Shown here piece after piece: positions 1 through 64,000 of a stretch of DNA of 64,000 bases. The notes beneath the pieces are model-generated. The model searched no databases, was not told the origin of the DNA, and worked only from the letters and a program-made list of their open reading frames with translations. The number at the start of each line of letters is the position of its first letter. Position 1 is the first letter of the stretch. A program made the position numbers and the translations under genes. This DNA comes from Halichondria panicea. Lineage: Eukaryota > Porifera > Demospongiae > Suberitida > Halichondriidae. The stretch is taken from the NCBI RefSeq assembly GCF_963675165.1, contig NC_087392.1, positions 1,317,001 through 1,381,000 on the forward strand, given 5' to 3'.

Positions 1-3000
1 CACAATCTCGCAAATGTTGTCTCAGATTCTGTATCAGTGTTCACTTTGTGGCTACACTGTATTGCAGGATCCGTCTCCTTTGTTATCATGTGACATGCAT
101 ATGACCTGGGCGGACATGGAGGAAACAAAGAGAGTCTTGGGGTACACACCTCGTGTCAAATTGAGGGACGGTCTTCGAGAATTCATAGCGTGGTACAAGC
201 ACTATCACTCTCAGAATAAAACCAGTGAAAGATTGAAGTGAGTGTTGTTTTTGCAGTGACAATCTCTGTAGATTGATTTGTATAGAAACAGGAGTAGATT
301 CTGGTTGAAATTATCGTGTGTGTGCATTTACTTGTACGTAATAGTTATGTAATTGTTAATGTTGATTGTTGATACTAACTTGTAGGTGTACAGATTACGT
401 GACAATTAGCGCTATTACCACTTCAACTCTTTAATGTGTGGGGTTGTGTTTGCAGGGAGTTGTATGGGGAAGGGGAAGTTATTGCTACGATGGCAAAGGG
501 AAGGCTGGAGCAAAGAATCAGAGAGTACAATGACAGAATCAATGGTCTTAAACAAAGGTTAGAGAGCTGACAGTGCCTATAGATATTCCTCCAATGTTCA
601 GGTATTATCAGTATGCGAAAGATCGTGACATTCCATTACCTGTCCTTACAAAGAAGAGATTCATCTTCTACCCAGGTAAAGTATTTTCACCCAGTGCTCT
701 ATTATCACATCATGCAATGTGCTATCATGCTTGTGTAGGTAAGGAGTCACCTGGACACACTGTGATCAAGGCCCCTAGTTACAGAGGCAACCTGAAGGTA
801 TTCACTCAGTGTAATTATCCACTTGGCAATGGCATTTGAGAACAATCAAATGGTTGCAGCTTTTGGAGGAGCGTTGCCTGGCTACAGAGCAGTGTATAGC
901 ATTCACTAGTTCTGGGGAGTTTAAGAACCGACTGACTCCCATGAATAAGTGGGTGGCTACACCACAAGAGGATGGGATGTATGTGGCAGGTGAGTGAATA
1001 GGTGTTTGCACGCATTGTGTGGGTGTGTAGCCTCGAGACCAGGCCGTTCGTTGTCTGAAAGAACGGCCTGGTCTCGAGGCTATGTGGGGTGGGGGTGGAA
1101 AGGGTGTTTATAGGTGGGTGAAGCATAAGGGGAATTCTTGCAACTACGTATGTGCACATAATTATGGGACAGCTGTAGACTGTACATTGTTGATGCTTTT
1201 TACGTCAATTATTGTGTTGCAGACATAGACTTGTGTGCATCCGACCTACACTTCTGTGGAAAGCACTCGGATTGTGTTTACACAGGTGAGTGTGATTGTA
1301 GCTACTGGGGTGCTCATTAAACACTTTGTATAGGACCTGCCAACTACACTTGTGCGTGTCACCATGGCTACCTGAAGCTGGGGCAAAACTGTGTGGAAAG
1401 GTATAAACATTTCTGTGAATTTATTAACTCAATTAGCTGTGTCTTCGATTGCAGGTATGTGCAAGGTGATGTTGGAGCCACAGAGGAGGAGTGGATCTTG
1501 TCAGACCAGTTTGACGGGTTTAACTGGGAGGAGGTGGTTCGAGGGAGACCATTTGTGTTCTTCCAAGGCCTGGACTCCCCCGGAGGTGACTACCTGGTTG
1601 TAGAGGGGCGAAGTCTGGAGGAATTGAGGGATGTGTGTCTCTCCACTCGACACTGTCTGGCCTTCAACACTAACGGCATTCTCAAGGACTCTCTGCGGCC
1701 ACCTAGTGTGTGGGGCAGGTGGGCAGGGCCTCAATACCCCCAACACGGACTCTATGTCTTAGGTGAGACTATATACACATACCGTAATCGTTCTAATTAT
1801 AGAACCAGTAAAAAATAATTGAAACTATACGATTTTATATGGTAGTATATGGGAGTTATAAAAGAGGGCGTCCTAACCGAGGCTGGTTCTATAATTAGAA
1901 CACTTATGGTAATAAGTGTGTGTTGGTCATTCATTAGTGAGTGTATGGAACTTGCAAGATAGTACTCACTGCTGTGCACATAGCTACTGTTGCTATCTAC
2001 TACACTCTCTCACATACATTCTCATATTCCTACACAAACGTACATTGTTCTGAGACATTGTGAGAGATTGCTCACACACCATTCACTCTCTCCCTCTACA
2101 CAGATATCGACTATTGTAGCTTGAATTTGGAGCAATGTCCCCCTCACTCGCTCTGTCTGAAGAACTCTCCTGGTAACTACAGCTGTACCTGCACACCTCC
2201 CTGGATCCCCACCCATGACCACAGCTGTACCCTTGACCTCGTACACATTATACTGTCAACTGATTCGGAACAACTCCCCGGACTGATCAGTGTCATCAAC
2301 TCCACCTTAAACCATACCCAACACTCGGAGCAAATTGTATTTCATATCGTATTCATTGGAGAGCGATTCGTGATTGAATCCTATCTGAGTTGCTATGGCT
2401 ACAGCGACCACCCACAGATTGACATCACCATATTCAATGCTAGCCTGATAACAGAGCCTATTAAGGTGTACTCAAAAATCAGCCACGTTGGACACCTAGC
2501 CAGTACCGGAAATTTTGCAAGGTTCTACTTTCATCTCCTTTTTCCGGAGCTGAGTCGTGCAGTGTACCTGGATGTGGACACGGTTGTGTTAGGGGACGTG
2601 GCGGAGGTTTGGAGCACGCTACAGACAACAAACACACTCTTGGTGGCTGCTCCAAGGTTAGCATGATGTTGAGTTGTGTCAGTAGACTTCTTAAACTGTA
2701 TCTCTAAACAGTGAAATTGTTCCTTTATTGTATTATGTTTTTAAAACTCTAAAATTGTTCTGTAGAATCTCACCGACATATGGAGATATGTTGTCTGTAC
2801 ATGTCAAGACATTGTTTAGGGAACGGTTGGTTATTTATGGTCTATTTTGAAAGCTACAATCAAATTATTATTGTTTCACAGATACCAGAGGGAATTCAGA
2901 TCTGATGATGTTACTTTCAATGCTGGCGTATACGGAGTTAATCTTGACCTTTGGCGAGAGAATCGTATCCATGACGAAGTAGCGTATTGGATGAACCAGG

Positions 3001-3658
3001 TATAACAATAATAATGCTCCAAAATTATTTTTACCACAATAACATTTAATGCCACGTACGTACACCATCCACACACATTGTCTAACAACCCCCTCCCCCC
3101 CACTCACACACACAGCAAGCTAAAGCTCGACTGTGGGATTTTGGAACACAGCCAATCATGTTGCTAGCGGCTTATGAACAATGGGGACACTTGGACCCAC
3201 ACTGGAATGTTAATGGTGACTCTATTGCCATAGTATCATTATCAGTGAGTTACTCGCATGATCTCTCCAGGACTGGGCTGGAACACAGAGATGAGCAGAC
3301 GCGATCTGGACGAGGCAAAACTACTTCATTGGAGTGGGAAAAGTTTGTAGTCTATTTGTGCATGAATTCATTTCTCTTGCAGGAAAATTATATATTGGCA
3401 GCCTGTGAGCTACTAGCTAGCTATATATCAGCTTAGATAGTGGCTAATTCTAACTCATGTTGTAAATAAATAATGGTATTTTTGTCCATGCATGCAGGAA
3501 AACCATGGTTACCCGATGGACTATACAAAGATTTGTGGCATGCACATAATCCTCCGTCGTGCGGTGGGCACGGTCAATGCATCACCATGGAGACAGGCAT
3601 CTATACGTGCCATTGTGACAGTGAACATACAGGAAAACTTTGCAGCCAACGAAACTGA
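1..3658 (+). CDS. Epimerase-tail / EGF / GT8 glycosyltransferase fusion (5' partial)
   Basis: The gene enters from the left edge. The first visible exon (67-237) reads as the C-terminus of an NAD-dependent sugar epimerase (TWADMEETKRVLGYTP, then GLREFIAWYKHY). A helical stretch follows (exon from 456). Then comes a Cys-containing module (739-989) and an EGF-like domain (1223-1400), and the pair repeats (1455-1762, EGF from 2104). The GT8 domain runs from about 2226 to 3342 with the metal-binding motif YLDVDTVVLGDVAEVW and the C-terminal HWSGKRKPW signature. A last EGF (CGGHGQCI, then CHCDSEHTGKLC) ends at the stop at 3656-3658. Splice phases agree through most of about 13 exons. The junction near 545-582 is unresolved: straight reading hits a stop and the only fitting intron is about 38 bases. 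The product probably acts in the Golgi or is secreted and transfers sugar from a nucleotide donor. The donor and acceptor cannot be read from sequence. Confidence 0.85.
1028..1082. mobile_element. Short perfect hairpin of the TAGCCTCGA family
   Basis: Arms of about 22 bp (TAGCCTCGAGACCAGGCCGT...) flank a loop of about 11 bases. It lies in an intron of the epimerase/GT8 gene. The same outer bases recur at 7841-8916, 12241-12343 and 59056-59113, which suggests a non-autonomous inverted-repeat element. Confidence 0.7.
1790..1901. mobile_element. 112-bp inverted-repeat element in intron
   Basis: Nineteen-base perfect terminal inverted repeats (GTTCTAATTATAGAACCAG and its complement) bound a 74-base middle with no coding capacity. 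It sits between the second Cys module exon and the following EGF exon. No clear target duplication is seen. It is most likely a MITE. Confidence 0.6.
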
Positions 3659-3704
3659 CCAATTTTTACATCATTAATCCTATAAAAACTGAAATTAAAA
3701 CAAA

Positions 3705-4730
3705 TCATCTGTTCATTGATCTGAGTACAGTCAGCAGTTCAACACATAGTCTGTGTAGAGGGAGCCCAACCACGTTGAGATAGTCACCACGAACCCCCTG
3801 TACTAGTGTACCCCCCAGGCCTTGTATCCCATAGCCTCCAGCCTTTTCCCTGTGTATGTGGGTGTGAGGGGTACATAATAATAATAATATGATTATCAGC
3901 TAGGGTCATTAATGTACAATCATTGGTGTAACAAATACTCAGTCTGTTATACAAGACTCGACTCACAATGGCTCCCCTGACTCTATGTAGCTCTCAATGA
4001 TGTCATCGCTGTGCGTAGAGAAAGTGACCTCTGTCCCTTCATAGAACGAGTGTGTATTCATATCTCCGCCCATTGACCCCGCCCACCAGGCTAGAGTCAC
4101 TCCAGTGTACACATTGTGTGTGGTACCATTTAGTCTAGTATGAAACGACACTAGTACACAGTGTTAACGCAAAACACACACACACACACACTTGTTGAGC
4201 ATCTTCCTGGCATTGTCTGGTGTGTGTGGCTTCTCCAGGATTTCTCCATCTTTCTCCTAGTACATAAACAAGAGCACAAAATTATACATCATACTTATTT
4301 ATTGCATACTCACAATTACTGTGTCTGCTCCGACTGTCACTGCACAGTCAGGCCTGCCCTGCATAATCATAACATAATAAATGTAGCTATAAATTATACT
4401 GCATTTACATTTTAATTATGCACAACACATTAATTTTACTGCATTTTCGCTAAACATACTTTTTGCTTGGATGCTACATCAATCGCCTTTCCCTCTGAGG
4501 TACTGACAACATACTCCCAAGCATGAGCAAATTGACTTTTATCCAGATTCTCCTCAAATGATGATGGAATCACTTCCATTGGAAAGCTCTGAAAAATAGG
4601 TGGGGTAACATTATTTTCTAACTATCAAATTTCCACTTACTATATTCTCCAATATTTGTCTCCTCCAAGGTGACTGGCTTGCAAGGATCACCTTCCTCCC
4701 TCCCAGAAGCTTGTTGATTGGGGCTAACAT
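3705..4730 (-). CDS. ASMTL: Maf/ASMTL-like nucleoside-triphosphate pyrophosphatase
   Basis: Six exons give a Maf-family protein. The start at 4730 reads [20 protein letters not shown]. Then come [20 protein letters not shown] (about 4475-4596), the GADTVI motif (about 4315-4362), [15 protein letters not shown], the YTGVTLAWW strand, and finally [15 protein letters not shown] with [11 protein letters not shown] before the stop at 3705-3707. Maf enzymes hydrolyse modified or non-canonical nucleotides to monophosphates. Vertebrate ASMTL carries a methyltransferase domain after the Maf half. Here the protein ends with the Maf fold, so it is a Maf-only homolog. The usual SPRR substrate loop reads SPWR, a change at a normally conserved position. 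It converges with the upstream GT8 gene (47 bases between stops) and diverges from KLHL8. Confidence 0.88.
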
Positions 4731-4950
4731 GACTCCATGTATTGTATTGAAATGTAGGCAAAGATCGTCGATAGAGCTTTACATTGTGGCACAGCAGGTA
4801 AAGGGTCATGCAAAACAAAAGTGACTCTCTTTTTACAATAATTATACCTTGTTTATCTTGAAAGTGGTGAAACGTATCTATCATAGATAAAAATATCATA
4901 ATAAAAGATAGTAGAAGCTTCCTAGTATCTAGTAGAGTTCGGGTTGAGTC
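4731..4950. promoter_or_regulatory. Shared spacer of divergent ASMTL and KLHL8
   Basis: Only 220 bases separate the two start codons, so both promoters and 5' UTRs must lie here or overlap the first exons. I see no TATA box at a defined distance and no strong palindrome. The assignment is from gene arrangement only. Confidence 0.4.
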
Positions 4951-7543
4951 ATGAGCGATGCTCAAGAACAGAGTACCGAGGATGTCCAAGAACAAGGCTC
5001 CTCTCCTCCACTAGACCCTCCCGTTCTAATGGCAGAGCTTTCTCTCGAAGCAAACACACAAGACTCCAAGATATTCGAAGCTAAGGACCAACCGTGTCAA
5101 AGCTTTATCAGAATGCATCAATTGTGGGAAGAAAAGAAACTATGTGACGTTGTACTCGATGTAGGGGGCAAAGAGATCCATGCTCACCGACTTGTACTGG
5201 CAGCCTCCTCAAACTACTTCTACTCAATGTTTGTGCGAGACATGATGGAAAGCAGACAGGACCGAATTGAACTGAAAGGTGTCGATCCCGAGGCAATGAC
5301 AAAGCTAGTAGACTTTGCGTACTCAACAAAACTGGAGATTACTACGTCCAACGTCCAGTCCCTCATGACAGCCGCATCACTATTTGACTTCCCCGCTGTG
5401 TTCAATGCCTCGGCAACCTTTCTTGCCGGACAACTCCACCCGACGAACTGTATCGGTATTCGTATGTTTGCCAAATCTCATGGAAGCAAATCTCTCATCG
5501 AAGCTTCGTCTATCTACTTCAGAGAGAATTTTTTGGATGCCATTACAAGCGATGAATTTGTAAACATTGCCCCTGAAGACCTTGCTGATTTACTGGATAG
5601 TCCCCTGGTGAATGTCCGCTCAGAGGAGGACGTGTACCACGCTGTACAACTGTGGCTTGCTCACAATCCTGATGAGCGCAAATACACCCTCTCACTCGTT
5701 TTGTGTAAGGTCCGTCTTCCCCTCCTCTCTCCAAATTTCCTCACTCAAAACGTTGAAGCAAACCAGTACATCAAGAAGAGTCTGGATTGCCGAGATCTAA
5801 TCGATGAAGCCAAGAACTACCACCTCATGCCAGACAAGTTCAGGCACACCACAGAAGAGAAGTATAAGCCTAGGAAGTCTACCGTTGGTCTGCTATTCGC
5901 CATTGGTGGTCGGGGGTCCGTGGGAGAACCGTTCTGTAGCGTGGAGTATTACGATTTTCGTACAAACACGTGGCATGTGGGTCCTGACCTGAAGGCTCGT
6001 CGTCGGCATGTGGGCGTGGCTTGTTTGGATGGTGTCTTGTACGCTGTCGGAGGTCACGATGGAGACAAACACTTGAACACTGTCGAGCGGTTTGACCCCA
6101 AACTGGGACACTGGGAGTTTGTACAGTCTATGAGGAACCTGAGACGAGGGATTGCAGTGGGTGTGGCCGGAGAGCCCATGTACGCCGTGGGTGAGTGATT
6201 GTGTGTGCCCAGTGTTAGCCTATAAAGGTGTGTGTGGGTGTTGTACTATTTGCTTAGACTTATATCTCAAAGCGTGTCCTAATAATCCACTAAACTATGC
6301 CAAGTTTGTTTAGCATCTGCTGTATACTTTCGTTTTCCTTATAGGTATAAAACAAACTATAATAATATACACTCCTTGTGTACACCTGAGCAAAGTGCAT
6401 GCCAACCCTATTAGTAAAGGGAAGGTCTCTGTTTATCTTTTTGCAAGAGCAAAGCTTATTAATGCGCTGTGTCCTGGGCGGTACCGTTCACTGCAGTATC
6501 TCCTCACTCACACACACACACACACACACACACAGGTGGACTGGATGACCTCAGCTGCTACAAGGCTGTGGAGCGTTACGACCCACAGTCCAATGAGTGG
6601 AAAGAGGTGGCTAGTTTACACACACCCAGGGGAGGAGTAGGTGTGGCAACTCTCGGCAAGTACCTATATGCTGCCGGGGGCAATGATGGTGGAGCCTCAC
6701 TGGACACAGTAGAGCGATACCATCCTCATATTGACAAGTGGACAGAGGTGGGGCCCATGGCTAAGAGGAGGGCAGGCGTGGGACTGGCTGCCCTCAATGG
6801 CTACCTGTATGCAGTGGGAGGCTTTGATGATGCTTCTCCACTCAACACTGTTGAGAGGTGAATTATTGTATCTCTATATTAGCAAGGAACCAAAGCAGGA
6901 TGTTTGTAAAGAATGCAGTTGTTTTAGGACCTATTATTATACATGTAGCCTGCTTGATTATCAACTATTGTATGTAGAGGTATGTAGAGCAGATGCAATA
7001 GTCATTGTGTATATGCGTGTACTTTAACGGTGTGCTCATTCTTAGTCTATAATTAGATACCCTTAATAGTTGCCCTTAATAATATCAGGAGCACATGAGG
7101 AGATGGAGTGTCTTACTATGCGCATAGTATTGCGGACTCAATATTGTCTAACCACATTTCTTTGTGCTCCTGATAGTGTATATTGCCAATAGCCCAAGTA
7201 ATTTGGTCCCTCCACACACACACACTCTCTCTCTCTCTCTCTCTCCTATAGATACGACCCTGACTCCAACAAGTGGGAGTTTGTACAGCCCATGCACGTC
7301 TGCCGAGGTGGAGTGGGTGTGGCCTCACTGGGTGGGTACCTGTTTGCTATTGGGGGTCATGACGGGAGGACGTATCTAAACACTGCTGAGATGTACTGCC
7401 CTAAGTTCAACACCTGGACGATGGTGGCGAGTATGAACACTAGCAGAGCAGGTGCTGGGGTGGTCACATGTCCACTGACAAGCCTGGGGTTAAAGTTCAT
7501 GAACTCTGCACCCTCTAGGCCAGAATCGTTCGGTTCACTATGA
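4951..7543 (+). CDS. KLHL8: Kelch-like protein 8 (BTB-BACK-Kelch)
   Basis: Three exons, 4951-6190, 6536-6857 and 7252-7543, encode about 617 residues, close to the roughly 620 of vertebrate KLHL8. Order: BTB (about residues 50-155, CDVVLDVGGKEIHAHRLVLA), BACK (about 160-260), then six Kelch repeats with the GG...Y/W pattern (YAVGGHDGDKHLNTVERFDP, YAVGGFDDASPLNTVERYDP, FAIGGHDGRTYLNTAEMY). The family acts as a substrate adaptor for Cullin-3 ubiquitin ligases. Kelch wording and the C-terminal SRAGAGVVTC resemble KLHL8 more than other KLHLs. Both introns have canonical GT-AG ends in matching phases. Simple repeats (CA and CT) lie just before both acceptors. The last about 20 residues are unlike vertebrates. 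Confidence 0.92.
6508..6534. repeat. (CA)n microsatellite
   Basis: A run of CA dinucleotides ends at the splice acceptor of KLHL8 exon 2 and may be part of the polypyrimidine context. Confidence 0.9.
7211..7247. repeat. (CA)n(CT)n microsatellite
   Basis: A compound CA then CT run lies directly before the acceptor of KLHL8 exon 3 and supplies its pyrimidine tract. Confidence 0.9.
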
Positions 7544-7840
7544 TTGATTTTCATGTGCAAATACATTTTGTATGCAATACATAAAATGGCACACACGTAC
7601 GTACGTATACATGTATACTGTCATCACTTTTATCTCATAACAAAAAGTGTGCACATACTCTTGCCTGTTATTGTTTTACTCAACATTTTGATTTTTGTAC
7701 TGTATTCCCATTGTTTCATGTATAATTATAATATGTACAAATTAACAGTGATGGCAAATCACACAATCATGATGGTTGAGTGATTGAGTGCTGTGTAAAG
7801 AAAGAAAAGTGCAAATGATTTGGTAGATCTATGTACATCA

Positions 7841-8916
7841 TAGCCTCGATCCCAGGCCGAGTTTTCGCTTTTATAACGGTTAGGCGAACAACTGGGCCTG
7901 GTACTAGTTGTCTGCGCATGCGTCAAATTTTCATTGTATATTTGTGGTCGGCAAAAATATTTAATAAATCAATAATTGAAATTTGTACACAGAAAATGCA
8001 CAGAGTGAGTACACAAAAGATGCACATAGGGAGCTGCTTCACAAAGGCCTGGGGAGTTGCCAGTTGTGCTGCAGCACAATTACAGTGACCCAGGGCAACT
8101 TCAGGATGATTGAATGCCTTCAAATTACGTTTCAAAAAGATTTAGCAGGCTGCTGGACTTCTCTGATTCTAGGCCCCAACTCGTAACTCATTGCTTGAGA
8201 AAACGTAGATTCTCTTGATGTCTCTGAGCTACCCAGCAACAGGTCATACTCCAGTCCTGTGTCTGTGAGTATAGGACAATATTAAAAGAAACCAAAGACG
8301 GTTAAACCCTTACCTCAAACTGTCCAGTCTCGTCCGTTAGTATAGCCAAGAGGAGCACTGTTGGGATAGCTGGATATTAGCCATTGCGCCTGTACAGAGA
8401 AGTAGACATTCTAAATACGTGTAGATCTATACATATTAAATTTCTCGGTTATAGTGTCATTGTCGACGAGCTGATGATGGCAGCACCAAGTTCTCTAGCT
8501 CACACTCTTCACTTGATCCACCATATTAATGATGAAACTATAGTCTACCTACATTCTTGCCAAACATGAACAAGACTTGATAGCATAGCCGGCCATAGGG
8601 CCCACACAAAAATATCTGACCTTAACAAGCTTGACAAAGCTTTATACCTCTTCCCTTGTTGTTCAGTCTTCAGAATAAGCTTCAGAGAAGAGAGAAGCTT
8701 CAGCTAAGAGCCATTCCAATCGATTCCAATAATGATAAAACGGGAACTGACTTCTAGTACACGATAGTACACGAATATAAATGTCACGAAAGTGAACGAG
8801 AATATCCATTCGTCAGAATCTGACGAACGACTGACGCATGCGCAGACAACTAGTACCAGGCCCAGTTGTTCGCCTAACCGTTATAAAAGCGAAAACTCGG
8901 CCTGGGATCGAGGCTA
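7841..8916. mobile_element. 1.08-kb non-autonomous TIR transposon (Mutator-like)
   Basis: Perfect 85-bp terminal inverted repeats start TAGCCTCGATCCCAGGCCGA and match base for base at both ends (7841-7925 and 8832-8916). A perfect 9-bp direct repeat, TGTACATCA, flanks the element at 7832-7840 and 8917-8925. Long TIRs with a 9-bp target duplication are typical of Mutator-like elements. The roughly 0.9-kb interior shows no transposase-like reading frame, so it must be mobilised in trans. Identical arms and intact duplication suggest a recent insertion. Confidence 0.82.
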
Positions 8917-8925
8917 TGTACATCA

Positions 8926-9240
8926 ATGATTCAATCAGTTGAAAAGACCATAACAAAAGACAGTTACAAGTTTCGGGTATATCTTGCTGCATTTCCTTGC
9001 AGTTTAGTAGTTTTATCTCGTACCATTGTGACTACCAAAGGCTTTGACAATGCAACAGGAATGGTGGGTTGTGTCCGATTATATAGTGCCTGCAACAATG
9101 AAAGCACCGCGGGTGCTGATGCCTCGGTGGAAGTGCCAAAGCTACATAACATAAAACTAGCTTTTAAAAGAAGCCAAGAATTAATTTTCTGCATGCGAAT
9201 AGTGGGTAATGATCAACCATGATTGTTGTTAAAAACGATC
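8926..9240 (-). pseudogene. Degenerate copy of the last ARHGEF17 exon
   Basis: Reading the minus strand gives peptides such as RTQPTIPVALSK and VVRDKTT-like VRDKTTKLQ, matching LTQPPIPVALPKGHV and VVRDKTTLLVTGG of the true last exon at 12544-12906. The copy lacks the GGNGCEDL segment and has no upstream exons nearby. It is a duplicated, decayed exon, not a gene. Confidence 0.7.
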
Positions 9241-9590
9241 GATGCCAAAAGTTCAAGTCTAAAATTAATGGCTGCAAGTCAGCAGAGCCTTGCAGCTCTC
9301 TGCTCACTCTTGCAGCTACCAATAGCTAGCGTTCTAGTGCAGAGCTAACTACTAAGTAGAGTAGTAACACTCGGTGAACAAGTTTTACTACGGACTCTTC
9401 TGAAAAGGCTGCAATGGCATTCCAAGTAAGCAAAACTAGGCATAACTCGAGAACAAAGCATTATTTTGCAAATCCACGAATTAAAATCCAAGTAAACATG
9501 ACTAGAAGCCTATAGAAACTCTTACTTGCACTTGATTCATCCTTGAGCAGCTGTAGCGGTCTACACACACACACAGACACACAGACACAC

Positions 9591-9867
9591 TACCGTATAC
9601 CGTATATTTCGAGGGTATAAATGTTCGCGGTTTTCGCGGATTGAGCCTGTACCGCGAAAATTTATACCCACGAAAATTTATAATAGTAGGCGTGTTCAGT
9701 ATTATGGATTCGAGGCTAACAGTGGAGTGGTACAGCTGCATGTTGATGTGCGCATGCGCCAAAAGGCTGGAACTCAGACCACGAAAATAAAATCTGCGAA
9801 ATCCTTTGTAATGGTCCATCCGCATCCGCGAAAATTTATACCCTCGAAATATACCCGCTATACGGTA
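9591..9867. mobile_element. 277-bp MITE, TACCGTATAGCGGG family
   Basis: The ends are inverted copies of TACCGTATAGCGGGTATATT followed by CGAGGGTATAAAT (the left end has TACC in place of TAGCGGG). The termini carry TA, as in Tc1/mariner-type insertions. Related copies lie at 20685-20817 and 26470-26669. It lies about 145 bases upstream of the next gene's start codon, so it may sit in the promoter. Confidence 0.7.
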
Positions 9868-10011
9868 CCTCGCTTGCGCATGCGCACCGAGGCATAATAA
9901 TATGGGTTCTTGCACATTCTTACTGGAGAAGGCAGTGCTAGGCTGGGCCCCTAGTACATTGTTCTGTATACTGCACTGGTAGGAGTGGTACATGGCTAGA
10001 GCTGAAGAAGG

Positions 10012-12020
10012 ATGAGGATGAGAAGGAAGTGTAAATCTATGTTGTGTGTGCTGGTGCTGGTGGCCTTGCTGAGTGGCCTCACAGTCCTGGTGGAGCTCAA
10101 CCATATCAAGCTCAGTGAGTGTACTCTACAGAGACAGTCAGGGCTGCATCTTTCATCACATCTGAGCTAGAGTTGCTGTTGTATCTGGCATGGTTTGGGC
10201 ATTAGCTTATAGTAGAACTTTCTTATCTACGTTTCAACCACTTGTCATGAGGTAGATTATATTTATATAATTGTCAGCGTATTTCTTTATTTTCTGCAGG
10301 CTTGGGAGTTGAAGACACCCAATCATCATCAACCAATGTCACCCCATCGTCACACTCTCGTCTCTGTCAGCCCACTCAGGCCTTGTGCAGTACCCCCCAC
10401 AGTCAGACCCCCCGTCGTGTCATCATCGCAGGGGCTCTCTCATTCGTTGGCTCGAGACTAGCTGCTCATCTGACTGCTAACGGACTCACTGTCTACGGCT
10501 TTGCCAGTACCAGTGATACTATACTAGAGGACAGGGTGATCTGGTATCGTAAGGAGCAATTGGCAGCTTCCGGAGTAGCCATAGAAATTATTGACCCGTC
10601 TAATGAAACACAACTGGAGAGAAAACTAATAACGTATTTATCAGAAGATACAGTAATAGTGTACGTGCCAACTCTGGACACGGGGAGTGACTCACGGCAG
10701 AATTCACACAAAGCTGAGCAATTTGTGAAATTATTAGAATTGGCACGCAAACGATCACCATGCACGGAAGTGATGCTAATATCAGACTTGACTGAAACTA
10801 CAGCAACTTGGACAGACACGTTTGAGCTATTACTGTCTTCGTATCACAGTGTGTATGATGTTCCCATGACAATACTAAGAGTGAGTGGTGTGTATGGGCC
10901 ATGGAGTGATGCAGCACTCTCATGGTACCACCCACTAGCCAGTGATCATGGACACACTGCAAGTAGCCGTCAGTTAGAGCTATGTTGGTATATCGATGAT
11001 ATGGTGGATGTGTTGTACAGAGCTGTTGCTAGAACTCACAGAACTGACTGTGAAGTAATTGATCTGGGTAGTTGTTTAACACAAGACATTCCTCTAACAG
11101 CGAAAATTAAGGAACTACACTTAGACAGATTTACAACAGAATTTGTGCAGACTCAAGATACAATTAATTCTTGGAATAAATTGAAAATTTACAAGAATCA
11201 ACTGCACACTATTGGTAGAGGAGTGATGAAGTCACTGTCTTGGGCTAAAGCATTCGAATCTTCTCAAGAGATGGACATGGTTAATAGAAACGTTGTCCTC
11301 ACCTCATACTTCACCAGCGAGCTAGATGCCCAGAGAGGAATACGCAAGAAATCAAATTGTTTCTCATACATCAGTGACTGGTACAAGAGTGTGGTGAGAC
11401 TTGGCATGTCTGCAGTGATATTCCATGATGGTTTAGGCCCAGAGTTCCAGCACAAACTAACCCAGTACCATCCCAGGGTGAGCTTCGAGTATGTGCCTTC
11501 TCTAAAGGGACGTAGTACCAATGATGCTCGTTTTTACTCCTACCTCAAATATCTGGAACACCATCCTGACATTCGCCATGTACTCCTAACTGATATAGCA
11601 GATGTTTCATTTCAAATGGACCCTTTCAAGCTCATGCATTTACTGGGTGAATGGTTATACATTGGATCCGATGTTGATACTTTTCCGAACATGGAAACCA
11701 TGCCATGGATGCAGGAACGTTTCACTAGCTGTTTCCGTAATTATTCGGTGGAGCGAGGCCTACCCCACACACTGACACAGATGAACACTGTATACAATGC
11801 TGGTGTTATAGGAGGCTCTAGGGAACTCATGCTGACGGTACTGACTAAAGTTGTTGCTTATCTTGACACCACCCCCCCTCAGTCAAACTGTAATATGCCT
11901 GCTGTGAATATAGCCGTGCACAAACATTTCTTTGAACGTGTGTTTACAGGTTACCCTCTAACGAGCAGGTTTCCATGGAGACAGGTGTCACCACAAGGAG
12001 TGTTTATACTGCACAAGTAA
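10012..12020 (+). CDS. Type II membrane epimerase-like / glycosyltransferase-like fusion
   Basis: Two exons, 10012-10114 and 10300-12020 (phase 1 junction). The N-terminus MRMRRKCKSML followed by CVLVLVALLSGLTVLV is a short basic tail plus one hydrophobic segment, a Golgi-type signal anchor. Residues about 65-330 form an NAD-epimerase-like Rossmann domain (RRVIIAGALSFVGSRLAAHL; later MTILRVSGVYGPW). The usual catalytic YxxxK site reads WTDTF here, so epimerase activity is doubtful. The C-terminal half (about 360-607) resembles a nucleotide-sugar transferase fold with the acidic motif VLLTDIADVSFQMDPF and the late motif NTVYNAGVIGG. It shares the epimerase-plus-transferase plan with the gene at 1-3658 but uses a different transferase family and has no EGF domains. 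Substrates are unknown. Confidence 0.85.
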
Positions 12021-12240
12021 CGATCACATGCTCATGCAAGATTTTAAAATTCAATATTTTTGACATTATATTTAAACTAACAGTATATACAGCATAATAA
12101 TTTGTTATAGTTGTGACACATGCACGAGTGCCACATGGGATATATTGGCTCAGTAACGTAGTGACTTAGGCCTGAGGGCATTTCTGCATGTATTCCCTTG
12201 GTATTTTTTAATCGCAATGCATTGTTTCATGTATTATAAC

Positions 12241-12343
12241 TAGCCTCGTTCCCAACTGAGTTGTCTCTAAAATAACGCTAGATTCTATATAGGCCGCCAA
12301 CCAACTTCGTTCTAAAAATCAGCCTGGGACCAATGCAAGGCTA
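12241..12343. mobile_element. 103-bp hairpin element, TAGCCTCGA family
   Basis: Imperfect inverted ends TAGCCTCGTTCCCAACTGAG and CAGCCTGGGACCAATGCAAG bound an AT-rich middle. It sits 3' of ARHGEF17 and is absent from the duplicate at 7705-7840, where the flanks are continuous. The family is shared with 1028-1082 and 7841-8916. Confidence 0.65.
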
Positions 12344-12543
12344 GTATAATTATATAACTGTACAGTGATGGCAAATCACATGATTCATACAATAAGTGAT
12401 GATTGAGTGCTGTGTATAAAGACTGAAAAGTGCAAATGATTTTCCTAGAGCTATACAATTAAGTTGAGCATAATAATTTAATAATATAAATTATAGAGTT
12501 CAGATAATAGAAACAATACAAAAAACCTTGATGGTTACGTACA

Positions 12544-15500
12544 TTACAATGATTGTTGAAAAGACCATAATAAAAGACAGTTACAAGTTTCGGGTATATC
12601 TTGTGATATAGTCATGGAAACCAAGTCCTCACAACCATTGCCACCGGTTACCAACAACGTAGTTTTATCTCGTACCACTGACGTCAGAAAGTTGATTGGT
12701 CCAACATGGCCCTTTGGTAGTGCAACAGGAATGGGTGGTTGTGTCAGAGTGAGTGGCTCAAACGAGTGTTGTATGACAGGCAGTGGAAATGCAACGGTGA
12801 CTCCAGCACTAGTGCCTGCAATAATATGGGTGGACGTGGCACAGAGGGCAGTCACTTGCAGAGAGGAGCTCTTGTGCTGTCTGATGATCGGGTTTAAGCC
12901 TGCATGAGGGAGAATAAAGCTAGGTCATCACATTACAGTTCATAGTAGTTATAATTATATAAGGTCGTATAATTATAGTGACATCAACTATATTATGCCG
13001 GTGATGGCTAGGAGGTTTGTGAGCACACGTGTACATATAACATACACATGCAACCATGACACACTTATTAAGACTAGGAGAGATTATCTCCTACATACTG
13101 CATGCAGCCAATGTTCTATTATTGTGTGTAACTGACCTTGTAGGATGCTCATAACGGCCAGTGTACAGTCCACACAGGTAAGGAGTTCCCCCGAGGGTAT
13201 GTGAAGGAGATAGAGGACGGGTGAGTCAACTACACTCACCCACACTCCACACGCCACACTCACAGCATCACAGATCACCTGACCAGACGGGAGGATAGCC
13301 AGTGGCTGTGTGCGTGGGTTAGGGATGTCATGATATTAAAATCATCAAAAAGTTGAACATTTTGTATGGTTATAACAGTACAATTAAACTTGTTTACACT
13401 ACTGTATATACATTACACAAAATACACCAGCTGACACAATGCGTGTAATATCTATGTGAGAGCAAGGTATCAGATGTTACTAAGTGGCTGAGTTTACTTG
13501 CGAACAACTCACAGTCAAAGTCTGTTTGTCAGCAGCAAGCGAGAATAAGGTACCTCCCGAGCACACCCCCACACTAGTCACGAGGGGCACACAGCTCACA
13601 ATAGACACATTACTCACACTCACGCGACTGACAGGACCCAAGCCTGGTGGGAAAACCATACAATAGCAATCAAGACGATAATGGCTAAATTGACTTTGAG
13701 CCAAGCTCTACAAATTAGTTTATCCATTTGTTGGCTACAATATCAACTCGTACACAAGAGACAGAGAAGCCTACCTGGACTACTAGAGCCATCAAATACG
13801 GCCAGAACTCCGTTAGAAAGTCCCACATACACAAAACTTTCATGGTATCTGTAAACAAATAAACAAGCACATATTGAGTGAGTTCAAGAGCAGATGTAAA
13901 CTCTATCAAAGGACACTGTCCATAAATCGTATGTATATGCATCCTTCTAAACACAGCTACAAAGAGATAGAAACACTTTACACGCTGTACATTTATGTCA
14001 ATGGCTGGGAATACCATACAAGTTTATCTAAATATGGACGTACTTGATGCATGTGATGGGGGCCTCCAACTGCACACACTGGCGATTGCTTCGGCTGCGA
14101 AGGTTATCTCCAGGACTGTACACAAACAGCTGTCCATTCTCAGTGCCCAACCACATGCAGTGATTACTCCCACTTCCTTCCAAGTCTACGTGGGGGGATT
14201 GTAGGGTCAAAGGTGAGAACCGTGCGATATCGAGTGGAGAAAACGGTGCCTCTTGATTGAGAGCGAGTGAGGGATCTGGGAATGGAGGGGCAGAGTTGGA
14301 CCTTATCTGTCTCAAGTCAATTAAGAGCCTGTCCTTGGGATGGATGATCTGGCCAGACATGTGATCTAAAGTCTCACCATTCTCTCTTGTAACAATGAGT
14401 GAATCGTCTAGAATACTAGCATCATCGTTAAGATTACTGACCAATGTACTGGCCTCTTCATCGAGAATACTGACTTGGTCGCTGCAAGAAGAGAGAGAGC
14501 TAGAGGAGCCGAAAGATTCGATTGAGACAGTAGGTAGGAGAGAGGACTCGCTCGTGGGTGGAGTGTGGGGGTCGATGGGGACGGCAGCAATGCAGTTGAA
14601 TCGAGAATCTGAAACGGTGATGTTAGCAAGGGTATGTGATGGTGTGGAGGGGAGGAGGTCGACAATGGAGATTTGTCCCACATTAGTGTCCCCAGCACAC
14701 ATCCACAGACAGTTGGAGGACTCACAGTCCACAGGCAAACCGATGGATCCACACGTCAACTGAAGGGGAAGAGAATATAGTATGTACACATATTATATAA
14801 TGGTACATTTGACAAAATGGAGTTGAAAATCTGTACTATTTAAACTCTTAACTATCTAACATCGACTTCACTGCTGAGTTTTACCGATCTATTTTCTCAC
14901 CTCTGTGCCTACCCTGCCTGACTGGAGGGCCATTGATTGGACAAATGTGAATTCAGAAAACAAGTCATTTGGAACTTGGGGGACGGGGGAAGTGGGTGGG
15001 GCCAATCTTGTATAGGGTGGAGCCTGTTGGTCAGCATCCGATTTAGCCTTAATGAAATCTACCTCCCAAGAGCTACGAATTCTGCAATTAAAGAAAGGAA
15101 AGTGTCAACAGAGTAGTTAACCATAATCGACACAAAAATGCCCCAATTTACATAATCTCAAGACCCCACATAAACAGTCTCCTATAGTATAGACTCACCT
15201 TTGAGAGGGGAACACCACTGTGTACTGTGTTGGTGAGGGTGTCACATACGAGACTAGGTCAATACGACCAGACTCCACCGGGAGATTCTCCAGCTCAGTT
15301 CGTTTTTCAGCTATTCTCTCCCGAACGTCTGCTTGTAAGTTCTTTAGAGTAGTGGCTAGAGACTGTGTGTGTGTTTGTGGTGCCATGATAATGATATAGG
15401 GACAGATAGCCTGAGGGAGTTTCCAGTGTACACAAGCAGTTGTAACAGTACCTAGCACACATCAAAAGGGGAGCAGCTGTGGTGATCTTGTGTATGGTGA

Positions 15501-16497
15501 GAGAAACCATTGAAGGTTATTTAGTTAGGGGAAGTGTTGTCAACCAGGTGATGTTGAGCTAATCACATTATTATGCTGATGTGTAAATTGCACATGTGTA
15601 AGTATTGTGAGATTTGTGATCGTGTGAGTGTTGTGTGTGGTGTGGGGGTGTACCTGGTGAGGGGTGTGGAGGGTGATACTCTGCTCCACCATCTGCTGTA
15701 GAGTCTTCTCATCTCTCTTGAAGTTGTCCAGTATCTTCTCTATGGTGTTCTGTTTCCTCTTGTCAAAAGTTGGACCTGGGATACATTTATAGCAAATATA
15801 GCATTGGCAATATGACACCTGCCCCTAGTAGAGAAAAGACAGCCCCCACATGGCAGCCCATTCAGGCCCGAAACTACCATAATCCATTTACTGAATAGAC
15901 CACTGAATACCTGGCTGACCATAACAGACACCAGTGGGTCCAGTTATGGCATGTAATTCTACGTAAAACTCTTACTCTCTATTAGCTACAGTACATGATT
16001 GGATGTATGAACATGCACAGACAATAGAAACATGTACGCTGTATACATAACAACCAATGAGACTAACCAAAATATTGACAGCAAGATAAACAGGATAAAC
16101 AGGATAAACAATGGCTAAACCAGAGACTGTTTATATAGTGACTGGCGTATGAGTATAATTATGTCACCTTGTAACTGCGCCCGTGAGACCTTTGTGAGAG
16201 GAACGTGCCACTTGACCGTGTGTTTGAGAGCGTCTGAAAACGGTGAGTTGAGGTTAAGGAGAGAGCCTCGGATGAACCCTGTACTCTTGCGTCGGGCACA
16301 CGCACACACCACCATGTCCGAGAACAGAATGAGGAATCGATCTCTCTTCTGCACATTGCCCTTCTGTGGAGGCCGGGAGAGGTGGCCATGAACAAGAGGG
16401 AGGGTGGGTGATATTAATAGATGGATAGAATGCATGTGATTGACTTACAATCTCAGTGACCATATCGTAGCGAATAAATCTGCTGTGAGGCTTTATC

Positions 16498-16528
<31 letters not shown>

Positions 16529-19500
16529 GTTATAGAGCAATGATCAGGTGGATGTGTACAAACGATGCATTAGACACGGTCTTTTAACACACGGATCCAC
16601 TTAATTAATTTAGAACTGCTACTTCAATATGTTCCTGAAAACAGTCAACATGCAACTAAACATCCCTCAACATGGCCTCAATATACGTACATGGGTCATA
16701 ACTGTATCAAGTGTACGACAATTTTAACGGTTTCTACAAGTGTATTATCACAATCACATCATATTATCCACTAATTAGGAGCAATAGGAATTCCAGTTAT
16801 GATAGAGACACAATTCTCTACACACTAATACGTTCACAAGAGACAGAGCTACACACCTGTGCGAGACCTTCCACGGCTGTGATGAGCTCCCTCTGTTCCT
16901 CCAGCCTCCCTCTCTCTCGTTCACTGGCATTCACTCTCTCTGCCAGAGCCGTGAGTTCCCCCAGGGCCTGTTGAAGAGGGGCGTGGTCAGGATGACCCAC
17001 AGATGTGTGCTTGAGCAAGTCCTTGATGAAGAGAACGTAGCGAGGTATTCTCTGGACTGGCTTTATGAGGAGATCGTCGAGTGTGAAACGACCCTTGCTG
17101 TCTTTGGCTCGTTGCTGGAGGATGAATGGTGTCTTAAATTAGCAAACAATTAAGGAAGAGCTATAGAAATGGTACTGCTGAAAATAACTTGTATGTAAGA
17201 TACTCAGTTCAAGTGAACATTACCTCAAGGAACTTTGCAAACACAGTTTTGGCCTGTTTAGCAATCTCTATAGCAGACTTGGCTCTCATGAAATTTCCAA
17301 TGAACTTCCTGTAGACGTCCATAAGATGACACTTCGAAAACTATAAGGAGAGAGCACAGTTAGCATGATTATTCTGAGGGCAGGGCTGGGAATTCAGTCC
17401 AATTTGTGACCATGAACATGTGATACTCACACTCCCACAACTTCTACACACTCTTTGATTACACAGGGGTGAAAGAGATGAAATATTAGAGCTCTGGTGT
17501 GTCTATATCTCATTATAGTCCATTAGTCTTGACCACATACATGCCTAATACTGTGTACAGTACATCAGAGCACACACACAGAGAGAGAGACAAACAGACA
17601 CCTACTGTATTGACAAAAACATCTCCTATCTTGCTCTCAGGAGTCCAGCCCTCCACTCGGGCTACCACTTGTCCTAGAAACTTCTCGTGAAGTTGGTAAA
17701 TTTCTGGTATTTGGTGGAAGATGTCTTTGGCCAGGTGTGGTTCTATGAGGGCAATGGCCTGAGGGCGATGAAGGGGCTCCATGTACACCTGTGTGTGTGT
17801 GTGGGAGGGGGGGGTTGTGAGTGTGCTTGTGTTTGCAAATATTATTGCACTCAGGAAAATATAGAGGATGCATTTACAAAAGATTATAAAGCCTGTAAAA
17901 TTTCTCACTTCCTTTGCTCACCTTAATGACAGTACGAAGACTTTGAACGTACGATTGTTCTGTCTCCAGGAGAAACCTTACCACATGGTGCCTCATCTCA
18001 TGCTGTGTGTGTGTGCATGTGTGTGTACAGTGTTGTGAAAAGTGTTGCAAATCAGCAGAGATAAACCATCCTAGTAAGGAAATAAGTCATCAAAGCAAAA
18101 CTCCTAATTACTACTTGCCCTCAAAGGAAACAATCATACCCCTAAGCAAACTACAGTAATTCATTTAATTACCCATCCTGGTTTTGGTGTGAGCTTAGTC
18201 TCCCTGACGCAAAACGTATTCCTTTTCTTTAGATGTGAGCCTCTTGGACTGGATTCATTCAAAGTAGGACTCCGACTGCCTCGAGGACTGTCCAGCTCCG
18301 GATCAAGTTGGGCAGGGTCAGAAAGCTTTCGTTGACGGGAACGAGTGGTGGTCATATGATTTTCTTGTGATTTCCATACATTCGGAGAGTTGCTTCTACT
18401 TGGAGGAGAGCTTACAGAGCGTCTAAGCGTTGGCTCACTGCGAAGGCTCAGAGAGAGGGATTCGACACTGTCTTGTCTTGAAGAGAGGCCTGAAAATGTC
18501 GGGCTGATATCTGGACTTTCTGTGTTTGTTCTCACAGGAATGTACAAAGGAACGCGAGGTTGATGTCTCAATTCCTCTTCTTCTTCAATAGAATGGAAAT
18601 CCCGACAAGAGCCAAAGTGATTCTTGAGGAGAGCTCCCCCCTCGTGATGAGGGTGTACAGGCACTGGTCCCCAATGTCCACTCGAATCAATCTCTTCAGT
18701 TCCAGTCCTCCGTTGTAAATCGTGAACACTTGATGACCCACTTATTCGACTGTTCCTCCTAGTAGTTAGGATAGGACTTGAGGGGGCGTCATATTGGTCT
18801 TCAGTAGCCCGTTTCGATTTTCCTAAAAACCCCAACGTCCGTCTTTTCTTGTCACTCCCACCTCCAAACGAGAATGTTATTGCTCGGCTAATTTTTTTCG
18901 GCTTTCTTGATCCGCCTGACGAAGCCTTGCCGGTATCTGTGGCTGTTTTTCTCGCCAGGATTCTGCCGTGGTTGCTACTCATGTCCTGTGTTGGTGAGAG
19001 TTGAGCAGGTGGTGTTAACGAGGGCTCTCGAGAGTCGGTTAGTAGGGGACTTTTGCAAGCAGGTAGACTGCTACTACTCCTGGATAACTTGCTGTGATGT
19101 GAACACAGTGACTTAGAACGACCAATTCTCACTTTAGAACTTGAATGTTTACTACTATCTGACTGTTTTTCGTTTTCAGGATGGACTGCTTTCTGTTTAG
19201 GAGGTTGTTGTAGGATGCTGCTTGTTATTGCTGTGCTTTTTGTTGCTGTGTCTAGACTTAATGACCTTGCTCTCTTTAGCTCCTTGTCGAGTATCCTAAC
19301 AGGGACAGTTTGTAAGAGGGATGCTTGCTTTCTGCTCCAAGTTCCACCATCAGAATGACGCAGAGACAGAATCACTTTTGGTCTTGGCAGTGTAGGGTAG
19401 CCATTAATATCGGAGTAATTGTCTGGTTCTGAGAGCTCTAGTATTTCCTGGTGGAGTGGAGTGGAACCTAATCCCGTAGGAGGAATGGGGTTAGGTTTCT

Positions 19501-19546
19501 TAGTTTGCAGGAGTGGCATTCTACCTTGAACTTTAGCGAAGCTCAT
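12544..19546 (-). CDS. ARHGEF17: Rho guanine-nucleotide exchange factor, ARHGEF17-like
   Basis: About 15 exons. The first large exon (18173-19546) encodes about 460 Ser/Arg-rich, probably disordered residues. The DH domain spans about 16860-18001 (LLETEQSYVQSLRTVIK; HQIPEIYQLHEKFLGQV; KPVQRIPRYVLFIKDLLKHT). A PH-like domain follows (about 16170-16500, KRDRFLILFSDMVVCACA), then a helical linker (15199-15770). The C-terminal half is a WD40-like propeller (MWLGTENGQLFVYSPGDN; LNPIIRQHKSSSLQVTAL; VVRDKTTLLVTGGNGCEDL) with a Ser-rich insert (about 14330-14620), as in ARHGEF17. It ends LLLWSFQQSL at the stop 12544-12546. The family activates RhoA at the cell cortex. DH and propeller wording favour ARHGEF17 over ARHGEF10. 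The start at 19546 (MSFAKVQGRMPLL) is the first ATG; an upstream exon is possible because a TTTTGTAG acceptor-like site precedes it. Confidence 0.88.
16501..16529. repeat. (GT)n microsatellite
   Basis: A GT run lies in the intron between the two PH-coding exons of ARHGEF17; on the gene's strand it is a CA run just before the acceptor. Confidence 0.9.
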
Positions 19547-19903
19547 GTCATAGCCTACAAAATTCACTTAGCGAGCTCTAGCTAGTTTACACAAGAGAGC
19601 TAAAGTTATAGAGTAGTACTATAGTATCTTGGCAATCAGGACAGAATCTTTACAAGTTGTTTTCGTGGGTGCACATGTTAAGCTATAAATATCATTAATT
19701 AATAACAGGAAGAAAACCAACATCCTTGTGTGTGTAATGTGTAACCAGGAAGTAAACAAGCATTCAGTACGCCCATCTTTTCACCCCACCGTCACGCCCC
19801 CCCTTTTTTTAATAATAACATCACATGAGTGTTTATACTGCACCACACAAGCAAGCTAGAGCTAGCTAGCTACTCAGAGAACCACTGAACTCCACGCTAA
19901 GAG

Positions 19904-22608
19904 ATGAAGCATGTACCAAAAATTCTCCTCTTGCTTGCTGTCAGCTGCTCCTTGGCCATTGGACAGGATAACTATACATGTGATGTGGACTTCAAGACTT
20001 GGAACAAAACCTCTTTCCCTCCAGTCTGCACTGCTGATGAATGGATCTGCTTTACAACATCAGGAGGCAAGTATTGTGTGCTTTAAGTAACTTATTGACC
20101 TCTTTGAACCCTTCAGGAATGAATCAGACTGGCGGAAGCATAGATAAAACTCGCTGTGGTGACGCTTGTAATTCCAAGGATGGAAGTCAAATGTGGATAG
20201 GGTTTTTGGGAGCTGCAATCGCAATTGTGTTTTTTGGCTCCAATTTTATTCCTGTAAAAAAGTTTGAAACTGGAGACGGTAAGCAACCCGTTAATTGATT
20301 GTTGAACGTTACCAAGAGTTCATTAGAGTTCAAATGAGCTCTTGACGTTACTCATGTACTCCATCCCCCTCAGGCATGTTTTTTCAGTGGGTGCTGTGTG
20401 TTGGTATCTGGCTGGTGGGTTTGGTGGTAAACATGATCCAAAATCAGCCGCCTATTTTCCTGCCTGCCCTCGTTGGAGGAATTAGTTGGACCACAGGTGA
20501 GCGACTGCTACAGATCAAACTGATTGAGAATTATGTCGTAAATGAAATTTTCTACAGGTAACCTTCTGGTGGTGCCTATCATAAAACTGATTGGTCTCAC
20601 CATGGGGTTGACTGTGTGGGGGGTCACTAACATGTTGGCTGGCTGGTTCACTGGAGTGTGAGTACACACACCACACTACCTTATTACCGTATAGCCGGTT
20701 TTTTCGAGTCACTAAATTTTCGAGGTTTTCACAGATTGATCGAACCTCGAAATTTTTTTACAAATTTGAGCAATCTGCAAACATTTTGTGCCTCGAAAAT
20801 AACCAGCTATAAGATACTGCCGTTTATTAATTACAGGGTCATACTTGACCAGGAAGTTAGTTGCCCTGGTCTCAACTATGGAGGAGTGGCTGTGGTTGTT
20901 GTGAGGTGAGCTGATCTAAAACTCTCTCAAAGGATAATTCAGTGTCTACCCTATAGTGTGATTGTTCTTGCTTTTGTCAAGAGCGAAGGAAAGAAGACCA
21001 GCTCCACCAGCGCTACATCTGATCCTCCAATTAACGAAACAACCCGACTGTTGAGCAGCAGGACTTCTTCTCTGGAGGGATCTCTACGTGCTAGGGTGGT
21101 AAATATCTCTTCACTATTGTCACCGTTTGTATAGCTGCATGCATGATGATACTGTTTGTGTTATAGCTTCAACAAAACGAGAAGAAAGGTTCAATTCAGC
21201 GAGATGTAGAAAAAGTCGTCTTCAATAGCGGCGCCACCTCTTCCAATCCAGCACCTCAAGACGTTGACCTGATCAAGCCTGAGGACGCAGATGCATCTTG
21301 GGTGGATCGCTTTGCTGAGCGTCCCATCATCAGCAAAGTATTGTAAGCAACAGTCACACAGTACTGATCATACCTACTGATTGTCTGTCTGTGTGCACAG
21401 GGCCTTCTCTCTGTGTGTGGTGGCTGGGCTGCTGTTTGGATTCCAGTTTCTGCCAATTCAGTTCTTGAAGTATTGCGACGATGGGGCCCATTCTTGTCAA
21501 GGTGTGATTCAATTACCACTTTCCTATAACTGTTATGTATACATATTTACTTTCTACTTCAGATTTGGACTATGTCTTCAGTGACTATTGTGGTATCCTC
21601 TTCACAAGTACCTTCTATTTCATAATATACTGTGCAGTGTCGAAAAACAAGCCAAAAGTCTACCCTCGTTTGATTCTGCCTGGTCTTATCTCAGGCATTA
21701 TGTGGGGTATAGCTATGAGTAAGTTAGAGTTTCATCTTGTATATGTACAAAATGATATATACGAATTCTCTTTGTATTCTCAGCTGCTTGGTTCTTGGCT
21801 AATCAACACTTATCTTTGGCTGTCAGCTTTCCAATTGTCACTGCTGTAAGTGATCACTCTACCTCCCTATTCTCCACCCTCTATTAATGAGCCCTCCCTC
21901 CCCCTCTAGGGTCCTGGCTTTGTGAGCTCAGCGTGGGGAATACTGGTCTATAGGGAGATAAAGGTAGTGTGGGCATTCAGTGTGTAGGTAGATCACAGCT
22001 CTGTGTGGGGAATACTGGTCTATAGAGAGATAAAGGTAGTGTGGGAATTCAGTGTGTAGGTAGATCACAGCTCAGTGTGGGGAATACTGGTCTATAGAGA
22101 GATAAAGGTAGTGTGGGCATTCAGTGTGTAGGTAGATCACAGCTCTGTGTGGGGAATACTGGTCTATAGAGAGATAAAGGTAGTGTGGGCATTCAGTGTG
22201 TAGGTAGATCACAGCTCTGTGTGGGGAATACTGGTCTATAGAGAGATAAAGGTAGTGTGAGCATTCAGTGTGTAGGTAGATCACAGCTCAGTGTAGGGAA
22301 TACTGGTCTATAGAGAGATAAAGGTAGTGTGGGCACTCAGTGTGTAGGTAGATCACAGCTCAGTGTGGGGAATACTGGTCTATAGAGAGATAAAGGTAGT
22401 GTGGGCATTCAGTGTGTAGGTAGATCACATGATGCCATCGATTGTATTGTTGGTTGATTGTGTATAACTTGCTTTGGAATAACTGTTTATTGTTGCTTGT
22501 TCGATTATGCAGGGTTGGCGAAACATTATCCTCTTCTTTGTTGCCTTCATCATATCGGCCTGTGGTCTGATAATGGACTCTCTCTCCAAGTGCACCGTTT
22601 CATGTTGA
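19904..22608 (+). CDS. TMEM144: TMEM144 multi-pass membrane transporter-like protein
   Basis: The start at 19904 opens a signal-peptide-like leader (ILLLLAVSCSLAIGQ) and a short Cys-containing luminal segment absent from human TMEM144. The core matches the family closely: FFGSNFIPVKKFETGDGMFF, VGIWLVGLVVNMI, LLVVPIIKLIGLTMGLTVWG, DLDYVFSDYCGILFTSTFYF, LPGLISGIMWGIAMTAWF, VSFPIVTAGPGFVSSAWGIL. About ten membrane segments are expected, as in the drug/metabolite transporter fold. The transported substrate is unknown. A cytosolic loop (about 20957-21330) is Ser/Thr-rich. Twelve exons are readable. The first intron uses a GC-AG boundary (G|GCAAGT at 20067). The last intron carries a 72-bp tandem array copied from the preceding exon. 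The stop is at 22606-22608. Confidence 0.9.
20685..20817. mobile_element. 133-bp MITE, TACCGTATAGC family
   Basis: The left end TACCGTATAGCCGGTTTTTT and the right end CCAGCTATAAGATA are imperfect inverted copies. The interior has several CCTCGAAAAT-like blocks in both orientations. It lies inside a TMEM144 intron. Confidence 0.6.
21926..22429 (+). repeat. 72-bp tandem array containing exon end and 5' splice site
   Basis: Seven units with an exact 72-base period. The first unit is the real 3' end of a TMEM144 exon (GTGGGGAATACTGGTCTATA, then GGGAGATAAAG|GTAGTG). Later units begin at 22005, 22077, 22149, 22221, 22293 and 22365 relative to the GTGGGG landmark and differ by only one to three bases. 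Each repeats the donor-like AAAG|GTAGTG and ends GATCACAG, which resembles an acceptor. Confidence 0.95.
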
Positions 22609-22737
22609 AGCCACTTTCTCTTTACACCATATTCAATTATTCACTAGACTGACTTGTCTTTAATAAGCTAGTGTATGCAGATCGAGCTTTATTATTTTTT
22701 ACTTGTATTTGTGTCTGTTATGAATACACCCACCCCT

Positions 22738-22815
22738 CCTCTAACATGGCCGGCCTAGCTGTAAGGTCACATGATCCCTCTAATATGGCCGGCCTAGCTG
22801 TAAGGTCACATGATC
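22738..22815. repeat. Two-copy 39-bp tandem repeat
   Basis: Two nearly identical 39-base units (CCTCTAAYATGGCCGGCCTA, then GCTGTAAGGTCACATGATC) lie between the convergent TMEM144 and RRM1 genes. Confidence 0.9.
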
Positions 22816-23056
22816 ATGATGCATGCAGAGCATAATTATTATTCTACAGTATATAATAATATTATGATACGATATATACACATGTACGTATTATGGTAAG
22901 TGAAACAACACGGCAGTGTATACACAACGAAAACTGGGAGTGGAAATTAAAACAGAATGTAGCATAAATATAATAACAGCTATCACTAGATCATAATCGT
23001 ATTGCATGGGTTCACAATGAGTTCAAAGTTCAGTCACATGATGAGAGTGTAGTTGA

Positions 23057-26000
23057 TCATGCAGAGCACATGAGACAGGCTTCTCTGTTCTGTATTGAGC
23101 AAGCCATTGCCTTCTCCTGGTACTCTTTGTCATTCTTCTCTGGAGAGGAGTCTCCACTCTTTGCCTGCTCAGCCTTGTTGACCATTGTCTGGTCGATGGT
23201 GAACTGGATGGCATTAGCAGCTGCCTTAGTGCGGAGATAGTACATGCCAGTCTTGAGACCCTGCACAAAATGAGTTACAAAATCGGTCAATATTGGGCTG
23301 CAGGACATAACATGGCTGTACTCTTGTAAGACTTAAATATAAGGATAAAACTGCACTCAGTACACATACAAGGCACTGATAAAAAGTTAAATGTAGCATT
23401 GAAGATGTAGATGGATCACAAAGACATTCGTTAGTAATGGTGAAAGGAACGTACAACTTATAAGCCTCTATTACATAATGAACATGATAACATCGTACTG
23501 ACTGACTGACAGACTGACCTTTTCCCAGGCATAGAAGTGCATGCTTGTCAGCTTGCCAAAGTTGGCCTCCGCCATGTGTACATTGAAGGACTGACTCTGG
23601 TCAATATAGGCGCCTCTGTCGGCAGCCATGTCGATGAGCGTACGCTGGGAGATCTCCCACACAGTCCTGTACAGCTGCTTGAGGTCCGACGGTATCTCAT
23701 CAATTTTCTGTAGAAATAAGAATATACATAAGGAAGGGTAGATTGATAAACAATAACAAGGCTACACGCACTTACTATTCTCATTGCAATTGAAAATATG
23801 GTGAAAGCTTAGGCTACATTATTAGCTGTTGAACTGAACTGTGCCAGAAAATGTTCACAGTTTTAATTTTCGTATGATGCTCTACTGATATGACAATTTT
23901 CACCATATGAAAACAACCCGCTATACGGTATACCAGTATCAGTACTCTTTTAGTTAACAAGACCATACTCTCCTCACCTGAATGGATCCATTGTTTGCGA
24001 TGAGCCTCTGCTTCATGGTCTCATCCCAGAGTCCTCTCTCTGTTAGGTCCTTGAGCAGGTGGTGGTTGACCACTTGGAACTCTCCCGAGAGAACACGGCG
24101 AGAGTAGATGTTGCTTGTGTACGGTTCAAATGACTCGTTGTTGCCCAAGATCTGAGCAGTGGATGCAGTGGGCATTGGGGCAAGGAGGAGGCTGTTGCGG
24201 ATACCATGCCTGTGTGCGTGTGTGAGGGAGGGAGGGTACCGTAACAAAACAAAACAAGTGAGAAAGATCAACTAACGCAGGTAGGTACTAAGTCAGGCAA
24301 CCAACATCGTATGGCATTAGGTACCGTGGTTGCAACAATAAAATCGCAAAATCTAAATTAGTACTAGCAAATACACATGATCCTTGCCAGAACGCATTAG
24401 TTAGATCGCAAAGGGTCAATTTTTCTGCCTTCTCTCCCTCCCACGCTACAATGAGAACCTAATTTGGCTCATTTGCAAAGGTTTTTCATCCGCAAAATAT
24501 TCTAAAACGGTAGCTCAGTACGCACTATCTTATAAAGTCTAGATTACATCACTAACTAGTACTCACTGAGAGATCTTTTCCTTGATTGCGGCCCAGTCCC
24601 ACAGATCAGTGGGTGTGACTCCCCACATGTCGTATTGCAGTATACCCTCGCTCACAGGGGAACCTTGGTACGTCTCGTACGGCCCGTCCCTCTCAGCCAA
24701 CTCGCAGGAGGCGGTCAGGGCAGCGTAGTAGATAGTCTCGAATGCCTGTCGGTTGAGTAGCTTTGCCTCAGGGCTGTCAAACGGGAATCTCATCAGGATG
24801 AAAGCATCGGCAAGACCCTGAACACCAACGCCAATGGGTCGATGCCGCATATTCGACACACGAGCCTGGATAAAATATCTTAAATAAGCATGCTACACAA
24901 AGCGGTAATGAAAGTTACCTCGGGTACTGGGTAGAAATTGATGTCAATGATGCGATTCAGGTTCCTTGTGACAACTTTGGTGACTTCGAAGAGATTTTTG
25001 AAGTCGAATGTCCGCTCAGGAGTGACGAAACGATTGAGAGCAATTGAGGCCAGGTTGCATACGGCCACTTCATCAGGTGAGGTGTACTCGATAATCTCAG
25101 TGCACAGGTTGCTACACTTGATGGTGCCGAGGTTCTGTAGACAAATTATGCATAATTATGTATGCACATGTACGTACAACTACACAAACGTAGGCTATAG
25201 TGTACAGTTACAACACAAGTTAATACACACACAAATTGTTGCAAATTAAAAATGTTTACGGGGGGGGAGGGGTTATAATTTGTCACACAATTCACCTTCT
25301 GATTGCTCTTCCTGTTGCATGCATCCTTGTAGAGCATGTACGGAGTGCCAGTCTCAGTCTGTGACTGTAGAATAGCAAACCAGAGCTGATGAGCGTTGAC
25401 CGTCTTCCTTGCCCGTCCTTCTTTCTCGTATTTCTCGTACAAAGCCTTAAACTCGTCTCCCCAGGTGTCGGCGAGGCCGGGGCACTCGTGAGGGCACATG
25501 AGAGACCAGGTAGTGTCTTGCTTCACTCTCTCCATGAACAAATCTGGCACCCACATTGCATAGAACAGGTCACGCGCCCTCTGGGGGTGAAAATGCAGGT
25601 AATTGTACATGCACTAAACAGTCAAAACATCACTAAGCTTTTGGTTTCCTCTAATCACTAATAAAAACATACCGCAACAGCTACAGAATGCATACTTCAG
25701 TTTCAAAATTGGACACTCCAGGCTTTAATTATGGAGCCTTCAATTCAATTAGCTGAATTCCTAAATATTACCAGTCATGCATTCTCACCTTCTCTTCTGC
25801 TCCGTGGTTTTTCTTAAGTTCCAGGAAATCAAAGATATCAGCGTGCCAAGGCTCCAGGTAGACAGCAAATGCTCCTGGTCTCTTGTTCCCTCCTTGATCA
25901 ACATACCGCGCCGTATTGTTGTAGACTCGAAGCATCGGAACAAGCCCATTGGACGTCCCGTTTGTCTGTGTACAGGGGGGGAGGGGATACCAAAATAAAT

Positions 26001-27515
26001 AATCTTGCATCAGAACTGAACTAAACTATCTCACTTGATATAAAGCATGTGTACAAGCAGAGTAGTAATACTCTTGGAACAAGTCAAGAACGCAAGCAAA
26101 GGGCTTCTGTATGTATCTATTTAAGTGAACAACGCTTCAAAGGGAATATTAAGGGTGTGATACTGATTGGTAAAGGCTTCCATTTCACTCACCCCAGCAA
26201 TGTAGCTCCCAGAGGCGCGAATGCAGCTTGTAGCAATGCCAATCCCACCGGCAGACTTGGAGATGTTGGCACAGGTCTTGAGAGTGTCGTAGATCCCATC
26301 AATACTGTCATCCTTCATGCAGATGAGGAAACAAGAGGAAAGTTGAGGTCGACAGGTCCCTGCGTTGAACAGGGTGGGAGAGGCGTGGGTAAACCAACGT
26401 CCCGACATCAGGTTGTACGTCTGGGGAGAGGGGAACAATGGATGGTAATGCAATGCACACACATGTACATACCATATAGCGGGTATATTTCGAGGGTGTA
26501 AAATGATCACGGTTTTCGCTGATTCAGCACGCACCGCAAACATTTATACCCACGATTTAATATCACATGCAGACATGCTGCAAAAAGGCTGCTATTCAGC
26601 GAAAATTAAATCCACTAAATCCACAAAACCGAAAGTTTATACCCTTGTATAATATACCCGCTATACGATCACATACAGATATAGTACAGGCATAGATTAA
26701 ATAAAGTACACACACATGACATGACCTGCCCTTCTCACCTCAACAACAGATTCCAAGTTTTCTCCGTGTATCCCCACGGCAACCCTCATGAGCATGTGCT
26801 GGGGACGCTCGGCCACTTTCCCGTTGATTCTGAGCAAATAAGATCTCTCCAGAGTCTTGAAACCAAAGTACTGATAGTTAAAGTCACGGTCATAGATGAT
26901 GGACGAATTGAGAAACTGCATGTGTGTGTGTGTATGAGGTTAACTCTGTATGATTCCTGAGCGACTTTCTTTGCTTACATCTGCATTTTTCTTTATGATG
27001 TCATATGTTTCCTTGGAGATCTTCGGTGAGGGTTTTTTGGTAACTGGGTGCTCATAATTGAAGAGATCCTCCATGACAGCTGTAAGGGAGCAAGGGGGAG
27101 ACAATCGTAAGCTCATATATTTGTACAACAAGGGCTGTTAACATACCACTGAACAGCTTCTTTGTCTCCTTGTGCAGATTCGAGACGGCAATCCTAGCAG
27201 CAAGAATGGCATAGTCGGGATGTTTGGTGGTCATGGAGGCAGCCGTCTCAGCTGCAAGAGTGTCCAGTTCCACCGTAGTGACACCAGGGTACACACCAGC
27301 AATGACCTTCATCGTTATCTCAGCCGGCTCGATGAAGTCCTTGCTCAGGCCGTAGCACAACTTGCTGATACGTGAGGTAATCTTGTCAAACATAACCGTC
27401 TCACTACGGCCATCTGTGGAAAATGGGATTTTGGTCAACATCAGGGCTAGATATTGGTACATGTACATGGTCAGGATCTCTTACCTCTCTTAATAACAAA
27501 GATTTTGGAGGCCAT
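23057..27515 (-). CDS. RRM1: Ribonucleoside-diphosphate reductase large subunit
   Basis: Twelve exons from [10 protein letters not shown] (27515) to the redox tail CLMCSA (stop 23057-23059). This is the class Ia catalytic subunit that reduces ribonucleotides for DNA synthesis, with the small subunit supplying the radical. The ATP-cone is at the N-terminus ([20 protein letters not shown]). Active-site features are present: [20 protein letters not shown] (redox Cys), [20 protein letters not shown] (catalytic Cys and Glu, second redox Cys), [20 protein letters not shown], GDWAxx-type glycines in KSAGGIGIA, and the shuttle CxxC at the end. Length and order match animal RRM1. Introns hold transposon relics at about 23790-23932, 24340-24515 and 26470-26669. 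Confidence 0.97.
24340..24515. mobile_element. MITE, TTTTGCG...GCAAAA family
   Basis: The stretch from TAGTACTAGCAAATACACAT to GCAAAATATTCTAAAACGGT resembles 62735-62885 (CCTTGCCAGAACGCA-TAGTTAGATCG, GATTTGGCTCATTCGCAAAC) and, inverted, 44935-45110. It lies in an RRM1 intron. Ends are inverted and AT-rich; no coding capacity. Confidence 0.55.
26470..26669. mobile_element. 200-bp MITE, TACCGTATAGCGGG family
   Basis: The left end TACCATATAGCGGGTATATT (then TCGAGGGTG) and the right end TAATATACCCGCTATACGAT are inverted copies. Same family as 9591-9867. It sits in an RRM1 intron. Confidence 0.7.
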
Positions 27516-27783
27516 GGGTACGTGCAGCAGCTCAATTGTGAGAAAGGGAGACTCTAAAGGCGCAGAAGATAGAGATAGAGTTTGTAGACTGCGATATGAT
27601 AGGTGTGATAGAAAAGCCCGCTAAAATGTAGTGTTCCCGCGTGGGATCGGTAAAGAGGCGCATGCTCATTCAAAACCGCAACCGCAACCTCCTTCCTGTA
27701 GCATGCACTACTGTGGTTTCATGTAATGCATGCAATAGTTAGAGTGCAATAGTCTTGAAAGTCCATGGGCTACAACCTTTTTA
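27516..27783. other. RRM1 upstream region
   Basis: This holds the likely RRM1 5' UTR and promoter. A short GC-rich stretch (CCCGCGTGGGATCGG near 27637) is the only notable composition change. No defined element is recognised. Confidence 0.3.
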
Positions 27784-27876
27784 TCTAAGCCTTCTTTAGA
27801 GTGATGTGCAAGACCTAGATCTAAGCCTTCTTTAGAGTGATGTGCAAGACCTAGATCTAAGCCTTCTTTAGAGTGA
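27784..27876. repeat. 36-bp tandem repeat, about 2.6 copies
   Basis: Unit TCTAAGCCTTCTTTAGAGTG then ATGTGCAAGACCTAGA, period 36, copies at 27784, 27820 and 27856 (last one partial). On the minus strand it can read HSKEGLDLGLAH repeats, but nothing supports a gene. Confidence 0.9.
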
Positions 27877-27979
27877 ATCCTATAGACGTTTAAGTGCACG
27901 ACATAATGTGGCAGCACTTGTAGATCTACCAGTAATCTGAATTTCAGGTAGTCGGCTTTTCAAATCATCTCAATGACGA

Positions 27980-28206
27980 TTAGTTTATCGTGAGATCATC
28001 TAGACAGTACTCCCTTGGGCTGGCTTTATTAGCAGACACGTCTCCAGTGTGTTGAAATCTATCAACAACCCTCCAAACAGTAGCTTCAGCAACAAACAAT
28101 CTATCTACTGCTTCCTTAATGGTACAGCAATTGACAAGCCTTTGCCATATACCATTCTCCACCTAAGATCCTCATGATAGGATTTTGTACGGCCAGGTTC
28201 CCCCAT
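27980..28206 (-). pseudogene. Transposase N-terminal fragment (helix-turn-helix, DDE type)
   Basis: From an ATG at 28206 (MGEPGRTKSYHEDLRWRMVY) the reading continues after a frame change near 28145 as LVNCCTIKEAVDRLFVAEAT, then VWRVVDRFQHTGDVS, ending at a stop at 27980. The helix-turn-helix pattern followed by R-F-x-x-T-G-D-V is usual for the start of Tc1/mariner-like transposases. No DDE catalytic region follows, so it is a broken DNA-transposon relic. Confidence 0.6.
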
Positions 28207-28745
28207 TATTACTTGGTCTTGCACAATCATTCAATCATTCATGAAACTGTGAACATGCCCAGCTCTGACCATTACTATATGTACATACCTGAGGTCAATT
28301 AGTGGTACATTTCTTTTTTTGTTTTTAAAATGTATATTTCAAGTGAGGTGAAAAAGGTTGTAAGTATTTTTCTAAATAACCAATTTAGGATCACACAGAT
28401 GAATGTTGGGATAATAAATTATTCATAACAGCAGCACAAGGACCAATATATTGATATTAATGTTCAGTTCATCATCACCTTCATCACTGCACTGTCAGCA
28501 CCTGAAGGACAACAATAATATTATTGATGTAGTCATAACTGTAAATTGTGTACAGGCCGATCTTCAAAGATAGCTAGTAAAGACATACATGAATCACCCA
28601 CCCATGCAATGTGAAAAGGGAACATCATGTTTCAAAAGTGGGATATAAGATACATTTAATAACAAACTATATAGCCATACAGTAACACAATAATTGCATG
28701 TACATTTGAGAGGGGTTGTCTTGCCGCCCATGAGACTGTCTCCTC

Positions 28746-28897
28746 ACCGTGATTAGCACACATTTTTTCTCAGTGCCAGAGTCATTGCCAGCTGTTGTGG
28801 GGCAGGGCTCGTGACAGTTGGTCCCTATGGTGATTAAGTACGGTAGTAGGGTACCAGGCTCGACTGTACCGCGAGGGCCTATAACCACATCACTAGA
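28746..28897 (-). CDS. Possible exon of an unrecognised minus-strand gene
   Basis: An open stretch reading VVIGPRGTVEPGTLLPYLIT, then GTNCHEPCPTTAGNDSGTEK, is bounded by an acceptor-like CATGTAG and a donor-like GTGAGGAG on the minus strand. A short candidate upstream exon (MKEAQAQLEFM before GTAAGAG) lies near 29050-29085. No domain is recognised and the gene, if real, is not delimited. Confidence 0.25.
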
Positions 28898-28974
28898 CTA
28901 CATGGTAACTCGTCACATTCCTTCACCAGCTGTAAGGTTCGCCCCCCGCCACCTGCTGATCGTGTATGTGCGTG

Positions 28975-28975
<1 letters not shown>

Positions 28976-29011
<36 letters not shown>
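28976..29011. repeat. (TG)n microsatellite
   Basis: A run of TG dinucleotides about 36 bases long. Confidence 0.9.
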
Positions 29012-29160
29012 AGGGTGACTTGGTGGGGTGTGTGAGGGTTTGGTCTCTTACCATAAACTCCAGCTGAGCCTGAGCCTCCTTCATCTGTAATCAATCAGAT
29101 TGCATATTAGGTATAGCTTGCCACAATCATGAAAGATGTACGTGCAACTACACATAATAT

Positions 29161-29221
29161 ACCGCCACCACCACCGCCACCACCACCACCACCACCACCA
29201 CCACCACCACCACCACCACCG
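29161..29221. repeat. (CAC)n trinucleotide repeat
   Basis: About 20 CAC/CGC triplets in a row, pure CAC in the centre. It could read poly-His or poly-Thr but is not in a supported gene. Confidence 0.95.
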
Positions 29222-30700
29222 CATGGCCATGGGCAGAAGGCCCCACCTATCACAGTATACATTAGCACGGAAAACTATAGAGCAAAAATATTTTGATCCC
29301 CATCTGATAAGAATCTAGGCCCTAGTTCCAAGTGTTATATGGACGCATTTCAAGCCGCATACGAAGATAAAAAGCACAAATCTGTATAAAAAATTGTGTC
29401 AGTAGTGCAACTCGGACATATAAATTGCATCAGGGATCGGAATAACTTACCCTCTTATATATATATGGTTGGTAGACCTATAATTATATAGAGTGGCATC
29501 CAAACATATAATATTAGTACAACCCCCCAAAATAATATATTTTTATACACTAATAATTCCTATAAAAGACTTTTTTACTATCAAGAAAATATAAACTGAT
29601 ACCAACAATAACGTACAGGCGGGCGGGATGGGTGTGTACGATCAACCTGTGGCTATCAATAGGAAGATGTACACGAGAGGTGTGAGTATGATTGTTGTTA
29701 AAACTGTAGCAGTCTAGACAGACACACACCGTATACCTCGAGGCATAATGATTGATAGTAAAATAATAGTCGTAGTAAATAACAGGCCCTATTAAATGCT
29801 ATAAGTTGGGGGGGGGGGTATAAAATAACAGGCCATAATAAATTATTTATGGAGGCCTCCCATAGGAGGGAGTCAAACTGCTAGAGGAAGTCAACAACAG
29901 GCTGATCGTTGGCCATGCATGGCCACCTGGCTCGTTTATAATTATGCTGCTTTTTTGTGGCCACTGACTATATAGATGTGTACAAGTATTTTTTTAACCT
30001 TTGAAGCTTGTATGTGAACGGTGAGCACTATATAAATGTTGTTTTATATCTCAAAGTACTGTAAAAGTGGCAACTCCTAGATCTTCCGGATTTGGATCCG
30101 GTGGCGCCCGAATCAGCGCCTCCTGTATGTGCAAGGTAAGTGCTTCCTGTCTGTCTCTTTAACTTTACTGAATCCTTTCCTAGAAGTTGTGGTGGATTTG
30201 GATTTCACGGGCTCGAGGAGTACCTGCATGCCTCACGGCCTAACAGAGGAGGTTGAGGCCAGGGGCCGTGGTGGTGCAGGTGCCAATAAATCCTGCAGTT
30301 TTATAGATCAAGGTTTACAGCAACAATTAAATGGTCTGTGTCTATATAACTACGCAGCCATATCCTTCCAACAATGTATTCCTGTTGTCAAGTTTCAAGG
30401 CTGGGACCAGGAAGACGGGAAAGATGCCCAAATTCGTTGTGCCACAAGAATATATATGCAAAGCATAATTATAACTTTATTGTAGCCATAGTGATAATAA
30501 TTTAATCCATTGCGGTATACTTTTTTTAACTCGTTTACTGTGGGGGGTAATGACACATCAAGCATCTACCAATACGATCCCACTAATTGTATGTCCAAGC
30601 CATCGTGTCACCATTATTTCTAGTGTCTACTTCTCTCATTGGTGATAAAGGAAGCTCATGTTCGAGCCAGATAATGTTCCCTGTCTTCAAACTCTGTGCT
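29222..30700. other. AT-rich stretch without a supported gene
   Basis: Mostly AT-rich with short homopolymers. A stretch at 30060-30270 is open in several frames and bounded by GTAAGT and TTTCCTAG signals (peptide SGFGSGGARISASCMC), which could be an isolated exon, but I cannot place it in a gene. Confidence 0.3.
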
Positions 30701-30859
30701 GCACTATAGGAAAGAGTCTGGAGCTTGGGACCAACACAATAAAATCTCCCAATTTAAAAATTAATTGACACTGGACAACAATGGTTGTGTTGTACCAATT
30801 AAAGAAAGTAGATTTCGCACATTGTGTTTGAAAGTGCCCTGCAGTGCAAGGTAAACAAT

Positions 30860-31150
30860 AAAAGTTGTTGGAGGCCACAGAGACCCTGAACAACACTGCT
30901 GTGTAGGGGTACTACGAGTCGATAGTTGAAACTTCCAGTCATGAAGGTGCAAAAGTTATTAACAAAGACAAACTGGATGCGGCAACGTACCTACTATAGC
31001 ACATGCCGTAATGACGAACTCTTTCCGGAGGCCTGCATGGTGCCATTATTAGTATCACAATCAAGGAGTTTGAACAGGCCAAGAAAGAGACATCAACAGG
31101 CCAGGAGGAAATGGCTACTAAAATAGTGGACAATAAAGTTTATAACGAAA
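30860..31150 (+). other. Recombinase-like segment, copy A (relic)
   Basis: One of three copies (also 33352-33625 and 37670-37940) of a segment of about 280 bp whose shared coding sense includes EATETLNNTAVWEYYESIVE and a QRPGAVISLTIKEFEQAK-like stretch. The RPG-x-V...EF pattern recalls the core-binding region of tyrosine recombinases, as in Crypton-like elements, but no catalytic region is present. All copies look like decayed relics. The family is inferred. Confidence 0.4.
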
Positions 31151-31509
31151 CAAGTATAAGTTATGATTTTAACATTAATTGTAGTCAAGAATTCCCCATT
31201 AGAAATTCTGAGGTTTCTAAGAGATGTACATGTATATAGTCATATAGGCTGGTGCAGTGGTAGACCAGCATGCAACTGCCAACAGAAGTGCTCCACTATT
31301 CAGCTCCAGCCATCCCTCAGAGCCCTCCAAAAGAGACTATAAGGGTACAATTGTCCTTTCGGTGCTGACAGGATGAACTTGTTAGTACACACAATATTGT
31401 TGTTGCTGTCAGTGTGTTCACTGTACACATTCTTTAGGATGCACTTTACATCTAGCTACTAGCTAATTATGTATATCCTATGCTGTTACACTGAATTGTT
31501 AAAAAAAAA

Positions 31510-31660
31510 GTGGGGCAGGTGAGAAAGGAGACCAGGATCTTCACGGCTTAATGGGTGCTAGGGGTCACACTGGGAATACAGGTGCCAGGGGTGATAGCAG
31601 ATAGCGGGAGAGTCGATGATAAAGGATACCAAGGAGACAAAGGAGAGGCAAGGGAGAGGT
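31510..31660 (+). other. Collagen-like Gly-X-Y stretch, copy A
   Basis: The shared sense GARGHTGNTGARGD then GDKGYQGDKGE is a Gly-X-Y repeat. It is repeated at 35272-35430 and 38185-38330. The triplet frame is interrupted in each copy, so a functional collagen exon is not assured. Confidence 0.55.
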
Positions 31661-32223
31661 AAGGGACTTGTTACCTCGCACAGCTCCAGTTACCAATTCT
31701 TAAATTGTGAGCTCTCATGCTTGCAGTGTTATTTCATACCATCAAATATGACGGGCAGGAAAAAGGTTAGACTCACGATATAATTATAAACCTGTACTTA
31801 ATGCAGGGATGGATTCATTGAATGGACAGGTATGATTGTATCTTATAAATAGCAGTATAGCAGTATAGCTCCACAAGAGAATCAGCTTGCAGTGGTAGAC
31901 TATCAACAAATGCATGGTACAAGTTTATTGAATTTAAAGAAATAAGGGACACCCTTAACACAATTGACTATAGTTTTCTACAAGAGAATCACTTCATAAG
32001 AGAGCAGACGACGTGTTACAAGTGCACTTGTGTGTCTATGATTGTGTTTGTGTGCATGTGCATGGGTTGGAGGTCAGTGTGTTCAGCTATACTTTATTTA
32101 ATAAGGGGAAATTGTGCTGGTATTCCAAGCCATACAATGTGTGGGATGCATGTAGCCACAATGAAATCAAGTTAATTTAAGAAGCTAAGTTTCATGTGCT
32201 ATCTACAGTGGACTTGAAAGTTT

Positions 32224-33216
32224 GTGAGAATGGACTGCAGCTATCTTGATTTGTATTATCCTACAAATAATATCACAACATTAACCTTGCCAAGAGTTTA
32301 CATTGTTCAAGCAGCAGTTCTCTCAGTGGTGTTTATATTGAGCTCTGTTGGGATGGTCTTGAACATTGTCTTTGTCTGTCGAAGGAAGACTAACTTTCTA
32401 GTAAGAAGGATAGTCTACATTACTGTCATCACTACACTACAGCTTGGAGTATTATGGCTTTGGAGCATTCCTGCATTCAAACCAGATAAGTCAATGCTAA
32501 ATTTTTGTAACGAAGTTAACAATTGGTATATCAGTGTAGCAAGTAGTTTACTGTGGACAATGGCTCTACTGATCTGCTCTATCTACTTTACCGTGGTAAC
32601 GAAACTGTGTGGTTGTTTCTCAAGAAGGCATCTTTGGAGTGACCCATTTCATTTGCTATTGGAATATCTATTTGTCATGATACTATTGCTTGTGGGGTTG
32701 GCACTTTGTGTGCTTACATATTTTACACACAGAAACTTCGCTATAAACTTTACTCGGCAAATAATTGTTTTAGTTATACCGCCTGCACTAGCACTAACAA
32801 GCTTGATAGGAAACATTGTTTTAACTGTATGGTTTTTTACTCTACGGAGAAGGCGAATCACAAGGAGAAGAGATGCACTGAAAGAAATTGGAATGTTTTT
32901 TGCTCTATTTTTCATTATTTTGCTTGTACTTGGCATAGATTTTTGTGCTCTCTTTCCGCTACCACAGACAGTACTATCTTTTCCTCTATCGTGTTTCCCA
33001 TTGCTAGTTTTTGGCTACATGTGCTACAGTTTTCGTAGTAAAACTAGACATGTCAGGTTTGCCAACAGAGCAGATATTGAGACGGCTGGTCCAGGACTAC
33101 GAACTGCTCCACCCTCCACTAGAGTCAGCCTACCTACGGACACAGCTGATCATGCTCCCAACTTCCTGAGCCCAAGTACAGCTGAGCCTTCAGAAGTGAC
33201 GCCATTGATAAATTAA
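32224..33216 (+). CDS. Seven-transmembrane protein, family unrecognised (intact copy)
   Basis: A single uninterrupted frame of 330 residues, preceded by a possible start at 32224 and 32230. Hydrophobic segments at about residues 25-51, 63-82, 101-127, 145-168, 182-208, 224-246 and 252-273 give seven membrane passes. A short N-terminal tail has an NNIT glycosylation site. Loops on one face are strongly basic (CRRKTNFLVRR, RRRRITRRRDALK), as expected for cytosolic loops. The tail ends EVTPLIN. Topology is receptor-like, but no DRY or NPxxY motif is seen, so GPCR membership is not shown. A closely similar broken copy lies at 39045-40002 and a fragment at 35826-35905. Confidence 0.75.
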   Translation: MRMDCSYLDLYYPTNNITTLTLPRVYIVQAAVLSVVFILSSVGMVLNIVFVCRRKTNFLVRRIVYITVITTLQLGVLWLWSIPAFKPDKSMLNFCNEVNNWYISVASSLLWTMALLICSIYFTVVTKLCGCFSRRHLWSDPFHLLLEYLFVMILLLVGLALCVLTYFTHRNFAINFTRQIIVLVIPPALALTSLIGNIVLTVWFFTLRRRRITRRRDALKEIGMFFALFFIILLVLGIDFCALFPLPQTVLSFPLSCFPLLVFGYMCYSFRSKTRHVRFANRADIETAGPGLRTAPPSTRVSLPTDTADHAPNFLSPSTAEPSEVTPLIN

Positions 33217-33727
33217 TTAGTGACACAAGAGATTGTACACATTCGTTAAGAACACATGCTAACTGTATCTATAGGATCTATGTTGTTTTATATATTGCAT
33301 GTGCTGTAATTTTCATTTTCACATGTACGTTTGAAATTGTGTTTAATTCATAAAAGTTGCTAGAGGCCACAGAGACCCTGAACAACACTGCTGTGTGGGA
33401 GTACTACGAGTCGATAGTTGAAACTGCCTGTCATGGAGGTGCAGAAGCTATTGACAAAGACAAACTGGATGCGGCGACGTACCTACTAGCACATGCCGTC
33501 ATGACCAACTCCTTCCAGAGGCCTGGTGCCGTCATTAGCCTCGAGTTTGAAACAGGCCAAGAAAGAAACATCAACAGGCCAGGAGGAGATAGCTACTAAA
33601 ATAGTGGACAATAAGTTTATAATGAAACAAGTATAAGTTTTAAGGAATGGAAAAATTTTAATCGCAGTCAAGAATTCCCCATTAGAAATTCTGAGGTTTC
33701 ATTTATCTCTAAGAGATGTACATGTAT

Positions 33728-35128
33728 CAGTAGGTTTTACCCTATGGTTTTACATAGGATTGGCAGTGGGTTTGCCCGTGTTTAGCAATATTTCAATTAT
33801 TTTGACTCATGTTCAAACTGTTCTATCTCTGTAGGGAAAGGCCACATCAAGGAACTGGCTAGACAGATAGTTTATTTAGCCTTTTCTCTCTTTGTATCTC
33901 TCATTTCATAATCCATGAACATTTTAATGAATGAATATTGTCATTTTAAAAATTGTACTATTTCTACGTTTCACCGCTCTTTGTCTGACTGACTAAGTAA
34001 GTGAGTGAGTAAGTAAGTAAGTTTCTTGCCCAGCATTTGCTCCAAGTACAGCCATCTCCAGGACATTCTGCACAGGGTTTCCAAACGACTACAACCTGGA
34101 TTACAAAGCGCTTCTTCAGATTTGCGATTGCTTCCACGAGGCAGATGACCTCTCAGTCTCTATTTCTCTTACCTAGACAATTCCGCCATCTTTAATGACT
34201 CAGCAATTGCGTTGTGGCCAAATGCCAAATAATAGATAGGCGTGGCTAAGAAACCGTGCGCCTAAAACGATCAGTGCTGTGCTTTTCCAGAGCCTGAGGT
34301 GTTGCTTTTCTTCACACTGTTCAGCTCTAGCTCCCTTTCTCTGACAGGCATGCTATATGCACTGGCTAGATATCATGCTCTTAAAATGGCTGTCATTTAA
34401 CACAAATTCAACATATCAAGCAATATTACTCCTATAATTACTGATATTAGTCCAGAGATATTCGAGAAGATATCTGATTAGTCCTGTCTTCTCTTCTTGA
34501 ACTTCTGTACTGCCTCTTGACGTTCCACTTATGTATGTCATGATACGTAAATTTATACTTCTGTACTGAAAAAGAAAGGGAATCCGACTAGAAAAACATT
34601 TGCAATGTGAAAAATTGCTAGGATTGGCCAGGGGAACCACAAAAAAGCGTGGAAACAAGAAATCAGACGAGAGCATAACTCCAATCCGTTACAACGTCAT
34701 GAACATGTACAATACATAGTATATAGACTGTGTTCCAGATCCATCTACCAGCTTCCATCCACCACATCATTCCATGCAGGTCACTAGTACGGTCCGTGCA
34801 TGTTACTACGCATGGATGGACTGTGTGTACCTGTGCTCAACACTGCATGTATTATAGGAACATCAATTTATCACAAATCATCATGATTATAATTATGCCC
34901 GCACAAAATGGATGTATAATAAATATATATAGGGATGGTCATCACCCCACCAGTAAAAATTGTGTGGTATATTGGCCGGAAAAAAATGGAAAACTACAAG
35001 TACATGTGATTGACGTTGTAACGAATTGGAGTTATGCTCTCGTCTGATTTCTTGTTTCCACGCTTTTTTGTGGTTCCCCTGGCCAATCCTAGCAATTTTT
35101 CACATTGCAAATGTTTTTCTAGTCGGAT
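33728..35128. mobile_element. Insertion in module B ending in a long-TIR element
   Basis: Copies A and C read straight across GATGTACATGTAT|ATAGTYATATA. Copy B has 1.4 kb here. Its right end coincides with the end of an inverted-repeat element at 34582-35128 whose arms are about 129 bp (first about 104 identical; outer bases ATCCGACTAGAAAAACATTT). No target duplication is evident and no coding frame is seen. The left part (33728-34581) is unassigned. Confidence 0.65.
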
Positions 35129-35825
35129 ATAGTTATATAAGCTGGTGCTGTGGCAGACCAGCATGCAGCCGCCAACGGAAATGCTCCATTATTCAGCTCC
35201 AGCCTTCCTTCAGTGCCCTCCGAAAGAGACTATAAGGGTACAATTGTCCTTCTAGTGCTGACAGGATAAAGGTGGGGCAGGTGAGAAAGGAGACTGGAGT
35301 CTTCACGGCTTAATGGGTGCTAGGGGTCACACTACACTGGGAATACAGGTGATAGCGGATAGCGGGAGAGTCGGTGATAAAGGATATACCAAGGAGACAA
35401 AGGAGAGGTGAGGGAGAAGGAGAGAGACTTGTCACCTCACACAGCTCCAGTTACCAATTCTTATACTGTGAGCTCTCATGCTTGCAGTGGTACGTTCTTA
35501 TTATGCAACAATTAACCAGGTTTGTGTCATTATAAATATAAGGGAGGGGTTGGGCTAATTAGCTTGTGCTACTTCTGCTGTACAGAGTGTACGAATCCCA
35601 ACCATCAAATGTGGCGGGCAGTAGTTATAAAATTAATGCAGGGACAGATTCATTGAATTTAATGACATGAAGGACAGGCAAATTTTATCTTATGAATATT
35701 CACAAGAGAATCAGCTCGTGGTGGTAGACCATCAACAAATGCAGGGTATGAGTTCATTGAATTTAAGGAAATGAGAGACGCCCTTTAGGCTTTGTAGATG
35801 TGAAGGACACAGTTGTACTATTATA

Positions 35826-35905
35826 GACTAACTTTCTAGTAAGAAGGATAGTCTACATGACTGTCATCACTACACTACAGCTAGGAGCATTCCTGCATTC
35901 ATGGT
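35826..35905 (+). pseudogene. Fragment of the 7TM gene (module B)
   Basis: About 80 bases match the first loop and second membrane segment of 32224-33216 (ACTTTCTAGTAAGAAGGATA). The remainder of the gene is missing and replaced by unrelated sequence. Confidence 0.8.
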
Positions 35906-36400
35906 AATCTTCAACTTTTGCTACGAACTTGGGCTCAAGCTTACCATACCCCAGGGCTCCCTTTCAGCTGGCGTTGACCATTGTCAACTAGACATCATGC
36001 ATATAGCCAGCGTAGGTGGACAGTACCAGTTTCCCAGCAATCTCCAATTGGTCAGTGGTGCCCTTCTGGATACGTCCTCTTCCAAGTTGTGTCGATTCCA
36101 ATAGCAGCTGACAGTCGAGATACAGCACTGTGCCAAGATGACTAACTCCACCAAGCTCTCATTTTGTGAGAGCACATTGCTCCCAGGAGAGTCTGCCCTA
36201 CACATTCAAGCAGCTTGAAGGCCGTAGCTCGTTTACTGAGCACAGCTCGTATGGATCACTGGAGCTGAACCACTTCAGTGGACTGGCTGTAACTGGAGAG
36301 GATGTGGAGAGAGTGCACACTGCTAGCCTCTACTACCTTGGCTCAGAGCTGCACAGCAGGCAGGGAAATAATGAGATTTATAAAACGGTATATAGCTAGT
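35899..36400 (+). pseudogene. ZU5-like domain gene fragment
   Basis: The first part reads GLKLTIPQGSLSAGVDHCQL then GGQYQFPSNLQLVSGA, typical of ZU5-like domains in sponge and cnidarian proteins. After a frame break, the later part reads FVRAHCSQESLPYTFKQLEG then YGSLELNHFSGLAVTG, the usual downstream part of the same family. No flanking exons are found. It is a displaced, decayed fragment of a host gene. Confidence 0.65.
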
Positions 36401-36799
36401 GACAAAAGACGAGGGTATAAACTAGTTCCTAGCTCACAAGCATGCAGGTGCTCCCCCGTTGAGCAGTACTAACAAGTCCAGAACCCTCGAGCTTGCATCT
36501 GATGAACGCTTTTGTTTCTGACAGGAAACAAATGCAGGGTATAATGAATTTAAGAGACGTACGCCCTTAATTATGCTTTGTCAAAGCTTCATAGATGTGA
36601 AGGACACAATTGTACATTATATTTATAGCTCTACAAGAGAATCACTCAAGGGTAATATTAATGCTGTGACGACTTATCTAATCAATTTGTGTGTGCGTTG
36701 AAAGTGAATCTTGATGTGTACTTTCAGCAAAAGGAAAAGAAAATAGCATGTTGCAAGTGCACTTGTGCAATCAATAGCTGCACAGATATACATGTATCG

Positions 36800-37669
36800 T
36801 GACAAACAAAGCTCGAGACCAACACAATAAAATCTGCCTGAAGCAATAGTTATGCTTGCTACTATAGTAGTATGGACGATGTAAATTCATTGAGAGTAGA
36901 CAACAATGGTTGTGTTGCACCAATTAAAGTAAGTAGATTGAAGGGTTGAGTTTACACACAGTGCCCTGTGCAAGGTAATTATTGAAAAAAGTTTAATTGA
37001 AAAATTATAATAAAACAATTTTGGTTGCAGCGCACTTTGCTCCTACAGATATTCAGAAGGTCAACTCCTGCAGTATTTTACTATTAATGATCCTGCCAGA
37101 CTGTGCTCTCCGTAGCTGCCATGCTCTCAGGATGAGCTCCCAAATTATAGTATGGTTTTTTAGGAAAAAAATAAACCCAAAAGATAATTTAAAAAAAGTC
37201 GTTCCTGTCTTGTTAATTTTATGATGTGCTGGCTCCAAATCAAAGAGTACATTCCTAGTTGTAGTGTATTATATTATCGTTATATCAATTCAGGTTTTGA
37301 ATGAACTATCTCTGTTATAGACTGCATGAAAGCATCGATCAGGGAAGAGGGTTCAGATTTCTTCAATTTAGCATTGCCACTGCGGCACAAAAGGCACAGT
37401 ACTGTTCTTGTGGATGTGTATGGTTGGCTCTACTCTTTGATCCATCAGGTTTTGTCTACCAATATATGTCAGTCTATGTGGCAGAAGATGACCTTCACCC
37501 AGCAACCAACCAATGGTTGAGGGTCTAGGTAAGATAAAGAAGCACCAGTGAGTATTATGGAGGGAGAAATAAGTGAGTGGTTGAGGAACATCAACAGAGG
37601 ACAATGCACAAGTTCTGCAAAGCCATGCAAATACAAATTTGATTGCACATTCAAGGGAAATAATATAAG
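36800..37669 (+). other. Spacer preceding module C
   Basis: 36810-36990 repeats the block found upstream of copy A (CCAACACAATAAAATCT, GACAACAATGGTTGTGTTG), so the module probably begins here. 37000-37660 contains short open stretches but no recognised domain. Confidence 0.4.
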
Positions 37670-40090
37670 TTGCTGGAGGCCACAGAGACCCTGAACAACA
37701 CTGCTGTGTGGGAGTACTACGAGTCGATAGTTAAAACTGCTTGTCTTGGAGGTGCAGAAGTTATTGAAAAAGACAAACTGGATGCGGCGACGTACCTACT
37801 ACCACATGCCGTAATGACCAACTCCTTCCAGAGGCGGTGCCATCATTAGTCTCACAATCAAGGAGTTTGAACAGGCCAGGAAAGAGACATCAACAAGCCA
37901 GGAGGAGATGGCTACTAAAATAGTGAACAATAACAAAACAAGTTTTAAGGAACGGAAAATTTTTAATCGCAGTCAAGAATTTCCCATTAGAAATTCTGAG
38001 GTTTCATTTATCTCTAAGAGATGTACATGTATATAGTTAGAGATGTACATGTATATAGTTATATAGGTTGGTGTGATCGGCATGCAGCCGCCAACGGAAG
38101 TGCTCCACTATTTAGCTCCAGCCTTCCCTCAGTGCCCTCCGAAAGAGACTATAAGGGTACAATTGTCCTTTCGGTGCTGACAGGGTGGGGCAGGTGACCG
38201 GGGTCTTCACGGTTAATGGGTGCTAGGGGTCACACTGGGAATACAGGTGCCAGGGGTGATATTGGTCCAAGAGTCGGTGATAAAGGATACCAAGGAGCCA
38301 AAAGAGAGCTGAGGGAGAAAGAGAGAGACTTGTCACCTCACACAGCTTCAGATATCAATTCTTATTGTGAGCTCTCATGCTTGCAGTGTTACGTTCTCAT
38401 TATTGCAACAATTTAGTAACCTGGTTTGAGTCATTATAAAGTAATATAAGGGGGGGAGGGGGGTTGGGCTAATTAGCTTGTGCTACTTCTGCTGTACAGA
38501 GTGTACGAATCCCAACCATCAAATGTGGCGGGCAGGAAAAAGATATATATAATTATAAGCCTTTAGTTATATATAATTAATGCAGTAGATTCATTGAATG
38601 AAGGAGAGGCAAATTATATCTTAGTATTAGCTCCACAAGAGAATCAGCTTGCAGTGATCAATCAACAATTGCAGGGTATGAGTTCATTGAATTTGTACAA
38701 AGCTTCGTAGATGTGAAGGACACAATTGTACTATTACTACATAGGTCTAAAAAAAAAGAATCACTTCATAGAGAGCAATGCTGACAACTTGTTTTATATG
38801 TGTTGCAAGTGTACTTTTGTGTCTATAATGTCTATAATTGTGTTTGTGTGTACATGTGTGTGGGTTGGAGGTCAGTATAATTATACTGTTATAGCTAATT
38901 AGCAAAGAATAGGACAGGTTGTTGTGCTGGCAATCCAAGCCATACAATGCGTGGGATGCATGTAGCCACAAGGAATCACATGGTAGGTTAAATTATATTT
39001 TAAGAAGCTAAGTTTATCTATAGTTGACTTGAAAGTTCGAGAGAATGGACTGCCACTATCTTGATTTGCGGTATTATCCTACAAATATGCCAGGATTGCT
39101 CAAGTAGCAGTTCTCTCAGTGGTGTTTCCACTGAGCTTTGTTGGGATGGTCTTAAACATTGTGTTTATCTGTCGAAGGAAGACTAACTTTCTAGTCAGAA
39201 GGATAGTCTACATAACTGTCATCACTACACTACATCTTGGAGCATTATGGCTTAGGAGCATTCTTGCATTCAAACTAGTTGAGTCAATGTTCAACTTATG
39301 TAACGAACTTAACAATTTGTATTTCAGTGTAGCAAGTAGTTTACTGTGTATCATGGCTCTACTGGTCTGCTCTATCTACTTTACCGTGGTAACGAAACTG
39401 TGTGGTTTTTTCTCAAGAAGGCATCCTTGGACTGACCGATTTCATTTGCTATTGGAATATCTATTTGTCATGATACTATTGCTTTTACGGGGTTGACATT
39501 AAGTGTGCTTTTATATTATACCAGAAAAACCTTCACTATGAGCATCACCCAGAAAATACTTATTGCAGCCATACCACCTGCACTAGTACTAATAAGCTTG
39601 ATAGGAAACGTTGTTTTAACAATATGGGTTTGTACTCTATGGAGAAGGCAAATCGAAAGGAGAAGAGATGTACTGAAAGAAATTGTAATATTTTTTGCAC
39701 TATTTTTCCTTACTCTGCTTGTGTTTGGCATTAATCTTTGCATTTTCTTTACAATGATACCACAGACAGTACTATATCCTCCTCTATCGTGTTTCTCATT
39801 CCTAGTTTTTGGCTACATGTGCTACAGTTTTAGACATGTGAGGTTTGCCAACAGAACAGATATTGAGACGGCTGGTCGAAGACTACGAACTGCTCCACCC
39901 TCCACTAGAGTCAGCCTACCTACGGACACAGCCGATCATGCTCCCAACTTCCTGAGCCCAAGCACAGCTGAGCCTTCAGAAGTGACACCATTGATAAATT
40001 AATTAGTGACACACGAGATTGTACACATTCGTTAAGCCATGCTGATTGTATCTATGTTGTTTTCATTTTCACTTTGCACATATACGCTTG
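37670..40090 (+). repeat. Tandem module, copy C
   Basis: Same order as copy A: recombinase-like segment (37670-37940), ATTTCCCATTAGAAATTCTG block (37978), Gly-X-Y stretch (38185-38330), CATCAAATGTGGCGGGCAG (38516), CATACAATGCGTGGGATGCA (38940), and a broken 7TM gene. A 26-base unit is doubled at about 38020-38062. Confidence 0.8.
39045..40002 (+). pseudogene. Second 7TM copy, frameshifted
   Basis: The sequence follows the intact gene at 32224-33216 along its length. Relative to that copy, the N-terminus lacks about 12 residues, and an indel near 39490 shifts the frame after the fourth membrane segment (LLLLRG then stop), with the rest open in another frame to the same EVTPLIN end. The tail is better conserved than the middle. 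Probably a recent pseudogene; a sequencing error at one site cannot be excluded. Confidence 0.75.
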
Positions 40091-42586
40091 AAATTGTGTT
40101 TAATTCTAAAATTTGATGATAGTGGCTCCCCCAAATGAGTTGCCCATTATCCCAGCCATGCTCAAATGAAAGATAACCTTTGAACTGACCAAAGATGAGG
40201 TCAAATCAAGATGACTTTTAAACTGACCAAAGACGAGGATATAACTGCTACCCACCCCCCCACTATCATACTTCCACTTCAATTAACCTCCAAATCCTCC
40301 CCTCCAAACTCAACTAGAAGAAACCGGAGACTAAGAAGAAACAAATGTACAAACACTAGAGAACACTACGCAGCCATCAAGACACGCTAACAGCAAGAAC
40401 AACACAACTGCAACTTATCGTACATAACTAACCTATCAAACCACACTCTTAAGTAGAGAAGAAGCATCAGTATTAGCCAAGGGACTTCCCTATACACCCC
40501 AACCAGAACCGCCACATGGCACCATGCTTAAGCGGCTAGATGCATTGTTACAAGTAGCTAAATACAACCAGATGTTATAATTATATGACTATATAAAATT
40601 TATATATATTTATAATATATATAAATCGCATGTTGTCCTATTATTCACTGTGATTCGTACAGTGATTAATCGCGTATCAGTAATTGCACATCATGCATCA
40701 AGGCAGTAATTGCGTGCAATTACTGCCTTGACGACCACACGTTCAAATAACGGCTGCGGCCAATTTTTTTTTACTGAAACTGCGGCTAAAAATGTTATTA
40801 AAACTGCATCACAAACGATTAACAATCAATAATAGTATGGCTACTCGTGCAATAAGGGATTAATAGTACTCATAACAAGCACTGGCAAGGTTAATAGCAC
40901 TCGGCGTACTTAGCCATACTATAGAAATTTGGCCAAACATTCAGTACGAAATCAAGCCTGACTAGACATTTACCGTGGCAACACACACTGCTCGTCAAAA
41001 GTATTTCTTTGAGGAGGAGAATCTCTAATCATAACATCATGTGTCTGGCCATGAATCATGCAGTCACCAAAACAGATGCAAGGAATACTGTAATAAATGG
41101 GTATTACTGACTAAAAGAGATCCAAATACTAACTAAAAAGTTGTGTTATTCTGTTTGAACAATTCTGTTTATATAGTGCAGATCCCATGTATCACGTAAA
41201 ATATTTTAAAAAGGGTGACCATAATGTCTATAATTTATAGTGAACAAATCAGTAGACCAACTGTCTCTGATAAATATACATGTATATAGGATCACACCTC
41301 TTAATTAACCTCTTGTTTTGGTACTAATTGCTTACTGCTGAAAATAATATACTGCATGCCCTCTATAATATTGAATACATGCAAAGGGCAGTAATTATAC
41401 TTGACTGTACCGTTTGTGCAGCTCATGCAGCCACTGCATGGAGAACTTGTGAAAGAGCCCCTCCACCAAAGCTGCTGTTTTATGCTTGGTCTTCCGTGGA
41501 GTCTATAATTATAAGTGGGAAGAAACTAAAGGTGAAAGTGGACTACTCTAAGCACAAGAATACAGTGTGTATGAACACCAAGTTGAGAACACAACTGCTG
41601 AGTGACCTTCAGGGCCACCGTAGTGTATACAATAATTATCATGCGAGGAGCTAATGGGGAGTCACAAACTTACTACTAGGAAATCCACAGACATAATTTA
41701 TAAGACATACCTACTTCGTGCAGTCTGTGGTTTGGGTGACTGGATTAGAGATCCATGCACATGCAGAGTTAAGGCCTAGGATATAGTAGTCAGAAAACTG
41801 TTACATACTAGTGTGAACTTCACATAAAATGACATTATGTAGAGTCAGGAGAATTATAGTACTACAGTAAAATGTCCCTCACTTTAGCGAGTGCTTTTAA
41901 CGATGTCGCCGTTTACAGTCATCATAGCTTCGTGCAGCGAGCGGTCTGTGATCTTCAACCTCTGATTTGTTGTCATTTGGGTTGAGTTATGAAGAAATGC
42001 AACAGCAACAATGTGTCCCATTGCATGCAGAATGCAATGTACCAAAAGATTAATTAACAGTCCACATACAATATTATAGAGCAAAAAGTTGCTGTAACAT
42101 GCTAAATATATACATAACAAACAACTTACCAGTTGCTTAGCTTGGGTTGGCTTTGTGGTGAGAAGACTCCATTGGATTCCCCTAACAAGTCCCTTGGTGT
42201 CTTTCTTTCTCCACCGTGGTCAAAAGCAGATCTACGCATGCGCATCAGACGATGAGTGCAGGCAGGCGAGCCCCACCCCCTTCTTGGCTCTGCAATGCTT
42301 TTTTATTACTCTACTAACATAAACTGATATACCATGAGTAGATGCTGATGTCAGTTTTTTAACTGTACAGAGACTAAGAGTAGTTAGAGGAAAGTGACTT
42401 ACCTTTGTTCGTTCTCGAAAAAGTTCGTTCGGCCCCATGCACACACAGTTAAAAACCGAAAAAAGAACTTGGTTTTATGCATGCAGAAAATGCAGAAAAC
42501 AGTTTTTTCTATGTGGCACAGTGAATTATTTTCATAATCATTTTTACAAAAGAATGACATTTATAGAATCAAAAATAAAACACATT
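40091..42586. other. Gene-poor stretch
   Basis: No convincing gene. A short imperfect duplication (GAACTGACCAAAGATGAGGT and AAACTGACCAAAGACGAGG) is at 40180-40235. 40580-40625 is almost pure AT. On the minus strand 41884-42240 has exon-like signals (GLVRGIQWSLLTTKPTQAKQ before a donor; RLKITDRSLHEAMMTVNGD before a stop), which could be a small unrecognised gene. Confidence 0.35.
40698..40731. repeat. Perfect 34-bp palindrome
   Basis: Arms TCAAGGCAGTAATTGC and GCAATTACTGCCTTGA around a GT spacer. A shortened copy of the arm (CAGTAATTGCACATCATGCA) lies just upstream at 40678. Confidence 0.9.
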
Positions 42587-43543
42587 CTATGGGTGCATAA
42601 TCCATACATTTGCTGTATTGTCTGTTGAGCCAGTGACTAAGAATCGACCATCGGGAGAGAATGTCACAGCTTGAACCCAGCCCTCATGGGCCTTTGAATG
42701 GAACTCTGGTGGTGTGTGTGCAGTCAGAGAATCCCATAGTGCAAACGTCTTGTCTCCTGAAGCTGTGGCAATTGTCTCTCCATCCGGACTAAAAGCACAG
42801 GCTAGAATTGGCTGGATGTGATGACCCTCCAACACGTTTACTATCGCTCTGTGCACTGTATTCCATATGCGAACCCTCTCACCGTCAACCAAAGCAGCAA
42901 TCATAGTCCCATCAGGCGAGAACTGACAAGTCAAAATACGGCTGTATTTGTCTCTCAATTTGCAGAGTCGTTTGCAAGTCCTTCGATTCCAAATAATGAT
43001 GCTCTTATCTTCTGAACAGGTTGCCAACGTGACTAAATCTGGAGAAAAGCACGCTTGAAAAACGATTCCTTTATGGCCCACAAGTTCTTTCTTCTCCATT
43101 TTGGGGCCTTTTATCTGCCACACAGCTGCTGTCTTATCGATTGAGGCGGTTGAAAACATCAAGTGGTCATCGGGTGCAAAAGAGCAATGCAGTATCCCTC
43201 CTTGATGCCGGCGAGCCTTTTGCAACATTTGGCCAGATTTTGGATCCCAAAGTATCACTCTGCAGTCTCTGCCTGAAGAGAGGAGTAGATAGGAGTCTGA
43301 TGAAAAACTAACAGCTGTGATCTCGTCGCTATGCCCATCTTTTAGTTGTTGCTTCATCTTGAAAGTCTTAGTGTCCCAGATTACTATTGTTTTATCAGCA
43401 GAGCAGGTGGCCAGTAGCTTTCCATCTGGACTAAATGAGCAGTAGAGAACAGTGTCTCTATGTTTGTCAAGGTTGGCTGTCAGCGCACCCTTAAAGTTGC
43501 TCTTGGATGCCACTCCAGTTGTTGATGACTGTTTGCCTCCCAT
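42587..43543 (-). CDS. WD40-repeat protein, probably N-myristoylated
   Basis: Intronless frame of about 318 residues. Seven WD40 repeats fill almost the whole protein (HRDTVLYCSFSPDGKLLATC, SADKTIVIWD, GHSDEITAVSFSSDSYLLLS, GHKGIVFQACFSPDLVTLAT, HEGWVQAVTFSPDGRFLVTG), ending ANVWIMHP. An upstream in-frame start adds 13 residues, but MGGKQSSTTG at 43543 is a good N-myristoylation start and is preferred. WD40 propellers are scaffold proteins; no specific subfamily is evident. It diverges from UBL3 (350 bases apart). Confidence 0.88.
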   Translation of the reverse strand: MGGKQSSTTGVASKSNFKGALTANLDKHRDTVLYCSFSPDGKLLATCSADKTIVIWDTKTFKMKQQLKDGHSDEITAVSFSSDSYLLLSSGRDCRVILWDPKSGQMLQKARRHQGGILHCSFAPDDHLMFSTASIDKTAAVWQIKGPKMEKKELVGHKGIVFQACFSPDLVTLATCSEDKSIIIWNRRTCKRLCKLRDKYSRILTCQFSPDGTMIAALVDGERVRIWNTVHRAIVNVLEGHHIQPILACAFSPDGETIATASGDKTFALWDSLTAHTPPEFHSKAHEGWVQAVTFSPDGRFLVTGSTDNTANVWIMHP

Positions 43544-43893
43544 CTTTTGCAAGCAACGAGCCCCACCCACCCTCTTATGCAAGTGTCAGCATGACATCAT
43601 AACTCAAGCAACCACTCCTACATGCAACACCTCTAAAGGAAATTCATTATATTGTCGTGTTATGTCACTACTCGAACTCATGTTACTGCACTGGTTTGCT
43701 GATTTATAGAGGATCTAAGATCAAGGTGAGGAGTTTATATATGTTGATGAGGAAGCTCTTCATAATTATATTAATAAGAGTAGGCCTATGTTTAGGTAAA
43801 TATCTATTAGCTACTCTGTGCACCACTTTACAGGTTTACTATTAAACAAGACTGAAGTGCTGTGGTATTAAAATTCATCGTATTAAGCAGACA

Positions 43894-45583
43894 ATGCCAG
43901 AGCTACTGGAACGGCTACCAAACGACCAGGTGAGTCTTTAATTGCTATGCAATGTGGTGTCAAGTATTTGGTTTGTGGTGGATTCTCTAACCCATGACTC
44001 GTCTAAAGTAGTTTCCTTTTTAGGACATTCACAACTAATGAACTTCCCTTGTTTACGGTACTAACTGTGTACACTGTTGTACTAATAACTGCATACACAT
44101 TATATACAAGCTGTCCACATTCTAAAGCAAGCATTCAACTTATTTGATGTGGCTCATTTCCTTGTCACAGGTAGACCTCAAGATATTGTTGGTGGATGGT
44201 TGTTCCCACAACTTCCTCTTCCTACCCTCAGCCAGCAGTAGGGAGATCTCTCAACACATTTACGAGCACTGGCCTGCAGGTATGATTTTTTCATAATTAG
44301 CACTCTATTAAGGTGTTAGCCTTTTTCTGTGTCGATGATTGTTGTCGTGCAATACTCATAGTGTTTTAGTGAAATTCACGAGAGATTTTATCTGTGTAGA
44401 CTAACTAAGTGAACACATAACTATGGTCTGTGCATGTGTTAATGTACATGTATGTACAGTGCTTGGAATGTAATATTGATCAATGTTGTGTGCGTTTGCT
44501 TGTTTGTTGCTTGACTAACTGTAATACTCTCTCTCTCCGTGTTTGTGTTCAGAATGGGATAAGAAGAGCTCTGTGTTGAAGCCAGACAACTCACAAATGC
44601 TGAGGTTCATCTACCGAGGACGATTTCTAGGACCAACAGTCACACTGTCTTGTGAGTTATCTATATAGCCCATAGATATCATATTATGTCCACAGCATCT
44701 GGTGTGTGTGTAAAAAAATGAAGTCATGCTTCTACATGTAATGACTTTATAATTATGAGTCCACTTCACTCCCTTCCCCCTCCCACATACACACAGCGTC
44801 GTCCATTCCAGCTGGCAAGACAACCGTGCTACATATGGTGATTAGAGAGACAATACCAGAAAATTCCTCGTCAGGTAGTAGTTTATGCTTATCAGATCCT
44901 CTAATCATAATACTGTAGTACAGGTTGGTTGACTAGAGTATTTTGCGGGTGAAAAACCTTTGCAAATAAAAAATTTACCCTTTTTGCAATCTAAATAATT
45001 ATTGTGTTCTGGCAAGGATCGTGTATTACCAGTACTAGTTTAGGTGTTTTATTTCTTCAAAGTGATCAACGCTCGCAAAATTCGCGTAAGTTCGATGCTC
45101 GCAAAACATTAAGTTTAAAGTGCAGTCAACCATTACCACTAATTGCATTACTGTATATCGGGTTTAAAATGCGAGGTTATAAGCAAATGACACTGTACAA
45201 GCTTGATTGCCTTTGTGAATTGCATACAAATATGGGAAATTGCATGATTGTGCATGCTCACTAATAATATATTATTGTGTTCTTCCGATTGCGATTAATA
45301 TGCGAAAATTCGTAATTCGCAATCAAAAGAACGTCACATTCGAAACCCGATATATGGTAGTACAGGAAACACACAGAGTGCGTGGTCGTGGTTGACTGCA
45401 CTTCAACTTTTAACTAGCAATCAACCAACCTGAAATCGTCCATTACTTGTACTGTATAATTATACACTATATATGTGAATGGGGATGTTGTCGTTATTAA
45501 GAGTCTTCTCTTTACATGCAGGTGTGTCCTCACAGTCGAAAGCTCCCGGACTACCTGAAAGCCGATGCTGTGTCATATTGTGA
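43894..45583 (+). CDS. UBL3: Ubiquitin-like protein 3 (membrane-anchored)
   Basis: Five exons (43894-43929, 44171-44279, 44553-44651, 44797-44874, 45522-45583) in consistent phases give about 127 residues, near the 117 of human UBL3. Matching segments: VDLKILLVDGCSHNFLFLPS, ISQHIYEHWPAEWDKKSS, LRFIYRGRFLGPTVTLS, IPAGKTTVLHMVIRETIPEN. The C-terminus CCVIL is the prenylation box by which UBL3 is tethered to membranes; there is no diglycine for conjugation. Vertebrate UBL3 directs proteins to small extracellular vesicles. The last intron contains a MITE (44930-45355). Confidence 0.95.
44930..45355. mobile_element. Inverted-repeat element, TTTTGCGGGTGAAAAACC family
   Basis: The left part TAGAGTATTTTGCGGGTGAA then AACCTTTGCAAAT matches the complement of 24340-24515 and 62735-62885. 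The right part contains TATATCGGGTTT and its complement AAACCCGATATAT, indicating a second, nested inverted unit (about 45152-45355). Both lie in the last UBL3 intron. Confidence 0.5.
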
Positions 45584-45852
45584 ACTGTTATTATTTCATT
45601 TTAATCAACACTACTAACATACATTTATCATTTATCATTTTATTTATTTTGCTTGCACATTTGTCCGACCTTTTCACTCACTTTCTGTTGCAGAAATTAT
45701 ATAATAATAATAAATCATTTATTGACATCATGTTATGGTTATGACGCATGCACAAACACACAATAATAAATTATTATGGTGAAGACAAAAATGTATGCAC
45801 AACAAATCAGTAACTCTAATAAAAATACACTATGGATCACAGAAACAAAGAC

Positions 45853-46461
45853 TCACACACAACAACCCTTACTAGACGAAGAAGGCTTGTTCAGATCTAC
45901 AGCATAGTCCTGTCTCTTGCCTGAACCGCCTTGGTTTAATGAAGACACTCGACGAATGGCAGACGCAAACGCCTTCTCCACATTTACAGAATCTTTAGCA
46001 CTGGTCTCAAAGTACGGTAGTTTACCGTTCTGGTTACACCACGCACTTGCTTCGTCACTGTTCACTTTCCTCTCACTCACCAAGTCACACTTGTTGCCTA
46101 GCACCACGAATGGGAAGCTGTCGGGATCCTTGACATCTGCATAGTAGAGGAATTCTTTCCGCCATATTGCAATATTTTGAAAGCTCTGAGCATCATCGAT
46201 AGCGAATGTGAGTAAGCAGCAATCGGTCCCACGGTAGAAAGGTGTCCGTAGACTTTTGAATCGCTCCTGTCCTGCTGTGTCCCAGATTTGCAGTGTGAAT
46301 CGTTCCCCGTCAACTTCCAAGTCTTTGTTGAGGAACTCCACCCCGATTGTGTGGAAGAGAGAAGGGTCAAACTTGTTGCTCACGAATCGTTGAATGAGAG
46401 AGGACTTGCCGACACCACCATCACCTAATAGGACAACTTTCAGAAAGGAAGGCTTGGACAT
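45853..46461 (-). CDS. RAB9: Rab9-type small GTPase
   Basis: Intronless coding frame of 202 residues. G-box motifs are complete: GDGGVGKSS (P-loop), FHTIGVEF (switch I), WDTAGQERF (switch II), GNKCD and ETSAKD. The strings EFLNKDLEVDGERFTLQIWD and FYRGTDCCLLTFAIDDAQSF match animal Rab9, which directs late endosome to trans-Golgi retrieval. The C-terminus is KGCCV, so the two prenylated Cys are followed by one extra residue. An acceptor-like TTTCAG 30 bases upstream of the start suggests a spliced 5' UTR. Confidence 0.95.
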   Translation of the reverse strand: MSKPSFLKVVLLGDGGVGKSSLIQRFVSNKFDPSLFHTIGVEFLNKDLEVDGERFTLQIWDTAGQERFKSLRTPFYRGTDCCLLTFAIDDAQSFQNIAIWRKEFLYYADVKDPDSFPFVVLGNKCDLVSERKVNSDEASAWCNQNGKLPYFETSAKDSVNVEKAFASAIRRVSSLNQGGSGKRQDYAVDLNKPSSSSKGCCV

Positions 46462-46938
46462 AGCTTGAGTGTGGGTGTATCACAATGGAGGAACCTGAAA
46501 GAGGGTGGAATCAACACTGAACACCTTGTGACTTGTCATAATATATACAAAAATGTACCGTACATGCAAATATGCCAGGCATTTTGGTTAAAAGTGGTAG
46601 CAAGTACAAGTTATGCTTGACCAGCTAAAGCAATACCATACTACAGTACAGCTACAGATGTAGACATTTATTATTATTGTTAGAGTACTTAATTGCACGT
46701 GACAGAGCCATTAACTTACTAAAATATACTGTGAAGAAATAAGAGGCGATAGAAGACGATCTTAGACGCTTAGTGGAGCTTGCAAACCATCTTGTGTGAC
46801 TTCAAACCATAGATATCCACCATGACTTGGAAGACACTTTATTCATGGACAAAAGACACGTGATGATTGAGAGATGACCAAGGGGATTTCCCAAGTTAGA
46901 CTTACTAGCCCCACCCATCTTTTATGCTGGAAACTTTG

Positions 46939-46984
46939 TTGGGCGTGGCTCGACCCCTGTCAGGGACGGTCAAGCCACGCCCAA
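46939..46984. repeat. Hairpin between divergent RAB9 and THEM6
   Basis: Arms TTGGGCGTGGCTCGACC and GGTCAAGCCACGCCCAA (one mismatch) around a 12-base spacer, within 90 bases of the THEM6 start. Similar GGGCGTGG hairpins occur at 54122-54156 and 58087-58132. Confidence 0.85.
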
Positions 46985-47023
46985 CTACTGGAAACTCAGA
47001 TAAACCCAACTTCACAAGCAAGG

Positions 47024-47638
47024 ATGTTCTTTTTTGTTCTTTCCTGCCTGTTAATTGCTCTCTTTGCATTTGTGGACGTCTGGTACTTTGTGAGAGGGAT
47101 CAAGTTTGGTGTTGAACTTCTTTCGAAACAAAGGAAAAGATCCTCAAAAGATGAGATACTTTCTGTGAGTCGAGCCAATGGAATGGTCCTTCCATCTGAC
47201 ATCGATATGTGGTGGCACATGAACAACTCCAAGTATTTGAGAGAGATGGATTTCGGAAGAATAAAGTTTTTTTCTGATAAAGATGTCCGTACGATCTTAT
47301 CTAGACTAAAGGGACGACTTGCCTTGAGTGCAATCAGTATACGATATCGAAGGTCTTTGTTGCTTTGGCAACGGTTCACCATTGAGACCAAGATCTTATG
47401 CTGGAAGAACGATGGATTTTATTTGGAGCAAAGATTTGTTGGAGATAGTGACAAATTTATCTACGCAATCGCTCTAGTCAAGATGGTAGTTCGAGGTGAA
47501 GGAGTGAATATGGACGTTGTCATGGAGAATATCGTAGGAGAAAGTTTTCTGAGCCCACCACTCCCTCCAGAGGTCAAATGTTGGATGAATAGTATTGCCG
47601 AGTCTAGCGAGGGATTGAAAAAAGAGAGAACCAGATAA
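47024..47638 (+). CDS. THEM6: THEM6-like hot-dog thioesterase family protein
   Basis: Single-exon frame of 204 residues from MFFFVLSCLLIALFAFVDVW, an N-terminal membrane anchor or signal segment as in THEM6. The body fits the family: MWWHMNNSKYLREMDFGRIK, RYRRSLLLWQRFTIETKILC, FYLEQRFVG. An in-frame ATG 50 codons upstream exists (46874) but the hydrophobic start is the likelier one because it matches the family's length. The hot-dog fold suggests acyl-CoA thioesterase activity; the family's substrate is poorly defined. Confidence 0.88.
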   Translation: MFFFVLSCLLIALFAFVDVWYFVRGIKFGVELLSKQRKRSSKDEILSVSRANGMVLPSDIDMWWHMNNSKYLREMDFGRIKFFSDKDVRTILSRLKGRLALSAISIRYRRSLLLWQRFTIETKILCWKNDGFYLEQRFVGDSDKFIYAIALVKMVVRGEGVNMDVVMENIVGESFLSPPLPPEVKCWMNSIAESSEGLKKERTR

Positions 47639-47859
47639 ATACTTAACTGACATTCATTTGCCATATTTATTGATTTGATTTTAGCCTTCTAATTAAATAT
47701 GCATATAAATTGGCAAAAATTAATGATAATAATTCACATCAATAGACTCAAATCGATAACAAATACACACACAGATACGCAGTAGAAAAAATACAAACAA
47801 AACTACAAAAACTGTTATAGCTTGGGTATACAAAATAAATACCCTTCTACACGTACACT

Positions 47860-50782
47860 TTAGTTAACGTTCTTAAGTCTGAAGAGGCAGTCAGAGAGGG
47901 AGGGTCTTTCACTGGCCTCAGGCTGCAGCATGCCCTGCACCAGGGCACTAAAGGCTTGGGGGAGAGGCTGACAGTATCGAGTGTGCTTGCAGTAGGTGTC
48001 GTTCAGAGGAGGCAACTGATCAATGCTGTATCCCCTCTGGTCAATAGTGCCCTTCTCAAATGGGTTGGGATGACCGGCTAGCTCATATGCTAGCACTCCA
48101 GCGGCCCAGACAGGTTGCTTGCTGTACTTGATGGTCTTTCTTGGACCAGGCTTGGCGTTCAATACTTCCGGACAGAGATGAGCATTATTGCCACCAACCT
48201 CAGCACCTGGGGGCCGGGGAGGGAGGATGGGACAGCAATCATTACTAGTGAATTACATACATGTACAGTCATGTAGTATTGGTAGTGGTAGGAGTTCAAA
48301 CTCCTGGTAGTGGGTATTAACCTTACCGTGTGTGTATGGAATAGTGAAGCTTTCGTCTAGCAGAATAGCCTTTCCAAAATCACTGACCACCAGGTTCCCA
48401 TCTGAACTGAGCAGTAGGTTGTCCAACTTGAGGTCGCGATGGACAATACAATTTTGCTCTAGAAACTTTAGAGCCTCCAATAATTGTTTGAACCACCTGA
48501 CCACAGCGTTGGGCTGTAAGTACACCAATTATGATTACTCGATAAACTACAGACTTACAGTAGGTCCTCTGTTGTCCACCAGTGTGGACACTTGTTCGTT
48601 CATACTCATGGAGTGTTGGTCCATTAGTAGGAAGAGAGACATTGTACGAGCATTCCTACCAACAGCTCGGAACTGAGGGATGACGTCAGGGTTGGCACGA
48701 TCAAAGAAAAAAGCCCACATGTGAATGATGTTCTCGTGAGAGGGAAGCTGACAGAGAACTTGGTACTCAGTCTGAAACTGGGTCCGGACCTAAAGTACAA
48801 AGTACACAGACTATTTCTCAAAAATAGAATCCCAAAACAGCATATACACATACACATACATACACATCAAGAGAAAAGCAAACAGTTCATGAGCTATGCA
48901 AGGGATCGAGTTGCAAATCCCACATTAACATTGCAGTACCTGTGTTTGAGTCTGTGTCTGGAAGTAGTTTGTGAGCACCTTCATAGCATACACTCTGCCC
49001 TTTGTGGGAATATTTGGTCTCTCACACGTAACACTTAGTACCATCCCCTCCTCCTTAGCATCATGAATCACTCGAAGCTGCAAAAACGTTTACAGTGTTG
49101 TAAGTGCCGTACTGTGTGCAAAACCACGCATTGTAAACATTGTGTATGAACTAACCACATTGTAGTCTTCAATGCTGGTGGTGTACAGCATCCTCGTCTC
49201 AAGAAGCTGGGTCTCCAGTTCCTTAACTCGGCCATTATCTGTCGATCTCGTACGAGGCTACAACAATTAATTATCATCATAATTCTATGTACTGCCGGCA
49301 ACCCATCTTACCTTAGGCTCCGGACGTGGACGACCATTGCTTGAGGCTTGTGGCGAGTTGATAACTTTCTGCTTCAGAGAGCTTAATTCCGTATCCTTCC
49401 TAGAAAGCTCTGTGTCCTTTCTGCCAAGCTCCACCTCTTTCCTATCTAACTGCCGCTTCAGCTCATCGACTTGCTGCTGCAGAGAGGACATATCCTGTCG
49501 CAATGATACGTTAGCCTGCTTTTCTTTGGTTAGCTTGGAGTTGAGGTCATCCATGGATTGAGTGAGAGGACTGTCCAAGTTATTGAGGCCTGAGGGAGGG
49601 TGGTATAATTATATGAATAATAACTAGTCATTATTTTACCTGATGCACTGCCCATGCTGGACACACTGCCTCTGGAAGAAATGGACCCCTTCCTCTCTGT
49701 GGCTATTCTCAGTTCTGGCACGCTTTCCAAAAGCTTCTTCTTGAGGTCGGTCTTCTCAAAGCAGTCATGAGGGGAAATTCCCATCTTGATCATGATGGCT
49801 TTCATATCTTTAATGGAGGCAGTGTCCAGGTCCATCTTCAACAGCTCCTCAAGATGCTGGGGGCGTGACTCACGACGAATCTCAGCACTCTTTTTGATTT
49901 TCTCGTGTCGCTTCTTCTGCTCCTCTTCTTCCAGTCGTTTCTTATCCTCAGCCTCTTTAAGAACTTTCTCCTCCCTCTCTGCCAACTCTCTGCAACATAC
50001 ACACCACACATCATATGGTAGGTACTCTGATTTACTAACCTCTTCATCTTATGCTCGTATTCCATTCTGATTTTCTGCTCTCTCTGAGACATATCCTTGC
50101 TGACTTGCTCCGCTAGACCCTCAGCCACATGCTCCACTAGCTTAAGTTTGCCTCGCATCTCCATAAACTCCTTGACTTGGGCCTTTAGGCGACCACTGGA
50201 AGAAAAAACAAGCAACAGTGAAAATACTGTATTTGCCCATGAAAATTCTTACGTATTGAGTCCAATTCGGATCTCTCCTTCACCCTCGTACTTGACCCGT
50301 TTCAGATTCTCTCCGCCGTAGAATCCTATCAGAATGGTCGGAGTGTATTGTATCCCTCCCAGATCTTGACGTAGCTGTGTGTGCATGCAAACTGAATTAG
50401 ATCGAGCTGTCTAGCTAAGCAGATTATGTAGTTCAGCTAGCTAGATCTATATTTTATTATTATATTAACTTTATACCTGATCAAAGGTCCCAAATGGACC
50501 CACTTTGACCAAGAAGAATGGCAGCCCATCAAACTCTCTTGCCATGTCAAAAAACACACCATCCACTCTCTTGCAATTCTCACTAGTTCCATCAGTTATG
50601 TCCATCAGAAACACCATGTTCTCTTTGCGACAGGCTTCTTTGATTTGGTTCCATGCACGGAGCTCTTTGGGAATCACAAACACATTGTCTGGAGGAGGCC
50701 TCTCTCTTCTAGCTTGCTCTCTAGCTAGCCCTCCAGCCAGCGCATCAGCAAGCATCAAATCCAGAAAAGTTAGTCCAGCCAT
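47860..50782 (-). CDS. Thioredoxin-like / coiled-coil / PINK1-type kinase fusion
   Basis: The start at 50782 opens a thioredoxin-like domain over two exons (VFVIPKELRAWNQIKEACRK, GLPFFLVKVGPFGTFDQ, YTPTILIGFYGG) without a CxxC site. A long helical region follows (49620-50215) with a SAP-like stretch (MDLDTASIKDMKAIMIKMGI). A second coiled coil (49312-49590) precedes a short linker and the kinase (47860-49085). Kinase motifs: RVYAMKVL (Lys), HENIIHMW, IVHRDLKLDN, VVSDFGKA, and the PINK1 hallmark GNNAHLCPEVLNAKPGPRKT, then YSKQPVWAAGVLAYEL. The stop is at 47860-47862. Every intron I traced keeps the same phase, so this reads as one gene. A glycine loop is not obvious. PINK1 senses mitochondrial damage; this N-terminus shows no mitochondrial presequence, so its role is open. 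Two genes with a missed boundary is the alternative. Confidence 0.8.
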
Positions 50783-51040
50783 AGCTAGCTAGCTAGTAGC
50801 TGCTATAAACACACGTATATACACAACGATGGATGGCTGGTCTCCGTAATTCCAGTATGCCACTCCCACTTCAAGTTTAGACAAAAGTGTTTTCAGTTTC
50901 AGAATACATGTAACAGAAAAATGATTTATATTATGGAGAATCAGATACATGGTAGATCTAGTTGCAATTTGCAATCAATCCATGATGTGCACACACATCA
51001 CTAACACTGAATAGAGTGAATAGTGTCTGAGTCATGTTAG

Positions 51041-53963
<2,923 letters not shown>

Positions 53964-54056
53964 CTGGTACTGATATTCAGAAGGTCCCAAGCAATCACAG
54001 CTAGCTAGCTTACTAGTCTACAGTGGCATGCACTAGATGGATGTGCACTAATTAGA

Positions 54057-54108
54057 CTGGAAACCACTCCCTTTTTTTAAAATAGGAGTGGTTTCCAGCA
54101 AAGCTCAA
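54057..54108. repeat. Hairpin 1 between FAM114A and ZMAT2
   Basis: Perfect 14-base arms CTGGAAACCACTCC and GGAGTGGTTTCCAG around an AT-rich loop of 24 bases. Confidence 0.9.
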
Positions 54109-54121
54109 AGGTCAATCTGCC

Positions 54122-54156
54122 TAGATGGGCGTGATAAAATAGGCCACGCCCATCTA
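54122..54156. repeat. Hairpin 2 between FAM114A and ZMAT2
   Basis: Perfect 12-base arms TAGATGGGCGTG and CACGCCCATCTA around an 11-base loop, about 60 bases before the ZMAT2 start. It contains the GGGCGTG core shared with two other divergent spacers. Confidence 0.9.
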
Positions 54157-54217
54157 AAACTTAGCAGAGAGGATTTACTCAGTACAGTATCTTCTATACA
54201 CAAGGGGACAAGGATCC

Positions 54218-56119
54218 ATGGCAGGCTCTTCTCAAGATGATGTGAGTGTGGTAGACTTTGTGACTACAGCAATACTGTTTAATACTAGGTTCTCCTCTGT
54301 CCTGCAGCTTGACCTTGGTGGTGGCGACAGCTTTAGGAGGACATGGGACTCAAGGAAATATGAGAAATTAGCACGAGATAGAGCTGATACTGATCGAGAA
54401 GGAAGTACGTTGCCATGCAGACCATCCATGCACATTACGTTCCATTTATACAGAGAATCCGTCGGCGCCTGTCAAACGAGAGATGTTGAAGGCCAGAGAC
54501 TATAGAGTAATTAATTATACATCAAATATCCATATACTTATTTATTACCATCCCAGGTTGATCTTGATTCTAGACTGGGCCGCTCCATTGTCATCACTAA
54601 GAACACACCTCAGGCACAGACTGGAGGGTAAGTTCCCTTCACTTCTTACTACTCCCCTCTTAATCCACCCCACCCACTATAGGTACTTTTGTAACGTGTG
54701 CGATTGTGTAGTCAAGGATTCAATCAACTTCCTCGATCATATTAATGGCAAAAAACGTGAGCTTTAATTAAGTTTTGGTCCGACAATGTTATTCTGTGTG
54801 TACCTTTGTACTTATAGATAGTGAAAAATGTTACTCATTAAGTATGTTGTCTTTTTTTTTTACAGACCAGCGGAACATGGGTATGTCTATGAAGGTGGAG
54901 AAGAGCACAGTGGATCAGGTCAGAAAAAGGTTCGAGTTCAACAAGAAAAAGAAAGAAGAAGAAAAGAAAAAATACGGTGAGTTTAGGTAGGATATCCTTC
55001 TCTCTCATTTGTGAGTGCTTGTCCTCTTAGATTTTGAGGAGAGATTGAAAGAAGTGAAAGAAGATGTAAGTATTTTACACATACCAGAGATACAAAAGAA
55101 AGGGGATTGGAAACGAAATTTTTACGAAATTTTTGCGTGAAGCATTCCGTGTTATAGGGCGTGGCTAAAACTACAAAGGATTATATTTATAGTCAGCATG
55201 CTCATTACCAGTCTTGACTGCTCTACAATGTGCTGTACATAGAAACAGTGAAATTGATCATTTTTAATGTTGATTTTTCTAAAAAGTAAAGAGAATTTAG
55301 CTCTAAAAAGTCGACTAAGCCATGCAGCCACTATTACTAGACAAATAAATGCTATGCAAGAAGAAATAGCCTTTACTATGAAGTCGTAGGAGGGACAGGC
55401 CCGTGGCGTGTCTAAAAGTATACTAAAGCAGTTTGAAGGACTATACTGCAAACGTTTATGAACAGTACAGCTTATTTATAGCATGAAGCCATTCTATGTA
55501 GCACTTAGATACATAATAACCAAGTCAAGCAATGTCCTTTGCTGTTTTGACTTCACAGGAGGGACAGAGAAAAGTTGACATGGAGTAATTCAAGCTAAAC
55601 TCAAAAAAATTGGAAACAGAGTAAAGACAACGGACTTAGAGCTTGTCAGTGGTATAAGCTTACTTCTCTCAAGTATCTCCCAGGCCCTGAGTGATCTCTA
55701 GTGGATAGGAGAGCTAGAAACCAGGGATACAAAACTTTTCCATGTAATTATTTGCGAGCGCAATAATTACACGGAGTGCTTCACCGGATGTCAGTCCTTT
55801 TACATAGGGCGTGGGCGGTCGTTTCCAATCCCCTTTCTTTTGTATCTCTGCACATACCCTCCACTTCAATTTACTCAACACCCTTTGCCCAAAGTTACAC
55901 CCACCCTCTTCACGCACACCTGCTCACCTACCCCACCCCCTACACACACACACACACACACACACAGGAGGAGAAGTACAAAGAGTATCGTAAAGAGAAG
56001 AAACGAGAACGCAAGAGAAAGGACAGAGGAGAGGAGGATGAAGATACAGCTGAATTGGACCCTGAACTGTCAGCTATGATGGGCTTCTCAGGCTTTGGGG
56101 CGAAGAAAAAAGCTGTATA
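54218..56119 (+). CDS. ZMAT2: Zinc finger matrin-type protein 2 (spliceosomal Snu23)
   Basis: The start at 54218 gives MAGSSQDD, then [51 protein letters not shown], and the U1-type C2H2 zinc finger [20 protein letters not shown] with NGKKHQRNMG. Then come the basic helical region ([20 protein letters not shown]) and the ending [14 protein letters not shown] (stop 56117-56119). The family is part of the U4/U6.U5 tri-snRNP and pre-B spliceosome near the 5' splice site. Seven or so exons are readable; the second begins at the donor after QDD with LDLGGGDSF. The last intron is enlarged by a 766-bp transposon (55085-55850). Confidence 0.93.
55085..55850. mobile_element. 766-bp TIR element in a ZMAT2 intron (hAT-like)
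   Basis: Terminal inverted repeats begin CAGAGATACAAAAGAAAGGG and continue GATTGGAAACGA, identical for about 32 bases. A 7-base direct repeat CACATAC flanks it (55078-55084 and 55851-55857), or 8 bases if one terminal C is shared. The CAGAG end and this size of duplication suit a hAT-type element. Further internal blocks (GTGAAGCAYTCCGTGT, GGGCGTGG) are also inverted. No transposase frame. Confidence 0.75.
55942..55968. repeat. (CA)n microsatellite
   Basis: A CA run directly before the acceptor of the last ZMAT2 exon. Confidence 0.9.
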
Positions 56120-56263
56120 ACTATAATCATGCATGTGTCTCTCAGTTAAACGGTTATTGTCAATTGCAATCTACATTGAATGAATGCATGTATTATACAC
56201 ACAACAAATAATTGAAATAAAAGCACAGTTTTGACGAAAATAGATGAACACACATTGTGCTAT

Positions 56264-57394
56264 CTAAGATATTAGACAGTTGGAGTCTTGTCTTTGAGGG
56301 GGCTGGGGCTGCATATAGAGTAGAGAAAACATAATACATGTACAGGAACATTTAGCCACATGCTGTGTGAAACTTACTGGCTTGCTTTTCGGCTTCGGTT
56401 GGGGCTGTTCATTGAGGGAGGCTGCAGAAGGAGGTAGCTATTGGTAACAATTATTATGAGAATAATTATTAATTATAGGCAATTAATTAAGGCACACAAT
56501 CATACATTGGTTCATTAGTGAGCATGCATATTGTATTGTATATAATTATACCTGCAATAGCTCTTGCTAGAGCTTCATCTTCGTCAGTGTTGGGCTGAGT
56601 GGTGTGCTCCTGAGGGGGGCGTGGTGAAGGACCTGCAGAGCTTGAGGATGGCTGGTCACTCATAGAGGCAGCTATGGCTCGTCTCAAAGCCTCATCTTCA
56701 CTCTGGAGAGGAAGGAAAGCATAAGAGATGAAATTGATCCACAAAGCTGTTTATGTATGTATGCACATGTACATGTATGTGTGTGTATGAAGCATTATAC
56801 GAGTATATAACGTATTGTGCATTCAAAGAACATACAAGAAACTTACGAGGTGGCTATTAGATTGTGATGAATGTGGTTGCTGCTGCCTCTGTTGTTGTTG
56901 TTGCCTTTGAAGTCTCTCTCTGCAATTTAAAGCAATTCATAACAAGTACACACATACACATTATGGACACTTTACTTGTGCAGGTCGGCTCCGATTTGTG
57001 ATAGTGAGGTGGATTGCGGGTTACGAGAAGCTGAGGGTTTGGACCTGACAGCTCCAGATGATCGTGAGGGGTTGGCTTTGTTTGAAGCAGGTCTACCCCT
57101 ACTCCTAGATAGTGTATAGTAGGTAATAAAATGCTACTACTTAGAGTTGCGAGGGTAGTACCACGTACCGTTGAGGGCCTTGGCAATTGTGATTTGTCTC
57201 TAATCGATGTTTCAAACAGAAATTTTGTCGACAATTATTGCAGGTCACTGGAACAAGCTGTAGGAAGAGATATAATTGAGATGCTGACAATCAGCACTTG
57301 ATATAGGCACTCACTTCTTTCTTCTTGCAGCCAGGAAAGGAGCACTTGTTTGTGTAAAGCTGTGAACACACAACAAATGGAAGTCACACCATCA

Positions 57395-57438
<44 letters not shown>

Positions 57439-57916
57439 CTAGCTACAATACGCACTAGCCACGCTTACCTTATTGGCTTTATCACTTCTACATTCTTGCT
57501 GTATGTGTTGATTGACCTTAATGTTAGGGTCATCCCCCCTCGCCACAGGGACGGGCTGATTGCACAGAGGACACGTGGGGACAACCACATTCTAGAGGGA
57601 ATAGAATCATGTCACTTTTAAGAATATTGAATATATAGGGGAATAATTTTGTACCTTATCAAGACCTTCGGTACAGTTGTGTTCATTGTACGTCTGGTGG
57701 TCTTTGCTGTACAAAGAAACGTTAATTTAATAATTATGCTATTTTAAATGAAAAACTCACCAGAATATCTTGTGACATGCATCACATTCAAATGGAAGGA
57801 AATCTGAAGAGGGTGGATATACATGTACTTAGTGGCTCTAAACACACACACAGGATCTTACCTAAACGATTACACGATGATACTGTACAGTGACTTCCAA
57901 CCTCAGGCAACTCCAT
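56264..57916 (-). CDS. ZFAND2B: AN1-type zinc finger protein 2 (AIRAP-like)
   Basis: The start at 57916, MELPEVGSHCTVSSCNRLD, begins the first AN1 finger (FLPFECDACHKIF, HQTYNEHNC). VVVPTCPLCNQPVPVARGDD and the second AN1 finger (NKCSFPGCKKKE, CNNCRQNFCLKHRLETNHNC) follow. Then a Ser-rich linker, a Gln-rich helix, two ubiquitin-interacting motifs (EDEALRRAIAASM, EDEALARAIA), and the C-terminus CLIS (stop 56264-56266), a prenylation box as in ZFAND2B. The family couples the proteasome and p97 to ER-associated or stress-induced degradation. UIMs plus the CaaX box favour ZFAND2B over ZFAND2A. It is convergent with ZMAT2 (144 bases between stops). Confidence 0.92.
57395..57437. repeat. (CA)n microsatellite
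   Basis: About 20 CA units in a ZFAND2 intron. Confidence 0.95.
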
Positions 57917-58086
57917 TCTGACTACTGTTTGACGTTTCAAATTGTTTTTCCAACTACTAAATATTTCCTTGAATATATATGCTGTGATGAGTGTAGACCA
58001 GTCAGCTCAGTAGAACACAATCTAGACCTTTCTTTCCAGTCAGCATTTCTCAATGGTGGTCTTGCATTAGGATTTCTTTAGACTGG

Positions 58087-58132
58087 AGACCACGCCTCTT
58101 TACCTGTAGGGGCAGGTAGAGAGGCGTGGTCT
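58087..58132. repeat. Hairpin between ZFAND2 and the next gene
   Basis: Arms AGACCACGCCTCTTTACCTG and CAGGTAGAGAGGCGTGGTCT (one mismatch) around a 6-base loop. It lies in the 364-base divergent spacer and carries the GGCGTGG core of the other spacer hairpins. Confidence 0.9.
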
Positions 58133-58280
58133 TTAGTAATAAATCTCATGTGAGCCAAAGTGACCTTACTGAACTCGATTGGGGCCTCCCTAGCTGGCCC
58201 TAGCCCTATGTACGCGATCTTGAGCTACATACACAGTCACTGTACGGTCTGCCTGCTACCTAAGGACCTTGTGAACTCTA

Positions 58281-60675
58281 ATGGAGGCTAAGAGTGAATC
58301 ACAGAGAGAGCTACTTATTCTGAAGCAATCTTCCTCTGAAATTGTAGAAGATGAAGGTGAAGAAGATGGCATGTTTGACCCCATGCACAAGTATGCATGT
58401 ATGCATTAGCTACTGAGTGATCTTACTTATAAAAGCTAATAGATGCATAAAAAATAGGACAAAAGATAAAATTTAATATTTGGGTGGAGTTGCATGCAAC
58501 TAACTAGGGTGTGGCTGGTGTGACCCCTCCCCCCAGTCTATAATTAACTCTGCTTGCACTGTACCCCATAGGCATAAGCTTAACCTCTAACTTTTGCAGA
58601 GAGGCTTTATTAGATTGCTTTTGCTCATGCATGGTAGCTTACTATCAAAACATTCTCAGCACTAGTATTGTCTGGCTCCGTGGCAGCTCAGCTCCACCCA
58701 AACATACATAACTACATACATAGCTACATAGCTCCAGGCCTTTTGTCTGAAAAACAATCAGTTATTAACAATCTAAACCATAATTATTCCATTTCAAATC
58801 CTCAGAGCTTGTCGGCTAGGGCTTGTAAAATGCAAATGTTGTAGTATTGCGTGCAAATTAATTAACTTCTAAGTCTTGTTTCTAACGCCCTCAACTTCCC
58901 TCAACTTCTTACTGCACTATAATGTTCCAAAATGATTGCAAGTACTACTTTACACGGTGAAGTCGCCAAACTTTTTGCTTCAAAGCGTTCTTATTGTTAA
59001 TAATGAGACATAAATAATTGTTGTGGGTATGTGTTAGATTGAGATTGGTTAAAACTATCCTCTAATTCAGGCCGATTAAAATACGTATTTTAATCGGCCT
59101 GGATTCGAGGCTAGGTAAACAAGATGGATTTCAGTAAGCTAATGCTATGGAAGTGACTGGGGCATGCATGATATGGGTGGAGCTGGTCTCCATGCATGCA
59201 TGCTTGATTTGTGGTGCATGCTTGATGGGTCTGTATTCACGATGGGTGGAACTGCAGGGTATGAATATTCTTGAATATTCTGACCCTTTTCGTAACTCTG
59301 AATGTTATCATGACACCCATTGGGATCTCGGTCATCCAACTTTATTAAGTGATACTGTGTAATTAGATAATGTATAGGGCTAAGAGCATGGTTCTTTTTC
59401 TAATTAATGAAAGGGCATTGATCACGTAGACAGTAGTATATAGTGTCTGTAATTATGTCAATCAGGGTGGATAGTTGTGGTAAAGGTTCATCTGACCACT
59501 GACCAAATTTATGGATAGCCCATCATGCTTCCTATTTGTGGTGCCCCTGCCAAACGTCTGTTCCATATTCAGACATAAGTGCATTGCATGTATCCCCACC
59601 CTCTCACCACAAAGCCCTGAGGCAGTTACTTCTTTTTATATTCATCCGGTTCTAAATTTAGTAACAAACTTCTCTCCTTGCAGCTGTGGAAGACCTCTTA
59701 CCTACCAAAAAACAAAATGGAGGCCCCCCTGAGAAGGTGATAGTAGTAAACAAACCAAGGAGGAATCTTCGCAAGCCAATAAAAGTCACTAGGGTAAGAG
59801 CGTTTGCTAGTAGCTACTATAATGATCTTTACCCAACCATCCAGATCCCCACACTCGATAAAGTTAATGGGAATCGACCAAAGGAGAGTACTTTCCCAAC
59901 CTTAACCTATAATAGTGGGATTATTAATGGGAACACGCCCCCTAAAGAAGCCCCACCCACTACCCCAGCTCCCGTCCCGTCCCTTGTCTTGCAACCTGGA
60001 GGCTATGTCCCTGTGTACACTCTACTCCCCAGATCTTCCAGCGATGCTCCTGTTAGCATGGCTCCCATCTCTCTGAGTCTGCCTATGTTCACAGCTGCTA
60101 GTGGAGCCGCCTCCTTCCCTGTGGTGTGTGTTTTTGTGGTCTTTATATAGTAAACAATGGTTTTGTGATACCTGACGCAAGCCGATGTTTACGTATGTCT
60201 CTGTGTGTTGGTATACATCGTGTTTGCTTGTGTGTAGTAAAACATCAACTCTCTGCCAACCTCACACACAGAATGGAAGGGTTGACCTCACCAGCAGTGC
60301 TCTGGCTACTATGGCTATTCTCAGCGGACGGGAACCGCACTCATTCACTCGAGAGAGTGTAAGGAGTGATGAGGGTGGGGAGGAGGCAGGGACATCCCCA
60401 CACATTGTGCTGGTCCATCCACAGCTCCAGAAACAATCATACTCATCCGATCCCACCCCTCAAGAGAGTGATGAGGGTGTTAAGGTGGCAGAGACGTCTC
60501 CGCAAAGTATGCTCGCCCAACCACAACCCCAGAAACGATCACGCACAACATCTGCCCCCACCCCCAGAAAGAGTGTGAACAGTGTGAACAGTGATGAGGG
60601 TGACAAGATGGCGGAGATGTCCCGGAAAATTCTGCTAGTCCAACCACAACTTCGCTCATTGCTGACCAACTCCAT
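58281..60675 (+). CDS. Unrecognised Pro/Ser-rich protein (3' end open)
   Basis: Four phase-consistent exons: 58281-58398 (MEAKSESQRELLILKQSSSE, then acidic EDEGEEDGMFDP), 59685-59793 (basic KPRRNLRKPIKVTR), 59845-60123 (Pro-rich, GGYVPVYTLLPRSSSDAP), and 60272-60675. The last has three imperfect repeats of SDEG..K.AE.SP...L.QPQ.QK with PTP spacers. It looks disordered, with an acidic N-terminus and a basic patch, which could suit a nuclear regulator, but no domain is recognised. The exon ends at a GTAAGT donor, so the stop lies further on. A phase-compatible open stretch at 63234-63385 is a candidate last exon. Confidence 0.6.
59056..59113. mobile_element. 58-bp hairpin, TAGCCTCGA family
   Basis: The central 34 bases (CAGGCCGATTAAAATAC and its exact complement) are a perfect palindrome; the outer bases TATCCTCTAATTC and GATTCGAGGCTA are imperfectly paired and match the family ends at 1028 and 7841. 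Confidence 0.7.
59263..59280. promoter_or_regulatory. Heat-shock-element-like array
   Basis: GAATATTCTTGAATATTC has GAA, TTC, GAA, TTC at exact five-base spacing, a four-unit heat shock factor site. It lies in the first intron of the unrecognised gene. Binding is inferred from the pattern only. Confidence 0.35.
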
Positions 60676-63233
60676 GTAAGTAAATAAATACATATCACAC
60701 CAGGCACATCTACTGTACGTGACTGTACGTGACTGTGCAGCTCTTAACACTCCTACTGAAGTTATTTTTTCTTTCGGTATAGAGTTACAATCCCCCCCTT
60801 GGATTTAATTAAAAGGTAATTAGGCAAATCCTGTAATACAATCCCACGTCCTCCAACCTTTTATTCCCAGATTGTCTATTCATTCTGGATAGCTTGCATT
60901 AGGCTCTCTCTGCATGCACATGTTGAATGCATGGTTATTATGCAACCTACCCATCTTGTAAAAGCACTTAACATATTTGAGCGGTCACACCTTGAATCTT
61001 ATGAGCGAGAACAACGTTCCTGCTATGCATTTATGTACGTCATATATGCTGCCATAGTAACGGTAATTGATGCTTATAATTATATATACTGTCTTTGCTT
61101 ACTCTATGAATAGTGCTTGTATAGTGTAACTATATAAGCACTGTTTAAGTATTGGGTATCTGTTGAGAACCTTTAGACACAATGCCTCATGCACAATGTC
61201 CTAGTCACGTTTCACACTGTGCAATTTGGCTGTTCTCCAAAACACTCAACACTCACTCTCTTGGGTTACCATTCTCAGTGAAAGGCTCCTTTGTATAATT
61301 ATGCGTATTAGTTGCGTACTCTTATTATATATTTCAATTGGAATGCACTATATACTTGATTCTGGTAATATTAGACCGCTTCCTGTTTACCTACGAAGGG
61401 AATCGGTTAGCCTGGTCATTCTAGAAGCCCCGAGGCCTTAATATCTTATTAATGGCATTTTAGTGCTTGGTTGAAATCTGATCTTAACAAATACTATGAA
61501 AATTAAATACAGTGCAAGTGCCTAATGTCGGTTAACCCTGATGCCTCATTTAATAGCTACACTTTAACAATGTTGCAATATGTCTTGTAATTCGGTCTGT
61601 CCTAGATCCCTGATCCTACAGGACCTAAGCATACACCGTGCTCTCTAGGAGCTACCGAAAGTATATTTTCTTTTGTTGGCCTCTCAAAGTTTGCTGACCT
61701 AGACGGATTGTCACCATAATTAATTATAGAGCTGGATGTGTTCTATATAATAATTATGGTTGTTCTTTGAGTAATTATGTTTCCATTACATGTGTAGGGA
61801 TATTGGCTGACACTGATGAAAAGATAGTGGCAGTGGTGCAATGTGTTTTATCCTATAGAGGGTTTAAATTCCTGGAACCTAAGCTGCTTAGATCACCAAA
61901 TACCTTCCTCCTGCATGCTCTACTTAGATCAGATGACTCCTAAGTTTCCGTCTGTATGTGTGACAAATGCTGGCAAAGTTTGCAAGTCTTTTCATGTTTG
62001 AGAGTAAGTCATTTGTTATTATTTTCTGGCAGAGTTTTTGCTCAGTCCTAATAGGGCCCCTATTGGCAGTTAAGCTATCATGGTTGAGTGGGCCAGTGTA
62101 CACTTGACTATCACAAGTTAGCATAGTAAATAATGACCAAAAAGAGGAAAAACAAAACTCCGTTAATGGCTGAATTAATCCCCATACCACCCACCGCATT
62201 AGTCCCAATCCACCCTAGTACCTTCCATACTGTACGTATTAACCCAATTATCAACTCTTTGTTATTGAGTCTAGACCCTTAATGTGTTCCTTCTGGTTGC
62301 ATTCCATATACACTGTTACTTACATAGCTCTGCATAATGTCTAGCTCTTCCAGCGTGCTTTAATTTCCCTGGAACATGATAGCTTCCATAAGAAGGATAA
62401 AGCCATATGCCTATTAAAACCACAAACATGTTTCCTTTTCTCCTATAATGTGGGTGGACAGGCCCAGACAGCAATCCATTGTGGTCTCTGTTACCGTGGT
62501 AATTAATCATTCATGGTCTGTCCGCCCCCTCTAGTACCACACTCTCCTTTTGTGAAATGTGTAAACAACCAACGTTCAAATGTTTGTGGTTTACAGCAGA
62601 TGGTTTCCCTCTTTATATAGTTGAGGGTTGAAAGAGTTTGAAATTCAAATGTAAACCACGGATGAGCAACCACAGACTCTAGCCTGTTGATCTTTATCTG
62701 TGGGCACGTAGCAACCGTATTACTAGAATGTTTTGCGAGCATCAAACATATGCGCAAAACCTACTAGTAAATACACACGATCCTTGCCAGAACGCAATAG
62801 TTAGATCGTAAAGGGTCAAATTTTCTGCTGATTTGGCTCATTCGCAAACGTTTTTCACTCGCAATATATTCTAGTATTACGGACGGTATATGTACGTGGT
62901 GCTAGGTATGGTTAGTGCACGTACAATGTACTTAGAGTTTGAACTTGATGAATGGTGTGAATTTGTTTTGGGGAACTTTCGTAACTTTTGGCAGCTGGTC
63001 TCCTCTAACTATTTCGTATAGTCTTCCTGAAATCTGTTAGTTCGGTAGTTCTATGGAATTCGTAGCAATGTCTCCCCATGGAAATTTGATTTGGCATATT
63101 TAGACATTAAAAAATTTTAATCCCTCTAACTATATAAACACGTATGCATACATTATATTAATAGCTATAGTTGCACGTTAACTTGATGTTGTTAATTGTT
63201 GTGTGTCATTTGTTTACTCTCATTGCTTCATCA
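60676..63233. other. Long intron or intergenic stretch
   Basis: No supported exon in 2.5 kb. It is AT-rich and contains the MITE at 62735-62885. If 63234-63385 belongs to the upstream gene, this is an intron far longer than others in the window. Confidence 0.4.
62735..62885. mobile_element. MITE, TTTTGCGAG...CTCGCAA family
   Basis: Ends TAGAATGTTTTGCGAGCATC and TTTTTCACTCGCAATATATT are inverted copies; the middle matches 24340-24515 (GATCCTTGCCAGAACGCA). No coding frame. Confidence 0.6.
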
Positions 63234-63385
63234 GCACCTATTGCTTGGCAGCGGCTGTAATTAATTTACTGGATACCGATATGAGTCTCCCTTGCCTACC
63301 TCAGGGAGCCTTGATTGAGAAGCCACTGTTTCTGCTCATACCAAACGATCCTCGATGTAAACATAGTTTAGTTGTTGGCAAATAG
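63234..63385 (+). CDS. Candidate terminal exon
   Basis: After a CATCAG acceptor-like site the frame reads TYCLAAAVINLLDTDMSLPC then LPQGALIEKPLFLLIPNDPR and stops at 63385. Its phase fits the donor at 60676. No domain is recognised and the intron would be 2.56 kb. Confidence 0.3.
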
Positions 63386-64000
63386 TGAAGTAGTTGACCT
63401 CTGCTGACTGTATTAAGCCCTTGTGAAGACGTGATTGTACGGTATTGAATGACAAAATTGAGCACATTATACGTATTATTAGTTTAGCTGACGGACAACA
63501 GTAGCCTTAAAAATAGATTTAAATAAATATCTTTTGTTAAGAAATGTTATGTTTTTTAATTCGCTGTGGTAGCTAGCACACTATTAATAGTGGCTTCTCT
63601 GTTCGTGAAACAAAAATCTATGGAGCCTGGTTACACTTACAAATAGTAGCCATGCATGCTAATACAGGCTATTCAAACTGGACATGCTAGTCCCCCAGTG
63701 CCTTCCTATAATCGATCATAATCACTAATTCCATTAGTTTGCTGCCTTCCTAAAAGGATGACTGCCTGTTTGCCCTAGGCTATACAGCTGCTCAGAGAGG
63801 AAGTGGCTACCCACCTTATGGGATGTGGAGCTGGTTGTTTCCCACTGGGACTGGGGGAGTCAACCGTGTTACCATGGGTGATGTTTGTCTGTTGTGGGGT
63901 CTTTGGTTTATTGCTCTGGTTTCTGGGTGCCCTCAATATTTCCGTTGACCTTACTGCCTATGTAACGATTTGCTTCCTACGATATGTGATCTGTTGTGGC
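63386..64000. other. Right-edge stretch without a supported gene
   Basis: From 63779, after a TTTGCCCTAG site, one frame stays open for 74 codons to the window end and includes a hydrophobic run (WVMFVCCGVFGLLLWFLGAL). This might be an exon of a gene continuing to the right, but nothing else supports it. Confidence 0.25.

Follow-up and report, generated by a model that had tools for sequence, protein, structure and literature searches.

A PINK1-type kinase domain behind a putative thioredoxin-like and coiled-coil front in a predicted gene of the sponge Halichondria panicea

The activation of PINK1 is understood through failure of its import, its binding to the TOM complex and its C-terminal tail. 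What, then, is to be made of a sponge locus whose letters seem to spell a kinase of the PINK1 type behind a front of quite another kind? The locus lies on the minus strand of a 64,000-nucleotide stretch of Halichondria panicea DNA, here called the window (G000:C16:1317001-1381000), and an earlier note made from the sequence alone had read it as one gene in which a PINK1-type kinase is fused to a thioredoxin-like domain and long coiled coils. Here, we ask whether front and kinase form a single gene, how far the kinase is a PINK1, whether the assembly (131 Mb in 39 contigs) holds a canonical PINK1 besides, and what such a protein may do. The features of the gene model are collected in the table.

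Features of the predicted kinase gene (positions in the window)
Feature	Position	Strand	Basis or remark
Whole coding region, 10 exons, 738 aa + stop	47860..50782	minus	exon joining, coding score
Exon 1	50782-50477	minus	
Exon 2	50374-50253	minus	
Exon 3	50195-50040	minus	
Exon 4	49989-49640	minus	
Exon 5	49589-49312	minus	
Exon 6	49257-49156	minus	
Exon 7	49077-48940	minus	
Exon 8	48789-48559	minus	
Exon 9	48513-48327	minus	
Exon 10	48206-47860	minus	
N-terminal hydrophobic stretch, aa 1-19, then Arg-rich stretch	50726..50782	minus	hydropathy; atypical for a presequence or a transmembrane segment
Thioredoxin-like domain (plausible), aa ~31-142, exons 1-2	50253..50692, broken by intron 50375-50476	minus	profile alignment
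Charged region, aa 143-235, exons 3-4	49869..50194	minus	59% D/E/K/R/Q, no Pro
SAP-like stretch (plausible), aa ~240-288	49710..49856	minus	resembles MANF/CDNF C-terminal domain
Coiled coil, aa ~318-404, exon 5	49312..49572	minus	heptad test
PINK1-type kinase domain, aa ~430-738, end of exon 6 to exon 10	47860..49182	minus	Pfam, PDB matches, tree
HRD, aa 586-588	48433..48441	minus	sequence reading
DFG, aa 606-608	48373..48381	minus	sequence reading
GGNN, opening the PINK1-type segment GGNNAHLCPEVLNAKPGPRKTIKYSK	48184..48195	minus	sequence reading
Stop codon at the end of the kinase fold, leaving no C-terminal extension	47860..47862	minus	gene model

As the fusion is known from genomic sequence alone, two adjacent genes, one with the thioredoxin-like and coiled-coil parts and one with the kinase, might have been read as one. 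All nine introns are bounded by GT..AG and measure 45-150 nt, and the exon phases of the 738-aa frame agree across the whole gene, as the earlier note had claimed; this includes the disputed stretch, where introns 4-6, of 50, 54 and 78 nt, have matching phases. The frame of exon 1 is open, stop to stop, from 50788, which places a stop codon just 5' of the first ATG. A codon score, trained on 46 open reading frames that are no shorter than 280 aa and come from elsewhere in the genome, with many kinases among them, ranks the assigned frame top of six in all ten exons (the weakest margin, 5.5 vs 1.6 bits, being that of exon 6), which makes two genes unlikely; of the 27 intron frames, 26 are below zero and the remaining one is at 0.1. 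When positions 47500-51000 were scanned on the minus strand, AATAAA occurred within intron 1 (at 50458) and beyond the 3' end of the gene (at 47671), ATTAAA once, in exon 4 (49814), and neither was present in 49085-49600. That interval is filled by exons 5 and 6 and the three short introns, so that there is hardly space for the end of one gene and the start of another, and we consider the two-gene reading highly improbable. Kinase and front are thus taken as one gene, in agreement with the earlier note. Tail to tail with it, on the plus strand at 47023-47638 of the window, lies a thioesterase gene (4HBT_2, E 5.5e-21), presumably THEM6-like. An Rfam search of the window gave no match.

The identity of the kinase is best seen in pairwise matches. 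Pfam Pkinase matches aa 464-731 (E 2.5e-29), and among the best 60 of 1631 PDB matches the 12 best distinct sequences are all PINK1 (E 5.9e-27 to 3.7e-23), the next kinase being STK17B (E 5.5e-13), a gap of 14 orders of magnitude from the best PINK1 and of 10 from the weakest. The hallmarks that had been claimed for the domain, IVHRDLKLDN and an SLFLLM-type stretch among them, are borne out, IVHRDLKLDN, GGNNAHLCPEVLNAKPGPRKT and MSLFLLM all being read in it. A tree of 20 rows was built from this gene, three animal PINK1s, three pseudokinases and 13 other kinases of the sponge's own genome, three further similar kinases of that genome having been omitted beforehand and no other sponge being among the rows. 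It separates the gene, the PINK1s and the pseudokinases from the 13 other kinases with support 89/91 and joins the gene with the three PINK1s alone with support 55/59; of all rows, human PINK1 is closest to the gene (40% over 168 columns). A tree holding the gene among the 13 other kinases is 7.35 log units worse but, at p-AU 0.119, is not rejected. The tree therefore agrees with the PINK1 kinship without being decisive, and the main grounds for the kinship are the pairwise matches and the shared segments. These support a predicted catalytic domain of PINK1 type, the claim of the earlier note standing on the PDB and own-assembly matches and the 89/91 grouping, with the placement outside PINK1 as its weak point.

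How much of PINK1 has been kept can be read against the proteins of human, Tribolium castaneum and Pediculus humanus. Common to these and the predicted protein are the ATP lysine (K471) and the alphaC glutamate (E492), 21 residues apart, as are the human PINK1 residues that we take to be their counterparts, K219 and E240; the HRD and DFG motifs; the distal loop of insertion 2, retained as LPSHENI (aa 499-505) with the L, H, N and I of the PINK1 loop LPPHPNI; the rear part of insertion 3, from PDV to LFL, at the same length as in PINK1; and the substrate-side GGN...PGPR...YSK segment (GGNNAHLCPEVLNAKPGPRKTIKYSK). Unlike PINK1, the protein lacks the proximal insertion 2, the C-terminal extension and the front of insertion 3, where the span from the His of the insertion-2 loop to PDV counts 16 residues here vs 25 in human PINK1, the part equal to human 285-294 being 9 residues shorter, and where a HMMER alignment to the kinase leaves nine extra Pediculus residues. 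In the glycine loop, APE and alphaF DxW motifs, to use their general names, the reading by eye departs from the usual kinase: the loop is degenerate (IHDAKEEGMV), also in comparison with PINK1, APE reads CPE and the Asp of DxW is replaced by Pro (QPVW). The loop and the lost Asp mean that catalysis is not assured. The beta3-alphaC loop reads QTQTQTQ, and the autophosphorylation serine, which we take to be Ser228 in human PINK1, is not kept in place.

Some of these losses touch parts with known functions. According to PMC5679756, deletion of human PINK1 285-294 abolishes the phosphorylation of ubiquitin and Parkin in cells, and in Tribolium PINK1 deletion of the proximal insertion 2 is harmless whereas deletion of the distal loop abolishes activity. 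The C-terminal extension comprises human residues 511-581 (PMC8767193), and its contact with the N-terminal helix is needed for stabilisation of PINK1 at the TOM complex (PMC8767193, PMC8828467). By its predicted sequence, the protein fails the definition of PINK1 on the C-terminal extension, on the front of insertion 3 and on targeting, the last judged by hydropathy only.

A weak or dead kinase with a scaffolding role, comparable to PEAK1 and SgK223 (PRAG1), is suggested by the degenerate glycine loop, the Pro in alphaF and CPE for APE, all read by eye, as well as by three relatives in the same genome that look like pseudokinases. PEAK1 and SgK223 have in common with this gene a related kinase lobe and the nature of multi-domain scaffolds, yet they carry a PINK1-like C-terminal region, through which PEAK proteins dimerise (PMC8828467, PMC8767193), whereas the sponge protein has no such tail and retains K471, E492, HRD and DFG at correct spacing. 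Neither feature of the PEAK/NKF3 group, the C-terminal helical region or the lost catalytic residues, was found in it, and we judge the scaffold reading to be rather unlikely.

The earlier note had called the gene a PINK1 paralogue, in which case the genome should hold a canonical PINK1 as well. Pieces of Pediculus, Tribolium and human PINK1 were matched to the assembly exon by exon, with only the best candidates scored. This gene is the best match of the Pediculus piece (E 1.8e-11) and of the human piece (47% over 95 aa, E 4.9e-13, next 8.8e-7; all 94 candidates scored), and the Tribolium piece is matched first by C5:207k (E 1e-18) and then by C10:2654k and this gene, both at 1.1e-7. No canonical PINK1 was found with these three queries among the best candidates scored. 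Several loci were considered for that role and set aside. C5:207k (C5:207.3k) has the tail and is read as the PEAK-like member of this genome because its DFG is replaced by GEF and because SgK223 and PEAK1 are among its matches. The tail of C14:1687.6k is PINK1/PEAK-like, and 12 of its 14 PDB matches are PINK1; it was rejected since the HRD and DFG residues are lost (HNS, NFG), and it looks like a pseudokinase. C10:6722223, found with the Pediculus query as a possible exon (44% over 46 aa), has surroundings that read NEK-like by eye. By eye, too, C10:2654k and C4:4215k read as other kinases, and so, as ordinary ones, do the two loci that come next after this gene for the human query, C14:6405k and then C1:17683k. 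Itself apart, the window kinase is matched best by C5:429.7k (E 3.3e-14), which looks like a pseudokinase, with HLK for HRD, DFQ for DFG and repetitive coiled-coil frames on its 3' side (L016 1474-3161).

Of the kinases with intact catalytic residues found in the genome, this gene is, as far as the letters tell, the most PINK1-like, and a canonical PINK1 is likely absent from the assembly; the absence is likely rather than proven because the searches were exon-wise and scored only the best candidates, and because of the question of the assembly's completeness. The same limits, the divergence of the kinase from human PINK1 and the different architecture would all suit a paralogue. Against it stand the failure of three animal PINK1 queries to yield a canonical gene, the loss of HRD or DFG residues in the PINK1-like C14:1687.6k, C5:429.7k and C5:207.3k, and the ordinary character, by eye, of C10:6722k, C10:2654k, C1:17683k and C14:6405k. 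The term paralogue is hence not supported, and we regard such an origin as unlikely.

The surroundings of these relatives hold some observations of their own. The pseudokinase of C14 sits with its tail in one open frame (L072 5424-6566, minus strand), upstream of which there is a long Ser/Thr-rich open reading frame (7821-9380, minus strand). The window kinase and C5:429.7k might form a kinase-pseudokinase pair. Large arrays of kinase open reading frames, the kinase being intronless, extend over G000:C16 3.75-5.70 Mb and G000:C3 0.87-2.46 Mb, and one member of the C16 array (L021) consists of a kinase, a coiled coil and then repeats that by eye look like Kelch.

In PMC3789837, PINK1 and PARK2 are listed as metazoan-specific genes, a class whose definition there does not demand their presence in sponges, and among the literature matches listed no paper describing PINK1 in sponges, or a PINK1 of such architecture, was recognised. 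A Parkin candidate was found near C5:7.14 Mb (G000:C5 ~7140800-7145800; L077, L076). It matches PF17976, which we take to be RING0, above the cut-off at 32 of 73 positions, and its Ubl, joined by hand from two exons, matches PF00240 (E 3.2e-15); pieces of RING1, IBR and RING2 were read by eye. The exon that follows the first one of the Ubl encodes YSTLHCIR, whose serine aligns without gaps with Ser65 of human Parkin, the human letters around it being those that we presume. The kept counterpart suggests that a kinase for Ser65 exists, and it argues for some kinase doing the work of PINK1 in this animal.

Is this gene then the functional PINK1 of the sponge, with its targeting front replaced in the lineage and its tail lost, still phosphorylating ubiquitin and the Ubl of Parkin? 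The Parkin candidate with its serine and the outcome of the Pediculus, Tribolium and human queries are in favour, but the beta3-alphaC loop has no autophosphorylation serine in the presumed place, and a canonical PINK1 may sit in the unassembled part of the genome. The two lost elements, the front of insertion 3 and the C-terminal extension, are moreover both needed by known PINK1s (PMC5679756, PMC8767193), and this role, though conceivable from the predicted sequence, appears improbable.

In place of the presequence and transmembrane segment of PINK1, the gene is predicted to encode thioredoxin-like, SAP-like and coiled-coil parts. Hydropathy and inspection revealed neither a mitochondrial targeting sequence nor a transmembrane segment in the 738 aa, and the most hydrophobic 19-aa window, at the N-terminus, reaches 1.46 and has Asp at 8 and 13; these residues form a helix in a low-confidence structure model. 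On this point the earlier note is supported. The thioredoxin-like label is plausible. A thioredoxin profile built from four sequences can be aligned to aa 31-150 over 71 columns, C70 then falling on the second active Cys and P114, the cis-Pro candidate, on the cis-Pro. The score is non-significant, being reached by 62 of 400 shuffles, whereas neither the alignment length nor both landmarks together were reached by any of the 400 (the landmark test having been chosen after an earlier run had shown the alignment); a longer N-terminal piece scored 13.8, with at least 8 of 60 shuffles higher. No Pfam thioredoxin family matched the front. Among 20 PDB matches at E <= 10, eight are designed TIM barrels, six cytochrome c1 and two thioredoxins (E 0.53), and the reversed sequence gave three matches, none of them a thioredoxin. 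The structure model, which covers exons 1-2 and reads through intron 1, is not trustworthy (pLDDT 40, pTM 0.28), though its strand-helix-strand-helix-strand order over aa 34-94 fits. Where thioredoxin h and other thioredoxin-fold proteins would lead one to expect CGPC, the protein reads SENC (aa 67-70), so the domain lacks the CxxC site as the earlier reading had it, the second Cys nonetheless being kept.

The SAP-like label for the next part is likewise plausible, the nearest relative being the C-terminal domain of MANF/CDNF. Seven of 15 weak PDB matches are MANF/ARMET/CDNF, the best an ungapped alignment of 45 residues (E 0.084), and three are E4B U-box; Pfam ARMET_C stays below its cut-off (E 0.018, 14.9 bits vs 23.5). 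MANF is secreted or resides in the ER, whereas no clear signal peptide is apparent here. As for the long charged coiled coils that had been proposed, the heptad test is clear in one of three charged stretches, that of exon 5, where none of 300 shuffles reached the value and Pfam coiled-coil families match below cut-off; the others were equalled by 34 and 55 of 300, the former being aa 143-235, for which a coiled coil is not shown. Relatives of the front were not found elsewhere in the assembly, the four matches of aa 1-297 at E <= 1 all being its own exons. None was confirmed for the N-terminal domain among 14 stretches of viral contigs or for the kinase among 41 stretches of the genome contigs collection, and searches for relatives in phages found none.

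The observation in the earlier note is confirmed as a whole, and its interpretation is supported in part. Our preferred reading, to which we would give a probability of a little under one half, is that a single gene encodes a PINK1-branch Ser/Thr kinase that would not be imported into mitochondria. Its coiled coil would likely serve to assemble such a kinase, and its N-terminal modules to steer it. The coil of exon 5 may pair two chains and so let the kinases phosphorylate each other, a task in which PINK1 may depend on the TOM complex. Docking or sensing could fall to the thioredoxin-like and SAP-like modules; as one of the two active cysteines remains, binding of proteins would be a likelier mode for the former than exchange of disulphides. 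The substrate would probably not be ubiquitin in the standard manner of PINK1.

A further-reaching proposal, which we think quite improbable, is that this soluble coiled-coil kinase, as the animal's sole one of PINK1 type whose catalytic residues are intact, directly senses damage or docks to it through the thioredoxin-like and SAP-like modules and phosphorylates Parkin at Ser65, which would make the PINK1-Parkin pathway independent of import; the kinase could then be either an early PINK1 that predates the mitochondrial signal or a replacement of PINK1. If true, a PINK1-type core without import signal, TOM mode or tail, yet present beside Parkin in a genome where no canonical PINK1 was found, would help to tell the ancient parts of the pathway from the later additions, and the gene would offer a natural test of the purpose of the PINK1 tail and insertion 3.
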